64,000 nucleotides of DNA. Source: Oscillospiraceae bacterium (GTDB taxonomy: Bacteria; Bacillota; Clostridia; Oscillospirales; Oscillospiraceae). A program made the translations under genes and the position numbers. The stretch lies in NCBI GenBank assembly GCA_020860205.1, contig JAJBUU010000004.1:32001-96000 (forward strand), read 5' to 3'. Every line of letters begins with the position of its first letter. The stretch's first letter is position 1. A model generated the notes under the pieces. It was not told where the DNA came from. It saw only the letters and a list, made by a program, of their open reading frames with translations, and searched no databases. Below are positions 1-64,000 of the stretch, piece after piece.

Positions 1-660
1 CTGCGGCTCGTAGCCCACGATGTCCCGCAGGGACACACGCTCGATGTTGTTGATGGGTTCCAGCCGAAGGTCGTCTGCGGTTTCCCCGGTGCTGACGCGG
101 AAGGCGCGGTTGAAGCCCAGCGTGCCAACACCGTGGTCGCGGTAGAAATCCGTAACGATTTGGAAAAACGCATCCGCGTCCTGCGCTGCAGAGAGCGCGG
201 CGCAGGTCTGGCGTACCTGTGTGCTGACGTTGCGGTTATAGAGCGCGCCGCGCTTGGTAATGGCCTGATAGTTGCAGACCGTGGAAAAGCAGTTCAGCCC
301 CAGCGTCCGTTCCAGCGGGGCAAAGTCAAAGTCAAAGAGCCGACGGAACACGGCGAAATCCTGCCGCGCAAGATCGTTGACGCTGCCGTCTGCCGCCGCA
401 CCCACGCCCTCACAGGTCAGGGAAAACGGGTTCTCGTTCGTCAGCAGCACCCACGTCAGATAGCATTGCCACAGGTTTCCGTCAAAACCATAGCGCGTGG
501 AAAGGTCGAGCAGACGGCGTATCTGTGTGTGAATGTCCCGCACCAGCTCACCATCACGCGCGCCGCGCTTCCAGCGGCTGTAAATGCCGCCGAGCTGCAT
601 AAGGATGCTGTCTGCATCAAGGTCGCCGTAGAGCAGCAGCTTTGATAATTCCTGTTCCAT
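1..660 (-). CDS. DUF815-type AAA ATP-binding protein, N-terminal part (3' end outside window)
   Basis: Reverse strand from ATG at 660 reads MEQELSKLLLYGDLDADSILMQLGGIYSRWK... and stays open to base 1, ending ...LEPINNIERVSLRDIVGYEPQ, which resembles the stretch before the ATPase core of DUF815 proteins. Confidence 0.7.
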   Translation of the reverse strand, partial: MEQELSKLLLYGDLDADSILMQLGGIYSRWKRGARDGELVRDIHTQIRRLLDLSTRYGFDGNLWQCYLTWVLLTNENPFSLTCEGVGAAADGSVNDLARQDFAVFRRLFDFDFAPLERTLGLNCFSTVCNYQAITKRGALYNRNVSTQVRQTCAALSAAQDADAFFQIVTDFYRDHGVGTLGFNRAFRVSTGETADDLRLEPINNIERVSLRDIVGYEPQ

Positions 661-664
661 CGTG

Positions 665-2329
665 TCAAATCTCCAGGATCGCGCCCTTGTCCGCAGAGCT
701 GACGAGCCTGGCATAGCGCGCAAGATAGCCGGTCGTCACCTTCGGCGGCGGACAGACCCACGCGGCGCGTCGGCGCTCCATCTCCGCGTCAGTGATTTTC
801 AGCTCAATTTTGCAGTTCGGGATGTCAATGGAGATGCGATCCCCTTCCTGCACCAGCGCGATGTTGCCGCCGGATGCGGCCTCCGGGCTGACGTGACCGA
901 TGGCAGCGCCGCGCGTTGCGCCGGAAAAACGCCCGTCTGTAATCAGCGCGACGCTCTCCCCAAGCCCCATGCCGCAGATGGCGGAGGTCGGATTCAGCAT
1001 CTCGCGCATTCCGGGGCCGCCCTTCGGCCCCTCGTAACGGATGACCACCACGTCGCCGGGGACGATTTTGCGCCCGTAAATCGCGGCGATGGCCTCGTCC
1101 TCCGAGTCAAATACGCGCGCCGGGCCTTCGTGGACCATCATCTCCGGCGCAACGGCGGAGCGCTTGACCACGCAGCCGTCCGGCGCCAGATTGCCGCGCA
1201 GTACGGCAATGCCGCCGTTCGGGGAATAGGGGCGGTCAAACGGACGGATGATTTCCGGGTTCAGATTTTCCACGTCTGCCAGATTTTCCGCAATGGTTTT
1301 TCCGGTCACAGTGGGCAGCGTGGTGTCCAGCAGACCATGTTCGGCCAGCTCGTGCATCACGGCATAAACGCCGCCCGCGCGCTCCAGATCCTCCATGAAG
1401 GTGTCGCCCGCTGGGGCAAGGTGACAGAGGTTCGGCGTTTGCGCGCTGATGCGGTTGGACTCGTCCAGGTCAATCGAAACGCCCGCTTCATGCGCAATGG
1501 CGGGCAGATGCAGCATTGTGTTGGTGGAGCAGCCAAGCGCCATGTCCACCGTTTCCGCGTTGCGGAAGGCGGCGGCGGTCATAATGTCGCGCGGACGCAG
1601 GTCGCGCTTTACCAGCTCCATGATTTGCATACCGGTCTTTTTCGCCAGACGCAGCCGCGCGGAATAGGGTGCGGGAATGGTACCATTGCCGCGCAGCGCC
1701 ATGCCCAGCGCTTCGGTCAGGCAGTTCATGGAGTTTGCGGTGTACATTCCGGAGCAGGAGCCGCAGCTCGGACAGGCGTTCTCGGTGTAATCCTCCACGC
1801 CGCCCTCGTCCAGCGTTCCCGCGTGATAAGCGCCGACGGCCTCAAACATATGGCTCAGGCAGGTGCGCCGCCCGTCCTTCAGCCGACCGGCCAGCATCGG
1901 TCCGCCAGAGCAGAAGATGGTGGGGACGTTCACGCGCGCCGCCGCCATCAGAAGGCCGGGGACGTTCTTGTCGCAGTTGGGGATCATGACCAGCCCGTCA
2001 AACTGGTGGGCAATGGCCATAGCCTCCGTAGAGTCTGCGATGAGGTCGCGCGTGACGAGGGAATATTTCATTCCGATGTGTCCCATCGCAATGCCGTCGC
2101 AGACCGCAATGGCGGGGAAGAGTATCGGCGTACCGCCTGCGGCACGGACGCCGTCCTTGACCGCCTGTGCGATTTTGTCCAGGTTCATGTGACCGGGGAC
2201 GATTTCGTTATAGGAGCTGACAACGCCGATGAGCGGGCGCGCCATTTCCTCCTCCGTCAGTCCCAGCGCGTAAAGCAGACTGCGGTTGGGGGCGCGTTCC
2301 ACCCCCTGCTTGATGTTGTCGGAAAGCAT
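665..2329 (-). CDS. ilvD: Dihydroxy-acid dehydratase
   Basis: ORF of 554 aa with IlvD motifs ([52 protein letters not shown]). Confidence 0.97.
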
Positions 2330-2449
2330 AGAAGTTCTCCTTCCTGTCGGCTGATGCGCGTTCAGGAGGGGATGATGTATCGTCCCCTCCTGAAGATGCC
2401 GACAAAACCGCGTATGTGCGGATTTTGTGATTATTTATATATGGTTGAC

Positions 2450-3469
2450 TCAGTTGGAGGCGGAGTCGAGGTCGGTGTTGTTCTTCCAGAGCATCTGCTC
2501 GCGCAGCTCCTGTCCGACGATCTCCATCGGGTGCTTGGCCAGAGCTTCGCGCTTGGAGTTGAAGAAGGTGCGGCCGTTCTTGTTCTCTGCGATCCAGCGT
2601 CCGGCGAAGGTGCCGTCCTGAATGTCGGAGAGGACAGCGCGCATCCGCGCTTTGGTTTCCTCGTGCGGAATCACGCGCGGGCCGGAGACATACTCGCCGT
2701 ATTCTGCGGTATCGGAGACGGAGAAGTTCATCGCCGCAACGCCGCCCTTGTTGATGAGGTCAACGATCAGCTTCATCTCGTGGATGCACTCGAAGTAAGC
2801 GTTCTCCGGCTCATAACCGGCCTCCACCAGCACCTCAAAGCCGCAGCGCATCAGGTCTACCACGCCGCCGCAGAGGACGGTCTGCTCGCCAAAGAGGTCG
2901 GTTTCGGTTTCGTCGTGCATGGAGGTTTCCATGATACCGGCGCGCGCGCCGCCAATGCCCGCAATGTAGGCAAGGGCGATGTCCAGGCATTTGCCGGTGG
3001 CGTCCTGCTCCACAGCGACGAGGCAGGGGACGCCCTTGCCCGCAACATACTGGCTGCGGACAGTGTGACCCGGACCCTTCGGCGCGGCCATGAATACGTC
3101 CACACCTGCCGGAGGAACGATTTGCTTGTAGCGGATGTTGAAGCCGTGGGCAAACGCGAGCGCCTTGCCCTCTGTCAGATACGGGGCGATGTCTACGCGG
3201 TACATATCTGCCTGGCGCTCATCGTTGATCAGGATCATAATGATATCTGCCTGCTGCGCGGCCTCCGCCACGGTCAGCACGGTGAAGCCGTCCTTTTCCG
3301 CGACAGGCCAGGATTTGCCGCCTTTGCGCAGGCCGACGATGACGTCGCAGCCGGAGTCGCGCAGGTTCTGCGCATGGGCGTGACCCTGAGAGCCGTAGCC
3401 GATGATGGCGATTTTCTTGCCGGTCAGCTTGCCAAGATCACAGTCTTTTTCATAGTACATTTTTGCCAT
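2450..3469 (-). CDS. ilvC: Ketol-acid reductoisomerase
   Basis: ORF of 339 aa, [41 protein letters not shown] hallmark. Confidence 0.98.
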
Positions 3470-4007
3470 AGTTGAATTCTCCTTTTACTTTTGTGTCTTC
3501 GTTGATGGTATTGGTTCCCCGCTCAATGGCGACGATACCGGTGCGCACCAGCTCCAGGATGCCAAATTCGCGCAGCATCTCCTCGCAGGCGGCGGTTTTG
3601 GATTCGTTGCCGATGACGGAGAGGGTAATGGTTTCGCTTGCTATGTCAATGATGGAGGCGCGGAACACATTGCTGATCTGGATGATCTCGTTGCGCGCCG
3701 CGTGGTTCGGTACACGCACCTTGAGCAGCACCAGCTCGCGCCGGATGGAATTGGCTGCGTCCAGCAGCTTGACGGAGTAGACGGGGATCAGCTTGCGGAG
3801 CTGGTTGCACAGCAGCTGCACGCGCGGTTCGTCCGTCAGGATCTCGATGGTGATGCGCGAAACGCAGGGATCCTCCGTGCAGCCCACGGCCAGCGTTTCG
3901 ATGTTGTAGCCTTTGCGGGAGAACAGGCGCGAGATCTGGGAGAGCACACCCGCTTCGTTGTCCACCAGCGCGGCGATGGTATAGCGCTTTACATTGGTTT
4001 CTTCCAC
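3450..4007 (-). CDS. ilvN: Acetolactate synthase small (regulatory, ACT) subunit
   Basis: ORF of 185 aa, [35 protein letters not shown]; overlaps ilvC start by 20 nt. Confidence 0.95.
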
Positions 4008-4024
4008 TTGGTTTCCCCCTCCTC

Positions 4025-5734
4025 TCAGTTCAGCAGAAAGTCGGTGATGGGACTGCCGCCGGTGACCATGGGACGCACCATTTCGTCAATGTCGATGGCG
4101 CAGTCGATGACGCAGCCGCGGTCAGAGCCGATCGCGCCGCGCAGCGCGGCTTGCAGTTCCGCCAGATTGGTAACGCGGCAGCCGTCGATGCCGTAGGCCT
4201 TTGCCAGCGCGACAAAGTCCGGGCCGCGATCCAGCGTCGTTTCGGAATATCGCTCGTTATAAATCAGGTGCTGCCACTGGCGCACCATGCCAAGCGTGGC
4301 GTTATTGAATATCAGGGTGATGATCGGCAGGTGGTAAAACTGCTCGGTGCAAAGCTCATGGCAGTTCATGCGGAAGCTGCCGTCGCCGGTGACGTGCAGG
4401 ACGGTCTTTTCCGGGTGCCCCAGCTTTGCACCGATGGCCGCGCCAAGGCCAAAGCCCATCGTGCCAAAGCCGCCGGACGTGATGAGCTGTCCGGGATAGC
4501 TGAAGTTGAAGTGCTGAATGGCCCACATCTGATGCTGTCCCACGTCGGTGGTCACGATTGTGTCCTCCGGCAGCAGCTCCGCCGCGGTCGCCAGCACCTG
4601 CTTTGGCGTCAGGCACTCGCCGTCGTGGTCGTCATACTCCGTTTCAGTCGGGAAGGAGAAAACATATTCTTTCCATGCGCTGTGGCTGGCGGGCGCGCAG
4701 CGTTCCAGCAGCAGGGAGAGTATCTTCTTTGCGTCGCCGACGATGTGATGGTCGGTTTTGACGTTCTTATCGATCTCCGCCGCATCGATGTCAATGTGGA
4801 CGATTTTCGCCTTTGCGGCAAAACTGGAGGGATCGAGCGCCACACGGTCAGAGAATCGGGTGCCGATCCCAAGCAGCAGATCACAGGCGTCGCAGGCCAT
4901 GTTGGAGGCCTGGGAGCCGTGCATCCCGATCATGCCGGTCACAAGCGGGCTGGTGCCGGGCATTGCACCCGCGCCCATCACGGTCACGGCCACAGGAACG
5001 TCCAGCTTTTCCGCCAGCGCGCGCAGCTCCTGGTAAGCGCCGGAGCGCACCACGCCGCCGCCGCAGATCAGCAGCGGACGCTCCGCTGCGGCAAGCATCT
5101 CCGCCAGGCGATCCACGTCCTGCATATCCGGCTCCGACGACTTTACATCGTGGGCGGCATAGTACATCAGCTTGGCAAGACGGCCGTGCCTGAAGTGTTC
5201 CTCCGGCGGGAGATATTCGTATTCGCACTCCGCGCCTGTCACGTCCTTCTGGATGTCGATCAGCACGGGGCCGGGGCGACCGGCGCGCGCAAGGGCGAAG
5301 CCCTCACGCACCACGTCCGCCAGGGTGTTCACGTCGCGGACAAGATAGTTATATTTCGTGATCGGCAGCGTAACGCCGGTGATGTCGATTTCCTGGAAGG
5401 AGTCCTTGCCCATGTTCGCGTCCGTCACATTGCAGGTGATGAACACCACGGGGGACGAGTCCATGTAGGCGGTGGCGATGCCGGTGGTCAGGTTGGTCGC
5501 GCCGGGGCCGCTGGTGGCAAAGCAAACGCCCACCTTGCCGGTGGCGCGGGCATAGCCGTCCGCCGCGTGGGACGCGCCCTGCTCATGCGCGGTCAGGATG
5601 TGGCGAATCCTGTCATGGTAATCATAAAGTACATTATAAATGTCAAGAATGGTGCCGCCGGGATAGCCGAACACGGTGTCCACGCCCTGTTCCAGCAGGC
5701 ACTCGACTAAGATGTTTGCGCCTTTTAACTTCAT
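4025..5734 (-). CDS. ilvB: Acetolactate synthase large subunit
   Basis: ThDP enzyme motifs; start at MKLKGANILVECLLEQGVDTVFGYPGG behind a GGAGGAAA RBS, so the longer 607-aa ORF start is not preferred. Confidence 0.97.
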   Translation of the reverse strand: MKLKGANILVECLLEQGVDTVFGYPGGTILDIYNVLYDYHDRIRHILTAHEQGASHAADGYARATGKVGVCFATSGPGATNLTTGIATAYMDSSPVVFITCNVTDANMGKDSFQEIDITGVTLPITKYNYLVRDVNTLADVVREGFALARAGRPGPVLIDIQKDVTGAECEYEYLPPEEHFRHGRLAKLMYYAAHDVKSSEPDMQDVDRLAEMLAAAERPLLICGGGVVRSGAYQELRALAEKLDVPVAVTVMGAGAMPGTSPLVTGMIGMHGSQASNMACDACDLLLGIGTRFSDRVALDPSSFAAKAKIVHIDIDAAEIDKNVKTDHHIVGDAKKILSLLLERCAPASHSAWKEYVFSFPTETEYDDHDGECLTPKQVLATAAELLPEDTIVTTDVGQHQMWAIQHFNFSYPGQLITSGGFGTMGFGLGAAIGAKLGHPEKTVLHVTGDGSFRMNCHELCTEQFYHLPIITLIFNNATLGMVRQWQHLIYNERYSETTLDRGPDFVALAKAYGIDGCRVTNLAELQAALRGAIGSDRGCVIDCAIDIDEMVRPMVTGGSPITDFLLN

Positions 5735-6058
5735 CTGTGCTGTTTCCTCCTCTGCGCCAAACGGGTTTTGCGCCTGACGGCGGAGCCGTCTAAATACCCA
5801 ACATAAAAATAATATCAGTCTGTATACTTTATCACCACGTCCGGCCATATGTCAATATCGGGAATGAAAATTCGGCAAAAAAATTGCCGACGGTATACAA
5901 TGCACCGCCGGATTTGGTCAATTTTTCGTCTGCACCGGGAAAAAGAAAGGCGTTTGCTGCAAATCCGGCGGCACAGTGCTGTGCCGGGGGAAGATGCGGC
6001 AGACGCGCTTTTCCGGTTTCCCTCTGTTCTCGTTTCCCTGTTTTTTGCGGTGGCCGAC

Positions 6059-6271
6059 TTACAGCTGCCCCATTTTTTCAAACATGGTTTCGTTGTACTT
6101 CTGGAACCAGAAGTCGTCGAGCTCGCCGAAAATTTTGATTTCGTGCTCGCCGTACTCAAATTCCAGACCGGGGAAATCGTCGCAGAGCTTCTTGGCGGTG
6201 TTGTACATCACAACGTCAAAGAGCTTGCTGCCAGTCAGCTTGATTTCGTATTCGATCTTATGCATTTCCAT
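6059..6271 (-). CDS. Small hypothetical protein (70 aa)
   Basis: ORF with RBS-like AAAGGGAGG upstream on the minus strand; no family recognised. Confidence 0.6.
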   Translation of the reverse strand: MEMHKIEYEIKLTGSKLFDVVMYNTAKKLCDDFPGLEFEYGEHEIKIFGELDDFWFQKYNETMFEKMGQL

Positions 6272-6379
6272 GTGTTTTTACCTCCCTTTGTATGATTAAA
6301 CCTTTCCGATTCGATAACCAGTTTATCCCAAAAGCGGGGAAGATGCAACAGTTTTTTTTGAAAAATTTTTATGACATTT

Positions 6380-7672
6380 TTATGACATCTGCGGCGCGGG
6401 GAGCGCTTTTTCTACGCTGTACATACTCTCCAGCACATAAAAAATCGTGCGGAACAGGCTGTTGAGATTCCAGATGCTGACTCCGGCCAGACCATACTCG
6501 CGCACGAGGCGGAATTTGGCCTGCAGGCTGCGCGCGTCCTCAAACCAGACTTCGTGCTGTCTGCCGCTGCCGTCGGTATAGCGGAAACAGGGCGACTGCG
6601 CGCTCTGGTCGAATCGAATGTCCGCGCCGACCTGTCCGGCGAGCGTCACGGCGCCGATATTGGTAACAGGCCGCGCCGCGCTGCCCTGCACAAAGGGGAG
6701 CGTCCAGTTGTAGCCGTAATTCGGCACGCCCATCAAAATCTTTCCCGCAGGCATGACGGAAACCGCGTAGTCCAGCACCTGCCGCACCTTGTCAAGCGGG
6801 GAGACCGCCATCGCCGGACCGTAGGTATAACCCCATTCGTAGGTCATCAGAATGCAGTAATCCGCAATCTCGCCCTGCGCGGCGTAATCGTGTGCGCTGT
6901 AAAGCAGCCCGCTCTGCGTATCGGAGAGCTTTGGCGCCAGCGCGGTGACAAGGATGTAACCGCGGCCGTGCAGCGTTTCCGCCAGCCGCCGGAGGAACTG
7001 GTTATAGCTCCCCCGGTCGAACGGCCAGACGTACTCAAAGTCCAGATTGACCCCGTACCATTCCCCGCCGTCTAACAGGCTGAGCAGATTTTCCAGAAAA
7101 TTGTCCTGCACGTCCTGGTCGGTCAGGATCGCATGGGCGGCTGAACTGGAAAATCCGCCCGATTCCATCAGGTTTGCCACGGTCAGCAGGTTCGCGGTGC
7201 GATAGTCTGCGCTCAGCGCCGTATCGACGGAATTGTCTGCTGCAAGCTCCCCGTAGCCGTCTGCACGGAAGGAAAAAGGAGAGAGAAACGTCAGATATGG
7301 CAGCGTGGCGCGCAGGACAGACTCCGAAGCGCCGGTGATGTAGCCGTTTACAACGGCGGGGCCGGACTGCTCATTTGGAAACGGAATTTGCAGCGTTTGT
7401 CCCGGATAGATGCGGTTCCCGGTCCCAAGCGCGGGATTTGCGGAGAGGAGCGCGGCGGCCTCCACGCCGTAAGCGCGTGCGATCGCGTTTATGGTGTTGC
7501 CCTGCCGCACGGTGTATGTCACCTGCTCCACCGGGATCACAAGCGCCTGCCCAACGGAGAGCGTGTCGGGGTTTTGCAGCTGGTTCGCATAAATCAGCGA
7601 ATCCGTGTCCGTTCCATAGCGCCGGGCGATTTGCGACAGGGTATCTCCCTGTCTGACGACATAAATGGTCAT
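6380..7672 (-). CDS. LysM-domain glycosyl hydrolase family 18 protein, spore-germination (YaaH/SleL-like)
   Basis: Two LysM domains (YVVRQGDTLSQIARRYGTD; YTVRQGNTINAIARAYGV) followed by a GH18-like barrel (VNLDFEYVWPFDRGSYNQFLRRL). Confidence 0.9.
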   Translation of the reverse strand: MTIYVVRQGDTLSQIARRYGTDTDSLIYANQLQNPDTLSVGQALVIPVEQVTYTVRQGNTINAIARAYGVEAAALLSANPALGTGNRIYPGQTLQIPFPNEQSGPAVVNGYITGASESVLRATLPYLTFLSPFSFRADGYGELAADNSVDTALSADYRTANLLTVANLMESGGFSSSAAHAILTDQDVQDNFLENLLSLLDGGEWYGVNLDFEYVWPFDRGSYNQFLRRLAETLHGRGYILVTALAPKLSDTQSGLLYSAHDYAAQGEIADYCILMTYEWGYTYGPAMAVSPLDKVRQVLDYAVSVMPAGKILMGVPNYGYNWTLPFVQGSAARPVTNIGAVTLAGQVGADIRFDQSAQSPCFRYTDGSGRQHEVWFEDARSLQAKFRLVREYGLAGVSIWNLNSLFRTIFYVLESMYSVEKALPAPQMS

Positions 7673-7772
7673 GGCTTCAACTTCCTTTCATATGCGTGTT
7701 CGCTTCTCCGTCCAGTCTATTCCGCGCGCAGGACATTTGCGCCGTCCGCGCGAAAAAAGGCGAAAATTTTCA

Positions 7773-7801
7773 TTGACAGCGGGCGAAGGCTGGGTTATAC
7801 T
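7773..7801 (+). promoter_or_regulatory. Consensus sigma-A-type promoter (TTGACA-17 bp-TATACT)
   Basis: TTGACA 7773-7778, spacer 17, TATACT 7796-7801; no convincing ORF immediately downstream. Confidence 0.6.
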
Positions 7802-7957
7802 ATGGCGGTAAAACTACAAACGGGAAAGAGTCTTTCCAGTTGCAGGATTTTTGACCGCCGCGCGTCTTTGCAGATCGCATCGCCGCGCAGCTAAGGCCAT
7901 ACGGATAGCCGGGTCGAATGCCGAATCGCCGCGCACGCAACGTCCATGCGCGCGGCT

Positions 7958-8077
7958 GGCAACTTCTGTTGCCTTATTGATTTGGGTTTTCGCGGAAAAC
8001 CCAAATTTTATAAGTTGGTCGAAGGCGACCACTTTATAACCGCGCAGTGCGGTTATAAAACCAGTGCCGTGCGGCAC
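7958..8077 (+). repeat. Array of five consecutive near-perfect hairpins in intergenic DNA
   Basis: GGCAAC-ttct-GTTGCC; ATTTGGGTTTTC-gcg-GAAAACCCAAAT; ATAAGTTGGTCG-aagg-CGACCACTTTAT; TTATAACCGC-gcagt-GCGGTTATAA; GTGCC-gtgc-GGCAC. Confidence 0.75.
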
Positions 8078-8153
8078 AAAGCTTGTGAAATGGTCAATAA
8101 GAGTAGTAAAAGTAATCTGTTTGCTATATAGACTCTAAACCCATTGGGAATCC

Positions 8154-8269
8154 CCGCCCACGTCCCATGTGCGCGTTTGTTTCTGCGCGCGGGCGCGTCG
8201 TGGGATGTTTGTTTGCAAGCGATGTGCCAAAGGCGGCATATCGCTTTTTTGTTTTGCCCGCGTGGGCGG
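8154..8269 (+). promoter_or_regulatory. Structured potA leader with intrinsic terminator and competing pairings (candidate attenuator/riboregulator)
   Basis: Terminator GCGATGTGCC-aaagc-GGCATATCGC-TTTTTTGTTTTG at about 8219-8256; CCGCCCACG (8154-8162) complements CGTGGGCGG (8261-8269); ACGTCCCA (8160-8167) pairs TGGGATGT (8201-8208). Confidence 0.55.
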
Positions 8270-8281
8270 AGAGGAGTGAGA

Positions 8282-9403
8282 ATGAAGAAAATCTTTGAGC
8301 TGCGGAACGTGAGCAAATCCTTTGACGGAGAAACCGTGCTGGATCACATCAATCTGGACATCTATGATAACGAGTTCCTGACGCTTCTGGGGCCATCCGG
8401 CTGCGGCAAGACCACCACGCTGCGGCTGCTCGGCGGCTTTGACCAGCCGGACGCGGGGGACATCCTGTTCATGGGCGAGCGCATCAACGATCTGCCGCCG
8501 CATAAGCGCAACGTGAACACCGTGTTCCAGAAATATGCGCTGTTTCCGCACCTGAATGTTTTTGAAAACGTCGCGTTCCCGCTGCGGGAGCGCAGAGAGC
8601 CGAAGGCGGAGATCGCAAAAAAGGTGGAGAATATGCTCTCGCTGGTGATGCTCTCCAATCTGGCGCACCGGCGCGTCACCTCGCTCTCCGGCGGACAGCA
8701 GCAGCGCGTCGCCATCGCGCGGGCGCTGATCGGACATCCGAAGGTCCTGCTTCTGGACGAGCCGCTGGGTGCGCTGGACCGCAAGCTGCGCAAGGATATG
8801 CAGGCCGAGCTGAAAAAGATACAGCAGGCCACCGGCATCACCTTCGTCTTTGTCACGCACGACCAGGAGGAAGCGCTGAGTATGTCCGATACCGTGGTCG
8901 TGATGAGCGAGGGCAAAATCCAGCAGATCGGTTCCCCGATGGACGTTTATAACGAGCCGAAAAACGCCTTCGTAGCGGACTTCATCGGAGAGAGCAACAT
9001 CCTGGACGGCGTGATGCTGGATGATTACCGGGTGCGCTTTTCCGGCCAGACCTTCCAATGTCTGGACGCGGGATTTGACACGCGCGAGGCGGTGGATGTG
9101 GTGGTGCGGCCGGAGGACGTGGACGTGGTTCCTGTGGAACGCGGTCAGCTCTGCGGCGTCGTCACCTCCGTCACCTTTATGGGCGTGCATTATGAGATCA
9201 TCGTGGACATCGGCGGCTTCAAATGGATGCTGCAAACCACGGACTTTGTCGCCGTGGACGAGCGCATCGGGCTTTATATCGAGCCGGACGCGATACATAT
9301 TATGAAAAAGTCCCGGTATTCCGGGCTTTATGGAGATTATTCCTCCTTTTCCAATGAGCTGGATGAGCTTTCGGACGATGCGGACGGGGAGGCGGAAGCG
9401 TGA
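8282..9403 (+). CDS. potA: Spermidine/putrescine ABC transporter ATP-binding protein
   Basis: Walker [13 protein letters not shown], signature [16 protein letters not shown]-terminal TOBE region; start [17 protein letters not shown] behind GGAGTGAGA. Confidence 0.93.
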
Positions 9404-10275
9404 GCCGCCGGAAGCACGGGGCGCAGTGGGCGCTGCTGAGTCCTTATGGCGTCTGGTCGGTGATTTTCCTCGTTGTGCCGCTGGCCTTTGTCGCCTATTA
9501 TGCGTTCACAGACAACGGCTTTGCCTTTACGACGGAGAACCTGACGCGGTTTTTCACCGCAAAAAGCAGCGTGACGAACGCGGACGGTTCCACGCGGGAG
9601 GTCTATACCTATCTGCTCATCTGTCTCCGCTCGCTGAAGCTGGCGGCGATCTCCACCGTCATCTGTCTGCTGCTGGGCTATCCGCTGGCTTATATCATGG
9701 CGCGCGCCCACGCGCGTACACAGCGGATGCTCCTGACACTGATCATGATTCCGATGTGGATGAACTTCCTCATCCGCACTTATGCGTGGATGACGATTTT
9801 GCAGGACACCGGTATCCTAAACGGCTTTCTCGGCGCGCTGCACATCAGCCCCGTCCATATCATCGGTACGGAGGGTGCGGTGGTCATCGGCATGGTATAT
9901 GATTATTTTCCCTATATGGTGCTGCCGATCTATTCCGGCCTTGCCAAGCTGGACGTTAAGCTGCTGGAGGCCGCGCGCGATCTTGGCTGCAACAGCGCAG
10001 GCGTGCTGCGCCGTGTGATTTTTCCCCTGAGTCTGCCCGGCGTGCTGAGCGGCGTCACGATGGTTTTGATTCCCTCCATCAGCACGTTTTATATCTCGCA
10101 GAAGCTCGGAAACGGAAAGTTCTTCCTCATCGGCGACGCGATCGAGGGGCAGTACACCGCAAACAATCTGCACTTTGCCGCGCTGATGGCGTTTCTGCTG
10201 ATGCTCGCGCTGCTGCTGTGCATGGCGCTGATGAAGCGCCTGACGAACCGGCTGGTTTATGGAGGCGGCGCATGA
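9400..10275 (+). CDS. potB: Spermidine/putrescine ABC transporter permease
   Basis: Polytopic permease, [26 protein letters not shown] loop; overlaps potA by 4 nt. Confidence 0.92.
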
Positions 10276-11099
10276 AAACCACATCGAAAGTTTATACTGC
10301 GATTATCCTTGTCTTTCTGCTTGCGCCCATCGCGATCCTGCTGGTGTTCTCTTTCAACGACTCCAAGAGCCTGTCCGTGTTCTCCGGCTTCTCGCTGCGG
10401 TGGTACCGGGAGCTGTTTCAGGACGAGGCGACGCTGCGCAGCGTGAAAAATACGGTGGTTCTCGCCGTGAGCGCAATGGCGATCTCCACCGTGATGGGAA
10501 CGGCTGCCGCCGTTGGAATGCACCGACTGCGCGGCCGCTGGATGCAGCGCGCGTTTGACACCGTGACCGACCTGCCCATGACGAACCCGGATATTATCAC
10601 GGGCATTTCCCTGATGCTGATGTTCGTCTTTGCCGGACGGCTGTTCGGCTGGCAGCGCAGCCTGAGCTTCTGGACGATGCTGGCGGCGCACGTCACATTC
10701 TGTCTGCCTTATGTCATTTTGCAGGTGCTGCCCCGTCTGCGGCAGATGGACCCCGCGCTGCCGGAGGCTGCGATGGACTTGGGCTGCACGCCCTTCCGCG
10801 CGTTCTGCAAGGCGACGCTGCCGGAGCTGGCTCCCGGCATCCTGACCGGTGCGATCATGGCGTTTTCCATGTCGCTGGATGACTTTGTTATCAGCTATTT
10901 CACAGCGGGCAACGGCTTCCAGACGCTGCCCATCCGCATTTACAGCATGACGAAAAAGACCGTCACGCCAAAGATGTACGCGCTCTCCACCATCATATTT
11001 TTTGTCATCCTTGCGCTGCTGCTCGTTTCCAACCTGACGGACGAGGACGCCGCGCAGAAGCGCACAAAGCGCAAATCAAACACGAAAAAGGAGCATTGA
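10272..11099 (+). CDS. potC: Spermidine/putrescine ABC transporter permease
   Basis: Start [18 protein letters not shown] loop AAMDLGCTPFRAFCKATLPELAPGI; overlaps potB. Confidence 0.92.
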   Translation: MKTTSKVYTAIILVFLLAPIAILLVFSFNDSKSLSVFSGFSLRWYRELFQDEATLRSVKNTVVLAVSAMAISTVMGTAAAVGMHRLRGRWMQRAFDTVTDLPMTNPDIITGISLMLMFVFAGRLFGWQRSLSFWTMLAAHVTFCLPYVILQVLPRLRQMDPALPEAAMDLGCTPFRAFCKATLPELAPGILTGAIMAFSMSLDDFVISYFTAGNGFQTLPIRIYSMTKKTVTPKMYALSTIIFFVILALLLVSNLTDEDAAQKRTKRKSNTKKEH

Positions 11100-11104
11100 A
11101 TCTC

Positions 11105-12214
11105 ATGAAAAAATTCCTCAAGGTCCTGCCGCTTGCGGCGCTGCTGGCGCTGTTCTGCACCGGCTGCGGTTCTTCCTCCGGCGGTTCGCTGACGCTGAAT
11201 GTCTACAACTGGGGCGAATATATTTCCGATGGCAGCGAGGGCAGCTATGATACGGTGCATGAGTTTGAATCGTGGTACGAGGAAACCTATGGGACCGCCG
11301 TTCACGTCAATTACGATACCTTTGCGAGCAACGAGGATATGTATGCAAAGCTCTCCACCGGCGCGGTGAGCTACGATGTGGTGATCCCATCGGATTATAT
11401 GATCGCGCGTATGGCGGAGGAAGGTCTGCTGCTGGAGCTGGATTTTGACAATATTCCGAATTATGCCAATATCGACGAGGCGTTCCACGGGCTTTACTAT
11501 GACCCGGATGACCTTTATTCCGTTCCGTATGCATATGGCATAGTCGGTGTGATTTATAATGCCGCCGTGGTGGATGAGGCGGACGCAGACGGCTGGGAGC
11601 TGCTCTGGAACGAGAACTACTCCGGCAGCATTTTGCAGTTTAATAATTCGCGCGATGCCTTTGGCACCGCGATGTACCGCGCGGGACTGGATGTGAACAG
11701 CACCGATACCGCGGACTGGGATGCGGCGCGCGACGCGCTTCTGGCACAGCGCCCGCTGGTTTACAGCTATGTCATGGACGAGATATATAATATGATGGAG
11801 TCCGGCGAGGCCGCGATTGGCGCGTATTATGCGGGCGACTACTTCACGATGCTGGACGCGCAGGCGGACGGCGTGGATCTGCGGTTCTATTATCCGGACG
11901 AAACAAACTACTACGTGGATGCGATGTGCATACCGATCTCCTGCCAGAACAAGGAGCTGGCGGAGTGCTTCATCAACTTCATGCTCAGCCGCGATGCGGC
12001 TATCGCCAACGCGGAGTATACCTACTACGCCTCCCCGAACGCGGCGGTATACACGGACGCAGAATATCTTGCGGATATGGGCGACGCGATAGACATCCTC
12101 TATCCCGATCTCGGTGATTTTTCCGAGCAGTACAACCGCTATGCCTACCGCAATCTGGACAGCGAGCTGCTGGATTATATCAACACGCTCTGGGAAACGG
12201 TCAAAATCAATTAA
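11105..12214 (+). CDS. potD: Spermidine/putrescine-binding lipoprotein
   Basis: Lipobox (LFCTGCGSSSGG) then LNVYNWGEYISDG typical of PotD. Confidence 0.93.
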   Translation: MKKFLKVLPLAALLALFCTGCGSSSGGSLTLNVYNWGEYISDGSEGSYDTVHEFESWYEETYGTAVHVNYDTFASNEDMYAKLSTGAVSYDVVIPSDYMIARMAEEGLLLELDFDNIPNYANIDEAFHGLYYDPDDLYSVPYAYGIVGVIYNAAVVDEADADGWELLWNENYSGSILQFNNSRDAFGTAMYRAGLDVNSTDTADWDAARDALLAQRPLVYSYVMDEIYNMMESGEAAIGAYYAGDYFTMLDAQADGVDLRFYYPDETNYYVDAMCIPISCQNKELAECFINFMLSRDAAIANAEYTYYASPNAAVYTDAEYLADMGDAIDILYPDLGDFSEQYNRYAYRNLDSELLDYINTLWETVKIN

Positions 12215-12335
12215 GGAAGTATCACCCAATAAACGCACCATCGAAAAAAAGAAAACCGCCAGTCGGTTCTCTTTTATTGAAAACACCATACATGGAGCCA
12301 ATATAAGCAGTATAACAGTATAATTTGAAATGCAG

Positions 12336-12372
12336 CGCCCAGCGGCGAAAAATCTGTTTCCGCCGCCGGGCG
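12336..12372 (+). terminator. Intrinsic terminator
   Basis: CGCCCAGCGGCG...CGCCGCCGGGCG followed by TTGTTTTGTTG. Confidence 0.65.
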
Positions 12373-12558
12373 TTGTTTTGTTGTCCGACCATCAAAATGT
12401 GCAAAAACAGAAGCGAGACACGAGATGGTTATGCGAAATAGCCGAAAAATCCAAATGCCTATTGACTCCGTTATTATAATAGAGTTTAGAATGAAACCCG
12501 ATATGTAGAAACGCCTGCAATTTAGATATGCATCATATCAGCAAAGCGAGGTAACAAT

Positions 12559-13140
12559 ATGAAACATACAATGATTACAATCAGCCGCGAATATGGCAGC
12601 GGCGGCAGGGACATCGGTCACCTTGTGGCAGAAAAACTGGAAATTCCTTGCTATGATCGAAGTATCATCGACAAAGCAGCGCAAATCAGCGAGCTGCACC
12701 CGGACTTTATCGAAAGGAATGAACAGCGTTTGGACAATTCTTTCCTTTTTGACATGACAATGACGGTCAACGTCTACAAGGCGCAGGCTGCTGCTATCAG
12801 AGCTTGCGCGGAAAAGGGAAGCTGTGTAATCGTTGACCGGTGTGCGGATAAAGTGCTTGACCGGGACTTTTCCTGCCTGAAGGTGTTCCTTTATGCGGAT
12901 TTTGATGAACGATGCAGACGGGCAGTTTCTGAATATGGCAAGGACGAGAAAAGCGTTCGGGATTTGGTGAAAAAGACGGACAGAGGTCGGGAGCGGTTCT
13001 TTCGGCTTTTTCATGAAACCGCGTGGAAGGACACGGCAAATTATCATCTTTGCATTGATACAGGATTGTTTGGGATTCCGCATTCTGCGGTGATGATTGA
13101 GCAGGCGTATCATTGGATGAATGAGGAGAAAACGATATGA
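12559..13140 (+). CDS. Cytidylate kinase-like family protein
   Basis: MITISREYGSGGRDIGHLVAEKLEIPCYDRSIID, Cmk-like P-loop variant. Confidence 0.85.
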   Translation: MKHTMITISREYGSGGRDIGHLVAEKLEIPCYDRSIIDKAAQISELHPDFIERNEQRLDNSFLFDMTMTVNVYKAQAAAIRACAEKGSCVIVDRCADKVLDRDFSCLKVFLYADFDERCRRAVSEYGKDEKSVRDLVKKTDRGRERFFRLFHETAWKDTANYHLCIDTGLFGIPHSAVMIEQAYHWMNEEKTI

Positions 13141-14513
13141 GTGAAAATGCAGTCGTCGTACAAAACCCGTTGTGTACGGAACCACTCCAAAAGCTGATGA
13201 TAAAATATGCGCTTCCGGCCACTGTTTCGCTGGTGGTAAATGCGCTCTATAATATCGTTGACCAGATTTTCATCGGCCAGAGCGTCGGATATATGGGAAA
13301 CGCTGCGACAAACGTAATCAACCCGCTTATGGTAATTGTGCTTGCAATCGCAACCTTATGGGGAGATGGCTGCGCGTCCTATACGAGTCTCCAGCAGGGA
13401 AAAGGGAACCGCGAAAACGCATCCATAGGTGTCTGCAACACGTTTGTGGCGTCGCTTGTGATTGGGGTGATCGTCATGGTGGCCTCTTTGCTTTGGCTGG
13501 AGCCTTTGTGTTGGTTGTTTGGCGCATCAGAAAATTCCCTGCCCTATGCGATGGCCTACGGTTCCATTATCGCATTTGGATTCCCGCTGATGGCGATTCT
13601 TGCGCCAATCACATCATGCATTCGCGTGGACGGCGGTGCTACATATGGAATGGTTGGCTTAATCGTTGCCTGCTGTTCCAATATTATTCTGGATGCGCTT
13701 TTTTGCCTGAAATTCGGATGGGGTGTGCAGGGTGCCGCTATCGCCACTGTCATTGGAGAGACGATAAACGTCCTGTGGGCGCTGTTTTATATACCTCGAT
13801 TCAAGAATATATCCATTCGGAAAAAATATTTCCGTCCGAATACCGCTGTTGTCAAAGGTATCATCGGTCTTGGACTCTCCAGTTTTATTTTACAGTTATC
13901 CTTTGCTTTGATTTATACTGTTGCAAACAATGTTCTTGCCATCTATGGGGCGATGTCAAAGTACGGAGCGGACATCACTGTGGCCGCTATGGGAATTACC
14001 ATAAAAATCAATCAGGTCGCTGTAAACGTGGTGCAGGGCATTATCACAGGCTCACAGCCAATCATGGGTTACAATTACGGCGCAGGCAAATATGCACGTA
14101 CAAAGTCCACATTCAGAATGGCGGTGATTGCAGGCACTATATTTTTGATTTTTGCCACTTTGATTTTCCAGATTTTTCCGATGTCCATTATATCTTTGTT
14201 TGGCTCTGAAGCAGAGCTTTATAATGAATTTGCCGTGAAGTGTCTGCGCGTTTTTCTGATGCTCTGTGTAGTGTATGGATTGCAATACTCTACCAGTATG
14301 TTCTTTCAATCTGTCGGAAAGCCGATACAGTCCTCCATCAATACATTTGCAAAGCAGATTATCCTTGTACCAGTTGGAATGATTGTACTTCCCCGCATTA
14401 TGGGCGTAACGGGGGTTTTCTGGGCGGAACCGATTGCCGATGCAATCGCATTTGTCCTCTCTATCATCCTTTTGTGGACAAGTTGGAAAAAGATATTTCC
14501 ACCGGAAAAATAA
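13137..14513 (+). CDS. MATE family efflux transporter
   Basis: 12-TM protein, MIKYALPATVSLVVNALYNIVDQIFIGQSVGYMGNAA; 4-nt overlap with upstream kinase-like gene. Confidence 0.93.
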   Translation: MSENAVVVQNPLCTEPLQKLMIKYALPATVSLVVNALYNIVDQIFIGQSVGYMGNAATNVINPLMVIVLAIATLWGDGCASYTSLQQGKGNRENASIGVCNTFVASLVIGVIVMVASLLWLEPLCWLFGASENSLPYAMAYGSIIAFGFPLMAILAPITSCIRVDGGATYGMVGLIVACCSNIILDALFCLKFGWGVQGAAIATVIGETINVLWALFYIPRFKNISIRKKYFRPNTAVVKGIIGLGLSSFILQLSFALIYTVANNVLAIYGAMSKYGADITVAAMGITIKINQVAVNVVQGIITGSQPIMGYNYGAGKYARTKSTFRMAVIAGTIFLIFATLIFQIFPMSIISLFGSEAELYNEFAVKCLRVFLMLCVVYGLQYSTSMFFQSVGKPIQSSINTFAKQIILVPVGMIVLPRIMGVTGVFWAEPIADAIAFVLSIILLWTSWKKIFPPEK

Positions 14514-14564
14514 AAGTGTTATAGGCAGTTGAAAACACGCTTATCAGATATACCGGACAACGAG

Positions 14565-15371
14565 TTAATTCCTGCTGTCCGGTATCGTATATCCGTCGAT
14601 CACCTGTATCTCGTTGTATCTGCTGTTGATTTGCAGTTTGTCCCGAATCAGATTTGAAAAGATTGCGATGCGTTTTTCGGAGGTACCGAAGCGCTGCCGC
14701 AAAAATGCAATATGGTTCATATCCGGTTCAAACTCAATTTGCAGACAGGAATAAATGCCATTTGGTATTTCAACCACCTTCCTGTCTTTCTTGTCCGTTG
14801 AAAGAACCTCATAGAAAAGAAATTGCCGCACCTCGTTTTTGTTGAATATAAACATGAAACCCGTGGGCAAAACTGCGGAAAAACCGATGCTTTCGGCGTA
14901 ATCAAAAAGCTCGCTGGAAATTCGCCCAAACTGGGAAATGTTTGCTAATTTTTCAAAATATTCCTCAACGATAAAGTGGCGGGAGGCAATTTCTCTGCGG
15001 TAAATACCATTACAGGCAGAATAATCGTCCTGTTCCTCCTGACACTTCAGCATATATTCAATCTTTTTTAAGTCCGTCTGCATTTTGCGGATTTTATCCT
15101 CTGCAATGCGTCTGCCATCTTGCAGCATTCTTTTTTGCCAATATGCGTTTTCATCCTGATATTGCTTAAGCTCCTTTAATGGAATGTCAAGGCTGATGCA
15201 AAGCAGAATAATATCCAACACTGATAGTTGTTCCGGTGCATAATAGCGGTATTTGTTTTTAGGGTCAATGTAAGCGGGCAGAAGAATCCCCAGCTTTTCA
15301 TAATAGAGCAGCGAGTTTATATTGACATCACGCAGCCTTGCAAATTCGCTGATGGTGAGATAATTTTTCAT
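14565..15371 (-). CDS. MerR family transcriptional regulator with C-terminal effector-like domain
   Basis: MKNYLTISEFARLRDVNINSLLYYEKLGILLPAYIDPKNKYRYY, MerR wHTH. Confidence 0.9.
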   Translation of the reverse strand: MKNYLTISEFARLRDVNINSLLYYEKLGILLPAYIDPKNKYRYYAPEQLSVLDIILLCISLDIPLKELKQYQDENAYWQKRMLQDGRRIAEDKIRKMQTDLKKIEYMLKCQEEQDDYSACNGIYRREIASRHFIVEEYFEKLANISQFGRISSELFDYAESIGFSAVLPTGFMFIFNKNEVRQFLFYEVLSTDKKDRKVVEIPNGIYSCLQIEFEPDMNHIAFLRQRFGTSEKRIAIFSNLIRDKLQINSRYNEIQVIDGYTIPDSRN

Positions 15372-15537
15372 AAACACACTCCTGCGATTCATATATTGTG
15401 ATTGATTATACTATAAACTGGATGCGATTGCAAATACGCGCCGCATCGCTGCGCAGCGGTTTTCCGGCATATCCCGCCGCAGCCGCGCATAGAGTGGTAG
15501 CAGGCAAAACCCGGATTACAAAAGGCGGTGGTGCGGG

Positions 15538-16581
15538 ATGAAAAAGACGTTGGTCGGCACGGTACTGGCGGGGGTGATCCTGCGGCTGGCGGTGCTGGCG
15601 GGGGCAGGGGACGCGATGGCCGCATGGGTGCAGGAGCTTGGCGTGGACGAGCGGTTTGTGGCGGCGGCGCTAAAGACCGAACTGGGAACGGTTCCGACGG
15701 AGCTGTCCGACGATGAGACCGCCATTGCAGCGGAAACGGAAGCGCCGCAGGACGCGGCGGAGTTCCGTCTGGTTCCGGTGACGCCGCAGCCCTCCACCGA
15801 ACCGGTCACGGCAGAGGAGGCGGAAGTGGAAACCGTGTCCGTTACGTTCGATACGAGCGTGCAGCTCAATAACCGCACGTCTTACACGGTCGATTTGGAG
15901 GCGCTGGCCGACGAGGGACTGTCGCTGCGTCTGGAGGAAGGGCAGCCGCAGATTTTGATCATTCACACGCACTCCAGCGAGGCTTACGCACAGGACAGCT
16001 ATGCCCCGTATGAGGAATCCGACCCCTATCGAACGGAGGACAGGACATACAGCGTCATCCGTGTTGGGGACGTGCTGGCGGAGGAGCTGGAGGCGTGCGG
16101 TCTGACGGTGCTGCATGACCGCGAGATTTATGACTACCCCAGCTATACCGGCTCCTACACGCGCAGCGGCGCGGCGGTGGAGAACTATCTGGCGGAGTAC
16201 CCCTCGCTTCAAATCGTGATAGACCTGCACCGGGACGCCATTGGCAGCGGGGATGTGGTATATAAGACGCAGGCCACGCTGGACGGCAAGAGCAGCGCGC
16301 AGGTGATGCTGCTGGTCGGGACAGGAGAGAACGGCCTTTCCCACCCGGACTGGCGCGAAAACCTGAAGCTGGCGCTCTATCTGCAAAGCGCGGCGGAGCG
16401 CGCCTATCCCACGCTGGTGCGCCCCATCGAGCTGGTGAGCGAGCGCTATAATCAACATTTGAGCCACGGTTCGCTGATCATGGAGGTCGGTTCCACCGGG
16501 AACACGCTGCAGGAGGCGCTGCTGGCGGCGGAGCTGTTTGGCCGCACCGTGGGACCGGAGCTCGCCGCGCTGATCGAATGA
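15538..16581 (+). CDS. spoIIP: Stage II sporulation protein P
   Basis: ILIIHTHSSEAYAQDSY ... IVIDLHRDAI ... HLSHGSLIMEVGSTGNTLQEA amidase motifs. Confidence 0.92.
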   Translation: MKKTLVGTVLAGVILRLAVLAGAGDAMAAWVQELGVDERFVAAALKTELGTVPTELSDDETAIAAETEAPQDAAEFRLVPVTPQPSTEPVTAEEAEVETVSVTFDTSVQLNNRTSYTVDLEALADEGLSLRLEEGQPQILIIHTHSSEAYAQDSYAPYEESDPYRTEDRTYSVIRVGDVLAEELEACGLTVLHDREIYDYPSYTGSYTRSGAAVENYLAEYPSLQIVIDLHRDAIGSGDVVYKTQATLDGKSSAQVMLLVGTGENGLSHPDWRENLKLALYLQSAAERAYPTLVRPIELVSERYNQHLSHGSLIMEVGSTGNTLQEALLAAELFGRTVGPELAALIE

Positions 16582-16664
16582 GCGCCCGCGCGGCGTATAA
16601 AAGCAGTCATTTCCGGCGATACTGATGGTATCTCTGTATTGCCATAGGAGGATTTGACTGTATC

Positions 16665-17093
16665 ATGAAAGTCAGCGAGATTATGAGCGACAGGGTCGTG
16701 AGCATCGACCAGAACGAGCCGGTCAGCGCGGCGGCGCGGCTGCTGAAGCAATGCAACATCGGCGCGCTGCCGGTCTGCGACAGACAGAACCGCCTGCGCG
16801 GGATACTGACAGACCGGGACATTGTGACGCGCTGCGTGGCGGCGGGGACAGACCCTGGAGAAACGCGCGTCGCGGAGATTATGAGCCGCGGGGTCATTAC
16901 AGCAAGTCCTTCTGACGAGGTGGAACAGGCTGTCCGGCTGATGGGCGGCGATCAGGTGCGGCGGCTGCCGGTGCTGCAGGACGGCAGGCTGGTCGGCGTC
17001 CTCTCGCTCTGCGACATGGCGCGCAGCAGCCGCTGCGATATGGAAGCCGGCGCCGCACTGAGCGAGATCTCATCCAATTTCCGCCGTGTGTGA
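16665..17093 (+). CDS. Tandem CBS domain protein
   Basis: VSEIMSDRVVSIDQNEPVSAAARLL...GILTDRDIVTR...VAEIMSRGVITASPSDEV. Confidence 0.92.
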   Translation: MKVSEIMSDRVVSIDQNEPVSAAARLLKQCNIGALPVCDRQNRLRGILTDRDIVTRCVAAGTDPGETRVAEIMSRGVITASPSDEVEQAVRLMGGDQVRRLPVLQDGRLVGVLSLCDMARSSRCDMEAGAALSEISSNFRRV

Positions 17094-17114
17094 AGGACGC
17101 GACAGATTGCAAAA

Positions 17115-17152
17115 AAACGCTCCCCCGAACCCTACGGTTCGGGGGAGCGTTT
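17115..17152. terminator. Intrinsic bidirectional-type terminator
   Basis: Perfect 17-bp stem AAACGCTCCCCCGAACC-ctac-GGTTCGGGGGAGCGTTT. Confidence 0.9.
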
Positions 17153-17254
17153 GCCGATGCTTCAGGCGGTGTATCATTTCATCTCCCGCCGCTGCTCTGG
17201 TCGTGCGGCGGCGCACGGAAGCTGGCGCGTCTGTGCGGCTGAAAGCATATCCGG

Positions 17255-17635
17255 TTAGGCGAGGCAGGCGATGGCCTCCACCTCGCAGAGGACGCCACGG
17301 GGAAGCGCCTTGACGGCAACACAGCTCCGGGCGGGCTTGGAGGTGAAATATTTTTCGTAGACCGCGTTGAACGCGGCAAAATCACCGATGTCGGCAAGGA
17401 AGCAGGTGGTTTTTACCACGCGGTCAAAGTCTGCGCCGCCCGCAGAGAGCACCGCACCGAGATTTTGGATGGCGCGTTCGGCCTGCGCGGCGATGCCGCC
17501 CTCCACCGTGGCACCGGTGGCAGGGTCAAAGCCGCACTGTCCGGAGGCAAAGAGGAAGTCGCCGGCGATATAGCCCTGCGAGTACGGCCCAATGGCTGCG
17601 GGTGCGTCGGGGGTGCTGATTTTTTGGATGTTCAT
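17255..17635 (-). CDS. ridA: RidA family enamine/imine deaminase
   Basis: ISTPDAPAAIGPYSQGYIAGDFLFASGQCG ... ARSCVAVKALPRGVLCEVEAIA. Confidence 0.95.
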   Translation of the reverse strand: MNIQKISTPDAPAAIGPYSQGYIAGDFLFASGQCGFDPATGATVEGGIAAQAERAIQNLGAVLSAGGADFDRVVKTTCFLADIGDFAAFNAVYEKYFTSKPARSCVAVKALPRGVLCEVEAIACLA

Positions 17636-17786
17636 TTGCGTTGGTATCTCCTTTTTACAGTGTATTGATTTTTTATAATTTAATTGCGTATATCGCCGCA
17701 GCGCGGCGGTGCGTTCGGATTTCAGAGCGGGTGTGCGGTTGGCGGCGGTCCCGCCGCGGGGATGCAAAAGGTCAGACGCTCCGATC

Positions 17787-19013
17787 CTATCGCGCAGCGC
17801 GCCGCCGTGTGCCGCCGGGATCGGACAGGCAGAGGACAAGATAGATAATCAGCGCAAGGATGACTGCCAGCAGCGCCACAGCGCCATAACGCATGGGCAG
17901 CAGGTAACGCTGCCGCAGATAGGCGTGATAGCCCAGCAGCGAGGCAAAGCTGACGCAGACGGGGACGAAGGCAAGGGGCGGCGCGGTCAGCGCCAGCGCC
18001 ACGGAGAGCACGTCCGCAAGGAAAAAATAACGGTCGTGCATATGCGGCAGGAAAAACGGGACCGCGACGCAGACCAGCACGGCGCATATCAGCAGCGCGC
18101 GGTCATTCAGGCTGCGGCGCTGGATGAAGCAGAGCAGAAAAAGCAGCAGCAGAAACAGAAACGCCGCGCCAACGCCAAGCGCGGAGAGCAGCGCCGCGTC
18201 CACGTCGCCGCGCACAAAGGCGAAGATGGACGGGGAATTGTAGTTCAGCGCGCTGCCGACGCTCCCGGCCTGGTCAAAATAGAGCAGCACGGTATCTGCC
18301 AGCGGCCGACCAAGTGCCACGGCGGGCAGTACGGCAAGAAAATAGGTCAGGGGAAAGACGGTCAAATGCCGCCATTTGATTTTTTTTGCAAAGAGAAAAA
18401 TCAAAAATACCGGCAGCAGGAACACGGCTTGCAGCTTAAACGCAAAGCTCAGCGCGGCGGCAGCGACGGCGCGTATGCCCCTGCCGCGCAGCGCAAAATA
18501 GACGCTCCAGACCGCGAAGGCGGCGTAAATGCTGTCGCATTGCCCCCAGTAAGCGCCGTTCAGCACCACTGTCGGGAGCAGGAGCGTGATGAAAAATGCG
18601 GCAAGGCGCACCGCTGCGCTTTTGGAAAAGTGTCCGGCCAGACGCAGCGTCCCCCAGGCGAGCAGCACGTCAAAGCAGACGGAGAGCAGCTTGATCAGAT
18701 AGAGGTCGCGGACGGCGCTATAAGAGAACAGCGCAAGGAAATAGAGATAGGGTACGTTATAGTTCCCGACGCTCTCCCGCAACGCGGCAAAGCCCCCGTT
18801 TTCGCGGAAAAAATTCACCCAGACGGTTAAAAAATTCTGATAGTCCAGCGTTTCGTGATCCATGCAGAGCGCGCGGACGGTCATTGCGGCAAACAGCAGC
18901 GCCGCAGAGAGAAAGAGCAGACGGCGGCGCGACAGCACGCCTTCGCGCCAGAGGATCAGAAATCCCAGTGCGCCCAGCAGCACCAGGCCGGAGAGCGCGG
19001 TCATATCGTTCAT
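17787..19013 (-). CDS. Polytopic membrane protein, Gpi18/mannosyltransferase-like glycosyltransferase
   Basis: Multi-TM ORF with NGAYWGQCDSIYAAFAVWSVYFALRG...LSFAFKLQAVFLLPVFLIFLF signature; start MNDMTALSGLVLLG. Confidence 0.7.
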   Translation of the reverse strand: MNDMTALSGLVLLGALGFLILWREGVLSRRRLLFLSAALLFAAMTVRALCMDHETLDYQNFLTVWVNFFRENGGFAALRESVGNYNVPYLYFLALFSYSAVRDLYLIKLLSVCFDVLLAWGTLRLAGHFSKSAAVRLAAFFITLLLPTVVLNGAYWGQCDSIYAAFAVWSVYFALRGRGIRAVAAAALSFAFKLQAVFLLPVFLIFLFAKKIKWRHLTVFPLTYFLAVLPAVALGRPLADTVLLYFDQAGSVGSALNYNSPSIFAFVRGDVDAALLSALGVGAAFLFLLLLFLLCFIQRRSLNDRALLICAVLVCVAVPFFLPHMHDRYFFLADVLSVALALTAPPLAFVPVCVSFASLLGYHAYLRQRYLLPMRYGAVALLAVILALIIYLVLCLSDPGGTRRRAAR

Positions 19014-19263
19014 GGATGCGGTATCCTCCCGATTGCAGAAAAAGCGGAAAAGGGCAAAACAAAAGCGGCAGGGAATGGTTCCGGCCGCAGACTGGGGACG
19101 TTCTCTCTTAATGCAACAGCGCATCATTCGGCAGGAACGGTCTGCACAGAAAATTTTCCGTAGCCCCAGCCTGCCGGTTTGCGCGCTGCAGTTTTTGCAA
19201 CATAAAGGCGGTGAGATAAAATAAAAGCAAACGCAGCTGTCCTGAAAAACCTGCAAAAAAGTC

Positions 19264-19293
19264 TTGACAAATGCAGGGAACACATGATAAAAT
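19264..19293 (+). promoter_or_regulatory. Putative rpoBC promoter
   Basis: TTGACA 19264-19269, 18-bp spacer, TAAAAT 19288-19293. Confidence 0.55.
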
Positions 19294-19459
19294 AATGTGC
19301 TTTAGTCACCGGAAACGATAATACCCCACTTTTCCATAATGACTGTTTTTAGTTTACCACAAATCCCGAAAAAATCAAGGCCACGCGCCCGAAAATTGAC
19401 AACTCATCCGGGCGTATCGCAAAAGAACCACCCGATTTTCAAAAGGAGTGATGTCCAAA

Positions 19460-22400
19460 ATGCCGAAGGAAGTAATGTATGGCAAAACGCTGCGCCACAA
19501 CTATGCCCGCACACCGGAGCTTCAGGAAATGCCGCATTTGCTGGAGGTGCAGAAGAATTCCTACAAATGGTTTCTCGACCAGGGGTTAAAGGATGTTTTT
19601 GACGAGGTGGACGCCATCTCGGACTATTCCGGCAACCTGAGGCTGAGCTTTGTGGGATATTCCATGAATGAAAAGCCGAAATACGGCGAGCAGGAGTGCA
19701 AGTCCCGCGACACCACCTATGCCGCGCCGCTGAAGGTGAACGTACAGCTCCGCAACCGCGAGACCGAGGAGATCAAGGAGCAGGAGATTTTCATGGAGGA
19801 TTTCCCCCTGATGACCGCAGGGGGCACATTTATCATCAACGGCGCGGAGCGCGTCGTGGTTTCCCAGATCGTCCGCTCCCCCGGTATTTATTTTGACAAA
19901 ACAACGGACAAGACCCTCCTTTCCACTTATGCCGCGACCATCATCCCCTATCACGGCGCATGGCTGGAGTTTGAAACGGACGCGAACGATGTGTTCTATG
20001 TCCGCATCGACAAAAACCGCAAGATACCCGTGACATGGCTGCTCAAGGCGATGGGCCGCTACGAGGAGAACAGTCCGGCCACATGGCTGAGCTGCTGCGA
20101 TACCGTGGCCGGCTGCGTCACAAACGAGCAGATTCAGGCTGTGTTCGGCGACGATGTGCGCATGACCGCCACGCTGGAGAAAGACACCTGCGCCACGCGC
20201 GAGGAGTGCCTGATCGAGATTTATCGCCGCCTGCGTCCCGGCGACCCCCCGACGGTGGATTCTGCGGAAACGCTGTTGAACGGTCGTTTCTATGACCACC
20301 GCCGCTATGATATTTCCAGCGTGGGACGCTATAAGTTCAACAAAAAGCTCGCCATTGGGGCGCGCATCAGCGGACACAAGCTGGCGCTGCCCGTCGCCGA
20401 CCCGGACACGGGCGAGGTCATCGCGGAGGCGGGCGAGATACTGACCCGCGTGCGGGCGGATGAAATTCAGGCCGCCGGCGTCTGCGAAGCGTGGATCGAC
20501 GTGGAGGGAAAGCCTGTCCGCGTATTCACGAACGGAATGGTCGATCTTGCAAAATATGTGGACTTTGACCCCGCCGAGATCGGCGTGAAGGAAAAGGTGC
20601 GCGGCATCGTGCTGAAGGGACTGCTGGAACAGTATTCCGGACAGGAGCTGCGGGAGCAGATTTGCGCGAACATGGACCTGCTGATCCCAAAGCACATCCT
20701 TCTGGACGATATTTTCGCCGCTGTCAACTATCTCAACTGCCTCGCCAGCGGCATCGGCACCGCGGACGACATCGACCATCTGGGCAACCGCCGGATGCGT
20801 TCCGTCGGCGAGCTGCTGCAAAACCAGATCCGCATCGGATTCTCCCGCATGGAGCGCGTGGTGCGCGAGCGCATGACATTGCAGGATATGGACGTGGTCA
20901 CGCCGCAGAGCCTGGTCAATATCCGTCCGGTAACGGCGGCCATCAAGGAATTTTTTGGTTCCTCTCCGCTCAGCCAGTTTATGGATCAGACCAACCCGCT
21001 GGCAGAGCTGACGCACAAGCGCCGTCTTTCCGCACTTGGCCCCGGCGGTCTTTCCAGAGAGCGCGCCAGCTTTGACGTGCGCGACGTACATTACAGCCAC
21101 TATGGCCGTATGTGCCCGATCGAAACGCCGGAAGGTCCGAACATCGGTCTGATTTCCTATCTTGCGGCCTTCGCCCGCGTGAACGAATATGGGTTCATTA
21201 TCACACCCTACCGCCGCATTGAACACGTCCGCGACGAAACCGGCAAAATCATCGCAAGCCGTCTGACGGACGATGTGCAGTACATGACCGCCGACATCGA
21301 GGACAACTATACCATCTGCGAGGCCACGGAGCCGGTGGACGAGGACGGCAACCTGCTCAACCGCCGTATCATCTGCCGCCACCGCGACGAGGTCATCGAG
21401 GTGGATCGGGAGCGCGTGGACTATATCGACGTTTCCCCCCGCATGATGGTTTCCATCGCAACCGCAATGATCCCGTTCCTGGAGAACGACGATGCGAACC
21501 GCGCGCTGATGGGCGCGAATATGCAGCGGCAGGCCGTGCCGCTCCTGACCACGCAGGCGCCGATCGTCGCCACCGGTATCGAGCACAAGTGCGCGATCGA
21601 CTCCGGCGTATGCGTTCTGGCGGAGGGCGACGGCGTTGTCACCCGCGTTTCCGGCGCAGGAGTTTCTGTGCGCTATGATTCCGGCGAGAACAAGGACTAT
21701 ACGCTGATCAAATTCTCCCGCAGCAACCAGGGTACCTGCTTCAACCAGCGCCCGATTGTGGATGTTGGCGAGCGTGTCCACGGCCGTCGCATCGGAGCGG
21801 ACGGCAGGATCGAGGAGCCGACTGTGCTGGCGGACGGACCCAGCACCGCGCAGGGCGAGCTTTCGCTGGGCAAGAATATTCTGGTCGGCTTCATGACATG
21901 GGAAGGCTACAACTACGAGGACGCGATCCTGCTCAACGAGCGCCTTGTGATGGAGGACGTGTTCACCTCCATCCATGTGGAGGAGTATGAGTGCGACGCG
22001 CGCGATACCAAGCTGGGGCCGGAGGAGATTACACGCGACATCCCCAGCGTGGGCGAGGAAGCGCTGAAATATCTGGATGAGCGCGGCATCATCATGGTCG
22101 GCGCGGAGGTACACGCCGGTGATATTCTGGTCGGCAAGGTCACGCCGAAGGGCGAAACCGACCTGACCGCAGAGGAGCGCCTGCTGCGCGCCATCTTTGG
22201 CGAAAAGGCGCGCGAGGTGCGCGATACCTCGCTCAAGGTGCCGCACGGCGAGAGCGGCATCATCGTGGATGTGAAGCGCTTCACCCGTGAGAACGGGGAC
22301 GAGATGGGACCCGGCGTGAACGAGGTCGTCCGTGTCTACATCGCGCAGAAGCGCAAAATCTCCGTCGGCGACAAAATGGCAGGCCGCCACGGCAACAAGG

Positions 22401-23310
22401 GCGTTGTTTCCCGCATCCTGCCGAAGGAGGATATGCCCTATCTGCCGGACGGCACGCCGCTGGACATCGTGCTCAACCCGCTGGGCGTTCCCTCCCGTAT
22501 GAATATCGGGCAGGTGCTGGAGGTGCATCTTGGCTATGCGGCGCAGGCGCTGGGCTGGAAGGTCGCAACGCCGGTCTTTAACGGCGCGAACGAAAGCTCC
22601 ATCCACGAAACGCTGCGTCTGGCCAATCTGCGCGAGGACGGCAAGAGCGTCCTCTATGACGGGCGCACCGGCGAGGCCTTCCAGAACGATGTGACCGTCG
22701 GCTGGGTCTACTTCCTGAAGCTCCACCATCTGGTGGACGATAAGATGCACGCCCGTTCCACCGGACCTTACAGCCTTGTTACGCAGCAGCCGCTTGGCGG
22801 CAAGGCGCAGTTTGGCGGACAGCGCTTTGGCGAAATGGAAGTCTGGGCGCTGGAGGCATACGGCGCGGCCTATACCCTGCAGGAGATTTTGACCGTCAAG
22901 TCCGACGATGTGACCGGACGTGTGCGCACCTATGAGAGCATCGTAAAAGGTCACAATATCCCGCGTCCCGGTATTCCGGAGAGCTTCAAGGTGCTGGTCA
23001 AGGAGCTGCAGTCCCTCTGCCTGGATGTGCGCGTCCTGGACAAGGACGGCGACGAAATCGAGCTGAAGGACGACGAGGACGACGAGGATTATATCCCCGG
23101 TTTCCGCGGCGACGAAAAAGAGGATTACCGCGCTGACGACAGCGAGATCGAGTCCGCAGGCTATGCGATCGAGGACGTGGAGGACGCTTTCGGCGCCGAC
23201 GACGTGGACGACATGGACGTGGACGGCGAAGCGGAGAACGAAGCGGACGCGGCAGACCTGTTTGCAGACGACGGGGATGAAGAAAACTTTGGGGAGGAGG
23301 ATTTGACCCT

Positions 23311-23314
<4 letters not shown>
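19460..23314 (+). CDS. rpoB: DNA-directed RNA polymerase subunit beta
   Basis: [38 protein letters not shown]... with full RpoB motifs; AGGAG 11 nt upstream of 19460. Confidence 0.98.
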
Positions 23315-27084
<3,770 letters not shown>

Positions 27085-27130
27085 TCCTGCACTGACTGCA
27101 TAAACCGCTTTTGCTTCTGTCATCAACGAT

Positions 27131-27170
27131 GGGAGCGCTGCAAAATTTTCATTTTGCAGCGCTCCCGTTT
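27131..27170. terminator. Intrinsic terminator after rpoC
   Basis: GGGAGCGCTGCAAAA...TTTTGCAGCGCTCCC-GTTTT, 15-bp stem. Confidence 0.9.
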
Positions 27171-27207
27171 TGCATTCGCTTATATGCGGCAGAAGGAGGG
27201 AGGCTCC

Positions 27208-27405
27208 TTATTTCATGCCGTTTTCATAGGCTTCGATCATCTTGCGGACCATCTGGCCGCCGATGGAACCGGCCTGCTTGCTGGTCAGGTCGCCGTTGTA
27301 GCCCTGCTTCAGATTGACGCCAACCTGTGCGGCGGCCTCCATCTTAAAGCGATCCATCGCCTCGCGCGCACTGGGATTTACAAGATTGTTAGAACTCTTT
27401 GCCAT
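27208..27405 (-). CDS. Alpha/beta-type small acid-soluble spore protein
   Basis: MAKSSNNLVNPSAREAMDRFKMEAAAQVGVNLKQGYNGDLTSKQAGSIGGQMVRKMIEAYE. Confidence 0.96.
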   Translation of the reverse strand: MAKSSNNLVNPSAREAMDRFKMEAAAQVGVNLKQGYNGDLTSKQAGSIGGQMVRKMIEAYENGMK

Positions 27406-27773
27406 CTGCGTTTACAACTCCTTTGCAACTTTTTTGGCAGATTACTGCCCGAACATATCTTTTGCATTCGGAATTTGAATATTCAGCGCGATTTTGGTAA
27501 GTTCCGCCATGCCATTTTTTCAAAAAATCGGCAGCTGTGGATAAAAGCATCCGGTTTCATTATTTTTTTTGTTGATTATAATATTGCACCTTCACACATT
27601 ATTCAGAAGCGCATGAATATGCGGACGCGGAAAGTTGCAGCCCTGGCATTTTGCGGCGGAATGATTGCCTTTTTGCGGAAAGCGTGCTATAATGACCAAA
27701 AAAGGCGGCCAGGGCGCGCAGGACCACGCTGCGGCGCAAAGGTCGCAAGCAAAAACAGAGGACGACAAAGCAT

Positions 27774-28772
27774 ATGGCAAACGAAAAAGGGAACGCGCGC
27801 GGCGCGTTCAAAACCAGCATCGGCGGACAGGCGCTGATCGAGGGCATCCTCATGCGTGGGCCGGACAAACAGGCCATTGCCTGCCGTCTGGCCGACGGTA
27901 CGATTCAGACTAAGACCGACCCGTTGGAGATGACGAAAGAAAAGCACCCCATTCTGGGCGTGCCGTTCCTGCGGGGCGTTCCCGCGTTTTTGGACTCTAT
28001 GGTGAAGGGGATGCAGGCACTGACCTATTCGGCGGAGCTGCTGCCGGAGGAGGAGCAGGAGGAACCGGACAAGCTGGACCTCTGGCTGGAAAAGCATCTT
28101 GGCAGCGAGCGGGCGTCGCAGGCCGTCATCGCCGTGGCGCTGGTGCTGGGCGTGGCGCTGGCCATCGGGCTGTTTGTGCTGCTCCCCGCCATCCTGTTTG
28201 AGCTGTTGCCGCAGGACCTGCATCTTGTGCTGCGCTGCATTCTGGAGGGCGCGATCCGCATCGTCATTTTTCTGGCTTATCTCTGGTTCTGTACCCGTGT
28301 GGACGATGTAAAACGGCTGTTTTCCTACCACGGCGCAGAGCATAAGACGATCTATTGTTATGAGAAGCATTTGGAGCTGACCGTGGAGAACGTGCGGCGG
28401 CAAAGCCGGTTCCATCCCCGCTGCGGCACCAGCTTTTTGCTGGTGGTGATGGTCATTGCGATCCTTGTCGTGTCCGTCATGACATGGGTGCTTTCGCTGA
28501 TTCCCGCCATCGCTGCACTTTCGCGCATCCCGGCAGCGCTGGTGCGGATTTTGGCAAAGCTGATTGTCCTGCCGCTGATCGTCGGCATCACCTACGAGGT
28601 GAACCGCTGGGTCGGACGCCACGATGAAAACCTGTTGGCGCGTATCGTCGCGTGGCCGGGAAAGAAGCTCCAGCATCTCACAACGCAGGAGCCGGACGAC
28701 GGTATGATAGAGTGCGCCATCACCGCGCTGAAGTTGGTCATCCCGGAGGAGGAAGGCGCGGACGAGTGGTGA
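27774..28772 (+). CDS. DUF1385 (YqhQ-like) membrane protein
   Basis: SIGGQALIEGILMRGPDKQAIACR ... YHGAEHKTIYCYE ... RFHPRCGTSFLL. Confidence 0.93.
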   Translation: MANEKGNARGAFKTSIGGQALIEGILMRGPDKQAIACRLADGTIQTKTDPLEMTKEKHPILGVPFLRGVPAFLDSMVKGMQALTYSAELLPEEEQEEPDKLDLWLEKHLGSERASQAVIAVALVLGVALAIGLFVLLPAILFELLPQDLHLVLRCILEGAIRIVIFLAYLWFCTRVDDVKRLFSYHGAEHKTIYCYEKHLELTVENVRRQSRFHPRCGTSFLLVVMVIAILVVSVMTWVLSLIPAIAALSRIPAALVRILAKLIVLPLIVGITYEVNRWVGRHDENLLARIVAWPGKKLQHLTTQEPDDGMIECAITALKLVIPEEEGADEW

Positions 28773-28793
28773 GAACGCAGAGGGAAGAGACAG

Positions 28794-29654
28794 ATGCCAA
28801 AAACCTATAATGCGCTTTATCTCAGCCTGCGGCAGAAGCTGCGCGAGGCCGGGATAGAGGCATTCTCGCTGGAAGCGCGGCTGCTGGTGGCCTGTGCTGC
28901 GCGGCGTTCGCCGGAGAAGCTGTTGCAGGATCTGCAGCTCTATGCTTCCGACGAAATTGAAGCGCGCGTGACCGCGCTGGGCGCGCGGCGGCTGGCAGGC
29001 GAGCCGGTGGCCTATATCACCGAACGCTGGTCATTTTATGGACTGGAGCTGAAGGTCACGCCGGACGTGCTGATCCCACGTTCGGATACGGAGGTGCTGG
29101 CGGAGCAGGCGATTTCCCTGTTGCGTGGCCGGACGGAAGCGGCGCGGGTGCTTGACCTCTGTACCGGGAGCGGCTGTGTCGGCTGCGCCATCGCACACGC
29201 GCTGCCGCAGAGCCGGGTCGTGCTTCTGGATCATTCCCTAGCGGCGCTCGCCGTTGCGGCGGAAAATGTGGAGACGCTGGGTCTGTCCGGTCGTGTGCAG
29301 TGCATACAGGCGGACGTGACGCAGCCCCCGCCGCCGATGCTGGGCAGCTTTGATTTGATCGTGGCGAACCCGCCCTATATCCGCTCGGCGGAAATCGAAA
29401 CACTGGACGTTTCCGTGCGGGACTATGAGCCGCGCGCGGCGCTGGATGGCGGGGCGGACGGTCTGGATTTTTACCGTGCGATCCTGCGAGGTTATCTCGC
29501 GCTGCTGCGCCGTCCCGGACAGCTTGCGCTGGAGGTCGGAGAGGATCAGGCCGGGGATGTTTCGCTGCTGCTGCGGCGCGCGGGGCTGCTTGGCGTGGGC
29601 AGTGCGCAGGATACCGCCGGTTATGCGCGCGTTGTGTTCGGGAAGCTGTCCTGA
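28794..29654 (+). CDS. prmC: Peptide chain release factor N5-glutamine methyltransferase
   Basis: RLAGEPVAYITERWSFYGLELKVTPDVLIPRSDTE ... VANPPYI. Confidence 0.95.
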   Translation: MPKTYNALYLSLRQKLREAGIEAFSLEARLLVACAARRSPEKLLQDLQLYASDEIEARVTALGARRLAGEPVAYITERWSFYGLELKVTPDVLIPRSDTEVLAEQAISLLRGRTEAARVLDLCTGSGCVGCAIAHALPQSRVVLLDHSLAALAVAAENVETLGLSGRVQCIQADVTQPPPPMLGSFDLIVANPPYIRSAEIETLDVSVRDYEPRAALDGGADGLDFYRAILRGYLALLRRPGQLALEVGEDQAGDVSLLLRRAGLLGVGSAQDTAGYARVVFGKLS

Positions 29655-29740
29655 GCCGCGCCCCGCAGCAGAAATTTTTCTGATAACACATAAAACCATC
29701 CACATATCGCATACAAAACAGATCGGGGGAAAGGGAGCTT

Positions 29741-30838
29741 ATGGCAGATAAAAAGAAAGAGCTGGTCACACCCGGACCGGCCGCCGACAAAAAGCGGGCG
29801 CTGGAAACCGCGCTGGCACAAATTGAGAAAAACTATGGCAAGGGCGCAATCATGCGTCTGGGCGAGGATATTCCCGTGAACGTGGATTCCATCTCCACCG
29901 GGTCGCTGGCGCTGGATTTGGCGCTGGGCGTCGGCGGCGTGCCGCGCGGGCGCATTGTGGAGATTTACGGGCCGGAATCCTCCGGTAAGACCACGCTGGC
30001 GCTGCATATCCTGGCCTCTGCACAGAAAAATGGCGGCGAGGTCGCGTTTATCGACGTGGAACACGCGCTGGAACCGGCTTACGCGCGGGCGCTGGGCGTC
30101 AATATCGACGAGCTGCTCATCAGCCAGCCGGACACCGGCGAACAGGCGCTGGACATCACAGAGGCGCTGGTGCGCTCCGGCGCGGTGGACGTGGTGGTCG
30201 TGGACTCCGTCGCGGCGCTGGTGCCGCGCTCCGAGCTGGAGGGCGAGATGGGCGACGCAAGCGTCGGCGTGGTGGCGCGGCTGATGAGCCAGGCGCTGCG
30301 CAAACTGGCCGGTACCATTTCCAAGACCAACTGCATCGTGGTGTTCATCAACCAGCTCCGTGAAAAAATCGGCGTGATGTACGGCAACCCGGAAACAACG
30401 CCGGGCGGACGCGCGCTGAAATATTTTGCCTCCGTCCGCATCGACGTGCGCCGCATCGAAACGCTCAAGAGCGGCGGAGAGATGATCGGCAACCGCACGC
30501 GCGCAAAAATCGTCAAAAACAAGGTCGCGCCGCCGTTCAAAGAGGCGGAGTTCGACATCATTTACGGCGAGGGCATCAGCAAAATCGGGGAGATCGTCGA
30601 TCTTGGCGTAAAGCTGGAGCTGATCGAAAAAGCGGGCGCGTGGTTCACCTGCAACGGTGAGCGGTTCCAGGGGCGCGACGCGGTGAAGGATTATCTGCAA
30701 AAGAACCCGGACGTTGCGGACAGCGTGGAACAGCAGATCCGCCAGAACGCCTACAAGCTGATGACCCCGCAGGCGTTGAAGGCCGCGCGTGTCGCCGGGC
30801 GCGCCGTGGATGTTTCCGCGGACGATTTTGAAGGCTGA
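29741..30838 (+). CDS. recA: Recombinase RecA
   Basis: [46 protein letters not shown]. Confidence 0.98.
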
Positions 30839-31467
30839 TGACAGTCACCGCGCTCTGCCAAAAAACGGACGACCGCTTTGAACTGGAGCTGGACGGCGCG
30901 GAAAAGCTGACCGTCCCGCTCTCCCTTGTCGCGGACTTCTCCCTTTATGCGGGACGGGAGCTGAACGAGACGGAAGCGGAGCGTCTGCGCGGCGCCGTTT
31001 CGCTGGAACGCGCAAAGACGCGGGCGCTGCGGATGCTGGGAATGCGGGCGATGAGCACCCGCGAGATATATGACCGGCTGATGGAAAAGGGCGAGTGCGA
31101 ACAGGACGCCGCCGCGTGCGTGGCCTGGCTGCTGGAGCTGCACCTGCTCTCGGACGAGGACTACGCCGCCGCCGTGGTGCGCCGCTGCGCCGCAAAGGGC
31201 TACGGTGCGCGCCGCGCACGGGAGGAGCTGAACCGGCACAAGCTGCCGCGCGCGCTCTGGGACGCGGCGCTGGAAACGCTGCCGGAGCAGGACGAAACGC
31301 TTGACCGGCTGCTGCTGAGCCGTCTGCGCGGCGCATCGCCGGATGACCGCGCAGCGCTGAAAAAGGCGACGGACGCGCTGCTGCGCCGCGGCTTTGGCTG
31401 GGACGAAATCCGCGCCGCCGTGGAGCGGCTCCGGCTGCAAATGGAAACAGACGATACGGGAACATAA
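30838..31467 (+). CDS. recX: Regulatory protein RecX
   Basis: Position after recA with TGATG overlap; ALRMLGMRAMSTREIYDRLMEKG. Confidence 0.9.
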   Translation: MTVTALCQKTDDRFELELDGAEKLTVPLSLVADFSLYAGRELNETEAERLRGAVSLERAKTRALRMLGMRAMSTREIYDRLMEKGECEQDAAACVAWLLELHLLSDEDYAAAVVRRCAAKGYGARRAREELNRHKLPRALWDAALETLPEQDETLDRLLLSRLRGASPDDRAALKKATDALLRRGFGWDEIRAAVERLRLQMETDDTGT

Positions 31468-31473
31468 GAAAAC

Positions 31474-32799
31474 ATGGCAAATGAAAGAATCGCGCTCATT
31501 TCACTGGGCTGCGCAAAAAATCAGGTAAACAGCGAGCAGATGCTCTGTCTGCTGGACGGCGCGGGCTACACGCTCGTTTCCGACCCCGACGGGGCGGATG
31601 CGGTGATCATCAATACCTGCGGCTTCATCGACGCGGCCAAATTGGAGGCCATCGACAATATTCTGGAAATGGCGGCGCTGAAAGCAGAGGGACGGCTCGG
31701 CAAAATCATCGTCACGGGCTGCCTGAGCGAGCGCTACCGGGCGGAGATACGGGCGGAGCTGCCGGAGGTGGACGCGCTGGTCGGCGTGGGCAGCTTTGCG
31801 GAAATCGTCCCGGTCGTGCAGGAGACGCTTCTGACCGGGCGCGCGGAACGCTTTGGCGACAAAAACGCGCCCGTGGACGAGGTGGGGCGCTGCCTGACCA
31901 GCGGGCCGGGCTGGGCCTATCTGAAAATCGCGGAGGGCTGTGACAACCGCTGCGCCTTCTGCGCTATCCCTTCCATACGCGGACGCTATCGCAGCCGCCC
32001 GATGGAAAATATTGTCGCGGAGGCGCGCGCGCTCGCGGAGAGCGGGGTAAAGGAGCTTGTTGTCATCGCGCAGGACATCACGCGCTATGGGACGGACCTT
32101 TACGGTCGGCGCTCTTTGGCGATGCTCTGCCGCCGTCTTTCGGAAATCGAGGGCGTGACGTGGATCCGTCTGCACTATCTCTATCCCGACCAGTTTGATG
32201 ACGCGCTGATCGACGAAATTGCGGAAAACGAAAAAATCGTCAAATATCTGGACATTCCAATTCAACATATCGACGATGCAATTTTGAAACGGATGAACCG
32301 ACGCGGCAGCGGCGGGGAAATCCGCACGCTGCTGCAGACCCTGCGGCGACGCATCCCCGGTCTGGTGCTGCGCACGAGCCTGATTACCGGGCTGCCCGGC
32401 GAGGGCGAGCCGGAGTTTGAAGCGCTGTGTGCGTTCCTGCGCGAGGCGCGCATTGAGCGCGTCGGCGTGTTCCCGTTTTCCCCGGAGGAGGGAACGCCCG
32501 CCGCGGAGATGCCGGACCGCGTGGACGAGGAAACCGCCCAACACCGCGCGGAGCTGATTTTGGAGCTGCAGGCGGAAATCATGGACGAGTTCTGCGGGCG
32601 GCAGGTCGGGCAGGTGCTGGATGTGCTTTGCACCGGCACGGACGGCGCATACCGGACGGGGCGCAGCTATGCCGACTCGCCGGAGGTGGACGGTACGGTT
32701 TATTTTGAAGGCAGCTGCCCGCCGGGGATGTTTGCCCGGGTGGAGATCACCGGCGTGATGGACGGGGACCTGCTGGGTCGGGAGGTAGAGGAAACATGA
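31474..32799 (+). CDS. rimO: Ribosomal protein S12 methylthiotransferase
   Basis: ISLGCAKNQVNSEQM, radical SAM GCDNRCAFCAIPSIRGRYRSR. Confidence 0.96.
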   Translation: MANERIALISLGCAKNQVNSEQMLCLLDGAGYTLVSDPDGADAVIINTCGFIDAAKLEAIDNILEMAALKAEGRLGKIIVTGCLSERYRAEIRAELPEVDALVGVGSFAEIVPVVQETLLTGRAERFGDKNAPVDEVGRCLTSGPGWAYLKIAEGCDNRCAFCAIPSIRGRYRSRPMENIVAEARALAESGVKELVVIAQDITRYGTDLYGRRSLAMLCRRLSEIEGVTWIRLHYLYPDQFDDALIDEIAENEKIVKYLDIPIQHIDDAILKRMNRRGSGGEIRTLLQTLRRRIPGLVLRTSLITGLPGEGEPEFEALCAFLREARIERVGVFPFSPEEGTPAAEMPDRVDEETAQHRAELILELQAEIMDEFCGRQVGQVLDVLCTGTDGAYRTGRSYADSPEVDGTVYFEGSCPPGMFARVEITGVMDGDLLGREVEET

Positions 32800-33320
32800 C
32801 CACCGCAAACAAACTGACGCTGCTGCGCGTCATATTGATCCCAGTGTTTTTGATCGTGCTTTACTGGGGCTTTCCCGGCGCGTCGTGGGTGGCGCTGGTG
32901 ATTTTCATTCTGGCCAGCCTGACCGATATGCTGGATGGCTACATCGCGCGGCACTATAACCAAATCACGAATTTTGGCAAATTCATGGACCCGTTGGCGG
33001 ACAAGATGCTGACAATGGCGGCGATGTGCTGGTTCGTCCAGAGCGGCGCGATGGCAGGCTGGGTGCTGGCTGTGGTGCTGCTGCGGGAGTTCGCCGTATC
33101 CGGGATGCGGCTGGTTGCGGTGGAGCAGGGGCGCGTGATTGCCGCCGCGTGGAGCGGCAAGGTCAAAACCGCCGCGACCATGCTCTGCATCTGTGCGATG
33201 CTGGCGTTCCGGTTTGCGTGGCTGGACGTGCTTTCGCAAGCCGTCATCCTTGTAACAACCGTCTACTCCGGTGTGGAATATTTTGTCAAAAACCGGGATG
33301 TGTTCACCGGCGGCGTATGA
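32796..33320 (+). CDS. pgsA: CDP-diacylglycerol--glycerol-3-phosphate 3-phosphatidyltransferase
   Basis: ASLTDMLDGYIARHYNQITNFGKFMDPLADKML CDP-alcohol phosphotransferase motif. Confidence 0.95.
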   Translation: MTTANKLTLLRVILIPVFLIVLYWGFPGASWVALVIFILASLTDMLDGYIARHYNQITNFGKFMDPLADKMLTMAAMCWFVQSGAMAGWVLAVVLLREFAVSGMRLVAVEQGRVIAAAWSGKVKTAATMLCICAMLAFRFAWLDVLSQAVILVTTVYSGVEYFVKNRDVFTGGV

Positions 33321-33833
33321 CGCGCTGCCGGTGCTTTTTTGCTGCGATGCTTGCGCAATAGTTTGCTTCGCTTCCTGGGTCAAATGGCAAGGAACGTTTC
33401 GGGAAATTTGCAGGTCTACAGTCAACCACGCAATCAACCAAATCGCCGAAAGCTACAACGGGGCGGAAACGGAAACCGCCGATAAGGAAAACCGGCTGCC
33501 GTTATTGCTGCCACATTTGTCCCCGCACATATCGAGACGCAGTTTCGCAAGCTGTGCCGTTGAGAGCGACGCGATTCCGCGCCTAAATAATAATCTATTA
33601 TATTAAACTGCGCTAAGAAAAACTCCGATTTGCGACAAGTTCCATATATTTCCAGAAGCGAGCGAAGCAAAGTAAACGCTGTTGCCCCGGTGCGCGCCGC
33701 CGCAAGCGCTCATTAATAATATAATGGAGTTCTAAGGAAACACGGATTCAACTTTTTGCAACGGGGAGCCGCGCAAAAAGGCGTCGTCCGGACACCGGAA
33801 GTGATCGAATCAGAGGGTTTCTAAAAATTCTGC

Positions 33834-33861
33834 TTGACAAACCGTGAAAATCGTGTATAAT
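33834..33861 (+). promoter_or_regulatory. Promoter of tRNA-Gln
   Basis: TTGACA 33834-33839, 16-bp spacer, TATAAT 33856-33861. Confidence 0.75.
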
Positions 33862-33873
33862 ATCCCTGTTCTT

Positions 33874-33947
33874 ACCGGGATTGTGTAAAGGTAGCACGCC
33901 GGACTCTGACTCCGTCTGTGAGGGTTCGAATCCTTCTCCCGGTGCCA
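33874..33947 (+). tRNA. tRNA-Gln (anticodon CTG), CCA encoded
   Basis: ACCGGGA...TCCCGGT acceptor stem, CGGA-CTCTGAC-TCCG anticodon arm, GGTTCGAATCC T arm, GCCA end. Confidence 0.95.
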
Positions 33948-34043
33948 TCGAAAGAAGCCTTGAAAACATGGATTTCCTTCCTGTTTTCAAGGCTTTGTTC
34001 TTAATATAGGGTTTTATATGTGCGCGGGAGGAGGTGCGGACAA

Positions 34044-34583
34044 ATGCTCTGCCTGTTCGCAACGGAGGTCCCGAATCCGGCGCAGGATCGCTCGGCGCTG
34101 GTGCGGACGCTGCTGCGCCGCGCTTATGACCTGGTCTGGGATGAGGACTGCCCGGCGCTGGAAAAAACACCGGCAGGGAAGCCCTGGTTTCCGTCGCAGC
34201 CGGAGCGGTTCCTCTCACTCAGTCACAGCAGGACCTTTGTCCTTGTCGCGCTCTCGGATGTCCCGGTCGGGGCGGATGTGGAAACCGTGCGTCCCGTTTC
34301 CGACCACCTGCGGGACAGACTCTTTCGGCCGGAGGAACAGGCCGACTTCGGATTCTTTGAGGGCTGGACGCTGCGCGAGAGCGTTTATAAGCTGACCGGC
34401 GCGGGCAGCCTGTGGACGATGCCGCTTTCCCTGCGGGATGGCATGATCCAAACCCCGTATCCCGGCGTTTCCTGTCGGGTATATCATGACCTTCACGGCT
34501 GCGTCGCGGCGGTTGCGGCGCGCGCGGACTGCGACGCGCTGCCGCATTGCGTCACGCGCCTTTCGCTCTGCGGCGGGGAATAA
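34044..34583 (+). CDS. 4'-phosphopantetheinyl transferase (Sfp-type)
   Basis: FLSLSHSRTFVLVALSDVPVGADVETVRPV ... FEGWTLRESVYKLTGAG. Confidence 0.87.
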   Translation: MLCLFATEVPNPAQDRSALVRTLLRRAYDLVWDEDCPALEKTPAGKPWFPSQPERFLSLSHSRTFVLVALSDVPVGADVETVRPVSDHLRDRLFRPEEQADFGFFEGWTLRESVYKLTGAGSLWTMPLSLRDGMIQTPYPGVSCRVYHDLHGCVAAVAARADCDALPHCVTRLSLCGGE

Positions 34584-34745
34584 GAAGGTGAACAAACGGT
34601 AAATTCTCAGAAACCGGGGTATGCAGCGGGAGAAAACTGTGATAAAATCGCTGATGACAGCGCCGCACGATTCCAAAAAGCGCGTGCGGTTCTGCATATC
34701 GCAATGCCGTTTTGTGCAGCCTTGATAATATGACAGGTTCCGTCT

Positions 34746-37229
34746 TTGTGTTGGAAAAGAGGTTTTCTGCCTTTGAAGCCCTTGTTGAAAAAGAGAAAAG
34801 CGCGCGAGGATAGCCGTTCCCCTCTGCCGGTGGTGTACGCCGCAGAGCAGGAGGGGCTGACGTCGGCACAGGTGGAGGAGCGGACGCGGCTCGGCTATGT
34901 AAACAAACCGGTGGACTCTCCGGAGAAAACCGTTCAGCAAATCGTTTTCTCGAATATTTTTACCTATTTCAATCTCGTATTTTTCATTCTGGCCGGGTTC
35001 CTTGTTGCGGTGCGCTCTTGGAACAACCTGATGTTTCTCGGCGTGGTCATCGTCAACACGGTGATCGGGATCATACAGGAGCTGCGCAGCAAACGGGAGT
35101 TGGACAAGCTCAGCCTGCTCAACGCGCCGCACTGCACCGTGATGCGCGACGGACAGGAACAGACCATAGAAACGGCGGCGCTTGTGCGGGACGACATCGT
35201 GCGCTTTCAAAGCGGCGACCAGATCTGTGCGGATGCGGAGGTGCTCTCCGACGAATGTCAGGCGAACGAGGCGCTCATCACCGGCGAGGCGGACGAAATC
35301 CGGAAGCATCCGGGCGATGCGCTGCGCTCCGGCAGCTTTCTGGTGTCCGGCTCCTGTTGGGCGCGCCTGACCGCCGTCGGCGCGGATTCCTATGCCAGCC
35401 GTCTGACGCTGGAGGCCAGGAAAAGCGGCCGACGCAAGCAATCAGAGATGATGCACTCGCTCAGCAGCCTGGTCAAGTGGATCGGTTTTATCATCATCCC
35501 GTTTGGTATTATCCTCTGTATTAAAGAGGTAGAGTGGTTGGGACGCAGCTTTGCGGACGGGGTGGTTTCCACGGTCGCGGCGCTGGTCGGGATGATTCCG
35601 GAGGGACTTTATCTGCTGACAAGCGTGGCGCTGGTCGCCAGCGTGCTGCGTCTTGCGCAGAAAAAGACGCTGGTGCATGAGCTGAGCTGCATCGAAACGC
35701 TGGCGCGGGTGGACACCCTTTGCGTGGACAAGACCGGCACCGTGACGGAAAACAAGATGATCGTGGACGATGTATGCCTGCTTTGCGAGGAACGGTATAA
35801 TGCGGACGACATCGGTCTGATCATGGCGGATTATGTGGCCGCGATGCAGAACGACAACGATACGATGGCCGCGCTGCGCGTCTTTTTCCGTGGCGAGGTG
35901 CACCAGCAGGCGGTTGAGGCGCTGCCGTTCACCAGTGCAAAAAAATATGGCGGCGTCAGCTTTCATCAGGATGAAACTTATGTGCTGGGCGCGCCGGAGG
36001 TGCTGCTCGGCGCGCAGTATGACCGCTACGCCGCGCAAATCGACCAATACGCCGCAAAGGGCTGCCGTGTGCTGCTGCTGGCGGACTATGACGGGAGCCT
36101 TTCGGATGAAACGCTCTCTGCGCCGCTGCTGCCGCTGGCGTTGATTCTGCTTAGCAATAAGCTGCGTGCGGAAGCGCCCGCGACCTTCCGCTATTTTGCC
36201 GAACAGGGCGTTGCGGTCAAGGTCATCTCCGGGGACAATGCTGCAACCGTGTCGGAGGTGGCACGGCGCGCAGGAATTCCCAATGCAGAGCGCTATGTGG
36301 ATGCGCGGACGCTCCAGGATGCGCGCGCGATGCGCGATGCGGTGGAACAGTATACCGTGTTTGGGCGCGTGACCCCGGAGCAGAAGCGCCAGATCATCCG
36401 GGCGCTGAAGAAGAAAAAACACACCGTTGCAATGACTGGCGACGGCGTGAATGATGTGCTGGCGCTCAAGGAGGCAGACTGCTCCATCGCAATGGCCTCC
36501 GGCGCGGACGCGGCCTGCCGCGTGAGCGACATCGTGCTTTTACGCAACGATTTTTCCGTCATGCCCTCCGTGGTGGCGGAAGGGCGGCGGGTCATCAACA
36601 ACATTGAACGGAGCGCCACGCTGTTTCTGGTCAAGAATATCTTTTCCTTTGTGCTGGCGCTGACCTCTCTGATTTTTACGATACCCTATCCGCTCACCTC
36701 CGCCCAGCTCAGTCTTGTTAGTACGCTGACCATCGGCATTCCGGGCTTCATCCTTGCGCTGGAGCCGAATGAAAGCCGGATACAGGGGAAATTCCTGAAA
36801 AATGTCCTCTACCGCGCCGTCCCGCCCGCGCTGACGGACTATGTGCTGGTGATCGGGGTCATGCTGTTTTATTACGCCTTTGATATTCCGGACGAGATGA
36901 TGAGTACCATCTGCGCCGTGGTCATGGGCATTGTGGGTCTGCTCGTGATTTATCGCATCTGCCAGCCGCTGAACGCGCTGCGCTGCGCGCTGCTCGTCGG
37001 CCTTTCCGCTGCGTTTGCGGTCTGTGTCCTGTTTTTCAAGGATTTGTTCACGCTCTCCACGCTGGATTTTGCCGGAATGCTGCTGCTTGTCGTGTTCGGG
37101 GTGCTCGCGTGGCCCGCACTGAACTGGGCTTACCGCCTTTGGAACCGCGTCGCCGCGTTTTTCTCCCGCCGTCCGGGCAAGCATGAGCGCGCTGCGGCAG
37201 CCGGAAGGGGAAAGCCAAACGCGGAATGA
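34746..37229 (+). CDS. P-type cation-translocating ATPase
   Basis: CVDKTGTVTENKM phosphorylation motif, MTGDGVNDVLALKEADCSIAMASGADAA hinge; true start uncertain (TTG/GTG candidates near 34746-34773). Confidence 0.92.
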   Translation: MCWKRGFLPLKPLLKKRKAREDSRSPLPVVYAAEQEGLTSAQVEERTRLGYVNKPVDSPEKTVQQIVFSNIFTYFNLVFFILAGFLVAVRSWNNLMFLGVVIVNTVIGIIQELRSKRELDKLSLLNAPHCTVMRDGQEQTIETAALVRDDIVRFQSGDQICADAEVLSDECQANEALITGEADEIRKHPGDALRSGSFLVSGSCWARLTAVGADSYASRLTLEARKSGRRKQSEMMHSLSSLVKWIGFIIIPFGIILCIKEVEWLGRSFADGVVSTVAALVGMIPEGLYLLTSVALVASVLRLAQKKTLVHELSCIETLARVDTLCVDKTGTVTENKMIVDDVCLLCEERYNADDIGLIMADYVAAMQNDNDTMAALRVFFRGEVHQQAVEALPFTSAKKYGGVSFHQDETYVLGAPEVLLGAQYDRYAAQIDQYAAKGCRVLLLADYDGSLSDETLSAPLLPLALILLSNKLRAEAPATFRYFAEQGVAVKVISGDNAATVSEVARRAGIPNAERYVDARTLQDARAMRDAVEQYTVFGRVTPEQKRQIIRALKKKKHTVAMTGDGVNDVLALKEADCSIAMASGADAACRVSDIVLLRNDFSVMPSVVAEGRRVINNIERSATLFLVKNIFSFVLALTSLIFTIPYPLTSAQLSLVSTLTIGIPGFILALEPNESRIQGKFLKNVLYRAVPPALTDYVLVIGVMLFYYAFDIPDEMMSTICAVVMGIVGLLVIYRICQPLNALRCALLVGLSAAFAVCVLFFKDLFTLSTLDFAGMLLLVVFGVLAWPALNWAYRLWNRVAAFFSRRPGKHERAAAAGRGKPNAE

Positions 37230-37338
37230 GTTCTCCGCCAGACGTGGCGCGGAGGACACGGGACGGCAGTTTCGTTTGTTGCGCCATGTGAGACAATAAA
37301 AATAAATATGTGTTCTGTCCGCAGCTGCGGAGACGGGG

Positions 37339-37376
37339 AACGCCGGTCAGTCCTGTGGGAGCGACCGGCGTTCTTT
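37339..37376 (+). terminator. Strong hairpin, possible terminator
   Basis: AACGCCGGTC-14 nt-GACCGGCGTT followed by CTTTTC. Confidence 0.6.
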
Positions 37377-37685
37377 TCGTGAGGGATACCCGCAGGTCAC
37401 GGATACCCGCAGGACCACATGGCGCATGGCTGGCAAAGCCACGACAGGAACGGGGGAGTCTGACGGCGCAGGACGGGCGCACCGCTCTGCCGCTGCGACA
37501 GGCAAAGCGCCAGACGATGTGCAAAGTTTGCCCTGCAGGGCTGATTTTTTTGGGAAAAAGGCAAAAAGCACGCGGCACAGTCCGGGCGCCCGGCGGGGCG
37601 AAAGCACCGAAAAACCGTTGAAAATGCTGGAAATTTTTGCGGATGGTTATAACAAAATGGTTATGAAAACCTTACCAAAAAGATA

Positions 37686-37714
37686 TTGGACTTTTTGTGA
37701 AGATGTGATAGTAT
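37686..37714 (+). promoter_or_regulatory. Putative promoter of TRAP operon
   Basis: TTGGAC 37686-37691, 17-bp spacer, TAGTAT 37709-37714; upstream direct repeat ATGGTTATAA/ATGGTTATGA. Confidence 0.5.
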
Positions 37715-37802
37715 CTTTTCATCACAGGAAATCGTTTTTGGGCAAATTGGTTTCCTGAAAACCGTAGCAGTGCAATCTAAAAACAGGAAGGGGAAAAAAG
37801 AA

Positions 37803-39140
37803 ATGGATGCACTCACCATCGCAATCATCGGCGTCATTGTGCTGCTGATTTTGCTCATGCTCGGCATGAACATCGGCATTTGCATGATGGCGGTCGGCCT
37901 GTTCGGATGTCTTGCAGTTTATTTAAGCATGGGACGCGAGGCCGGCCAGGCGTTGACAGCCGCACTGTTGACGCTCAAGAAGATCCCGTTTACCCAGGCT
38001 ACGAACTACACCTTCGTCGTCATACCATTGTTCGTGCTGATGGGGCAGCTCTGTTACTACTCCGGTATGTCGCAGGGGCTTTACGATATGTGCGAGGCGT
38101 TTCTGGGCGGCCGCCGCGGCGGACTTGCAATGGCAACCATCGTGGCCTGCGCGTTGTTCGGTGCGATTTGCGGCTCCTCCGCTGCGACCTGCGCGACAAT
38201 GGCGGTCGTGTGCCTGCCGCAGATGCGTCGGCACGGGTATGACGACTCGCTGGCCTGCGGCTCCGTCGCAGCAGGCGGAACGCTGGGTATCCTCATCCCG
38301 CCATCCACCGGCTTCATCATCTTCGGTATCATCTCCGGCGAATCCATCGGCGCGCTGTTCGCCGCCGGTATCATTCCCGGCGTCATCCTGACGCTCTGCT
38401 TCTGTGGCACCGTCGTTGTGATATGCAGAGTACACCCGGACTGGGCGCCCGGCAAGAACAAGCACAGCGGAAAGGAAAAGATCGCCTCCCTGCGCTATGG
38501 CCTGCCGATGGTCATCCTGTTCGCCATCGTCATCGGCGGTATGTTCGCGGGCTTCTTCACCGCAACGGAGGGTTCCGCCATCGGCGCGTTCCTCTCGTTC
38601 CTCTGGCTCATCATCAGCGGCAACTTCAAGGTCAGACCCTTTGTCGCCGCCCTGCGCGATACGGTCAAGACCAGCGGCCAGATTTTCCTGATCCTCATCG
38701 GCGCATATGTCTTTGGCAACTTCCTGACTGTCACCAACCTGCCGACACAGCTTGCCGCATGGGTGCAGACGCTGGACGTTTCCCGTTACATCATTCTGTT
38801 CATCATCCTGCTGCTCTACGCGGTGATGGGCTGCCTGATGGACTCCCTCGCAATGGTCATGCTGACCGTTCCCATCTTCTTCCCGATCATGACCGCACTG
38901 GGCTTCAACGGCATCTGGTACGGCGTTATCATGGTCATGGTCATGGAAATGGGACTGATCACCCCGCCGGTCGGCATGAATGTTTACATCGTATCCGGGC
39001 AGGCCAAGGGCGTTGGACTGGCAAAGATATTTTCCGGAACCTTCCCAATGGTCATCGGCATGGTCGTCGCCATCCTCATCGTCTGCGCCTTTCCGCAGAC
39101 TGCGACATTCCTGCCCTCGCTGCTGGGTTACACCGTTTAA
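37803..39140 (+). CDS. TRAP transporter large permease (DctM-like)
   Basis: GSSAATCATMAVVCLPQMRRHGYDDSLACGSVAAGGTLGILIPPSTGFIIFGIISG. Confidence 0.95.
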   Translation: MDALTIAIIGVIVLLILLMLGMNIGICMMAVGLFGCLAVYLSMGREAGQALTAALLTLKKIPFTQATNYTFVVIPLFVLMGQLCYYSGMSQGLYDMCEAFLGGRRGGLAMATIVACALFGAICGSSAATCATMAVVCLPQMRRHGYDDSLACGSVAAGGTLGILIPPSTGFIIFGIISGESIGALFAAGIIPGVILTLCFCGTVVVICRVHPDWAPGKNKHSGKEKIASLRYGLPMVILFAIVIGGMFAGFFTATEGSAIGAFLSFLWLIISGNFKVRPFVAALRDTVKTSGQIFLILIGAYVFGNFLTVTNLPTQLAAWVQTLDVSRYIILFIILLLYAVMGCLMDSLAMVMLTVPIFFPIMTALGFNGIWYGVIMVMVMEMGLITPPVGMNVYIVSGQAKGVGLAKIFSGTFPMVIGMVVAILIVCAFPQTATFLPSLLGYTV

Positions 39141-39247
39141 GCAGGCGGCCCGGCTATGAAACACTGTTTAACTCAGCTACCCAGGCTGAATGCATTTGAA
39201 CGTCCCCACGCTCAAACCAAACAAAATTTTTCAGGAGGAACCAAAAA

Positions 39248-40453
39248 ATGAAAAAGAACAAAAAATTCATCGCGCTGTTTCTCTGTGCCGCCCTTTGCGT
39301 GCTTGCGCTCGCGGGCTGCGGCAGCAGCTCCAGCACCACCAGCACTACGACCAACTCTGACACAAGCTCCGGCACCAGATCTGACTCCGCGTCCACGGCT
39401 TCTGACGATACGGTCTATACCTTCACAGTCGTGAACCATGACTCCATCAACTCCATGGGCGAGCTGTGGGTGGAGACCCTGCTGGGCGCCATCTCTGAGG
39501 AATCCGGCGGACGTCTGCAGTTCAACTACTACGCCGGCGGCTCCATGTACGGCGCGACCGAAACGATCGACGCTGTCAAGGACGGCGCGGCAGACATCTG
39601 CTGGTTCACCAACGGCTCCTATGGCGGCGTGTTCCCCATCAGTGAGTTTGTCAACGTTGTCGGCACTGTCAACAGCGCGCAGATGGCCTCTGCTGTGCTG
39701 AACACCGCTGTGGAGGAGATCCCGGAAGCGGCGGCTGAGTTTGCCAACTGGCACGTTCTGGTGCTGCACGGCACCTCCACCTCTCCGCTGAGCACTGTCG
39801 GCACCAAGATCGAGACCCCGGATGACCTCAAGGGTCTTTCCATCCGCGCAGCCGGTACCACCCCGACCCTCTATCTGAACACCATTGGCTGCACCGCAAT
39901 TTCCATGCCCACCTCCGATGTTTATGACGCGCTGAGCAAAAAGACGTTGGACGGCATGGCCAACGACTGGCATAACATCGACTGCTTCAACCTCTATGAG
40001 CCGATCGACTACTGCATGGACGTGGTCCTGAACGCAACGGCTTCCGGTCTGCTGATGAACACCGACCGCTGGAACGAGCTGCCGGAGGATCTGCAGGAAA
40101 TCTTCAACAAGTATTGCAGCTCTTACTTTGCGGCTGACATGGCCGGTTACTGGTGGGATTCCTGCCGCTACTGGGTCGGCGATGAGATGCTGGAGAACGG
40201 CGTTGAAATCTACGAGCCGAGCGACGAGGTCTATGACTATATGTTCTCTGACGAGGTCCTGAACACCGTGCATGAGAGCTACATCAGCTATCTGGACGGC
40301 TACGGCTACGACGGACAGGCGCTCTGGGATCAGCTCTGCGAGATCGCGGACCGCTATGAGGCCGATTACGCGGGCGTCTGGGACGCGGAATTCAACTATG
40401 CGGATTGGGATATGTCCACTGTGGACGGTTATCAGGCCGTTTACGGAGGCTAA
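39248..40453 (+). CDS. TRAP transporter substrate-binding protein (DctP-like)
   Basis: Lipobox LALAGCGSSS; LWVETLLGAISEESGGRLQFNYYAGGSMYGATETIDAVKDGAADICWF. Confidence 0.93.
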   Translation: MKKNKKFIALFLCAALCVLALAGCGSSSSTTSTTTNSDTSSGTRSDSASTASDDTVYTFTVVNHDSINSMGELWVETLLGAISEESGGRLQFNYYAGGSMYGATETIDAVKDGAADICWFTNGSYGGVFPISEFVNVVGTVNSAQMASAVLNTAVEEIPEAAAEFANWHVLVLHGTSTSPLSTVGTKIETPDDLKGLSIRAAGTTPTLYLNTIGCTAISMPTSDVYDALSKKTLDGMANDWHNIDCFNLYEPIDYCMDVVLNATASGLLMNTDRWNELPEDLQEIFNKYCSSYFAADMAGYWWDSCRYWVGDEMLENGVEIYEPSDEVYDYMFSDEVLNTVHESYISYLDGYGYDGQALWDQLCEIADRYEADYAGVWDAEFNYADWDMSTVDGYQAVYGG

Positions 40454-40466
40454 GCTGCACCCACAA

Positions 40467-40509
40467 TGTGGCCGACGTTCGCTCCAATGCGGGCGGACGT
40501 CCGGCCACA
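40467..40509 (+). other. Intercistronic stem-loop between dctP- and dctQ-like genes
   Basis: TGTGGCCGACGTTCGCTC-caat-GCGGGCGGACGTCCGGCCACA, long imperfect stem. Confidence 0.65.
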
Positions 40510-40569
40510 GGTCGGGAAGCCCGGTTTCTGTAAAACAAGGCTGATTCTTACGGGGAGGTTCAAATTGTT

Positions 40570-41100
40570 ATGAAAGCATTGAATAAAATCACGACTGTAA
40601 CGGATAAAATCTGTTACTATGTGAGCTTTTTCAGCATGGCGATGATCGTGCTGATGATGTTTATGATCACAGCGGACGTCATCCTGAAAAAATACTTCGG
40701 CAGCAGTATTTCCGGCTGCTATGAGATTTGCCAGATGGCACTCTCTACCCTGATTTTCTCGTCTTGGGCTTATACGCAGTCGGTGCATGGACACATCCAT
40801 GTGACCATGATCATCAATAAATTCCCACAGGCGCTGCGCTTCGTCTGCTTCTCCCTGATGAGCCTGATTTCGGTCGTCACCATGTGCTTCGGCATCTACG
40901 GTGTTTACTACCAAATCGGCTCCGTCAGGGCCAGCGGCGAGTGCACCGGCACACTGCTGATTCCCTACTGGCCCTTCTACATCTTTGAGTGGGTCGCATT
41001 CATCCTGCTGGCGGTCGTGCTGTTCCGCGATGCGATCAAGGCTGTCATCGCCATCTGGAACACGGATATGGCCACCGAGATTCAGGAGCATTGGGATTGA
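40570..41100 (+). CDS. TRAP transporter small permease (DctQ-like)
   Basis: Four-TM protein, adjacent to DctM/DctP, VILKKYFGSSISGCYEICQMALSTLIFSSWAYTQSVHGHIHV. Confidence 0.92.
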   Translation: MKALNKITTVTDKICYYVSFFSMAMIVLMMFMITADVILKKYFGSSISGCYEICQMALSTLIFSSWAYTQSVHGHIHVTMIINKFPQALRFVCFSLMSLISVVTMCFGIYGVYYQIGSVRASGECTGTLLIPYWPFYIFEWVAFILLAVVLFRDAIKAVIAIWNTDMATEIQEHWD

Positions 41101-41250
41101 GGCAAACGCGCGTTCTGCACATATGACAGAACGCAGCAAACATCAATCAGTTTAGTTTTTTTCTACCTTTTTCTTCCTTTCATTTCTTTTCTCGTTTCAC
41201 TTTATGAACCCCTGATTCCCCTTCCCACGCGAGTCAGCGATTCATAAAAG

Positions 41251-41288
41251 CCCCCGTGAGGTCTTGCGAAAGCATTTCCTCACGGGGG
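41251..41288. terminator. Intrinsic terminator
   Basis: CCCCCGTGAGG...CCTCACGGGGG 11-bp perfect stem between convergent operons. Confidence 0.8.
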
Positions 41289-41318
41289 TGAAACTATTTA
41301 TGGAGAAATCAGGCGCAG

Positions 41319-42491
<1,173 letters not shown>

Positions 42492-42553
42492 GATTTTTTT
42501 GTTTCCTTTCTGGTATGTTTTCAGGGGGAACTGCTGCGTCGCGCAGCGTTGGT

Positions 42554-43930
42554 TCAAACCATGTTCTCCGGATGGAACACCTCGTCAAAGCGCTCCGGTG
42601 TGAGGAAGCCGAGCCTGACGCAGGCCTCTTTCAGCGAGATGTTCTCTGCAAAGGCGGTCTTTGCGGTTTTTGCTGCGTTTTCGTAGCCGATGTAAGGGTT
42701 CAGCGCTGTCACCAGCATCAGCGAGCGGTGGAGGTTCTGCTCCATTTGCTCCCGGTTGGCGGTGATACCCTCCGCGCAGTTGGCACAGAAGGAGACGATG
42801 GACTCCGAGAGCAGCCGGACGGACTGAAGGAAATTGTAGATGCATACCGGCATGAACACGTTCAGCTCAAAGTTGCCCTGCGAAGCCGCCATACCGACAG
42901 CCACATCGTTCCCGATGACCTGTACGGCCACCATCGTCACCTGCTCACACTGTGTCGGATTGACCTTGCCGGGCATGATAGAGGAGCCGGGTTCGTTCTC
43001 CGGGATGTGGATTTCTCCCAATCCGGTGCGGGGACCGGAAGCAAGCCAGCGCACGTCGTTTGCAATTTTCATCATGTCGCAGGCCAGCGCCTTCACCGCG
43101 CCGTGGGCAAATACCAGCTCATCCTTGCTGGTGAGCGCGTGGAATTTGTTGCTGTCGGTCACAAATTCCCTGCCGGTCAGGGCGGATATGGCGGCAGCGG
43201 CCTCGCAGTCAAAGCCGTCCGGCGCGTTCAGTCCGGTGCCGACGGCGGTCCCGCCCAGCGCAAGGTGCTTCAAATAGGGCAGGGCGCGCTCCAACATCTC
43301 GCGGTCGCGCTGCACGCTGGCGCGCCAGCCGGAAATCTCCTGCGAGAAGCGGATGGGCGTTGCGTCCTGCAAATGGGTGCGGCCGGACTTTACGATGTCG
43401 GCGTTTTCCGTCTCCAGCCGTTCCAGTGCGGCGGTCAGTCGGTCAATGGCCGGAAAAAGCTGATCCTCAATGGCCAGCACCGCAGCGATGTGCATCGCAG
43501 TCGGGAACGTGTCGTTGCTGGACTGGGACATATTGACGTCATCATTCGGATGCAGCAGCTTCTGCCCGGCCAGCTCGTTTCCGCGGTTCGCAATGACCTC
43601 GTTGGCGTTCATATTGGATTGCGTGCCGGAGCCGGTCTGCCAGACGACAAGCGGGAAGTGCGCGTCCAGCTCGCCCTGAATCACTTCGTTTGCCGCCGCG
43701 GTCAGGCAGCGCAGCTTTTCGTCTGTCATACGCTCCGGGCAGAGCTTGTGGTTGGCGAGCGCCGCCGCTTTTTTCAGGATGCCGAAAGCGCGGATGATTT
43801 CGCGCGGCATGGTTTCCAGTCCCACGCCAATTTGAAAATTCTCGCGGCTCCGCTGGGTCTGCGCTGCCCAGTATTTGTCGGCAGGTACCCGAACCTCGCC
43901 CATTGAATCGTGCTCAATGCGGTATTCCAT
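42554..43930 (-). CDS. fumC: Fumarate hydratase class II
   Basis: GSGTQSNMNANEVIANRGNEL, GSSIMPGKVNPTQCEQVTMV signature. Confidence 0.96.
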   Translation of the reverse strand: MEYRIEHDSMGEVRVPADKYWAAQTQRSRENFQIGVGLETMPREIIRAFGILKKAAALANHKLCPERMTDEKLRCLTAAANEVIQGELDAHFPLVVWQTGSGTQSNMNANEVIANRGNELAGQKLLHPNDDVNMSQSSNDTFPTAMHIAAVLAIEDQLFPAIDRLTAALERLETENADIVKSGRTHLQDATPIRFSQEISGWRASVQRDREMLERALPYLKHLALGGTAVGTGLNAPDGFDCEAAAAISALTGREFVTDSNKFHALTSKDELVFAHGAVKALACDMMKIANDVRWLASGPRTGLGEIHIPENEPGSSIMPGKVNPTQCEQVTMVAVQVIGNDVAVGMAASQGNFELNVFMPVCIYNFLQSVRLLSESIVSFCANCAEGITANREQMEQNLHRSLMLVTALNPYIGYENAAKTAKTAFAENISLKEACVRLGFLTPERFDEVFHPENMV

Positions 43931-44212
43931 TCTGTGTGTCCTTTCTGTGTATATCTGAGTCGGTCTGGGTTTTTCCGCTTTATCCAGTACATTATATCCG
44001 TTTCCGCCGCAATCGTCAATCAGAACCTGTATTTGCACCAGGGGCAGCAGCGTTTATTTTTAAGGCAGGGCCGCATAAATCAGCAGGAGCATCCTGCTTT
44101 CCCAGCGCGGCGGATACCCACAGGACACTCAGTAAGCAAAGGCACAGGAGGTTTCGTTCCTGCGGGAGCGACCTACTTTCGCTGCGCGGCGAACTTATAG
44201 CAATTTTCAAAA

Positions 44213-44668
44213 TTACCGGCAATAGTATGACGCTCGGAACCACCCCATGACATCATCCTGCATAACCAGGGCGAGGGCATCCGCCACAGCGGCAGGCAGC
44301 GCTTCTTTTACGCGAATCTTCCACCTGCGGAGGCACGATTTCATCTTTGACCACATTTTTTCAATGGGATTCAAATCAGGACTATATAGAGGCAGGTACA
44401 GCAGCGTAATTTCATTCTGGCGCAATAGTTCCTCTACTTCTTTCACACGATGAGAACGCAGATTATCCATGACGACAATGTCGCCTTTTTTCAAAGCAGA
44501 AATCAGCATCTCCCGCAGATAAGTTGCAAGCCTGCATTCTCCCTTTGAAGCCAATATGCGGTTTTTTCTGCCATTTGTCGCTGTTCTGAGAATCTGATTT
44601 TGAGAGCCATCTCGCCGCAAACCCGCATGAATACTGGACTTTTGCTTGTTTGCGTTTACCTTTCCCAA
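44213..44668 (-). pseudogene. IS630-family transposase remnant (DDE C-terminal part only)
   Basis: MDNLRSHRVKEVEELLRQNEITLLYLPLYSPDLNPIEKMWSKMKSCLR is typical of IS630/Tc1-like DDE ends; N-terminal HTH and first catalytic D absent. Confidence 0.85.
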
Positions 44669-44704
44669 ACAATGCTCTTCCTAAGCCGTTCAGGAAGGGT
44701 GGCT

Positions 44705-44808
44705 CCGGAGGGAAACCCATTCGGAAGGGTTTCCCTCCGGGTGTGCCTTTGCCTACTTTCCTCACGCCAGGAAAGTAGGTCGTCGCCGCAGCGACGAAAC
44801 CCGGTTTC
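44705..44808. repeat. Array of consecutive perfect hairpins
   Basis: CCGGAGGGAAACCC-8 nt-GGGTTTCCCTCCGG (44705-44740); CCTACTTTCCT-6 nt-AGGAAAGTAGG (44752-44779); TCGTCGC-cgca-GCGACGA (44780-44797); GAAACC-c-GGTTTC (44796-44808). Confidence 0.75.
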
Positions 44809-44906
44809 CGGCGACGAAACTTGCAAAACCACCCTTGACTTTTTGCAAAAGAAAGGCTAAAATAGCATTAGTATTATCAAAAGATTTTGTAAAGGAGAGA
44901 ACAATT

Positions 44907-47590
44907 ATGCGAAAGTTCAAAACAACGTTGATACTTCTGCTTGTTCTGTGTCTTGCTGTTTCGCTGGCACCAATGGCATTGGCAGGTACACCGGAACAAG
45001 CAAGCGGAACCTGCGGGGACAATTTGACATGGGAATGGAATTACCCGGTGCTGACAATTTCCGGAACCGGAGATATGGAGGATTACTCCCCTACACTTTT
45101 GTACGGATGCCTTACTACATCTGCACCGTGGATTATCTTCTCCCGTGTGCCACTACTATTATTATTGAAGATGGTGTAACCAGCATCGGAGATTATGCAT
45201 TTTATGATCCATATTACAAATGTCCCTGTTTGACAACTGTTACGCTTGGAGATGACATTGCATCTATCGGTGATTATGCATTCGCGTGGTGTAGTGAATT
45301 GACGGAAATTGAGATTCCAGACGGTGTGACAAGCATTGGTGACCGTGTGTTCTACGTGTGCAGCAGTCTGACAAGCGTGACAATACCGGATTCTGTCACC
45401 GCCATCGGCGAGAGAGCATTTTCCAGCAGTGGTCTGACGAGCGTAGCAATTCCAAACTCCATCACATCCATCGGTGTCGGCGTATTCGGAGGATGCGGTG
45501 ATCTTGCGAGTGTGACGATTCCGAACTCCGTCGTTTCCATCGGTGACAGTGCATTTTCACACTGTAGCAGTCTGACGAATGTCACAATACCAGACTCTGT
45601 TACTTCCATCGGCGGCTATGCATTTTTTTATTGCATCAGTCTAACAAGCGTTACAATACCGAACTCTGTTACCTCCGTCGGTGACGGTGCATTTGAGTAT
45701 TGCAGCAGTTTGACAAACGCGGTGATTCCGGACAGCATTACCTCCATCAGCGGTTATGCATTTTATGATTGCAGCAATTTGACGAACGTGGCAATTCCGG
45801 ACAGCATTACCTCCATCGGCGACTATGCATTCTCTGGGTGCAGCAGTCTGACAAATGTGACGATTCCGGACAGTGTTGCGTCCATCGGCAACTATGCATT
45901 CTTGGAATGCAGCAGTCTGACAAGCGTGACGATACCGGACAGCATTACTTACATTGGTGACAGTGCATTTTGGGGATGCAGTAGCCTGACCGATGTGTAC
46001 TACGGCGGCGACGAAGCGGAATGGAACGCGATTGATATTGACGAATATAATGAGTGCCTCACCTCCGCCACCATCCACTACAACAGCACCAGTGCTGATG
46101 TTGATGTCAATATCGACCCGGACACCGACGCTGATACCGACACCGACGAACCGGGTCAGATTGCCCTTGCAGTCTCCGCACAGACGGTTTCTGACGCTCA
46201 GGTCAGCAACAATGCGTCCGACAACAATTACACGATACGGAGCAGCCCAATGTACTCCGCAATATACGAAAATGACAGCGGAGCTTTGGTACGGGTGGAA
46301 TGTGCTGGTTCCGCTGTTTTGGTGGAGGAGTGGTCTGCAAGCGGCATACTTCTGTCCAGTCAGAACCTGACGTGTGAGCTGCCCCTGTTCGGAGGCTTCT
46401 ACAGCGGAGAGAATTATAACTTTTTGGTTTTCGGTCAGAACAATTCGCAGGAGGACGATAGCTGCGAGGTGCTGCGCGTGGTCAAATACAGCAAGGACTG
46501 GGAACGTCTTTCCGCCTGCTCCGTCAGCGGGGCCAATACCTATATTCCCTTTGACGCCGGCTCGCTGCGCATGACAGAGACAAACGACTGCCTGTATCTG
46601 CACACCTGCCATGAGATGTATGCGTCCTCAGATGGACTGCACCATCAGGCGAACATGACGTTTGTCATCAGTCAGGAGGATATGACTGTCCAACAGAGCT
46701 ATTACAACGTGATGAATATTGCCCAAGCTGGTTATGTCAGCCACTCCTTCAATCAGTTTATCCAGACTGATGGCACCTATGTTTACCGCGTAGACCACGG
46801 CGATGCATATCCCAGAGCGGTTTCCATCACCAAGTGCAGCGCAAGCGGCTCTATCACGAACGTAAGTTATACCTATGTGCTGGAAATTCAAGGTGCCACT
46901 GGAGCCAATGCCACGGGAGTTTCTGTGGGTGGCTTTGAACTGTCCTCGGAAAACTGTCTCATCGTGGGTAATTCTGTGGATCAGAGCGACTCCAGCACCT
47001 ACACGGCTTCTGGTCAGCGCAATATTTTCCTTGCCGTGACTGATAAAAGCCTGAACGATACCACATTTGTCTGGCTGACGGATTATGCTGATTCGGACAA
47101 CATCACTCCCTATACCCCCCAACTGGTCAAGCTGAATAACAGTCAGTTTTTGATTCTTTGGGAGGAATACGACAAAACAACGCGCACCATTTCCACCAAA
47201 ATGGTTGCGGTCAACGCGGACGGCGAAATTCTTGACCAGATAGAAACCGACCTCCGTCTCTCTGACTGCCAGCCGATTTTTACCACTGCAAATACGGTAT
47301 GTTGGTATGTGACAGACGGGAAAACCGTCCAACTGTACACGGTGAATCCATATCAAACAGAGATTGCTCCGGAGAAACCATCTACCACCACCTCCGGCGA
47401 CCTGAACGGGGATGGCGAGGTGAACGCAAGCGACCTGACGATCCTCGCGCGGCACGTCGGCAAGGTGGAGACGATGGAGGATGAAACATATCTTGCCAAT
47501 GCGGATGTGACCGGCGACGGCAATGTGGATGCAAGCGACCTGACAAAGCTCGCACAGTACGTCGGCAAAATCATCAGCTCACTGGATTGA
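44907..47590 (+). pseudogene. BspA-type leucine-rich-repeat surface protein with C-terminal type I dockerin; reading frame disrupted near 45,145
   Basis: Signal peptide and GTCGDNLTWEWNYPVLTISGTGDMEDYS in frame of ATG 44907; continues as ATTIIIEDGVTSIGDYAF... in frame of 44948 ORF; C-terminus GDLNGDGEVNASDLTILARHVG...ADVTGDGNVDASDLTKLAQYVG. Confidence 0.8.
45160..45995 (+). repeat. About 12 tandem 23-aa (69-nt) LRR_5-type repeats
   Basis: Repeated LTSVTIPDSVTSIGDYAFxxCSS units in the translation. Confidence 0.9.
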
Positions 47591-47782
47591 GCGGGAGAAC
47601 CTGAATTTCACCGCTTACGCAGCGAACGCGACAGCAGGAACGACAACAGACACGGACACAACGACCCCGCAGAGACAGCGTATGCGCCATCTCTGCGGGG
47701 TCGTGAAGCAACAGCCGCGATGCCGCCGACGATTCGTTTTTTCAGAAAAAGACAGGCGTTTTTGAACCGGTGAAAGACGCAT

Positions 47783-49063
47783 TTACACAGCGTCAAAGCC
47801 CTGTTTCAAATCGGCGATGATGTCGTCAATGTGCTCTGTGCCGATGGAAAGGCGAATGGTGTTCGGCCTGATGCCTGCGTCCAGCAGCTCCTCGTCGGTC
47901 AGTTGGGAGTGCGTGGTCGTCGCCGGATGAATGACAAGACTTTTCACGTCCGCAACATTCGCCAAGAGGGAGAAAATCTCCAGATTGTCAATGAAGCGGA
48001 ACGCCTCCGCCTGACCGCCCTTGATCTCAAACGTGAAGATGGACGCGCCGCCATTCGGGAAGTATTTTTCATACAGCGCGTGATCCGGATGGTCGGGCAG
48101 CGCAGGATGATTGACGCGCTCCACCAGCGGGTGCTGCGTCAGGAAGTCCAGAACCTTTTTGGTGTTCTCCGCATGGCGTTCCAGACGCAGGGAGAGCGTT
48201 TCCGTCCCTTGCAGCAGCAGAAACGCGGCGAAGGGTGAGATGGACGCGCCGGTATCGCGCAACAGAATGGCGCGGATATAGGTGGCAAAGGCGGCCCGAC
48301 CTGCGGCTTCGGTGAATCTGACGCCGTGGTAGCTGGGGTTCGGCTCGGAGAGCCACGGGTAGCGCCCGGATGCCGCCCAGTCAAAGGTACCGCCGTCCAC
48401 AATCACACCGCCCAGCGTGGTGCCGTGTCCGCCGATGAACTTGGTGGCGGAGTGAACCACAATGTCTGCGCCGTGTTCGATGGGGCGGATGAGATAGGGC
48501 GTGCCAAAGGTATTGTCAATGACAAGCGGCAGGCCGTGGCTGTGGGCAAGCGCTGCCAGCGCGTCGATATCCGGAATATCGGAATTGGGATTGCCCAGCG
48601 TTTCGATGTAGAGCGCTTTGGTGTTGGGCTGAATGGCAGCTTCCACTTCGGTCAGATCGTGAATATCCACCAGCGTGGACTCGATGCCATAGAGCGGCAG
48701 CGTATGCGAAAGCAGATTGGTCGTGCCGCCGTAAATGGTCTTTTGCGCAACGATATGCTCTCCTTTGGTCGCCAGCGCCTGAATGGTATAAGTGATCGCC
48801 GCCGCGCCGGAGGCGACCGCAAGCCCCGCAACGCCGCCCTCCAGCGCCGCAATGCGTTCCTCAAATACGCCCTGTGTGGAGTTGGTCAGGCGGCCATAGA
48901 TGTTGCCCGCATCACGTAGACCAAAGCGATCCGCTGCGTGCTGGCTATTGTGGAACACATAAGAGGTCGTCGCATAAATTGGGACGGCGCGGGAGTCCGT
49001 CGCGGGGTCGGGCTTCTCCTGTCCGACATGGAGCTGAAGCGTTTCAAATTTATAGTTGGGCAT
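47783..49063 (-). CDS. metY: O-acetylhomoserine aminocarboxypropyltransferase/cysteine synthase
   Basis: MPNYKFETLQLHVGQEKPDPATDSRAVPIYATTSYVFHN...; PLP motif VVHSATKFIGGHGTTLGGVIVDGG. Confidence 0.95.
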   Translation of the reverse strand: MPNYKFETLQLHVGQEKPDPATDSRAVPIYATTSYVFHNSQHAADRFGLRDAGNIYGRLTNSTQGVFEERIAALEGGVAGLAVASGAAAITYTIQALATKGEHIVAQKTIYGGTTNLLSHTLPLYGIESTLVDIHDLTEVEAAIQPNTKALYIETLGNPNSDIPDIDALAALAHSHGLPLVIDNTFGTPYLIRPIEHGADIVVHSATKFIGGHGTTLGGVIVDGGTFDWAASGRYPWLSEPNPSYHGVRFTEAAGRAAFATYIRAILLRDTGASISPFAAFLLLQGTETLSLRLERHAENTKKVLDFLTQHPLVERVNHPALPDHPDHALYEKYFPNGGASIFTFEIKGGQAEAFRFIDNLEIFSLLANVADVKSLVIHPATTTHSQLTDEELLDAGIRPNTIRLSIGTEHIDDIIADLKQGFDAV

Positions 49064-49245
49064 GATGATAAACTTCCTTTCAAAAAACAGAAATTTTTGT
49101 TTTTGTGTATTTATTTTGGAAAAATGCGCCGGTGCGGGGTGTTCAGGCACCCCCGTCACATTCGCCCAAACCGGAAGTTATGCCGAAGCATGGTCGTAAA
49201 TTTCTGCTGCACGTTTTTTACCTGCCAATCATTTTGGATGACTGG

Positions 49246-49274
49246 ATTATAATCCAACTTACCAACTTTGTCAA
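49246..49274 (-). promoter_or_regulatory. Promoter for metY (leader about 175 nt)
   Basis: Minus strand TTGACA (49274-49269), 17-bp spacer, TATAAT (49251-49246). Confidence 0.75.
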
Positions 49275-49387
49275 TAGGTTTTCTGGGTAAAATTATTTTT
49301 TCGTATGACCGGTGTGGAATTTGGGTATCATATTGGGGAATATGGCGAAATAAACTAAGGGGACGCAGAGAAAGGGGGCGCGGGAGT

Positions 49388-49486
49388 ATGCATTGGCTTT
49401 TGGCGCTGTTGATCGGTTTGCTGAGCGGCGGTACGTTCGGTGTTCTGACCATGTGCCTGCTGCAAATCGGCCGGGACGACGGATAG
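49388..49486 (+). CDS. DUF3789-like single-TM small protein (32 aa)
   Basis: MHWLLALLIGLLSGGTFGVLTMCLLQIGRDDG with GGGAG RBS; matches remembered DUF3789 pattern (LLxGLxIGxxxGVxTMCLxQ). Confidence 0.65.
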   Translation: MHWLLALLIGLLSGGTFGVLTMCLLQIGRDDG

Positions 49487-49615
49487 TGTCCCGCCGCCTT
49501 CACCCGGAAACACAGACGCACTCGCTTTCAGGCTTTGCCGCGGAATTCCCTTCTGCAATTTTTTCAAGAAACGTACTGGACATTTCTGCAAAAGTCTGCT
49601 AAGATAGAGCAGTAT

Positions 49616-49691
49616 CCGGGTGTAGCGCAGTTGGTAGCGCGCCTGCTTTGGGAGCAGGATGCCGCAGGTTCAAATCCTGTCACTCGGACCA
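49616..49691 (+). tRNA. tRNA-Pro (anticodon TGG), CCA encoded
   Basis: CCGGGTG...CACTCGG acceptor, CCTGC-TTTGGGA-GCAGG anticodon arm, CAGGTTCAAATCCTG T arm. Confidence 0.95.
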
Positions 49692-49774
49692 AACGATGAT
49701 AAATCCGGACTGCATTATCCACGCGGGTAATGTGTTCGGATTTATCGTTTCTATTGAAATTTTAAGGAATTGTT

Positions 49775-50215
49775 TCAGATTTGGCCGTTTTGCGCCGGTT
49801 CATAGAAATTTACGCCGCCTTCTGTCAGGCGTTCCATGACGCCATTCCATTCTGACGACGCTTCGCTGTCCGCTGTGATACCAGCATCCTTCAGCGTATC
49901 ATTGAAAACGCGCGTTTGGAAATTTCCTCTGTATTCAGTTCCGCCCATGTGTTTCCGGCATCATAGCGAATCAGAATATTGCCCGCAGATGTTACGCATA
50001 CGGATTTATCCGCATCCACATATAAAGCTGAACAATCGCTTGCCTCCAATGCAGAAATCAGGACAGGGATGTCGGCTTCTAAAAAGGTCCAGTCAATCGG
50101 CATCAGATTTGCTGTGACTTCGCCCTGATACGGATAAGTGCTTAACTCGGAGATTTCCGCCGCTCTATCAGGCTGCTCCCGCAGATGCGGACCCGTCCCG
50201 CTTTCCCTTCGGCGC
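49775..50215 (-). pseudogene. C-terminal gene fragment with frameshift, resembling the C-terminal domain of some M56/BlaR1-type membrane peptidases
   Basis: Frame 1 ...ANLMPIDWTFLEADIPVLISALEASDCSALYVDADKSVCVTSAGNILIRYDAGNTWAELNTEEISKR then another frame TRVFNDTLKDAGITADSEASSEWNGVMERLTEGGVNFYEPAQNGQI*. Confidence 0.6.
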
Positions 50216-50227
50216 ACAGGAGGGCGT

Positions 50228-51040
50228 TTACGCAACGGTTTCCACCTGTCCGCTGAGGGCGTTGATATACAGCTCGCCGGTGTCCGTGGCAATGCGCCAG
50301 ACGGGATTCAGCGTGCTTTCGCCGGAACGGGTGACGGCCATCAGATAGCCCGGCGTCAGCGATTCCAGCCGGGAACAGATGAACCCCTCGCTGGTCACAA
50401 GCTCCACAAAGCGCGTTACCACGGTGACGGAATCCATTCCAACCTCGCCGGTTTCGCTCTCAGTGTTGAATACCACGGTGCCGGTCACAAGCTGCAACTG
50501 TTCGCCGGAGAAATCAAAGGAAAGCCGCGCATTATAGACGGGATAGCCGTTCCAGCAGCAGCAGATGGACAGCTCCTCGCCGGAGAGCCGCGCGCCGTCC
50601 GCATACAGCTCCAGCCCGGCGCGGGAAAAAAGCCGGGTGGCGGCTTTCAGCGGGTCGCCGCGTTTTTTCACAGCGTCCCCGTCATAGAGCAGATCCATCT
50701 CCCCGGTGCCGCGCATGACCAGTTGCCCGCGATTGGAATAGTAGTACCAGATGCTGCCGCCCTGATCCTCCGTATTGACGCTGCCCAGCAGCCCTTCCAT
50801 ACGCTGCCGCTCCAGTTCCATGTTGCGCACGACAGTGCAGGCCGCAGGCGCAGACTGCACCAGATCCGCCTCCGCGCCGACCACGATGTCGTTCGCGCGC
50901 AGCAGCCGGGTCAGCATCTCCACCGTCTCGTCCGTTTCCTGCCGCGCGTCCGCGCGCTCTGAAAGCACCATAGACAGCAGGAATGCATTCAGCAGCAGCA
51001 GGATGAGCAGAATGATATTTTCAAGCCTTTTTGTATCCAT
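50228..51040 (-). CDS. YycI-like two-component system regulatory protein
   Basis: Single N-terminal TM, located downstream of WalK and YycH-like gene; MDTKRLENIILLILLLLNAFLLSMVL. Confidence 0.8.
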   Translation of the reverse strand: MDTKRLENIILLILLLLNAFLLSMVLSERADARQETDETVEMLTRLLRANDIVVGAEADLVQSAPAACTVVRNMELERQRMEGLLGSVNTEDQGGSIWYYYSNRGQLVMRGTGEMDLLYDGDAVKKRGDPLKAATRLFSRAGLELYADGARLSGEELSICCCWNGYPVYNARLSFDFSGEQLQLVTGTVVFNTESETGEVGMDSVTVVTRFVELVTSEGFICSRLESLTPGYLMAVTRSGESTLNPVWRIATDTGELYINALSGQVETVA

Positions 51041-51045
51041 TTCCG

Positions 51046-52302
51046 TCAACCATACATCCAGACGCAGGAGACCCCGTCGCCGCTGTCCATATAAGCCAGC
51101 ACGGGCGCGCCGCCGGTTTCCGCAGCAATCGCTGCGGCGTACTGCGCGGGCAGCACTGTTTCCGTTTCCGTCAAAAGCGTGTAGCGCCGCACCACAAGCT
51201 GCAGCCGCGTCACCGCGCCGCCGCTGAACGTCACGCTTCCCGCGTGTCCCTCCGCCATGCGTACAGGTATCCCGTTGATGCAGTAGTCGAGATAGACCGT
51301 ATACTCCTCGTCCACATCGTCCGACGCTTCGATCCCGGCAAACATCAAGTCCGCGTCGCCCGCAGAAACGCCGAGCGCATCCGTTGCGACGGTGCAGGCA
51401 TAATTTACAGCGGAGAGCAAATCGTCCGCGACGGGTTCACCGGCTTCCGCGCGGTACTGCACAACGCCGTCCGGCGCGACGCGCAGGGTCTTTTCGTTCT
51501 CCACGCAGACCAGCGTCCCGTCCGACTCAAAGTAAGACGCTGCAAGGTAGCTGTTCATCCCCACGGCGCCGAGCAGAGAAACGGCGTCCGCCGCTTCGTA
51601 GCCGGATGCGGCGCTGACGCGCTGGATTTCCGGCAGCGTTTCCAGAATCACCGTATAAGCCGACGTGCCGGAAACGGAGAGCCCGCGTTCAAACGCGAAA
51701 GCCGCCGCGCTGCCCTGCAGGAAATCCCCCATCCGCGCGGTCAGCGTTTCCGTCTGCGCCGCCGTGGTGCAGCGATAAAACACCTCGTTCCCGCTGCAAA
51801 GATAAAGGCATACCGCATCGCCGCCGTCGGCCTCCGTGCCGAGAAAGACCAGCATGGCGTCCAGTGCCGCCGCGCCCCCGCCGCCGGTGCCGAGCCATGC
51901 GGAGAGCACATCCAGCGGATAGGGGCAGCCCAAATCCAGAAAAACGCCGCCGCGCGCGATGGCCGCGCGGAAGCCGCGCTCCGTAATTTCTTCCGGCGTA
52001 CCGGAGGAACCCAGCGCCTCACCCAAAAACGCGGCAAAATGGCTGAACGCCTGCTCGGTATCGTCCCCGTTATAGGCGGATGCAGCGCGTCCGCCGTCCG
52101 CCGTGCAGACCATGACCGCGCGGGGATGCACGGTGAACAGGACATTCTCCGTGCGCGCACCGCCGGAATCGGGCGCGGCGGCGTGCGCCGGATTCTCGCC
52201 GCTCTGGAAAAAGTCGGTCTGCATGGTCAGAAGCACCGCAGAGCAGAGCAGCAGCACGATCAAACCGCGCCGGACGAGTGTGAAAACCTGCGCCTTATGC
52301 AT
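51046..52302 (-). CDS. YycH-like regulatory protein
   Basis: Syntenic position between walK and yycI; N-terminal TM then extracytoplasmic domain. Confidence 0.7.
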   Translation of the reverse strand: MHKAQVFTLVRRGLIVLLLCSAVLLTMQTDFFQSGENPAHAAAPDSGGARTENVLFTVHPRAVMVCTADGGRAASAYNGDDTEQAFSHFAAFLGEALGSSGTPEEITERGFRAAIARGGVFLDLGCPYPLDVLSAWLGTGGGGAAALDAMLVFLGTEADGGDAVCLYLCSGNEVFYRCTTAAQTETLTARMGDFLQGSAAAFAFERGLSVSGTSAYTVILETLPEIQRVSAASGYEAADAVSLLGAVGMNSYLAASYFESDGTLVCVENEKTLRVAPDGVVQYRAEAGEPVADDLLSAVNYACTVATDALGVSAGDADLMFAGIEASDDVDEEYTVYLDYCINGIPVRMAEGHAGSVTFSGGAVTRLQLVVRRYTLLTETETVLPAQYAAAIAAETGGAPVLAYMDSGDGVSCVWMYG

Positions 52303-53743
52303 CCTGCGGCCCTCCGACCGGCAGGGTCATGGTGATGGTCGTTCCTTTTCCCTGCTGGCTTTTGAGCGTCAGCGTTCCGTTGTGCCGCTGGACGATTTCA
52401 TACGCGATGGAAAGACCGAGACCGGTGCCGCCGGACTCTCTGGAGCGCGCCTTGTCCACGCGGTAAAACCGCTCAAACACGCGATCCACATCTGCCTTTG
52501 GAATCCCGATGCCGTTATCGCGGACGGAACACCATACGGTGTCGTCCTTGCAGCCGGCAGTCATGCGGATGCGCCCGCCGTCGCGCGTATATTTGATGGC
52601 GTTGGATACCATGTTGATCAGCACCTGTTCAATGCGCGCGCGATCCCCCCAGACGGCAGGCAGCGCACAGCGAAATTCCAGCTGAAAGCTGTGGTGGTGT
52701 TTTTTCGCTTCCAGCATCTGCGCTTCATAAACGTCGCGGATGGATTTTTCAAAGGAAAATTCCTCATAGGAAAACGCGGTCTGTCCCGCATCGAAGTGGG
52801 AGAGCAGCAGCAGGTCCTGCACGATTTTTGCCATGCGGTCAGATTCCCCGACGATGACCTCCAAAAAGTGCTGCTCCGTTTCCGCATCCAGACTGCCGCC
52901 CGCGTCCGCCAGCGTTTCCGCGTAGCTGCGGATGCTGGTGACGGGGGTGCGCAGTTCGTGGGAAACATTGGCGACAAACTCACGGCGCACCTGCTCGGAG
53001 CTTTTCAAATCCTCGATGTTGCGTTCCAGCTGCCCGGCCATGTCGTTAAAGGTGCGGGTCAGCACGCCGATTTCGTCCTGCGCCGGGTTTTCCACCTTTT
53101 CGGAAAAATCCCCGGCTGCCACCTTCTTTGCCGCCTGTGTCAGCTCCTGAATCGGCGTGACCATCGTTTTCGCCAAAAGCAGGCTGAGGATGATGGAAAT
53201 GGCAAGGCCGATGCCGATGGCGTTGAGGATGATGCCGAACAGCTCCGCGTTCAGGCTTGTCATGGTGGATTTGCTGTCGATGATATAGATAATGTAGCTG
53301 CCGCTCTCGCCGCTGACCGGCAGCGCAACGTCCATATAACTGTCGCTGCTTCCGGCCTCGTATCCCTCGCTGCCGGAGAGCGCGGTCAGAATATTGCGCG
53401 TCACGGCGAGCTTTGGCCCCGCCTCCGCGTCCGAGCCGGTGAGGTAAGCGCCGGTCTTTCCATCCAATATATAATAGTTGCGGCTGTCCGAGTCGATGCC
53501 CAGCCGTCCCATATTGGCGCGCAGAATCTCCGCCATCAGCTCCGCAGCGTCCGCGCTGTCTGCGGCGGCGCGCAGATCCGTGGCGATGTCCGTGCGGGCG
53601 AATATCTCCTGCATCTGTGTGTAGAACGATTCCACATAGAAGTTCCGCACCCCCTGCATCAGGAACGCGCCGACCACCGTCATCAACGCGACAATCAGCA
53701 CCAGTATGATCGCAACCAGCTTTGTATAGATGCTCCTTGTCAT
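52295..53743 (-). CDS. walK: Sensor histidine kinase WalK (HAMP, HisKA, HATPase)
   Basis: FVANVSHELRTPVTSIRSYAETL H-box, DNGIGIPKADVDRVFERFYRVDKARSRESGGTGLGLSI. Confidence 0.93.
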   Translation of the reverse strand: MTRSIYTKLVAIILVLIVALMTVVGAFLMQGVRNFYVESFYTQMQEIFARTDIATDLRAAADSADAAELMAEILRANMGRLGIDSDSRNYYILDGKTGAYLTGSDAEAGPKLAVTRNILTALSGSEGYEAGSSDSYMDVALPVSGESGSYIIYIIDSKSTMTSLNAELFGIILNAIGIGLAISIILSLLLAKTMVTPIQELTQAAKKVAAGDFSEKVENPAQDEIGVLTRTFNDMAGQLERNIEDLKSSEQVRREFVANVSHELRTPVTSIRSYAETLADAGGSLDAETEQHFLEVIVGESDRMAKIVQDLLLLSHFDAGQTAFSYEEFSFEKSIRDVYEAQMLEAKKHHHSFQLEFRCALPAVWGDRARIEQVLINMVSNAIKYTRDGGRIRMTAGCKDDTVWCSVRDNGIGIPKADVDRVFERFYRVDKARSRESGGTGLGLSIAYEIVQRHNGTLTLKSQQGKGTTITMTLPVGGPQDA

Positions 53744-53831
53744 TCTGCGGCCTTTCTTTTTGGATGATGTGTCTGCTCCGCGGTCACGGTATTCCGCTGC
53801 GGTGTACACGGGGAGCGCGCAAAGCGCCGCG

Positions 53832-54539
53832 TCATTCCGCCAGATAGTATCCCACGCCGCGCTTGGTCATGACATACTCCGGCTCCGAAGGCGTGCGCTC
53901 CAGCTTTTCCCGCAGGCGGCGCACGGCCACATCCACGGCGCGCAGGTCGTCCCCACAGTAATCATACTGCCAGACCTGCTGCAGCAGCTCCTGCCGGGAG
54001 GTGATGCGTCCGGGACGCTCCGCAAGGTATTTCAGCAGCGCGTACTCCCGCCCGGTCAGCTCGATTTCCGTTCCGTCCCGGCTGACGCTGTGGCGTCCGG
54101 TGTCAATGGCCAGCGCCCGGATGCGGATGACCTCCGCGCCGCCCGTGCCCGTCTCCGGCGAAGCGGCCACGCCCCGGCGGATGTTCGCCTTGACGCGCGC
54201 CAGAAGCTCCCGCATGGAAAACGGCTTCGTGATATAGTCATCCGCGCCGGTTTCCAGTCCGAACACCTTGTCCGTTTCCTCCTCCCGTGCGGTCAGCATG
54301 ATGATCGGCACGTTGTCCCCGGCGTCGCGCAGCGCCTTGCAGACCTGAAACCCGTCCAGCTCCGGCAGCATGATGTCCAGCAGGATCAGGTCGGGATGTT
54401 CCTCCTGTGCTGCACGCAGACCGGACTTGCCGTCGTAAGCCTTCAGCGGCGCATAGCCCTCTTTTTTCAGATTGAATTCCAGAATATCGACGATGGTTTT
54501 CTCATCGTCCACGATCAGGACCTTTTTTTGCGTTGCCAT
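53832..54539 (-). CDS. walR: Response regulator WalR (OmpR family)
   Basis: KKVLIVDDEKTIVDILEFNLKKEGY ... PDLILLDIMLPELDG ... C-terminal wHTH. Confidence 0.93.
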   Translation of the reverse strand: MATQKKVLIVDDEKTIVDILEFNLKKEGYAPLKAYDGKSGLRAAQEEHPDLILLDIMLPELDGFQVCKALRDAGDNVPIIMLTAREEETDKVFGLETGADDYITKPFSMRELLARVKANIRRGVAASPETGTGGAEVIRIRALAIDTGRHSVSRDGTEIELTGREYALLKYLAERPGRITSRQELLQQVWQYDYCGDDLRAVDVAVRRLREKLERTPSEPEYVMTKRGVGYYLAE

Positions 54540-55097
54540 TCAATGCTCCTCTCCTGCGTCCGTCTGGTTCAGATAATATCGCGCTTTCAGCACCGCGGCG
54601 ACGGTCTTTGCGTCGCGCAGTTCGCCGGTCAGCGCCATGCGTTCCAGCTCGTGCAGCGGGAAGCGCTCCACATCGAGGAACTCCCCTTCGTCCAGATGCT
54701 GTGCGCCGCGCTGCAGCCCGGTGGCGAGATAGAGATAGAGCGTTTCCCGGCAATAGCCCGGCGAGGGGCAGAGCGCGCCCATCGGGATATAACGCGCCGC
54801 CGTGCAGCCGGTTTCCTCCGAAAGCTCGCGCATGGCGCATGAGAGCGGTTCCTCCCCGACCTCCAGCTTGCCCGCCGGAAGCTCCAGCAGGTGCGTCCCG
54901 TAAGCGTAGCGGTACTGCCGCACACAGTAGACGTTTCCATCCGCGTCTATGGGCAGCACCGCAACACCGCCGGGATGCTCCACAATTTCCCGCCGCGCTT
55001 CCCGTCCGTCCGGCAGACGGACGGTGTCCGTGTGTACATATATGATCCGTCCCCGGTAATGCTCCGTTCGGGACAGCATGGTTTCCGTATAATCCAT
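54540..55097 (-). CDS. NUDIX hydrolase (ADP-ribose pyrophosphatase-like)
   Basis: LLELPAGKLEVGEEPLSCAMRELSEETG Nudix box. Confidence 0.92.
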   Translation of the reverse strand: MDYTETMLSRTEHYRGRIIYVHTDTVRLPDGREARREIVEHPGGVAVLPIDADGNVYCVRQYRYAYGTHLLELPAGKLEVGEEPLSCAMRELSEETGCTAARYIPMGALCPSPGYCRETLYLYLATGLQRGAQHLDEGEFLDVERFPLHELERMALTGELRDAKTVAAVLKARYYLNQTDAGEEH

Positions 55098-55241
55098 AAG
55101 CCCACCTTCAAAACAAAATATGTGTTGTGAAATTCCTCCTTAGTATAACACAGCTTTTCCCGCTTTTCCATATCTTTTCTCTGGAAAGCGCCCGCCGGAA
55201 CCATTATAATAAGGTGCATAAAGGAAAGAGAGGCAGAGCAT

Positions 55242-55481
55242 ATGAGCTTTATCATCATCCGTACATATCGAGGCGCGGCACTGACTTCCGGCGCGGCGCT
55301 GACCCTGGTCTGCTATGCGCTGCGCCGCCGGGGAGCGGAGCCGTGGGAGACGCTGCGCGTGGAGCAGTTTGCCGGAAGCGGCGGCGCGCTGTCCATCGCG
55401 CGGCCTGTCCGCATTGTGCGCGTCGCCCTTGCGGACTATGCGCTCCCGCCGCTCCGGCATCTGCGTGATGGTCAGCGCTGA
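55242..55481 (+). CDS. Small hypothetical protein
   Basis: 79-aa ORF, modest upstream purine-rich stretch. Confidence 0.35.
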   Translation: MSFIIIRTYRGAALTSGAALTLVCYALRRRGAEPWETLRVEQFAGSGGALSIARPVRIVRVALADYALPPLRHLRDGQR

Positions 55482-55602
55482 GGCGGACATTCGCGCGTTC
55501 TTTTCGCAAAGAGTTCACAGTTTGGACTTTTTTTTCGGGAAAAGCTGTGCTATAATGAGACTGTGAGTATGGAACTGTCGCAGCCGGAGGAGGTGCGGAA
55601 AG

Positions 55603-56064
55603 ATGCCAAAGGCGCAGGGGGTCAAGCAGGTTGCATCAAATCGAAAGGCGTTTCATGACTACTTCGTGTTGGAGCGTTATGAAGCCGGGATCGAGCTGAG
55701 CGGAACAGAGGTCAAGTCCATCCGGGCCGGTACACTGAACCTGAAGGACGCATTCTGCACCATAAAAAACGGGGAACTGTTTGTCCGCGGAATGCACATC
55801 AGCCCCTATGAAAAAGGCAACATATTCAACCGCGACCCGGATCGGACGCGGCGGCTTTTGATGCACAAAAGCGAGATACGCCGCTTAAATGCCCGCGTCA
55901 TGCAGGAGGGCATCGCGCTCATCCCGCTGTCGGTCTATTTCAAGGATAGCCGCGTTAAATTGGAGATTGGGCTTTGCAAGGGCAAGAAGCTCTATGACAA
56001 ACGGGAAACCGACGCCAAACGTCAGGCCGCGCGCGACATGGAACGTACATTGAAGAACTATTGA
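55603..56064 (+). CDS. smpB: SsrA-binding protein
   Basis: [39 protein letters not shown]. Confidence 0.97.
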
Positions 56065-56088
56065 TCACCAAGGAGGCTATTGCAGTTT

Positions 56089-56604
56089 ATGAACCCGATC
56101 GTCACCATCGAAATGGAGCAGGGGGGCGTCATCAAGGCGGAGCTTTACCCCCAGACCGCTCCGAACACCGTCAACAATTTTATCTCACTTGTTCAAAAGG
56201 GCTTTTATGATGGCCTTGGATTCCACCGCGTCATCTCCGGCTTCATGATCCAGGGCGGAGATCCGGAGGGAACCGGCATGGGCGGCCCCGGATATTCCAT
56301 CAAGGGCGAGTTTACCGGAAACGGCTTTAAGAACGAGCTGAAGCATGATCGCGGCGTGCTGTCTATGGCGCGCACCATGATGCCGAACTCCGCCGGCAGC
56401 CAGTTTTTCATCATGCACGCACGTTCCCCGCACCTGGATAACCAGTACGCGGCGTTCGGCAAGGTGATCGAGGGCCTTGATGTGGTAGACGCCATCGCCG
56501 CCGTCCAGTGCGACTTTAACGACAAGCCGCTGGTGCCGCAGGTAATGAAAAAGGTCACGGTGGAAACCTTTGGCGAGGAATACCCGGAACCGGAAAAGGT
56601 ATAA
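56089..56604 (+). CDS. Cyclophilin-type peptidyl-prolyl isomerase
   Basis: FHRVISGFMIQGGDPEGTGMGGPGYSI ... NSAGSQFFIMH. Confidence 0.95.
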   Translation: MNPIVTIEMEQGGVIKAELYPQTAPNTVNNFISLVQKGFYDGLGFHRVISGFMIQGGDPEGTGMGGPGYSIKGEFTGNGFKNELKHDRGVLSMARTMMPNSAGSQFFIMHARSPHLDNQYAAFGKVIEGLDVVDAIAAVQCDFNDKPLVPQVMKKVTVETFGEEYPEPEKV

Positions 56605-56731
56605 TGCACCGGGTATAAGCTATCAGGACATCTGTATTTTTCCAATTCAGTCTAAAATGATCCGGCGCTTCACCCATCCCGCCGCTGCAAAGAAAAGCGG
56701 CGGGACAGGTCGAAGGCGTCTCCTGTCACAT

Positions 56732-57078
56732 GGGGATGTACCGGTTTCGACGGGGGTGCGGAGGCTGGAGCAGCGGGTGGATGCGCCTACCATCCTGAAA
56801 ATGGGCAATTATAAATTAAAGAACGACTCTGAGCCTGTTCTTGCCGCTGCTTAATTAGCGGCCGTCTGTCCGGGGAGTACCACGGCCCCGGAACAGGCGT
56901 CGATCAGTGGTGAACGTGCGTGTGCTAAGCTTTGCGCACACCATGCATCATGAAGCTACCAACCCGGTCAGTGTGACAGCTCACGGTCCGGCGCGGGAAT
57001 TCAAATAACTGTCTGCACCCGGAGAAGCTCCTTCCAAAACGCTTTCGGACGGGGGTTCAACTCCCCCCATCTCCACCA
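56732..57078 (+). ncRNA. ssrA: tmRNA (ssrA)
   Basis: GGGGATG...CATCTCCACCA ends, ACCGGTTTCGACGGGG 5' signature, tag reading frame ...NYKLKNDSEPVLAAA-TAA, GGGTTCAACTCCC T arm. Confidence 0.95.
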
Positions 57079-57202
57079 AAATTATCGCTGGTCGAACACC
57101 CGGGAGCACGGTTTTCGTGTTCCTCAACGGTATCGCACTGGTGTTTAGATTAGAAGAAGCAAAAAGGTCTTGAGCCTATTTGTTTCACCCCGTAAACAAG
57201 GA

Positions 57203-57230
57203 GAGGGCGGTATAAAAACCGCCCTCTTCT
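57203..57230. terminator. Intrinsic terminator
   Basis: GAGGGCGGT-ataaaa-ACCGCCCTC-TTCTT. Confidence 0.85.
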
Positions 57231-57244
57231 TACGCTTATCCAGA

Positions 57245-57352
57245 AGCTCCCAGAAGCTCCAGAAATGAGTTTTCTCTTTCGGGTAGGTAAATCTAAGCCC
57301 AAAGTCTTAAAACTCGATACGGGTCAAATCAGGCTTGTTCTGGCTCGCTCTG
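57245..57352. repeat. Dispersed repeat R1, copy a
   Basis: 108 nt, about 85% identical (16 mismatches by eye) to 60443-60550. Confidence 0.9.
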
Positions 57353-57640
57353 GACTTTCCACTCTAACGCCTGCCCACAGCAAGAGCAGTAAGGCGAGTA
57401 TATGCGGTAGCTCCCTATTGCCTGCTTACAGCGAGGACAGAGAATATAATAGCTTCCGTCAGGTCTGAAATAATATAAAGGCCTTTCGGGTACTTGCTTC
57501 TGCAGCGCCGCGTCTAAGAGTGCAATGTGTTTCTCGACCTCGGTCATATCGCATTTTTCCAAAAACCCGCCTTGCCCGAACGGGTATTCAAAACCGTTGC
57601 AAAACGCTGAGCGGATTTTCTGTGCTTCCTGTTTTGTCAT
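57329..57640 (-). CDS. Small protein with C-terminal zinc ribbon
   Basis: 103 aa, YYILCPRCKQAIGSYRIYSPYCSCCGQALEW (CxxC...CxCC). Confidence 0.8.
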   Translation of the reverse strand: MTKQEAQKIRSAFCNGFEYPFGQGGFLEKCDMTEVEKHIALLDAALQKQVPERPLYYFRPDGSYYILCPRCKQAIGSYRIYSPYCSCCGQALEWKVQSEPEQA

Positions 57641-57655
57641 TTTTCTGGCCTCCTG

Positions 57656-57997
57656 TTACGGTGTCGTGATATACACTACGATTGCCTTTGTCCATGGCAG
57701 GTTTTCATAATACGGCCTGCATTCGCTTTCCTTCTCAGGCAGCGCTTCCCATTCTTCTATAGACAAATAACGCTCCAATACGTCAAACACATCATCGTCA
57801 CTCTTAAACGCGATATAGTCGTTGATTACAATATACTCGTCAACCATTGCCTTGCCCCAGTTTCCAGCATAGTAGCCGTAATCATCGCCCATAATGTCGG
57901 CGTCAACCATAGGCACAATAGGCAGCTCGGGATTTTCCTGTACGAGCTTCAGCAGCGTCTGTATGTACTCCTGCTGGATTTCATTTTCTGTTCTCAT
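57656..57997 (-). CDS. Hypothetical protein
   Basis: 113-aa ORF, 4-nt overlap with upstream gene. Confidence 0.75.
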   Translation of the reverse strand: MRTENEIQQEYIQTLLKLVQENPELPIVPMVDADIMGDDYGYYAGNWGKAMVDEYIVINDYIAFKSDDDVFDVLERYLSIEEWEALPEKESECRPYYENLPWTKAIVVYITTP

Positions 57998-58386
57998 GAG
58001 TCAAAAACCTCCATAATTAAATCTATGGCTTCTCTAAGGTGCTGCATAATGCTATAAATGCCATAGGCACGACCTTGCGCATAGGCGTATTCCCAAATTT
58101 TTCTCGCTCCGTTCCTGCTGAGACTGTGCCCGACTTCATTCTGAATAGCTTTATAAATATCTTCATGAATAGCGTCCCGAACTTTATTTTTCTCGCGATT
58201 AAGACGTGCAACCTCTTCTTGATACGCTGTGTTGTTCTTAATAACCATATCTTTATTCCATTTCACAGATTTATTTTCATTAAAAATATAATTCTGTGAA
58301 ACTTTTTTAATACCGCAAGGAATGCATGACATGTTCTGCATGGTTTCATAATCGCCCTGAATTTCTTGCCAGTCTTTAATTGCCAT
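57994..58386 (-). CDS. Hypothetical protein
   Basis: Start MAIKDWQEIQGDYETMQN with AAGGAGG RBS. Confidence 0.75.
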   Translation of the reverse strand: MAIKDWQEIQGDYETMQNMSCIPCGIKKVSQNYIFNENKSVKWNKDMVIKNNTAYQEEVARLNREKNKVRDAIHEDIYKAIQNEVGHSLSRNGARKIWEYAYAQGRAYGIYSIMQHLREAIDLIMEVFDS

Positions 58387-58427
58387 TAGACACCTCCTTA
58401 TCACTTTTTTTGTCTGGGCCCGTTCTC

Positions 58428-58844
58428 TTATGTGCTTGCGCCCTCGATAGGTCCGCCAGTGCTAAGTGAATCTATAACGCTTTGCAGCAAGTCAGTTTCT
58501 CCCAACTCCAACGCCTCGGTCAAGGCCACAAGTATTTCGTCCATTTCCGCAGCAGAGTATATGTAAACTCCGCCCTCATAATCGTCCGATACCTGAAAAG
58601 CCAAAAGCACAGGGTCCTCCAAGTTAATCCACTCAATCACGCCGTCGTCATTGAAGTACACTGTAGCGTCGGCCCAAAACTCATAATAACCGTTGTTATC
58701 GGTCTCAACGTTTACGACAACGCTCTCAGCGGCTATCTCGCCCGTAGGGACGACGGCCACGGCCTCGCCTTCGTTCTCGCCTGCGCAGCCCGCACACATT
58801 AAAGCAAGCGCCGCGCAAAGCATAAATGCCAAAATTTTCTTCAT
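58428..58844 (-). CDS. Putative lipoprotein
   Basis: MKKILAFMLCAALALMCAGCAGENEG signal peptide with lipobox. Confidence 0.85.
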   Translation of the reverse strand: MKKILAFMLCAALALMCAGCAGENEGEAVAVVPTGEIAAESVVVNVETDNNGYYEFWADATVYFNDDGVIEWINLEDPVLLAFQVSDDYEGGVYIYSAAEMDEILVALTEALELGETDLLQSVIDSLSTGGPIEGAST

Positions 58845-58860
58845 ACAAAAAGTCCTCCTT

Positions 58861-59043
58861 TTATGTTTTCTCTGTCTGAGACATAGACTCGGCAGGGAAT
58901 TTTCTGATTAAGCTAATCATGCCGAAGATAAGCGTATCGGGATTGAACATTTTCTCGGGACTGTCTACAATATCACAGTACCTCAGCCCGCCTAAATACT
59001 TCAGTAACTCCCATTTATTGATATACTCGTTCGCTGGGTCCAT
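58861..59043 (-). CDS. Hypothetical protein
   Basis: 60-aa ORF with upstream AAGGAGGGC. Confidence 0.65.
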   Translation of the reverse strand: MDPANEYINKWELLKYLGGLRYCDIVDSPEKMFNPDTLIFGMISLIRKFPAESMSQTEKT

Positions 59044-59054
59044 AAAGCCCTCCT

Positions 59055-59396
59055 TTAATCCTCTGAATTTACCTCGCCGCTCGCCATCAAGGTCAAAATG
59101 CCGTTCAGCTCGTTTTGTAAGTACCTGAGCGCGTCGTGAGCAAGCCCGTCAAGCTCCTTGCAAGTGAAGCGCTTGCAGTCATATGCCGACTTGAAATACC
59201 GCTGCACAGGGTACGCCCATTCATAATCGAAAAGAATACAACCTGTCAGCTCAAAACACTTTTCTGAGACGTCCTTAAACTCAACGGCGTTCGGAAAGTG
59301 CTCAAGCTTTTTGGTGCAGGTCGTATGCAAGCCTTTTACCAAAGAGCAAGCCTCGCGCACTTTGGAATAGCTGTAAGTAGCCTTTTCACATACCAT
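59055..59396 (-). CDS. Hypothetical protein
   Basis: Start MVCEKATYSYSKVREACSLV; TAATG overlap with upstream gene. Confidence 0.75.
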   Translation of the reverse strand: MVCEKATYSYSKVREACSLVKGLHTTCTKKLEHFPNAVEFKDVSEKCFELTGCILFDYEWAYPVQRYFKSAYDCKRFTCKELDGLAHDALRYLQNELNGILTLMASGEVNSED

Positions 59397-59620
59397 TAAA
59401 GGGTCACCTCCAAGCCGAGCATTCTCTGACACTTACGGATAAACAGCTTTTCGCAAGTGCCGTTTTCCTGTTTACCATATCTCTTTGTACGCTCGCCTAA
59501 AGCAGTGAACGCATACACACGAGCTTCGTCAATCTGCTCATCGGTCAAACGCGCCATTGTTTCCTCGCCAAGAGCCTTAACTCCGTAGCCCCTAAAAATC
59601 ACATCAATATTGTTCAGCAT
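59396..59620 (-). CDS. Hypothetical protein
   Basis: Start MLNNIDVIFRGYGVKALGEET. Confidence 0.7.
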   Translation of the reverse strand: MLNNIDVIFRGYGVKALGEETMARLTDEQIDEARVYAFTALGERTKRYGKQENGTCEKLFIRKCQRMLGLEVTL

Positions 59621-59838
59621 TACTTTGTCCTCCTTAAAAACTGATAGCATTCGGCAAACTCGTGTCTTGCCTCGTATTCAGGATTGATAAAACGAGAAAC
59701 GCTAAAGCCCGTGCAATGCGCGTCTATCTCAACGTCATACCAACCGGCATGCACGTAAGTGGTACGGACGATAATCACGTCGGCTTTTGTGCTCCTGAGG
59801 TATGCACGCAAATTGCTGATTACATGAGTCTCGGTCAT
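59620..59838 (-). CDS. Hypothetical protein
   Basis: 72-aa ORF with AAGGAGGCG RBS. Confidence 0.75.
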   Translation of the reverse strand: MTETHVISNLRAYLRSTKADVIIVRTTYVHAGWYDVEIDAHCTGFSVSRFINPEYEARHEFAECYQFLRRTK

Positions 59839-59852
59839 TTTGAAGCGCCTCC

Positions 59853-60002
59853 TTATTTACCAAAAGTGAGTCGAAGAATGTCGTTATCCTCGATTACCTT
59901 ATCCTGATTCTCAATCTCAAAAAGCAGGTCACGCAGCTCTTTAACGGTCATCTGCTGATTGTCAACCTCTGTAAGTACCTGTCTAAGCTCTCTGTACGTC
60001 AT
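59853..60002 (-). CDS. Small hypothetical protein (49 aa), absent from the supplied ORF track
   Basis: MTYRELRQVLTEVDNQQMTVKELRDLLFEIENQDKVIEDNDILRLTFGK* with GGAGGACAAAAAC-ATG. Confidence 0.75.
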   Translation of the reverse strand: MTYRELRQVLTEVDNQQMTVKELRDLLFEIENQDKVIEDNDILRLTFGK

Positions 60003-60045
60003 GTTTTTGTCCTCCAAAATCGTATTTGTCTGAGGCTTTATCCTC

Positions 60046-60138
60046 TTGACATTATTTATTATGCCGTGTTTTACTGATTTTGTATGCCGACAAAGCGCTC
60101 AGACTTTTACTGATTTTAGTGACACTGTTCTATGCGGT
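60046..60138. repeat. Dispersed upstream module R2, copy a
   Basis: TTGACATTATTTATTATGCCGTGTTTTACTGATTTTGTATGCCGACAAAGCGCTCAGACTT... closely matches 62433-62524. Confidence 0.85.
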
Positions 60139-60161
60139 TTTACTGGTAACAGTAAATAAGG

Positions 60162-60407
60162 CTAAGACTCAGACTTTTTATACTGTTCGAGACACTTCCT
60201 GCGGTAGGCCTCTTTGGAAACAGCCTTGCAGTAGTCGCTGTTCGCTGCGTAATACTTGCGGCTATATTCTGCCGCCTTTTCAGGGTGGGCCGCAAGCCAT
60301 GCACGGTCGCGTTCATACTTGACCTTTGCCCTGCACTCAGGCGAGCAATACTTTTTCGCGCGGGAAGTAACGTCAATAGGTTTTCCGCAGACCTGACATA
60401 TTTTCAT
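60162..60407 (-). CDS. Zinc-finger-like small basic protein
   Basis: MKICQVCGKPIDVTSRAKKYCSPECRAKVKYERDR (CxxC...CxxxC). Confidence 0.8.
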   Translation of the reverse strand: MKICQVCGKPIDVTSRAKKYCSPECRAKVKYERDRAWLAAHPEKAAEYSRKYYAANSDYCKAVSKEAYRRKCLEQYKKSES

Positions 60408-60442
60408 AGGTAATCACCCCTCAATAATGATGTAGTTTCTGG

Positions 60443-60550
60443 AGCTCCCAGAAGCTCCGTATTTGAGTTTTCTCTTTTGGGCGAATAAATCTAAGCCCAA
60501 AGTCCGAAAACTCGATATGGCTCAAAATAGGCTTGTTCTGGCTCGTTCTG
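60443..60550. repeat. Dispersed repeat R1, copy b
   Basis: See 57245-57352. Confidence 0.9.
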
Positions 60551-60557
60551 AGCTTGC

Positions 60558-60767
60558 TTATTCCTGTTCGGTATCATCGGGCGCAAGAATATCCTCAATG
60601 CTGCACTCCAAAGAGTCTGCGAGCTTCTGCGCTGTCTTGAGCGCGATGTTCTCGGTCTTAATAACGCCGTGCTCAATCTGCCACAGCTTTTGGTAATTGA
60701 CGCCCGACTTCTCGGCGAGCTGCTTATAAGTCAAGCCCTTTTCTTTTCTCAGTTTTGCGAGTCCCAT
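60558..60767 (-). CDS. XRE-family helix-turn-helix regulator
   Basis: MGLAKLRKEKGLTYKQLAEKSGVNYQKLWQIEHGVIKTENIALKTAQKLADSLECSIEDIL. Confidence 0.92.
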   Translation of the reverse strand: MGLAKLRKEKGLTYKQLAEKSGVNYQKLWQIEHGVIKTENIALKTAQKLADSLECSIEDILAPDDTEQE

Positions 60768-60789
60768 TGTTTTTATCTCCTTTTCATTT

Positions 60790-61482
60790 TCAAATTTTTG
60801 TTTTCCATGCCCAGCCGTCTAAGATGTAGACGGGAGTCAGCCAACGAGAATACTCCTCAGCCGTCAAGCTGTTCCCGTGGACGACTACGGCGGGAATGCC
60901 GTAAAGGGATAACTGCAAGTAGCACATATACACGCACTTAATATCGACGTCGGTCGCAAAGACGAAGAGTTGCTTGGAATAATTCATATCGCGTTCAAGC
61001 ATAGCCTTTGCCATACCGAGAATCATTGCTCCCGACCCGCAGCAAGGCTCGTTCAGAGAAACGTAGCCTCGCTCGTTCAAAAGAATATCCTTGCCGCCTA
61101 TCACGATTTCGGCCATCAGGTCGCAGACGTGTTGCGGCGTAAAGAATTGGCCTTTGTACTTATTGTGAAGCTCCAACTCGTGAAACAGGGTACCGAGTAC
61201 GTCGGTCGGTGCGTTGCTCCATGTGATTTCATACTCTAAGGCGAGTACAAGCTCCGCGAACATTTGCGTAAATAGCTCTTGCTCGTCGGGCTTATATTTC
61301 CTTATGGTCTCAAGGTATTGCTGCTCACGTTTCTCCCATGTCGGCGCGTGTCTGTCGCAGCTGTTCGCGACGCATAACGCGCTGAGCGCCACGAAATCAG
61401 AGAAAACGTCCCATACACTATGTACCTGCCCGAGCCTCTGTATGGTTTTCAATATCGTTTGTCTGTGAGGGTTGTTCGCCAT
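60790..61482 (-). CDS. N6-adenine DNA methylase-like protein lacking a recognisable NPPY motif
   Basis: GQFFTPQHVCDLMAEIVIGG ... SLNEPCCGSGAMILGMAKAML (motif I); ends soon after motif-III-like region. Confidence 0.85.
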   Translation of the reverse strand: MANNPHRQTILKTIQRLGQVHSVWDVFSDFVALSALCVANSCDRHAPTWEKREQQYLETIRKYKPDEQELFTQMFAELVLALEYEITWSNAPTDVLGTLFHELELHNKYKGQFFTPQHVCDLMAEIVIGGKDILLNERGYVSLNEPCCGSGAMILGMAKAMLERDMNYSKQLFVFATDVDIKCVYMCYLQLSLYGIPAVVVHGNSLTAEEYSRWLTPVYILDGWAWKTKI

Positions 61483-61513
61483 AATAACCTCCTTAACAGC
61501 CGCGAAGCGCGCC

Positions 61514-62395
61514 TTAATCGGCGCGCTCCATAACGACTTCACAGATTCCGCAAATCAAGCTAAGCTCGCCCGTCGTTCTGACAGTCTGCCCGCAGCAAGG
61601 GCAGGTGTAAGCGTGAGCCTTTACGCGAGAAGCTTTTTTGCTTTTCTTTCCCAAGGTATGGCGGGCAAACGGTACTTCAAGAGCGTACCCGTTCTCGCGG
61701 AGGGTCTCAATAAAAGACTCGCTCGGCGTCGTGGTTGAATAGCCGTTTGCGCGGTCGTAATCAATGATGAGCCCTCTTGCCTCAGCCTCCTGCTTGAAGA
61801 GCTTGTTGTGGTATCTGCCGTTTTGGCAGGTTTCCGTCAAGTCATTCTCGCGGCAGTAGAGGTGAACCATTTCGTGGAGCATGGTCGCCGCAGTGTTCTC
61901 GCTCGGTCTGTTCAGGTACTCGGCGCCGATGTTGATTTCATAGCGCCCGTTATCCTCTTCGCCTGCGTTCCAGATTTTCTTTGTCGTGCAGTGGCCGTAA
62001 GCCCTCGGCGTAGACTGGACCGTAATGACGGGGCGGGGCAGCTTGTCCTCAAAGTAAAGGCGATTCAGCAGGTCAAAGAGGTTTTCAAGCTTGCCGACGA
62101 TTTCGGAAAGAGCAAGAGGCTTGTCCTCAGCTTCCGTATCGGTCTTTTCCTCTTCGGTATGTACTTCTTCAGCCTCAGAGGTTTCGGTCTCATTCTGCGC
62201 GTCCTGCGCGGTCTCAGCAGCAGTCTCGGTCTCAGCCTCGACAGCTTCTTCTTCAACGGCTTTCCACCAGCGGCGAAGTGTAATGTTCTTGACCTCTTTA
62301 GTCTCGCCCGTTGCGACGTCCTTCAGGGTAACACCGTCCTCGATTGTTCCGATGAGCTCGGCAAGAGCTCCTGTCTTTACGTGTTTGTACATCAT
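61514..62395 (-). CDS. SprT-like metalloprotease-domain protein with acidic linker and C-terminal zinc ribbon
   Basis: LFDLLNRLYFEDKLPRPVITVQ ... TAATMLHEMVHLYCR (HExxH) ... YTCPCCGQTVRTTGELSLICGICE; GGAGGACAATACC RBS. Confidence 0.88.
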   Translation of the reverse strand: MMYKHVKTGALAELIGTIEDGVTLKDVATGETKEVKNITLRRWWKAVEEEAVEAETETAAETAQDAQNETETSEAEEVHTEEEKTDTEAEDKPLALSEIVGKLENLFDLLNRLYFEDKLPRPVITVQSTPRAYGHCTTKKIWNAGEEDNGRYEINIGAEYLNRPSENTAATMLHEMVHLYCRENDLTETCQNGRYHNKLFKQEAEARGLIIDYDRANGYSTTTPSESFIETLRENGYALEVPFARHTLGKKSKKASRVKAHAYTCPCCGQTVRTTGELSLICGICEVVMERAD

Positions 62396-62432
62396 GGTAT
62401 TGTCCTCCTTATTCATTGTAGCGGTTATCCGC

Positions 62433-62524
62433 TTGACATTTATTATTATGTCGTGTTTTACTGATTTTGTATGCCGACGAAACGCTCAGACTTTACTGAA
62501 AATAGTAAGTCGTTTCCTATGCGC
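62433..62524. repeat. Dispersed upstream module R2, copy b
   Basis: See 60046-60138; sits directly upstream of the SprT-like gene. Confidence 0.85.
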
Positions 62525-62588
62525 TTTTGCCGGTTTACTATATTCGGTAGAGCGAACGCCCCAAAACGACCCATACACAGGGCGGTTT

Positions 62589-62934
62589 ACAACCGATACA
62601 ACCGAAACAACCGAGTAAAAATGGGCTCGGTTGTAAGCTCAAAGCCTTGCAAACACTGGCTTTTTGGCTCTTTTACAACCGAAACAACCGAGAATTCCTA
62701 TAACACTTCTTTTAATTTGAGAGTATTTGAGAAGAAATAAAGGTATATGTACTCTCAAATCTCTCTATTCTCTCAATTTTCAAAAAGTGTTATTAAAAAT
62801 CGGTTGTCTCGGTTGTAAGGCTCGAAAAGCCTTGAAAACAAAGGACTTTTTCAACAACCGAGCTCGGTTGTTTCGGTTGTTTCGGTTGTAAACTCGGTTG
62901 TAGGAGCGCCCGACTCGGTTGTAAACACGGTCGT
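62589..62934. repeat. Iteron-like array of nonamers ACAACCGAN/NTCGGTTGT with nested inverted repeats
   Basis: Exact copies start at 62589, 62598, 62607, 62675, 62684, 62854 (forward) and 62626, 62799, 62808, 62863, 62872, 62881, 62893, 62914 (reverse); degenerate copy at 62926. Confidence 0.93.
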
Positions 62935-62947
62935 AAATCTTGCGGCG

Positions 62948-63151
62948 TCATACCGTCGCACTCTCAATCCGAGCGATAAAGCCTTCAAGCTCTGCAACCG
63001 ACATTTTCGCGTCCATGTAGTCCTTGACAACCGTATAGTCGGGCTTGTTTTTGATTTCTGCCTCAAGGCTCGATACAAGGTCCTCTGCGTCGTCAAGCGC
63101 TGTAGCGAGATAGCGCTTGATTGCGTTCCACTCTGATAACGTGAATTTCAT
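62948..63151 (-). CDS. Hypothetical coiled-coil-like small protein
   Basis: 67-aa ORF, AAGGAGGCG RBS. Confidence 0.75.
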   Translation of the reverse strand: MKFTLSEWNAIKRYLATALDDAEDLVSSLEAEIKNKPDYTVVKDYMDAKMSVAELEGFIARIESATV

Positions 63152-63163
63152 CTTATCGCCTCC

Positions 63164-63412
63164 TTATTTGAATAAGTCTCTTGCTATGTAGTCTCCATAA
63201 CCCTTATCGATATAGGCCTGCAGCACGGCCCGAGCCTCGACGTCATAGGTAATATGGTCATGGACCTCCTGAATCGTGTCGTACTCCTGCAACAAGGCGA
63301 CGATTAAGTCGCTTGCTGCTTTGGTACTCCACGCAAGAGCGCGGGCCTTATAGGATTTTGCTGTAGGGGCGAGCCATTTGACGTCGCCCTTATCATATCT
63401 GCGGCGACTCAT
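63164..63412 (-). CDS. Hypothetical small basic protein
   Basis: Start MSRRRYDKGDVKWLAPTAKSYKARAL; overlaps upstream gene. Confidence 0.75.
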   Translation of the reverse strand: MSRRRYDKGDVKWLAPTAKSYKARALAWSTKAASDLIVALLQEYDTIQEVHDHITYDVEARAVLQAYIDKGYGDYIARDLFK

Positions 63413-63597
63413 ACCGACACCTCGCATATAAGGTACTCGGTATTGTTCTCATCGCGGTAGAGGTACGGGTCTATCAGCATAGGCCTCGGTCTTCGGCTTT
63501 CAATAAAGGCCTTGGCCGATTGCATACTCAAATAGCCTTCCTGACTGACCTTGCTCGGGTGCGCCTCGGGCGTTACCTGTACGACATAAACCCTCAT
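63409..63597 (-). CDS. Hypothetical protein
   Basis: Start MRVYVVQVTPEAHPSKVSQEGYLS; 4-nt overlaps on both sides. Confidence 0.7.
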   Translation of the reverse strand: MRVYVVQVTPEAHPSKVSQEGYLSMQSAKAFIESRRPRPMLIDPYLYRDENNTEYLICEVSV

Positions 63598-63833
63598 GAC
63601 CTCGCCTCCTGCCTTAACTTGAGCAGCTTGCTGAGGGCGCAATGAAGGAAGAAGTCCCGCAGCTCGTCCTCTGTAGTCTCATACTCAGTACGTACAATCA
63701 GCGTATAATTCGCGGCGTAACGGCTCCAAGAAACATTGAAGCACATATAGCTGTAGCCCTGCAGGCAGTCCTTGATTGCTACGCACTCGCTTTCAGTGAA
63801 GTAGCCGAGCTCGGTAAAAATATGTTCTGTCAT
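63594..63833 (-). CDS. Hypothetical protein
   Basis: 79-aa ORF, AAGGAGGAC RBS. Confidence 0.75.
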   Translation of the reverse strand: MTEHIFTELGYFTESECVAIKDCLQGYSYMCFNVSWSRYAANYTLIVRTEYETTEDELRDFFLHCALSKLLKLRQEARS

Positions 63834-63849
63834 GGTCTTGTCCTCCTTA

Positions 63850-64000
63850 TCAGTGAAGCTTGTAGGTGTTGCCCTTAGCCTTAACGAAGTAATGCTTTAC
63901 GAGCGTGCCGTCGTGGTTTCTGCTCAAAGTGCTGTAGACTTCCTCAATATCAGAAAGACGAACACTCTTGCAGCGGGGCTGTCTCTTTACAAAGGAAAGA
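63850..64000 (-). CDS. Hypothetical protein, C-terminal part only (5' end outside window)
   Basis: Open frame SFVKRQPRCKSVRLSDIEEVYSTLSRNHDGTLVKHYFVKAKGNTYKLH*. Confidence 0.65.
   Translation of the reverse strand, partial: LSFVKRQPRCKSVRLSDIEEVYSTLSRNHDGTLVKHYFVKAKGNTYKLH

Follow-up and report, generated by a model that had tools for sequence, protein, structure and literature searches.

What is a dense cluster of short repeats doing between genes near the end of a contig from an Oscillospiraceae bacterium? In the 64,000-nucleotide stretch of DNA analysed here (hereafter referred to as the window), an earlier note, made from the letters alone, had described an array of nonamers with two hairpin cassettes in the intergenic region of an island, and had likened it to Rep-binding iterons, a relaxase/oriT region or a cooperative operator. 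We examined the array itself, its relatives in other genomes and the proteins that might act on it.

An iteron array at the end of a prophage

An exact-match scan of the 64-kb window revealed 14 copies of ACAACCGA/TCGGTTGT, as the earlier note had counted, all within 62589-62922 and none elsewhere, and dinucleotide shuffles of the whole window yielded a mean of 1.65 ACAACCGA copies, a maximum of 6 and never 14. The 9-nt phasing also held, with head-to-tail runs at 62589/62598/62607, 62675/62684, 62800/62809 and 62864/62873/62882 (the last previously given as 62863/62872/62881, counted from the base before TCGGTTGT), and the two hairpin cassettes, AAAGCCTTGCAAACACTGGCTTTTT (62641-62665) and AAAGCCTTGAAAACAAAGGACTTTT (62826-62850), proved to be related as claimed (80% alike). 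In addition to these features we found an overall dyad: the outer arms (62585-62615 and 62863-62893) are 97% complementary, and the interval 62585-62893 forms an imperfect palindrome (68% match to its own reverse complement). The core of this palindrome has a G+C content of ~25% (62700-62759) versus ~50% outside either end of the unit, and contains arms of its own (62700-62726 and 62767-62793; 81% complementary). Facing iterons, an A+T core and hairpins are thus assembled in ~300 bp of non-coding DNA, which is the layout of an iteron-type phage origin of the Sfi21 kind. The parts of this unit, hereafter copy A, and its surroundings are as follows.

57071-64000, unstranded: attL-side part of a tailed prophage, which runs to the contig end (window position 64547)
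61514-62416, minus strand: SprT-like gene (PF10263), a neighbour of copy A in this phage group with no functional tie to it
62585-62893, unstranded: whole palindromic origin-like unit (copy A), with 97% complementary outer arms; the segment that recurs in related prophages
62589-62614, plus strand: outer left iterons, three ACAACCGA at 9-nt spacing (exact matches)
62627-62634, minus strand: single inverted iteron (exact match)
62641-62665, unstranded: left hairpin cassette, reverse complement AAAAAGCCAGTGTTTGCAAGGCTTT, which recurs in most arrays despite other iterons
62675-62691, plus strand: inner left iteron pair, directed toward the core (exact matches)
62693-62799, unstranded: A+T-rich core, candidate DNA unwinding element (from G+C content and complementary arms)
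62800-62816, minus strand: inner right iteron pair, directed toward the core (exact matches)
62826-62850, unstranded: right hairpin cassette, 80% like the left
62854-62861, plus strand: single inverted iteron (exact match)
62864-62922, minus strand: outer right iterons, the first three at 9-nt spacing and the others at 62894 and 62915 (exact matches)

Beyond the copy at 62915, a degenerate iteron copy reaches ~62936 (repeat family D5). A promoter and terminator scan gave no signal above shuffles, and in an Rfam scan only the tmRNA was convincing; matches of the palindrome to snR49 and MIR9563 fell below gathering scores and are read as chance matches to the hairpin.

Within the host assembly (1.93 Mb), the tandem motif is confined to the array site; the nonamer motif is therefore not a generic genomic repeat, a reading the earlier note had named as fatal to its own. 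Among 301 family genomes scanned for the tandem pattern, only the array's own genome matched, and plasmids gave no match to the array. A MITE was considered and rejected, given the single copy in its own genome and the constant location of the other copies within phage replication modules. When IMG/VR and GTDB contigs were scanned for the exact tandem pattern, most matches were simple 9-mer tandem repeats from unrelated taxa, and the flanks were shared only by three genomes: the gut MAGs L025 and L040 match in both array and flanking genes, and L037 has the array in collapsed form. The contigs of two of these genomes encode terminase, portal, capsid, tail, reverse transcriptase, endolysin and serine recombinase genes, and among annotated relatives the nearest is Dulem virus 37, known as a complete genome (SprT, 67.5%; VapE, 89.7%), which has a tail sheath and a diversity-generating retroelement. 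From this sharing of array and flanks with phage-bearing relatives, we conclude that the island is one end of a prophage, in which SprT and the methylase are passenger genes.

The left edge of the prophage (~57071) falls at the 3' end of the tmRNA gene (56732-57078), and the contig stops 547 bases past the window. The remainder of the prophage, including its own copy of the second array described below (copy B) and its helicase, was not found in the host assembly; this genome's copy B lies beyond the contig end, and the relatives carrying the second copy are Dulem virus 37, IMG/VR phages and two MAG prophages. Several further observations concern this phage group. The 3' end of the tmRNA gene serves as the attachment edge, with a large serine recombinase as the integrase in relatives. 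A short N6-methylase-like gene (window 60790-61542) and a small XRE regulator (60558-60767) travel with SprT. A diversity-generating retroelement (Avd plus reverse transcriptase) is found at L109 24355-26228 and L074 7528-8763. Finally, a leader of ~150 bp with the dyad ACTTACTATTTTCAGTAAAGT (window 62385-62534 and 60000-60155; L007 2475-2547) recurs upstream of several accessory-region genes and in relatives, as a repeated promoter or regulator site.

A second copy beside a primase-helicase gene

When 62385-62950 was used as a query against two related genomes, each gave a second match, on both strands, limited to the palindrome and 75-79% identical; only query positions 201-518, i.e., 62585-62902, recur. 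In both genomes, copy B lies between a VRR-NUC-like gene and a gene for a VapE-type primase-helicase, and Dulem virus 37 carries both copies (30980-31279 and 50729-51100). We further gathered 25 IMG/VR loci encoding the VapE-type helicase and found an iteron array in the gap 3' of this gene in nearly all of them, with iterons that vary by phage; where the SprT side was on the same contig, a second array (copy A) was there as well. A diverged array adjoins SprT in L179. Copy B of the relatives is directly 3' of the primase-helicase gene, whereas copy A in the window is not, and copy A occurs on either side of SprT at ~0.2 to 3.6 kb in different phages.

These positions bear on two other roles raised in the earlier note, an oriT and a cooperative operator, the latter considered here for the SprT, methylase and XRE genes. 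Its intergenic position and dyad layout are all that speak for either role. Against them, the carriers have the terminase, capsid, tail sheath and lysis genes of tailed prophages, the annotation of the complete relative Dulem virus 37 lists no relaxase, the twin array sits in the replication module, the position relative to SprT shifts, and the separate promoter-like leader at 62385-62534 recurs upstream of other genes. We therefore regard both roles as highly improbable.

The VapE-type protein of the relatives matches the staphylococcal initiator helicase PriRep1, solved with double-stranded DNA (7pds; 3.9e-76, by sequence). For the last 170 residues of this protein, structure prediction gives a terminal winged helix of helix-helix-strand-strand order (pLDDT ~90), and the fold match of the C-terminal part to PriRep1 is modest (overall TM-score ~0.5, predicted structure). 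With overall identity controlled, iteron similarity best tracks helicase residues 690-750 (partial r = 0.39; 24 phages), a correlation suggestive of a link between these residues and iteron recognition.

The anatomy of the array is widely shared. Of 33 arrays, 32 have iterons that point toward one another across the A+T core, and the annotated origin of phage Sfi21 is among them; copy A keeps its core and its inward-pointing iterons even where it is shortest. GC skew, examined as an origin marker, gave no consistent signal and is confounded by gene orientation. On the strength of homologous arrays directly 3' of VapE/PriRep-type genes and of this Sfi21-like anatomy, the Rep-binding iteron reading appears well supported, and we are confident that the array is an initiator-bound, origin-type site.

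A hairpin motif, AAAGCCAGTN5CAAGGCTTT, is present in exact or degenerate form in most arrays despite their differing iterons. Three phages without a VapE match (L155, L164 and L168) have the same hairpin in arrays close to a CHC2/DUF927-type primase-helicase, and this occurrence beside unrelated iterons and another type of primase-helicase points to a second recognition step. The sites concerned (L164 3997-4019, L155 8643-8665 and L168 11183-11205) lie within iterons of other sequence (TTAGGCGTTAGG; TTAACACCTTTT), and near L166 position 8025 the hairpin accompanies GTGCCAC repeats, where the gene close by is integrase-like and not one for replication. The motif is rare (3 of 294 class genomes) and hence not a generic genomic repeat; nor is it exclusive to origins, because roughly half of the IMG/VR hairpin matches are without iterons. 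It may be a priming or assembly structure, or may shield against transcription.

Matched iterons and the role of the extra copy

Iteron types differ across phages (ACAACCGA, ACGACCGA, GTAGCACT, GTAGCAGA, GTAGCAA and TCAGCAGA), and the two copies within one phage are alike. For seven representatives, k-mer sharing between matched A and B copies reached 212, whereas permutations averaged 50 and none of all 5040 did better; copy A had first been picked in this test by similarity to copy B, and a retest was made without that choice. When each phage's own copy-B k-mers were scanned genome-wide, the best window fell within ~4 kb of SprT in nine of nine SprT phages, with scores far above Markov shuffles in eight and equal to the shuffle maximum in G311, whose copy A is supported by BLAST (80% over 193 bp). 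In a tree of the arrays, A and B copies cluster by phage in G304, G305, G315 and G311/G312 (99-100% support) and by site in G309/G322, and in the ACAACCGA group the A copies and the B copies of close phages form separate pairs, indicating that homogenisation is recurrent rather than continuous. Since the recognition sequence changes in both copies when it differs between phages, one initiator very probably reads both, as far as sequence comparison can tell. Together, these results make it very likely that the array is a duplicate copy of an iteron-type phage replication origin and that a single initiator serves both copies. The primase-helicase would bind the iterons of copies A and B through its C-terminal winged helix, melt the A+T core, load itself and start replication; in the least certain step, copy A would serve as another start site that depends on the initiator, the two copies forming a pair like oriL and oriR of the Bacillus phage SPP1.

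Whether copy A itself fires is, in our judgement, an even question. A working start site is favoured over a bare binding site by the A+T core and facing iterons kept in the shortest forms. Copy A was seen in all of the nine or more phages in which both regions were visible, and its dyad and core are kept while the flanks diverge, which suggests that it is under selection. Its importance is called into question by G311/G312, where few iterons remain, and the two-origin reading by the complete genomes of LWP01 (Listeria), QT1 (Staphylococcus) and Sfi21, from other genera, which have one copy each and no second. Copy A may even be dispensable, because its core is lost in L037, unless that contig is misassembled. 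In this genome (Ruminococcus MI.7_3, 4430-4500), the stretch matching window 62641-62913 is missing, through either natural deletion between repeats or assembly collapse.

Three other roles for copy A were weighed against that of a second start site. It could be an initiator-bound fork barrier, or a switch of replication to concatemer mode, and this we consider possible but rather unlikely. SPP1 has two same-repeat sites bound by one protein, and a role in stalling forks and setting off concatemer replication has been proposed for the second of them, oriR (PMC6316719, PMC3485210); copy A, like that second site, is found among passenger genes and apart from the replication genes. A pure barrier would, however, need neither the A+T core nor the facing inner iterons that copy A keeps. 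It might instead be a passive by-product, with origins exchanged between phage modules and gene conversion keeping the copies alike without function. The by-phage grouping in several lineages is what gene conversion would give, and the core loss in L037 and the varying position fit as well, but the presence of copy A wherever both regions are visible, with dyad and core kept amid diverged flanks, makes this improbable. We likewise give little credence to a titration or interference element that binds initiator and limits replication in the lysogen or of a superinfecting relative, in the manner of phage-encoded resistance (PER). The Sfi21 origin is annotated as a 'phage inhibitory sequence', the PER effect of the cloned origin is described as dependent on copy number (PMC6356513), and the iterons are kept matched between copies; yet PER is described for extra origin copies, a single extra copy per genome would be a weak decoy, and titration has no need for a retained A+T core.

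Comparison with known replication origins

The array has counterparts in several characterised systems. The Sfi21 origin is described as an independent origin activated by infection (PMC6356513), and is annotated at NC_000872, 34487-34784, as a '302 bp non-coding region' directly 3' of a putative primase. Like the window array, it consists of ~300 bp of non-coding DNA with facing iterons around an A+T core and hairpins (AAACCCATTGAAAATAAAGGGTTT and AAACCTTGATATATAAGGGGTTT) that separate the inner iterons from the outer ones, and like copy B it lies directly 3' of a helicase/primase gene; it differs in its iterons (AGTAAC), its D5-type rather than VapE-type helicase and its single copy per genome. 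Origins of phage-inducible islands (SaPI/PICI), which use Rep or PriRep initiators, likewise have an A+T-rich region between two sets of iterons just 3' of the initiator gene, an organisation stated to be known from no other bacterial replicon (PMC6092414), and the helicase of our relatives is homologous to PriRep1 (7pds). Here, however, the carriers are complete tailed phages with full head, tail and lysis genes, not satellites devoid of structural genes, and they have two copies. Ordinary temperate phages thus share an origin layout that had been described as exclusive to such islands.

In SPP1, the origins oriL and oriR lie apart, have their repeats and an A+T region in common and are bound by a single initiator (PMC6316719, PMC3485210); one is in the replication module and the other among passenger genes (PMC6316719). 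The phages studied here likewise hold two separated sites with common iterons and an A+T region within one genome, with copy A in a passenger-gene region. SPP1 differs in using gp38, the loader gp39 and the DnaB-type helicase gp40, whereas the candidate initiator here is a self-loading primase-helicase, and the SPP1 accounts consulted do not describe facing-iteron palindromes with hairpins. No protein in the Dulem virus 37 annotation is named as gp38, gp39 or gp40 of SPP1. In the satellite phage P4, one multifunctional primase-helicase acts on two separated iteron sites, ori and crr, an arrangement like that proposed for copies A and B.

We conclude that the array is very probably a phage origin of a known kind, well conserved, in an unusual duplicated form; the duplication of the site and the co-evolution of both copies are the new part. 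An unexplained repeat cluster thereby becomes a testable origin, and the duplicated, co-switching copies offer natural variation for mapping DNA recognition by PriRep-type initiators. There is perhaps an equal chance that a whole clade of temperate gut phages uses a PriRep-type two-origin replicon, with a matched pair of iteron sites that stay in step as recognition sequences diversify, one self-loading primase-helicase and conserved hairpins for a separate factor common to unrelated phage origins. The paired copies raise the question of why a phage of ~50 kb would maintain two origins; the precedent that we found is SPP1.
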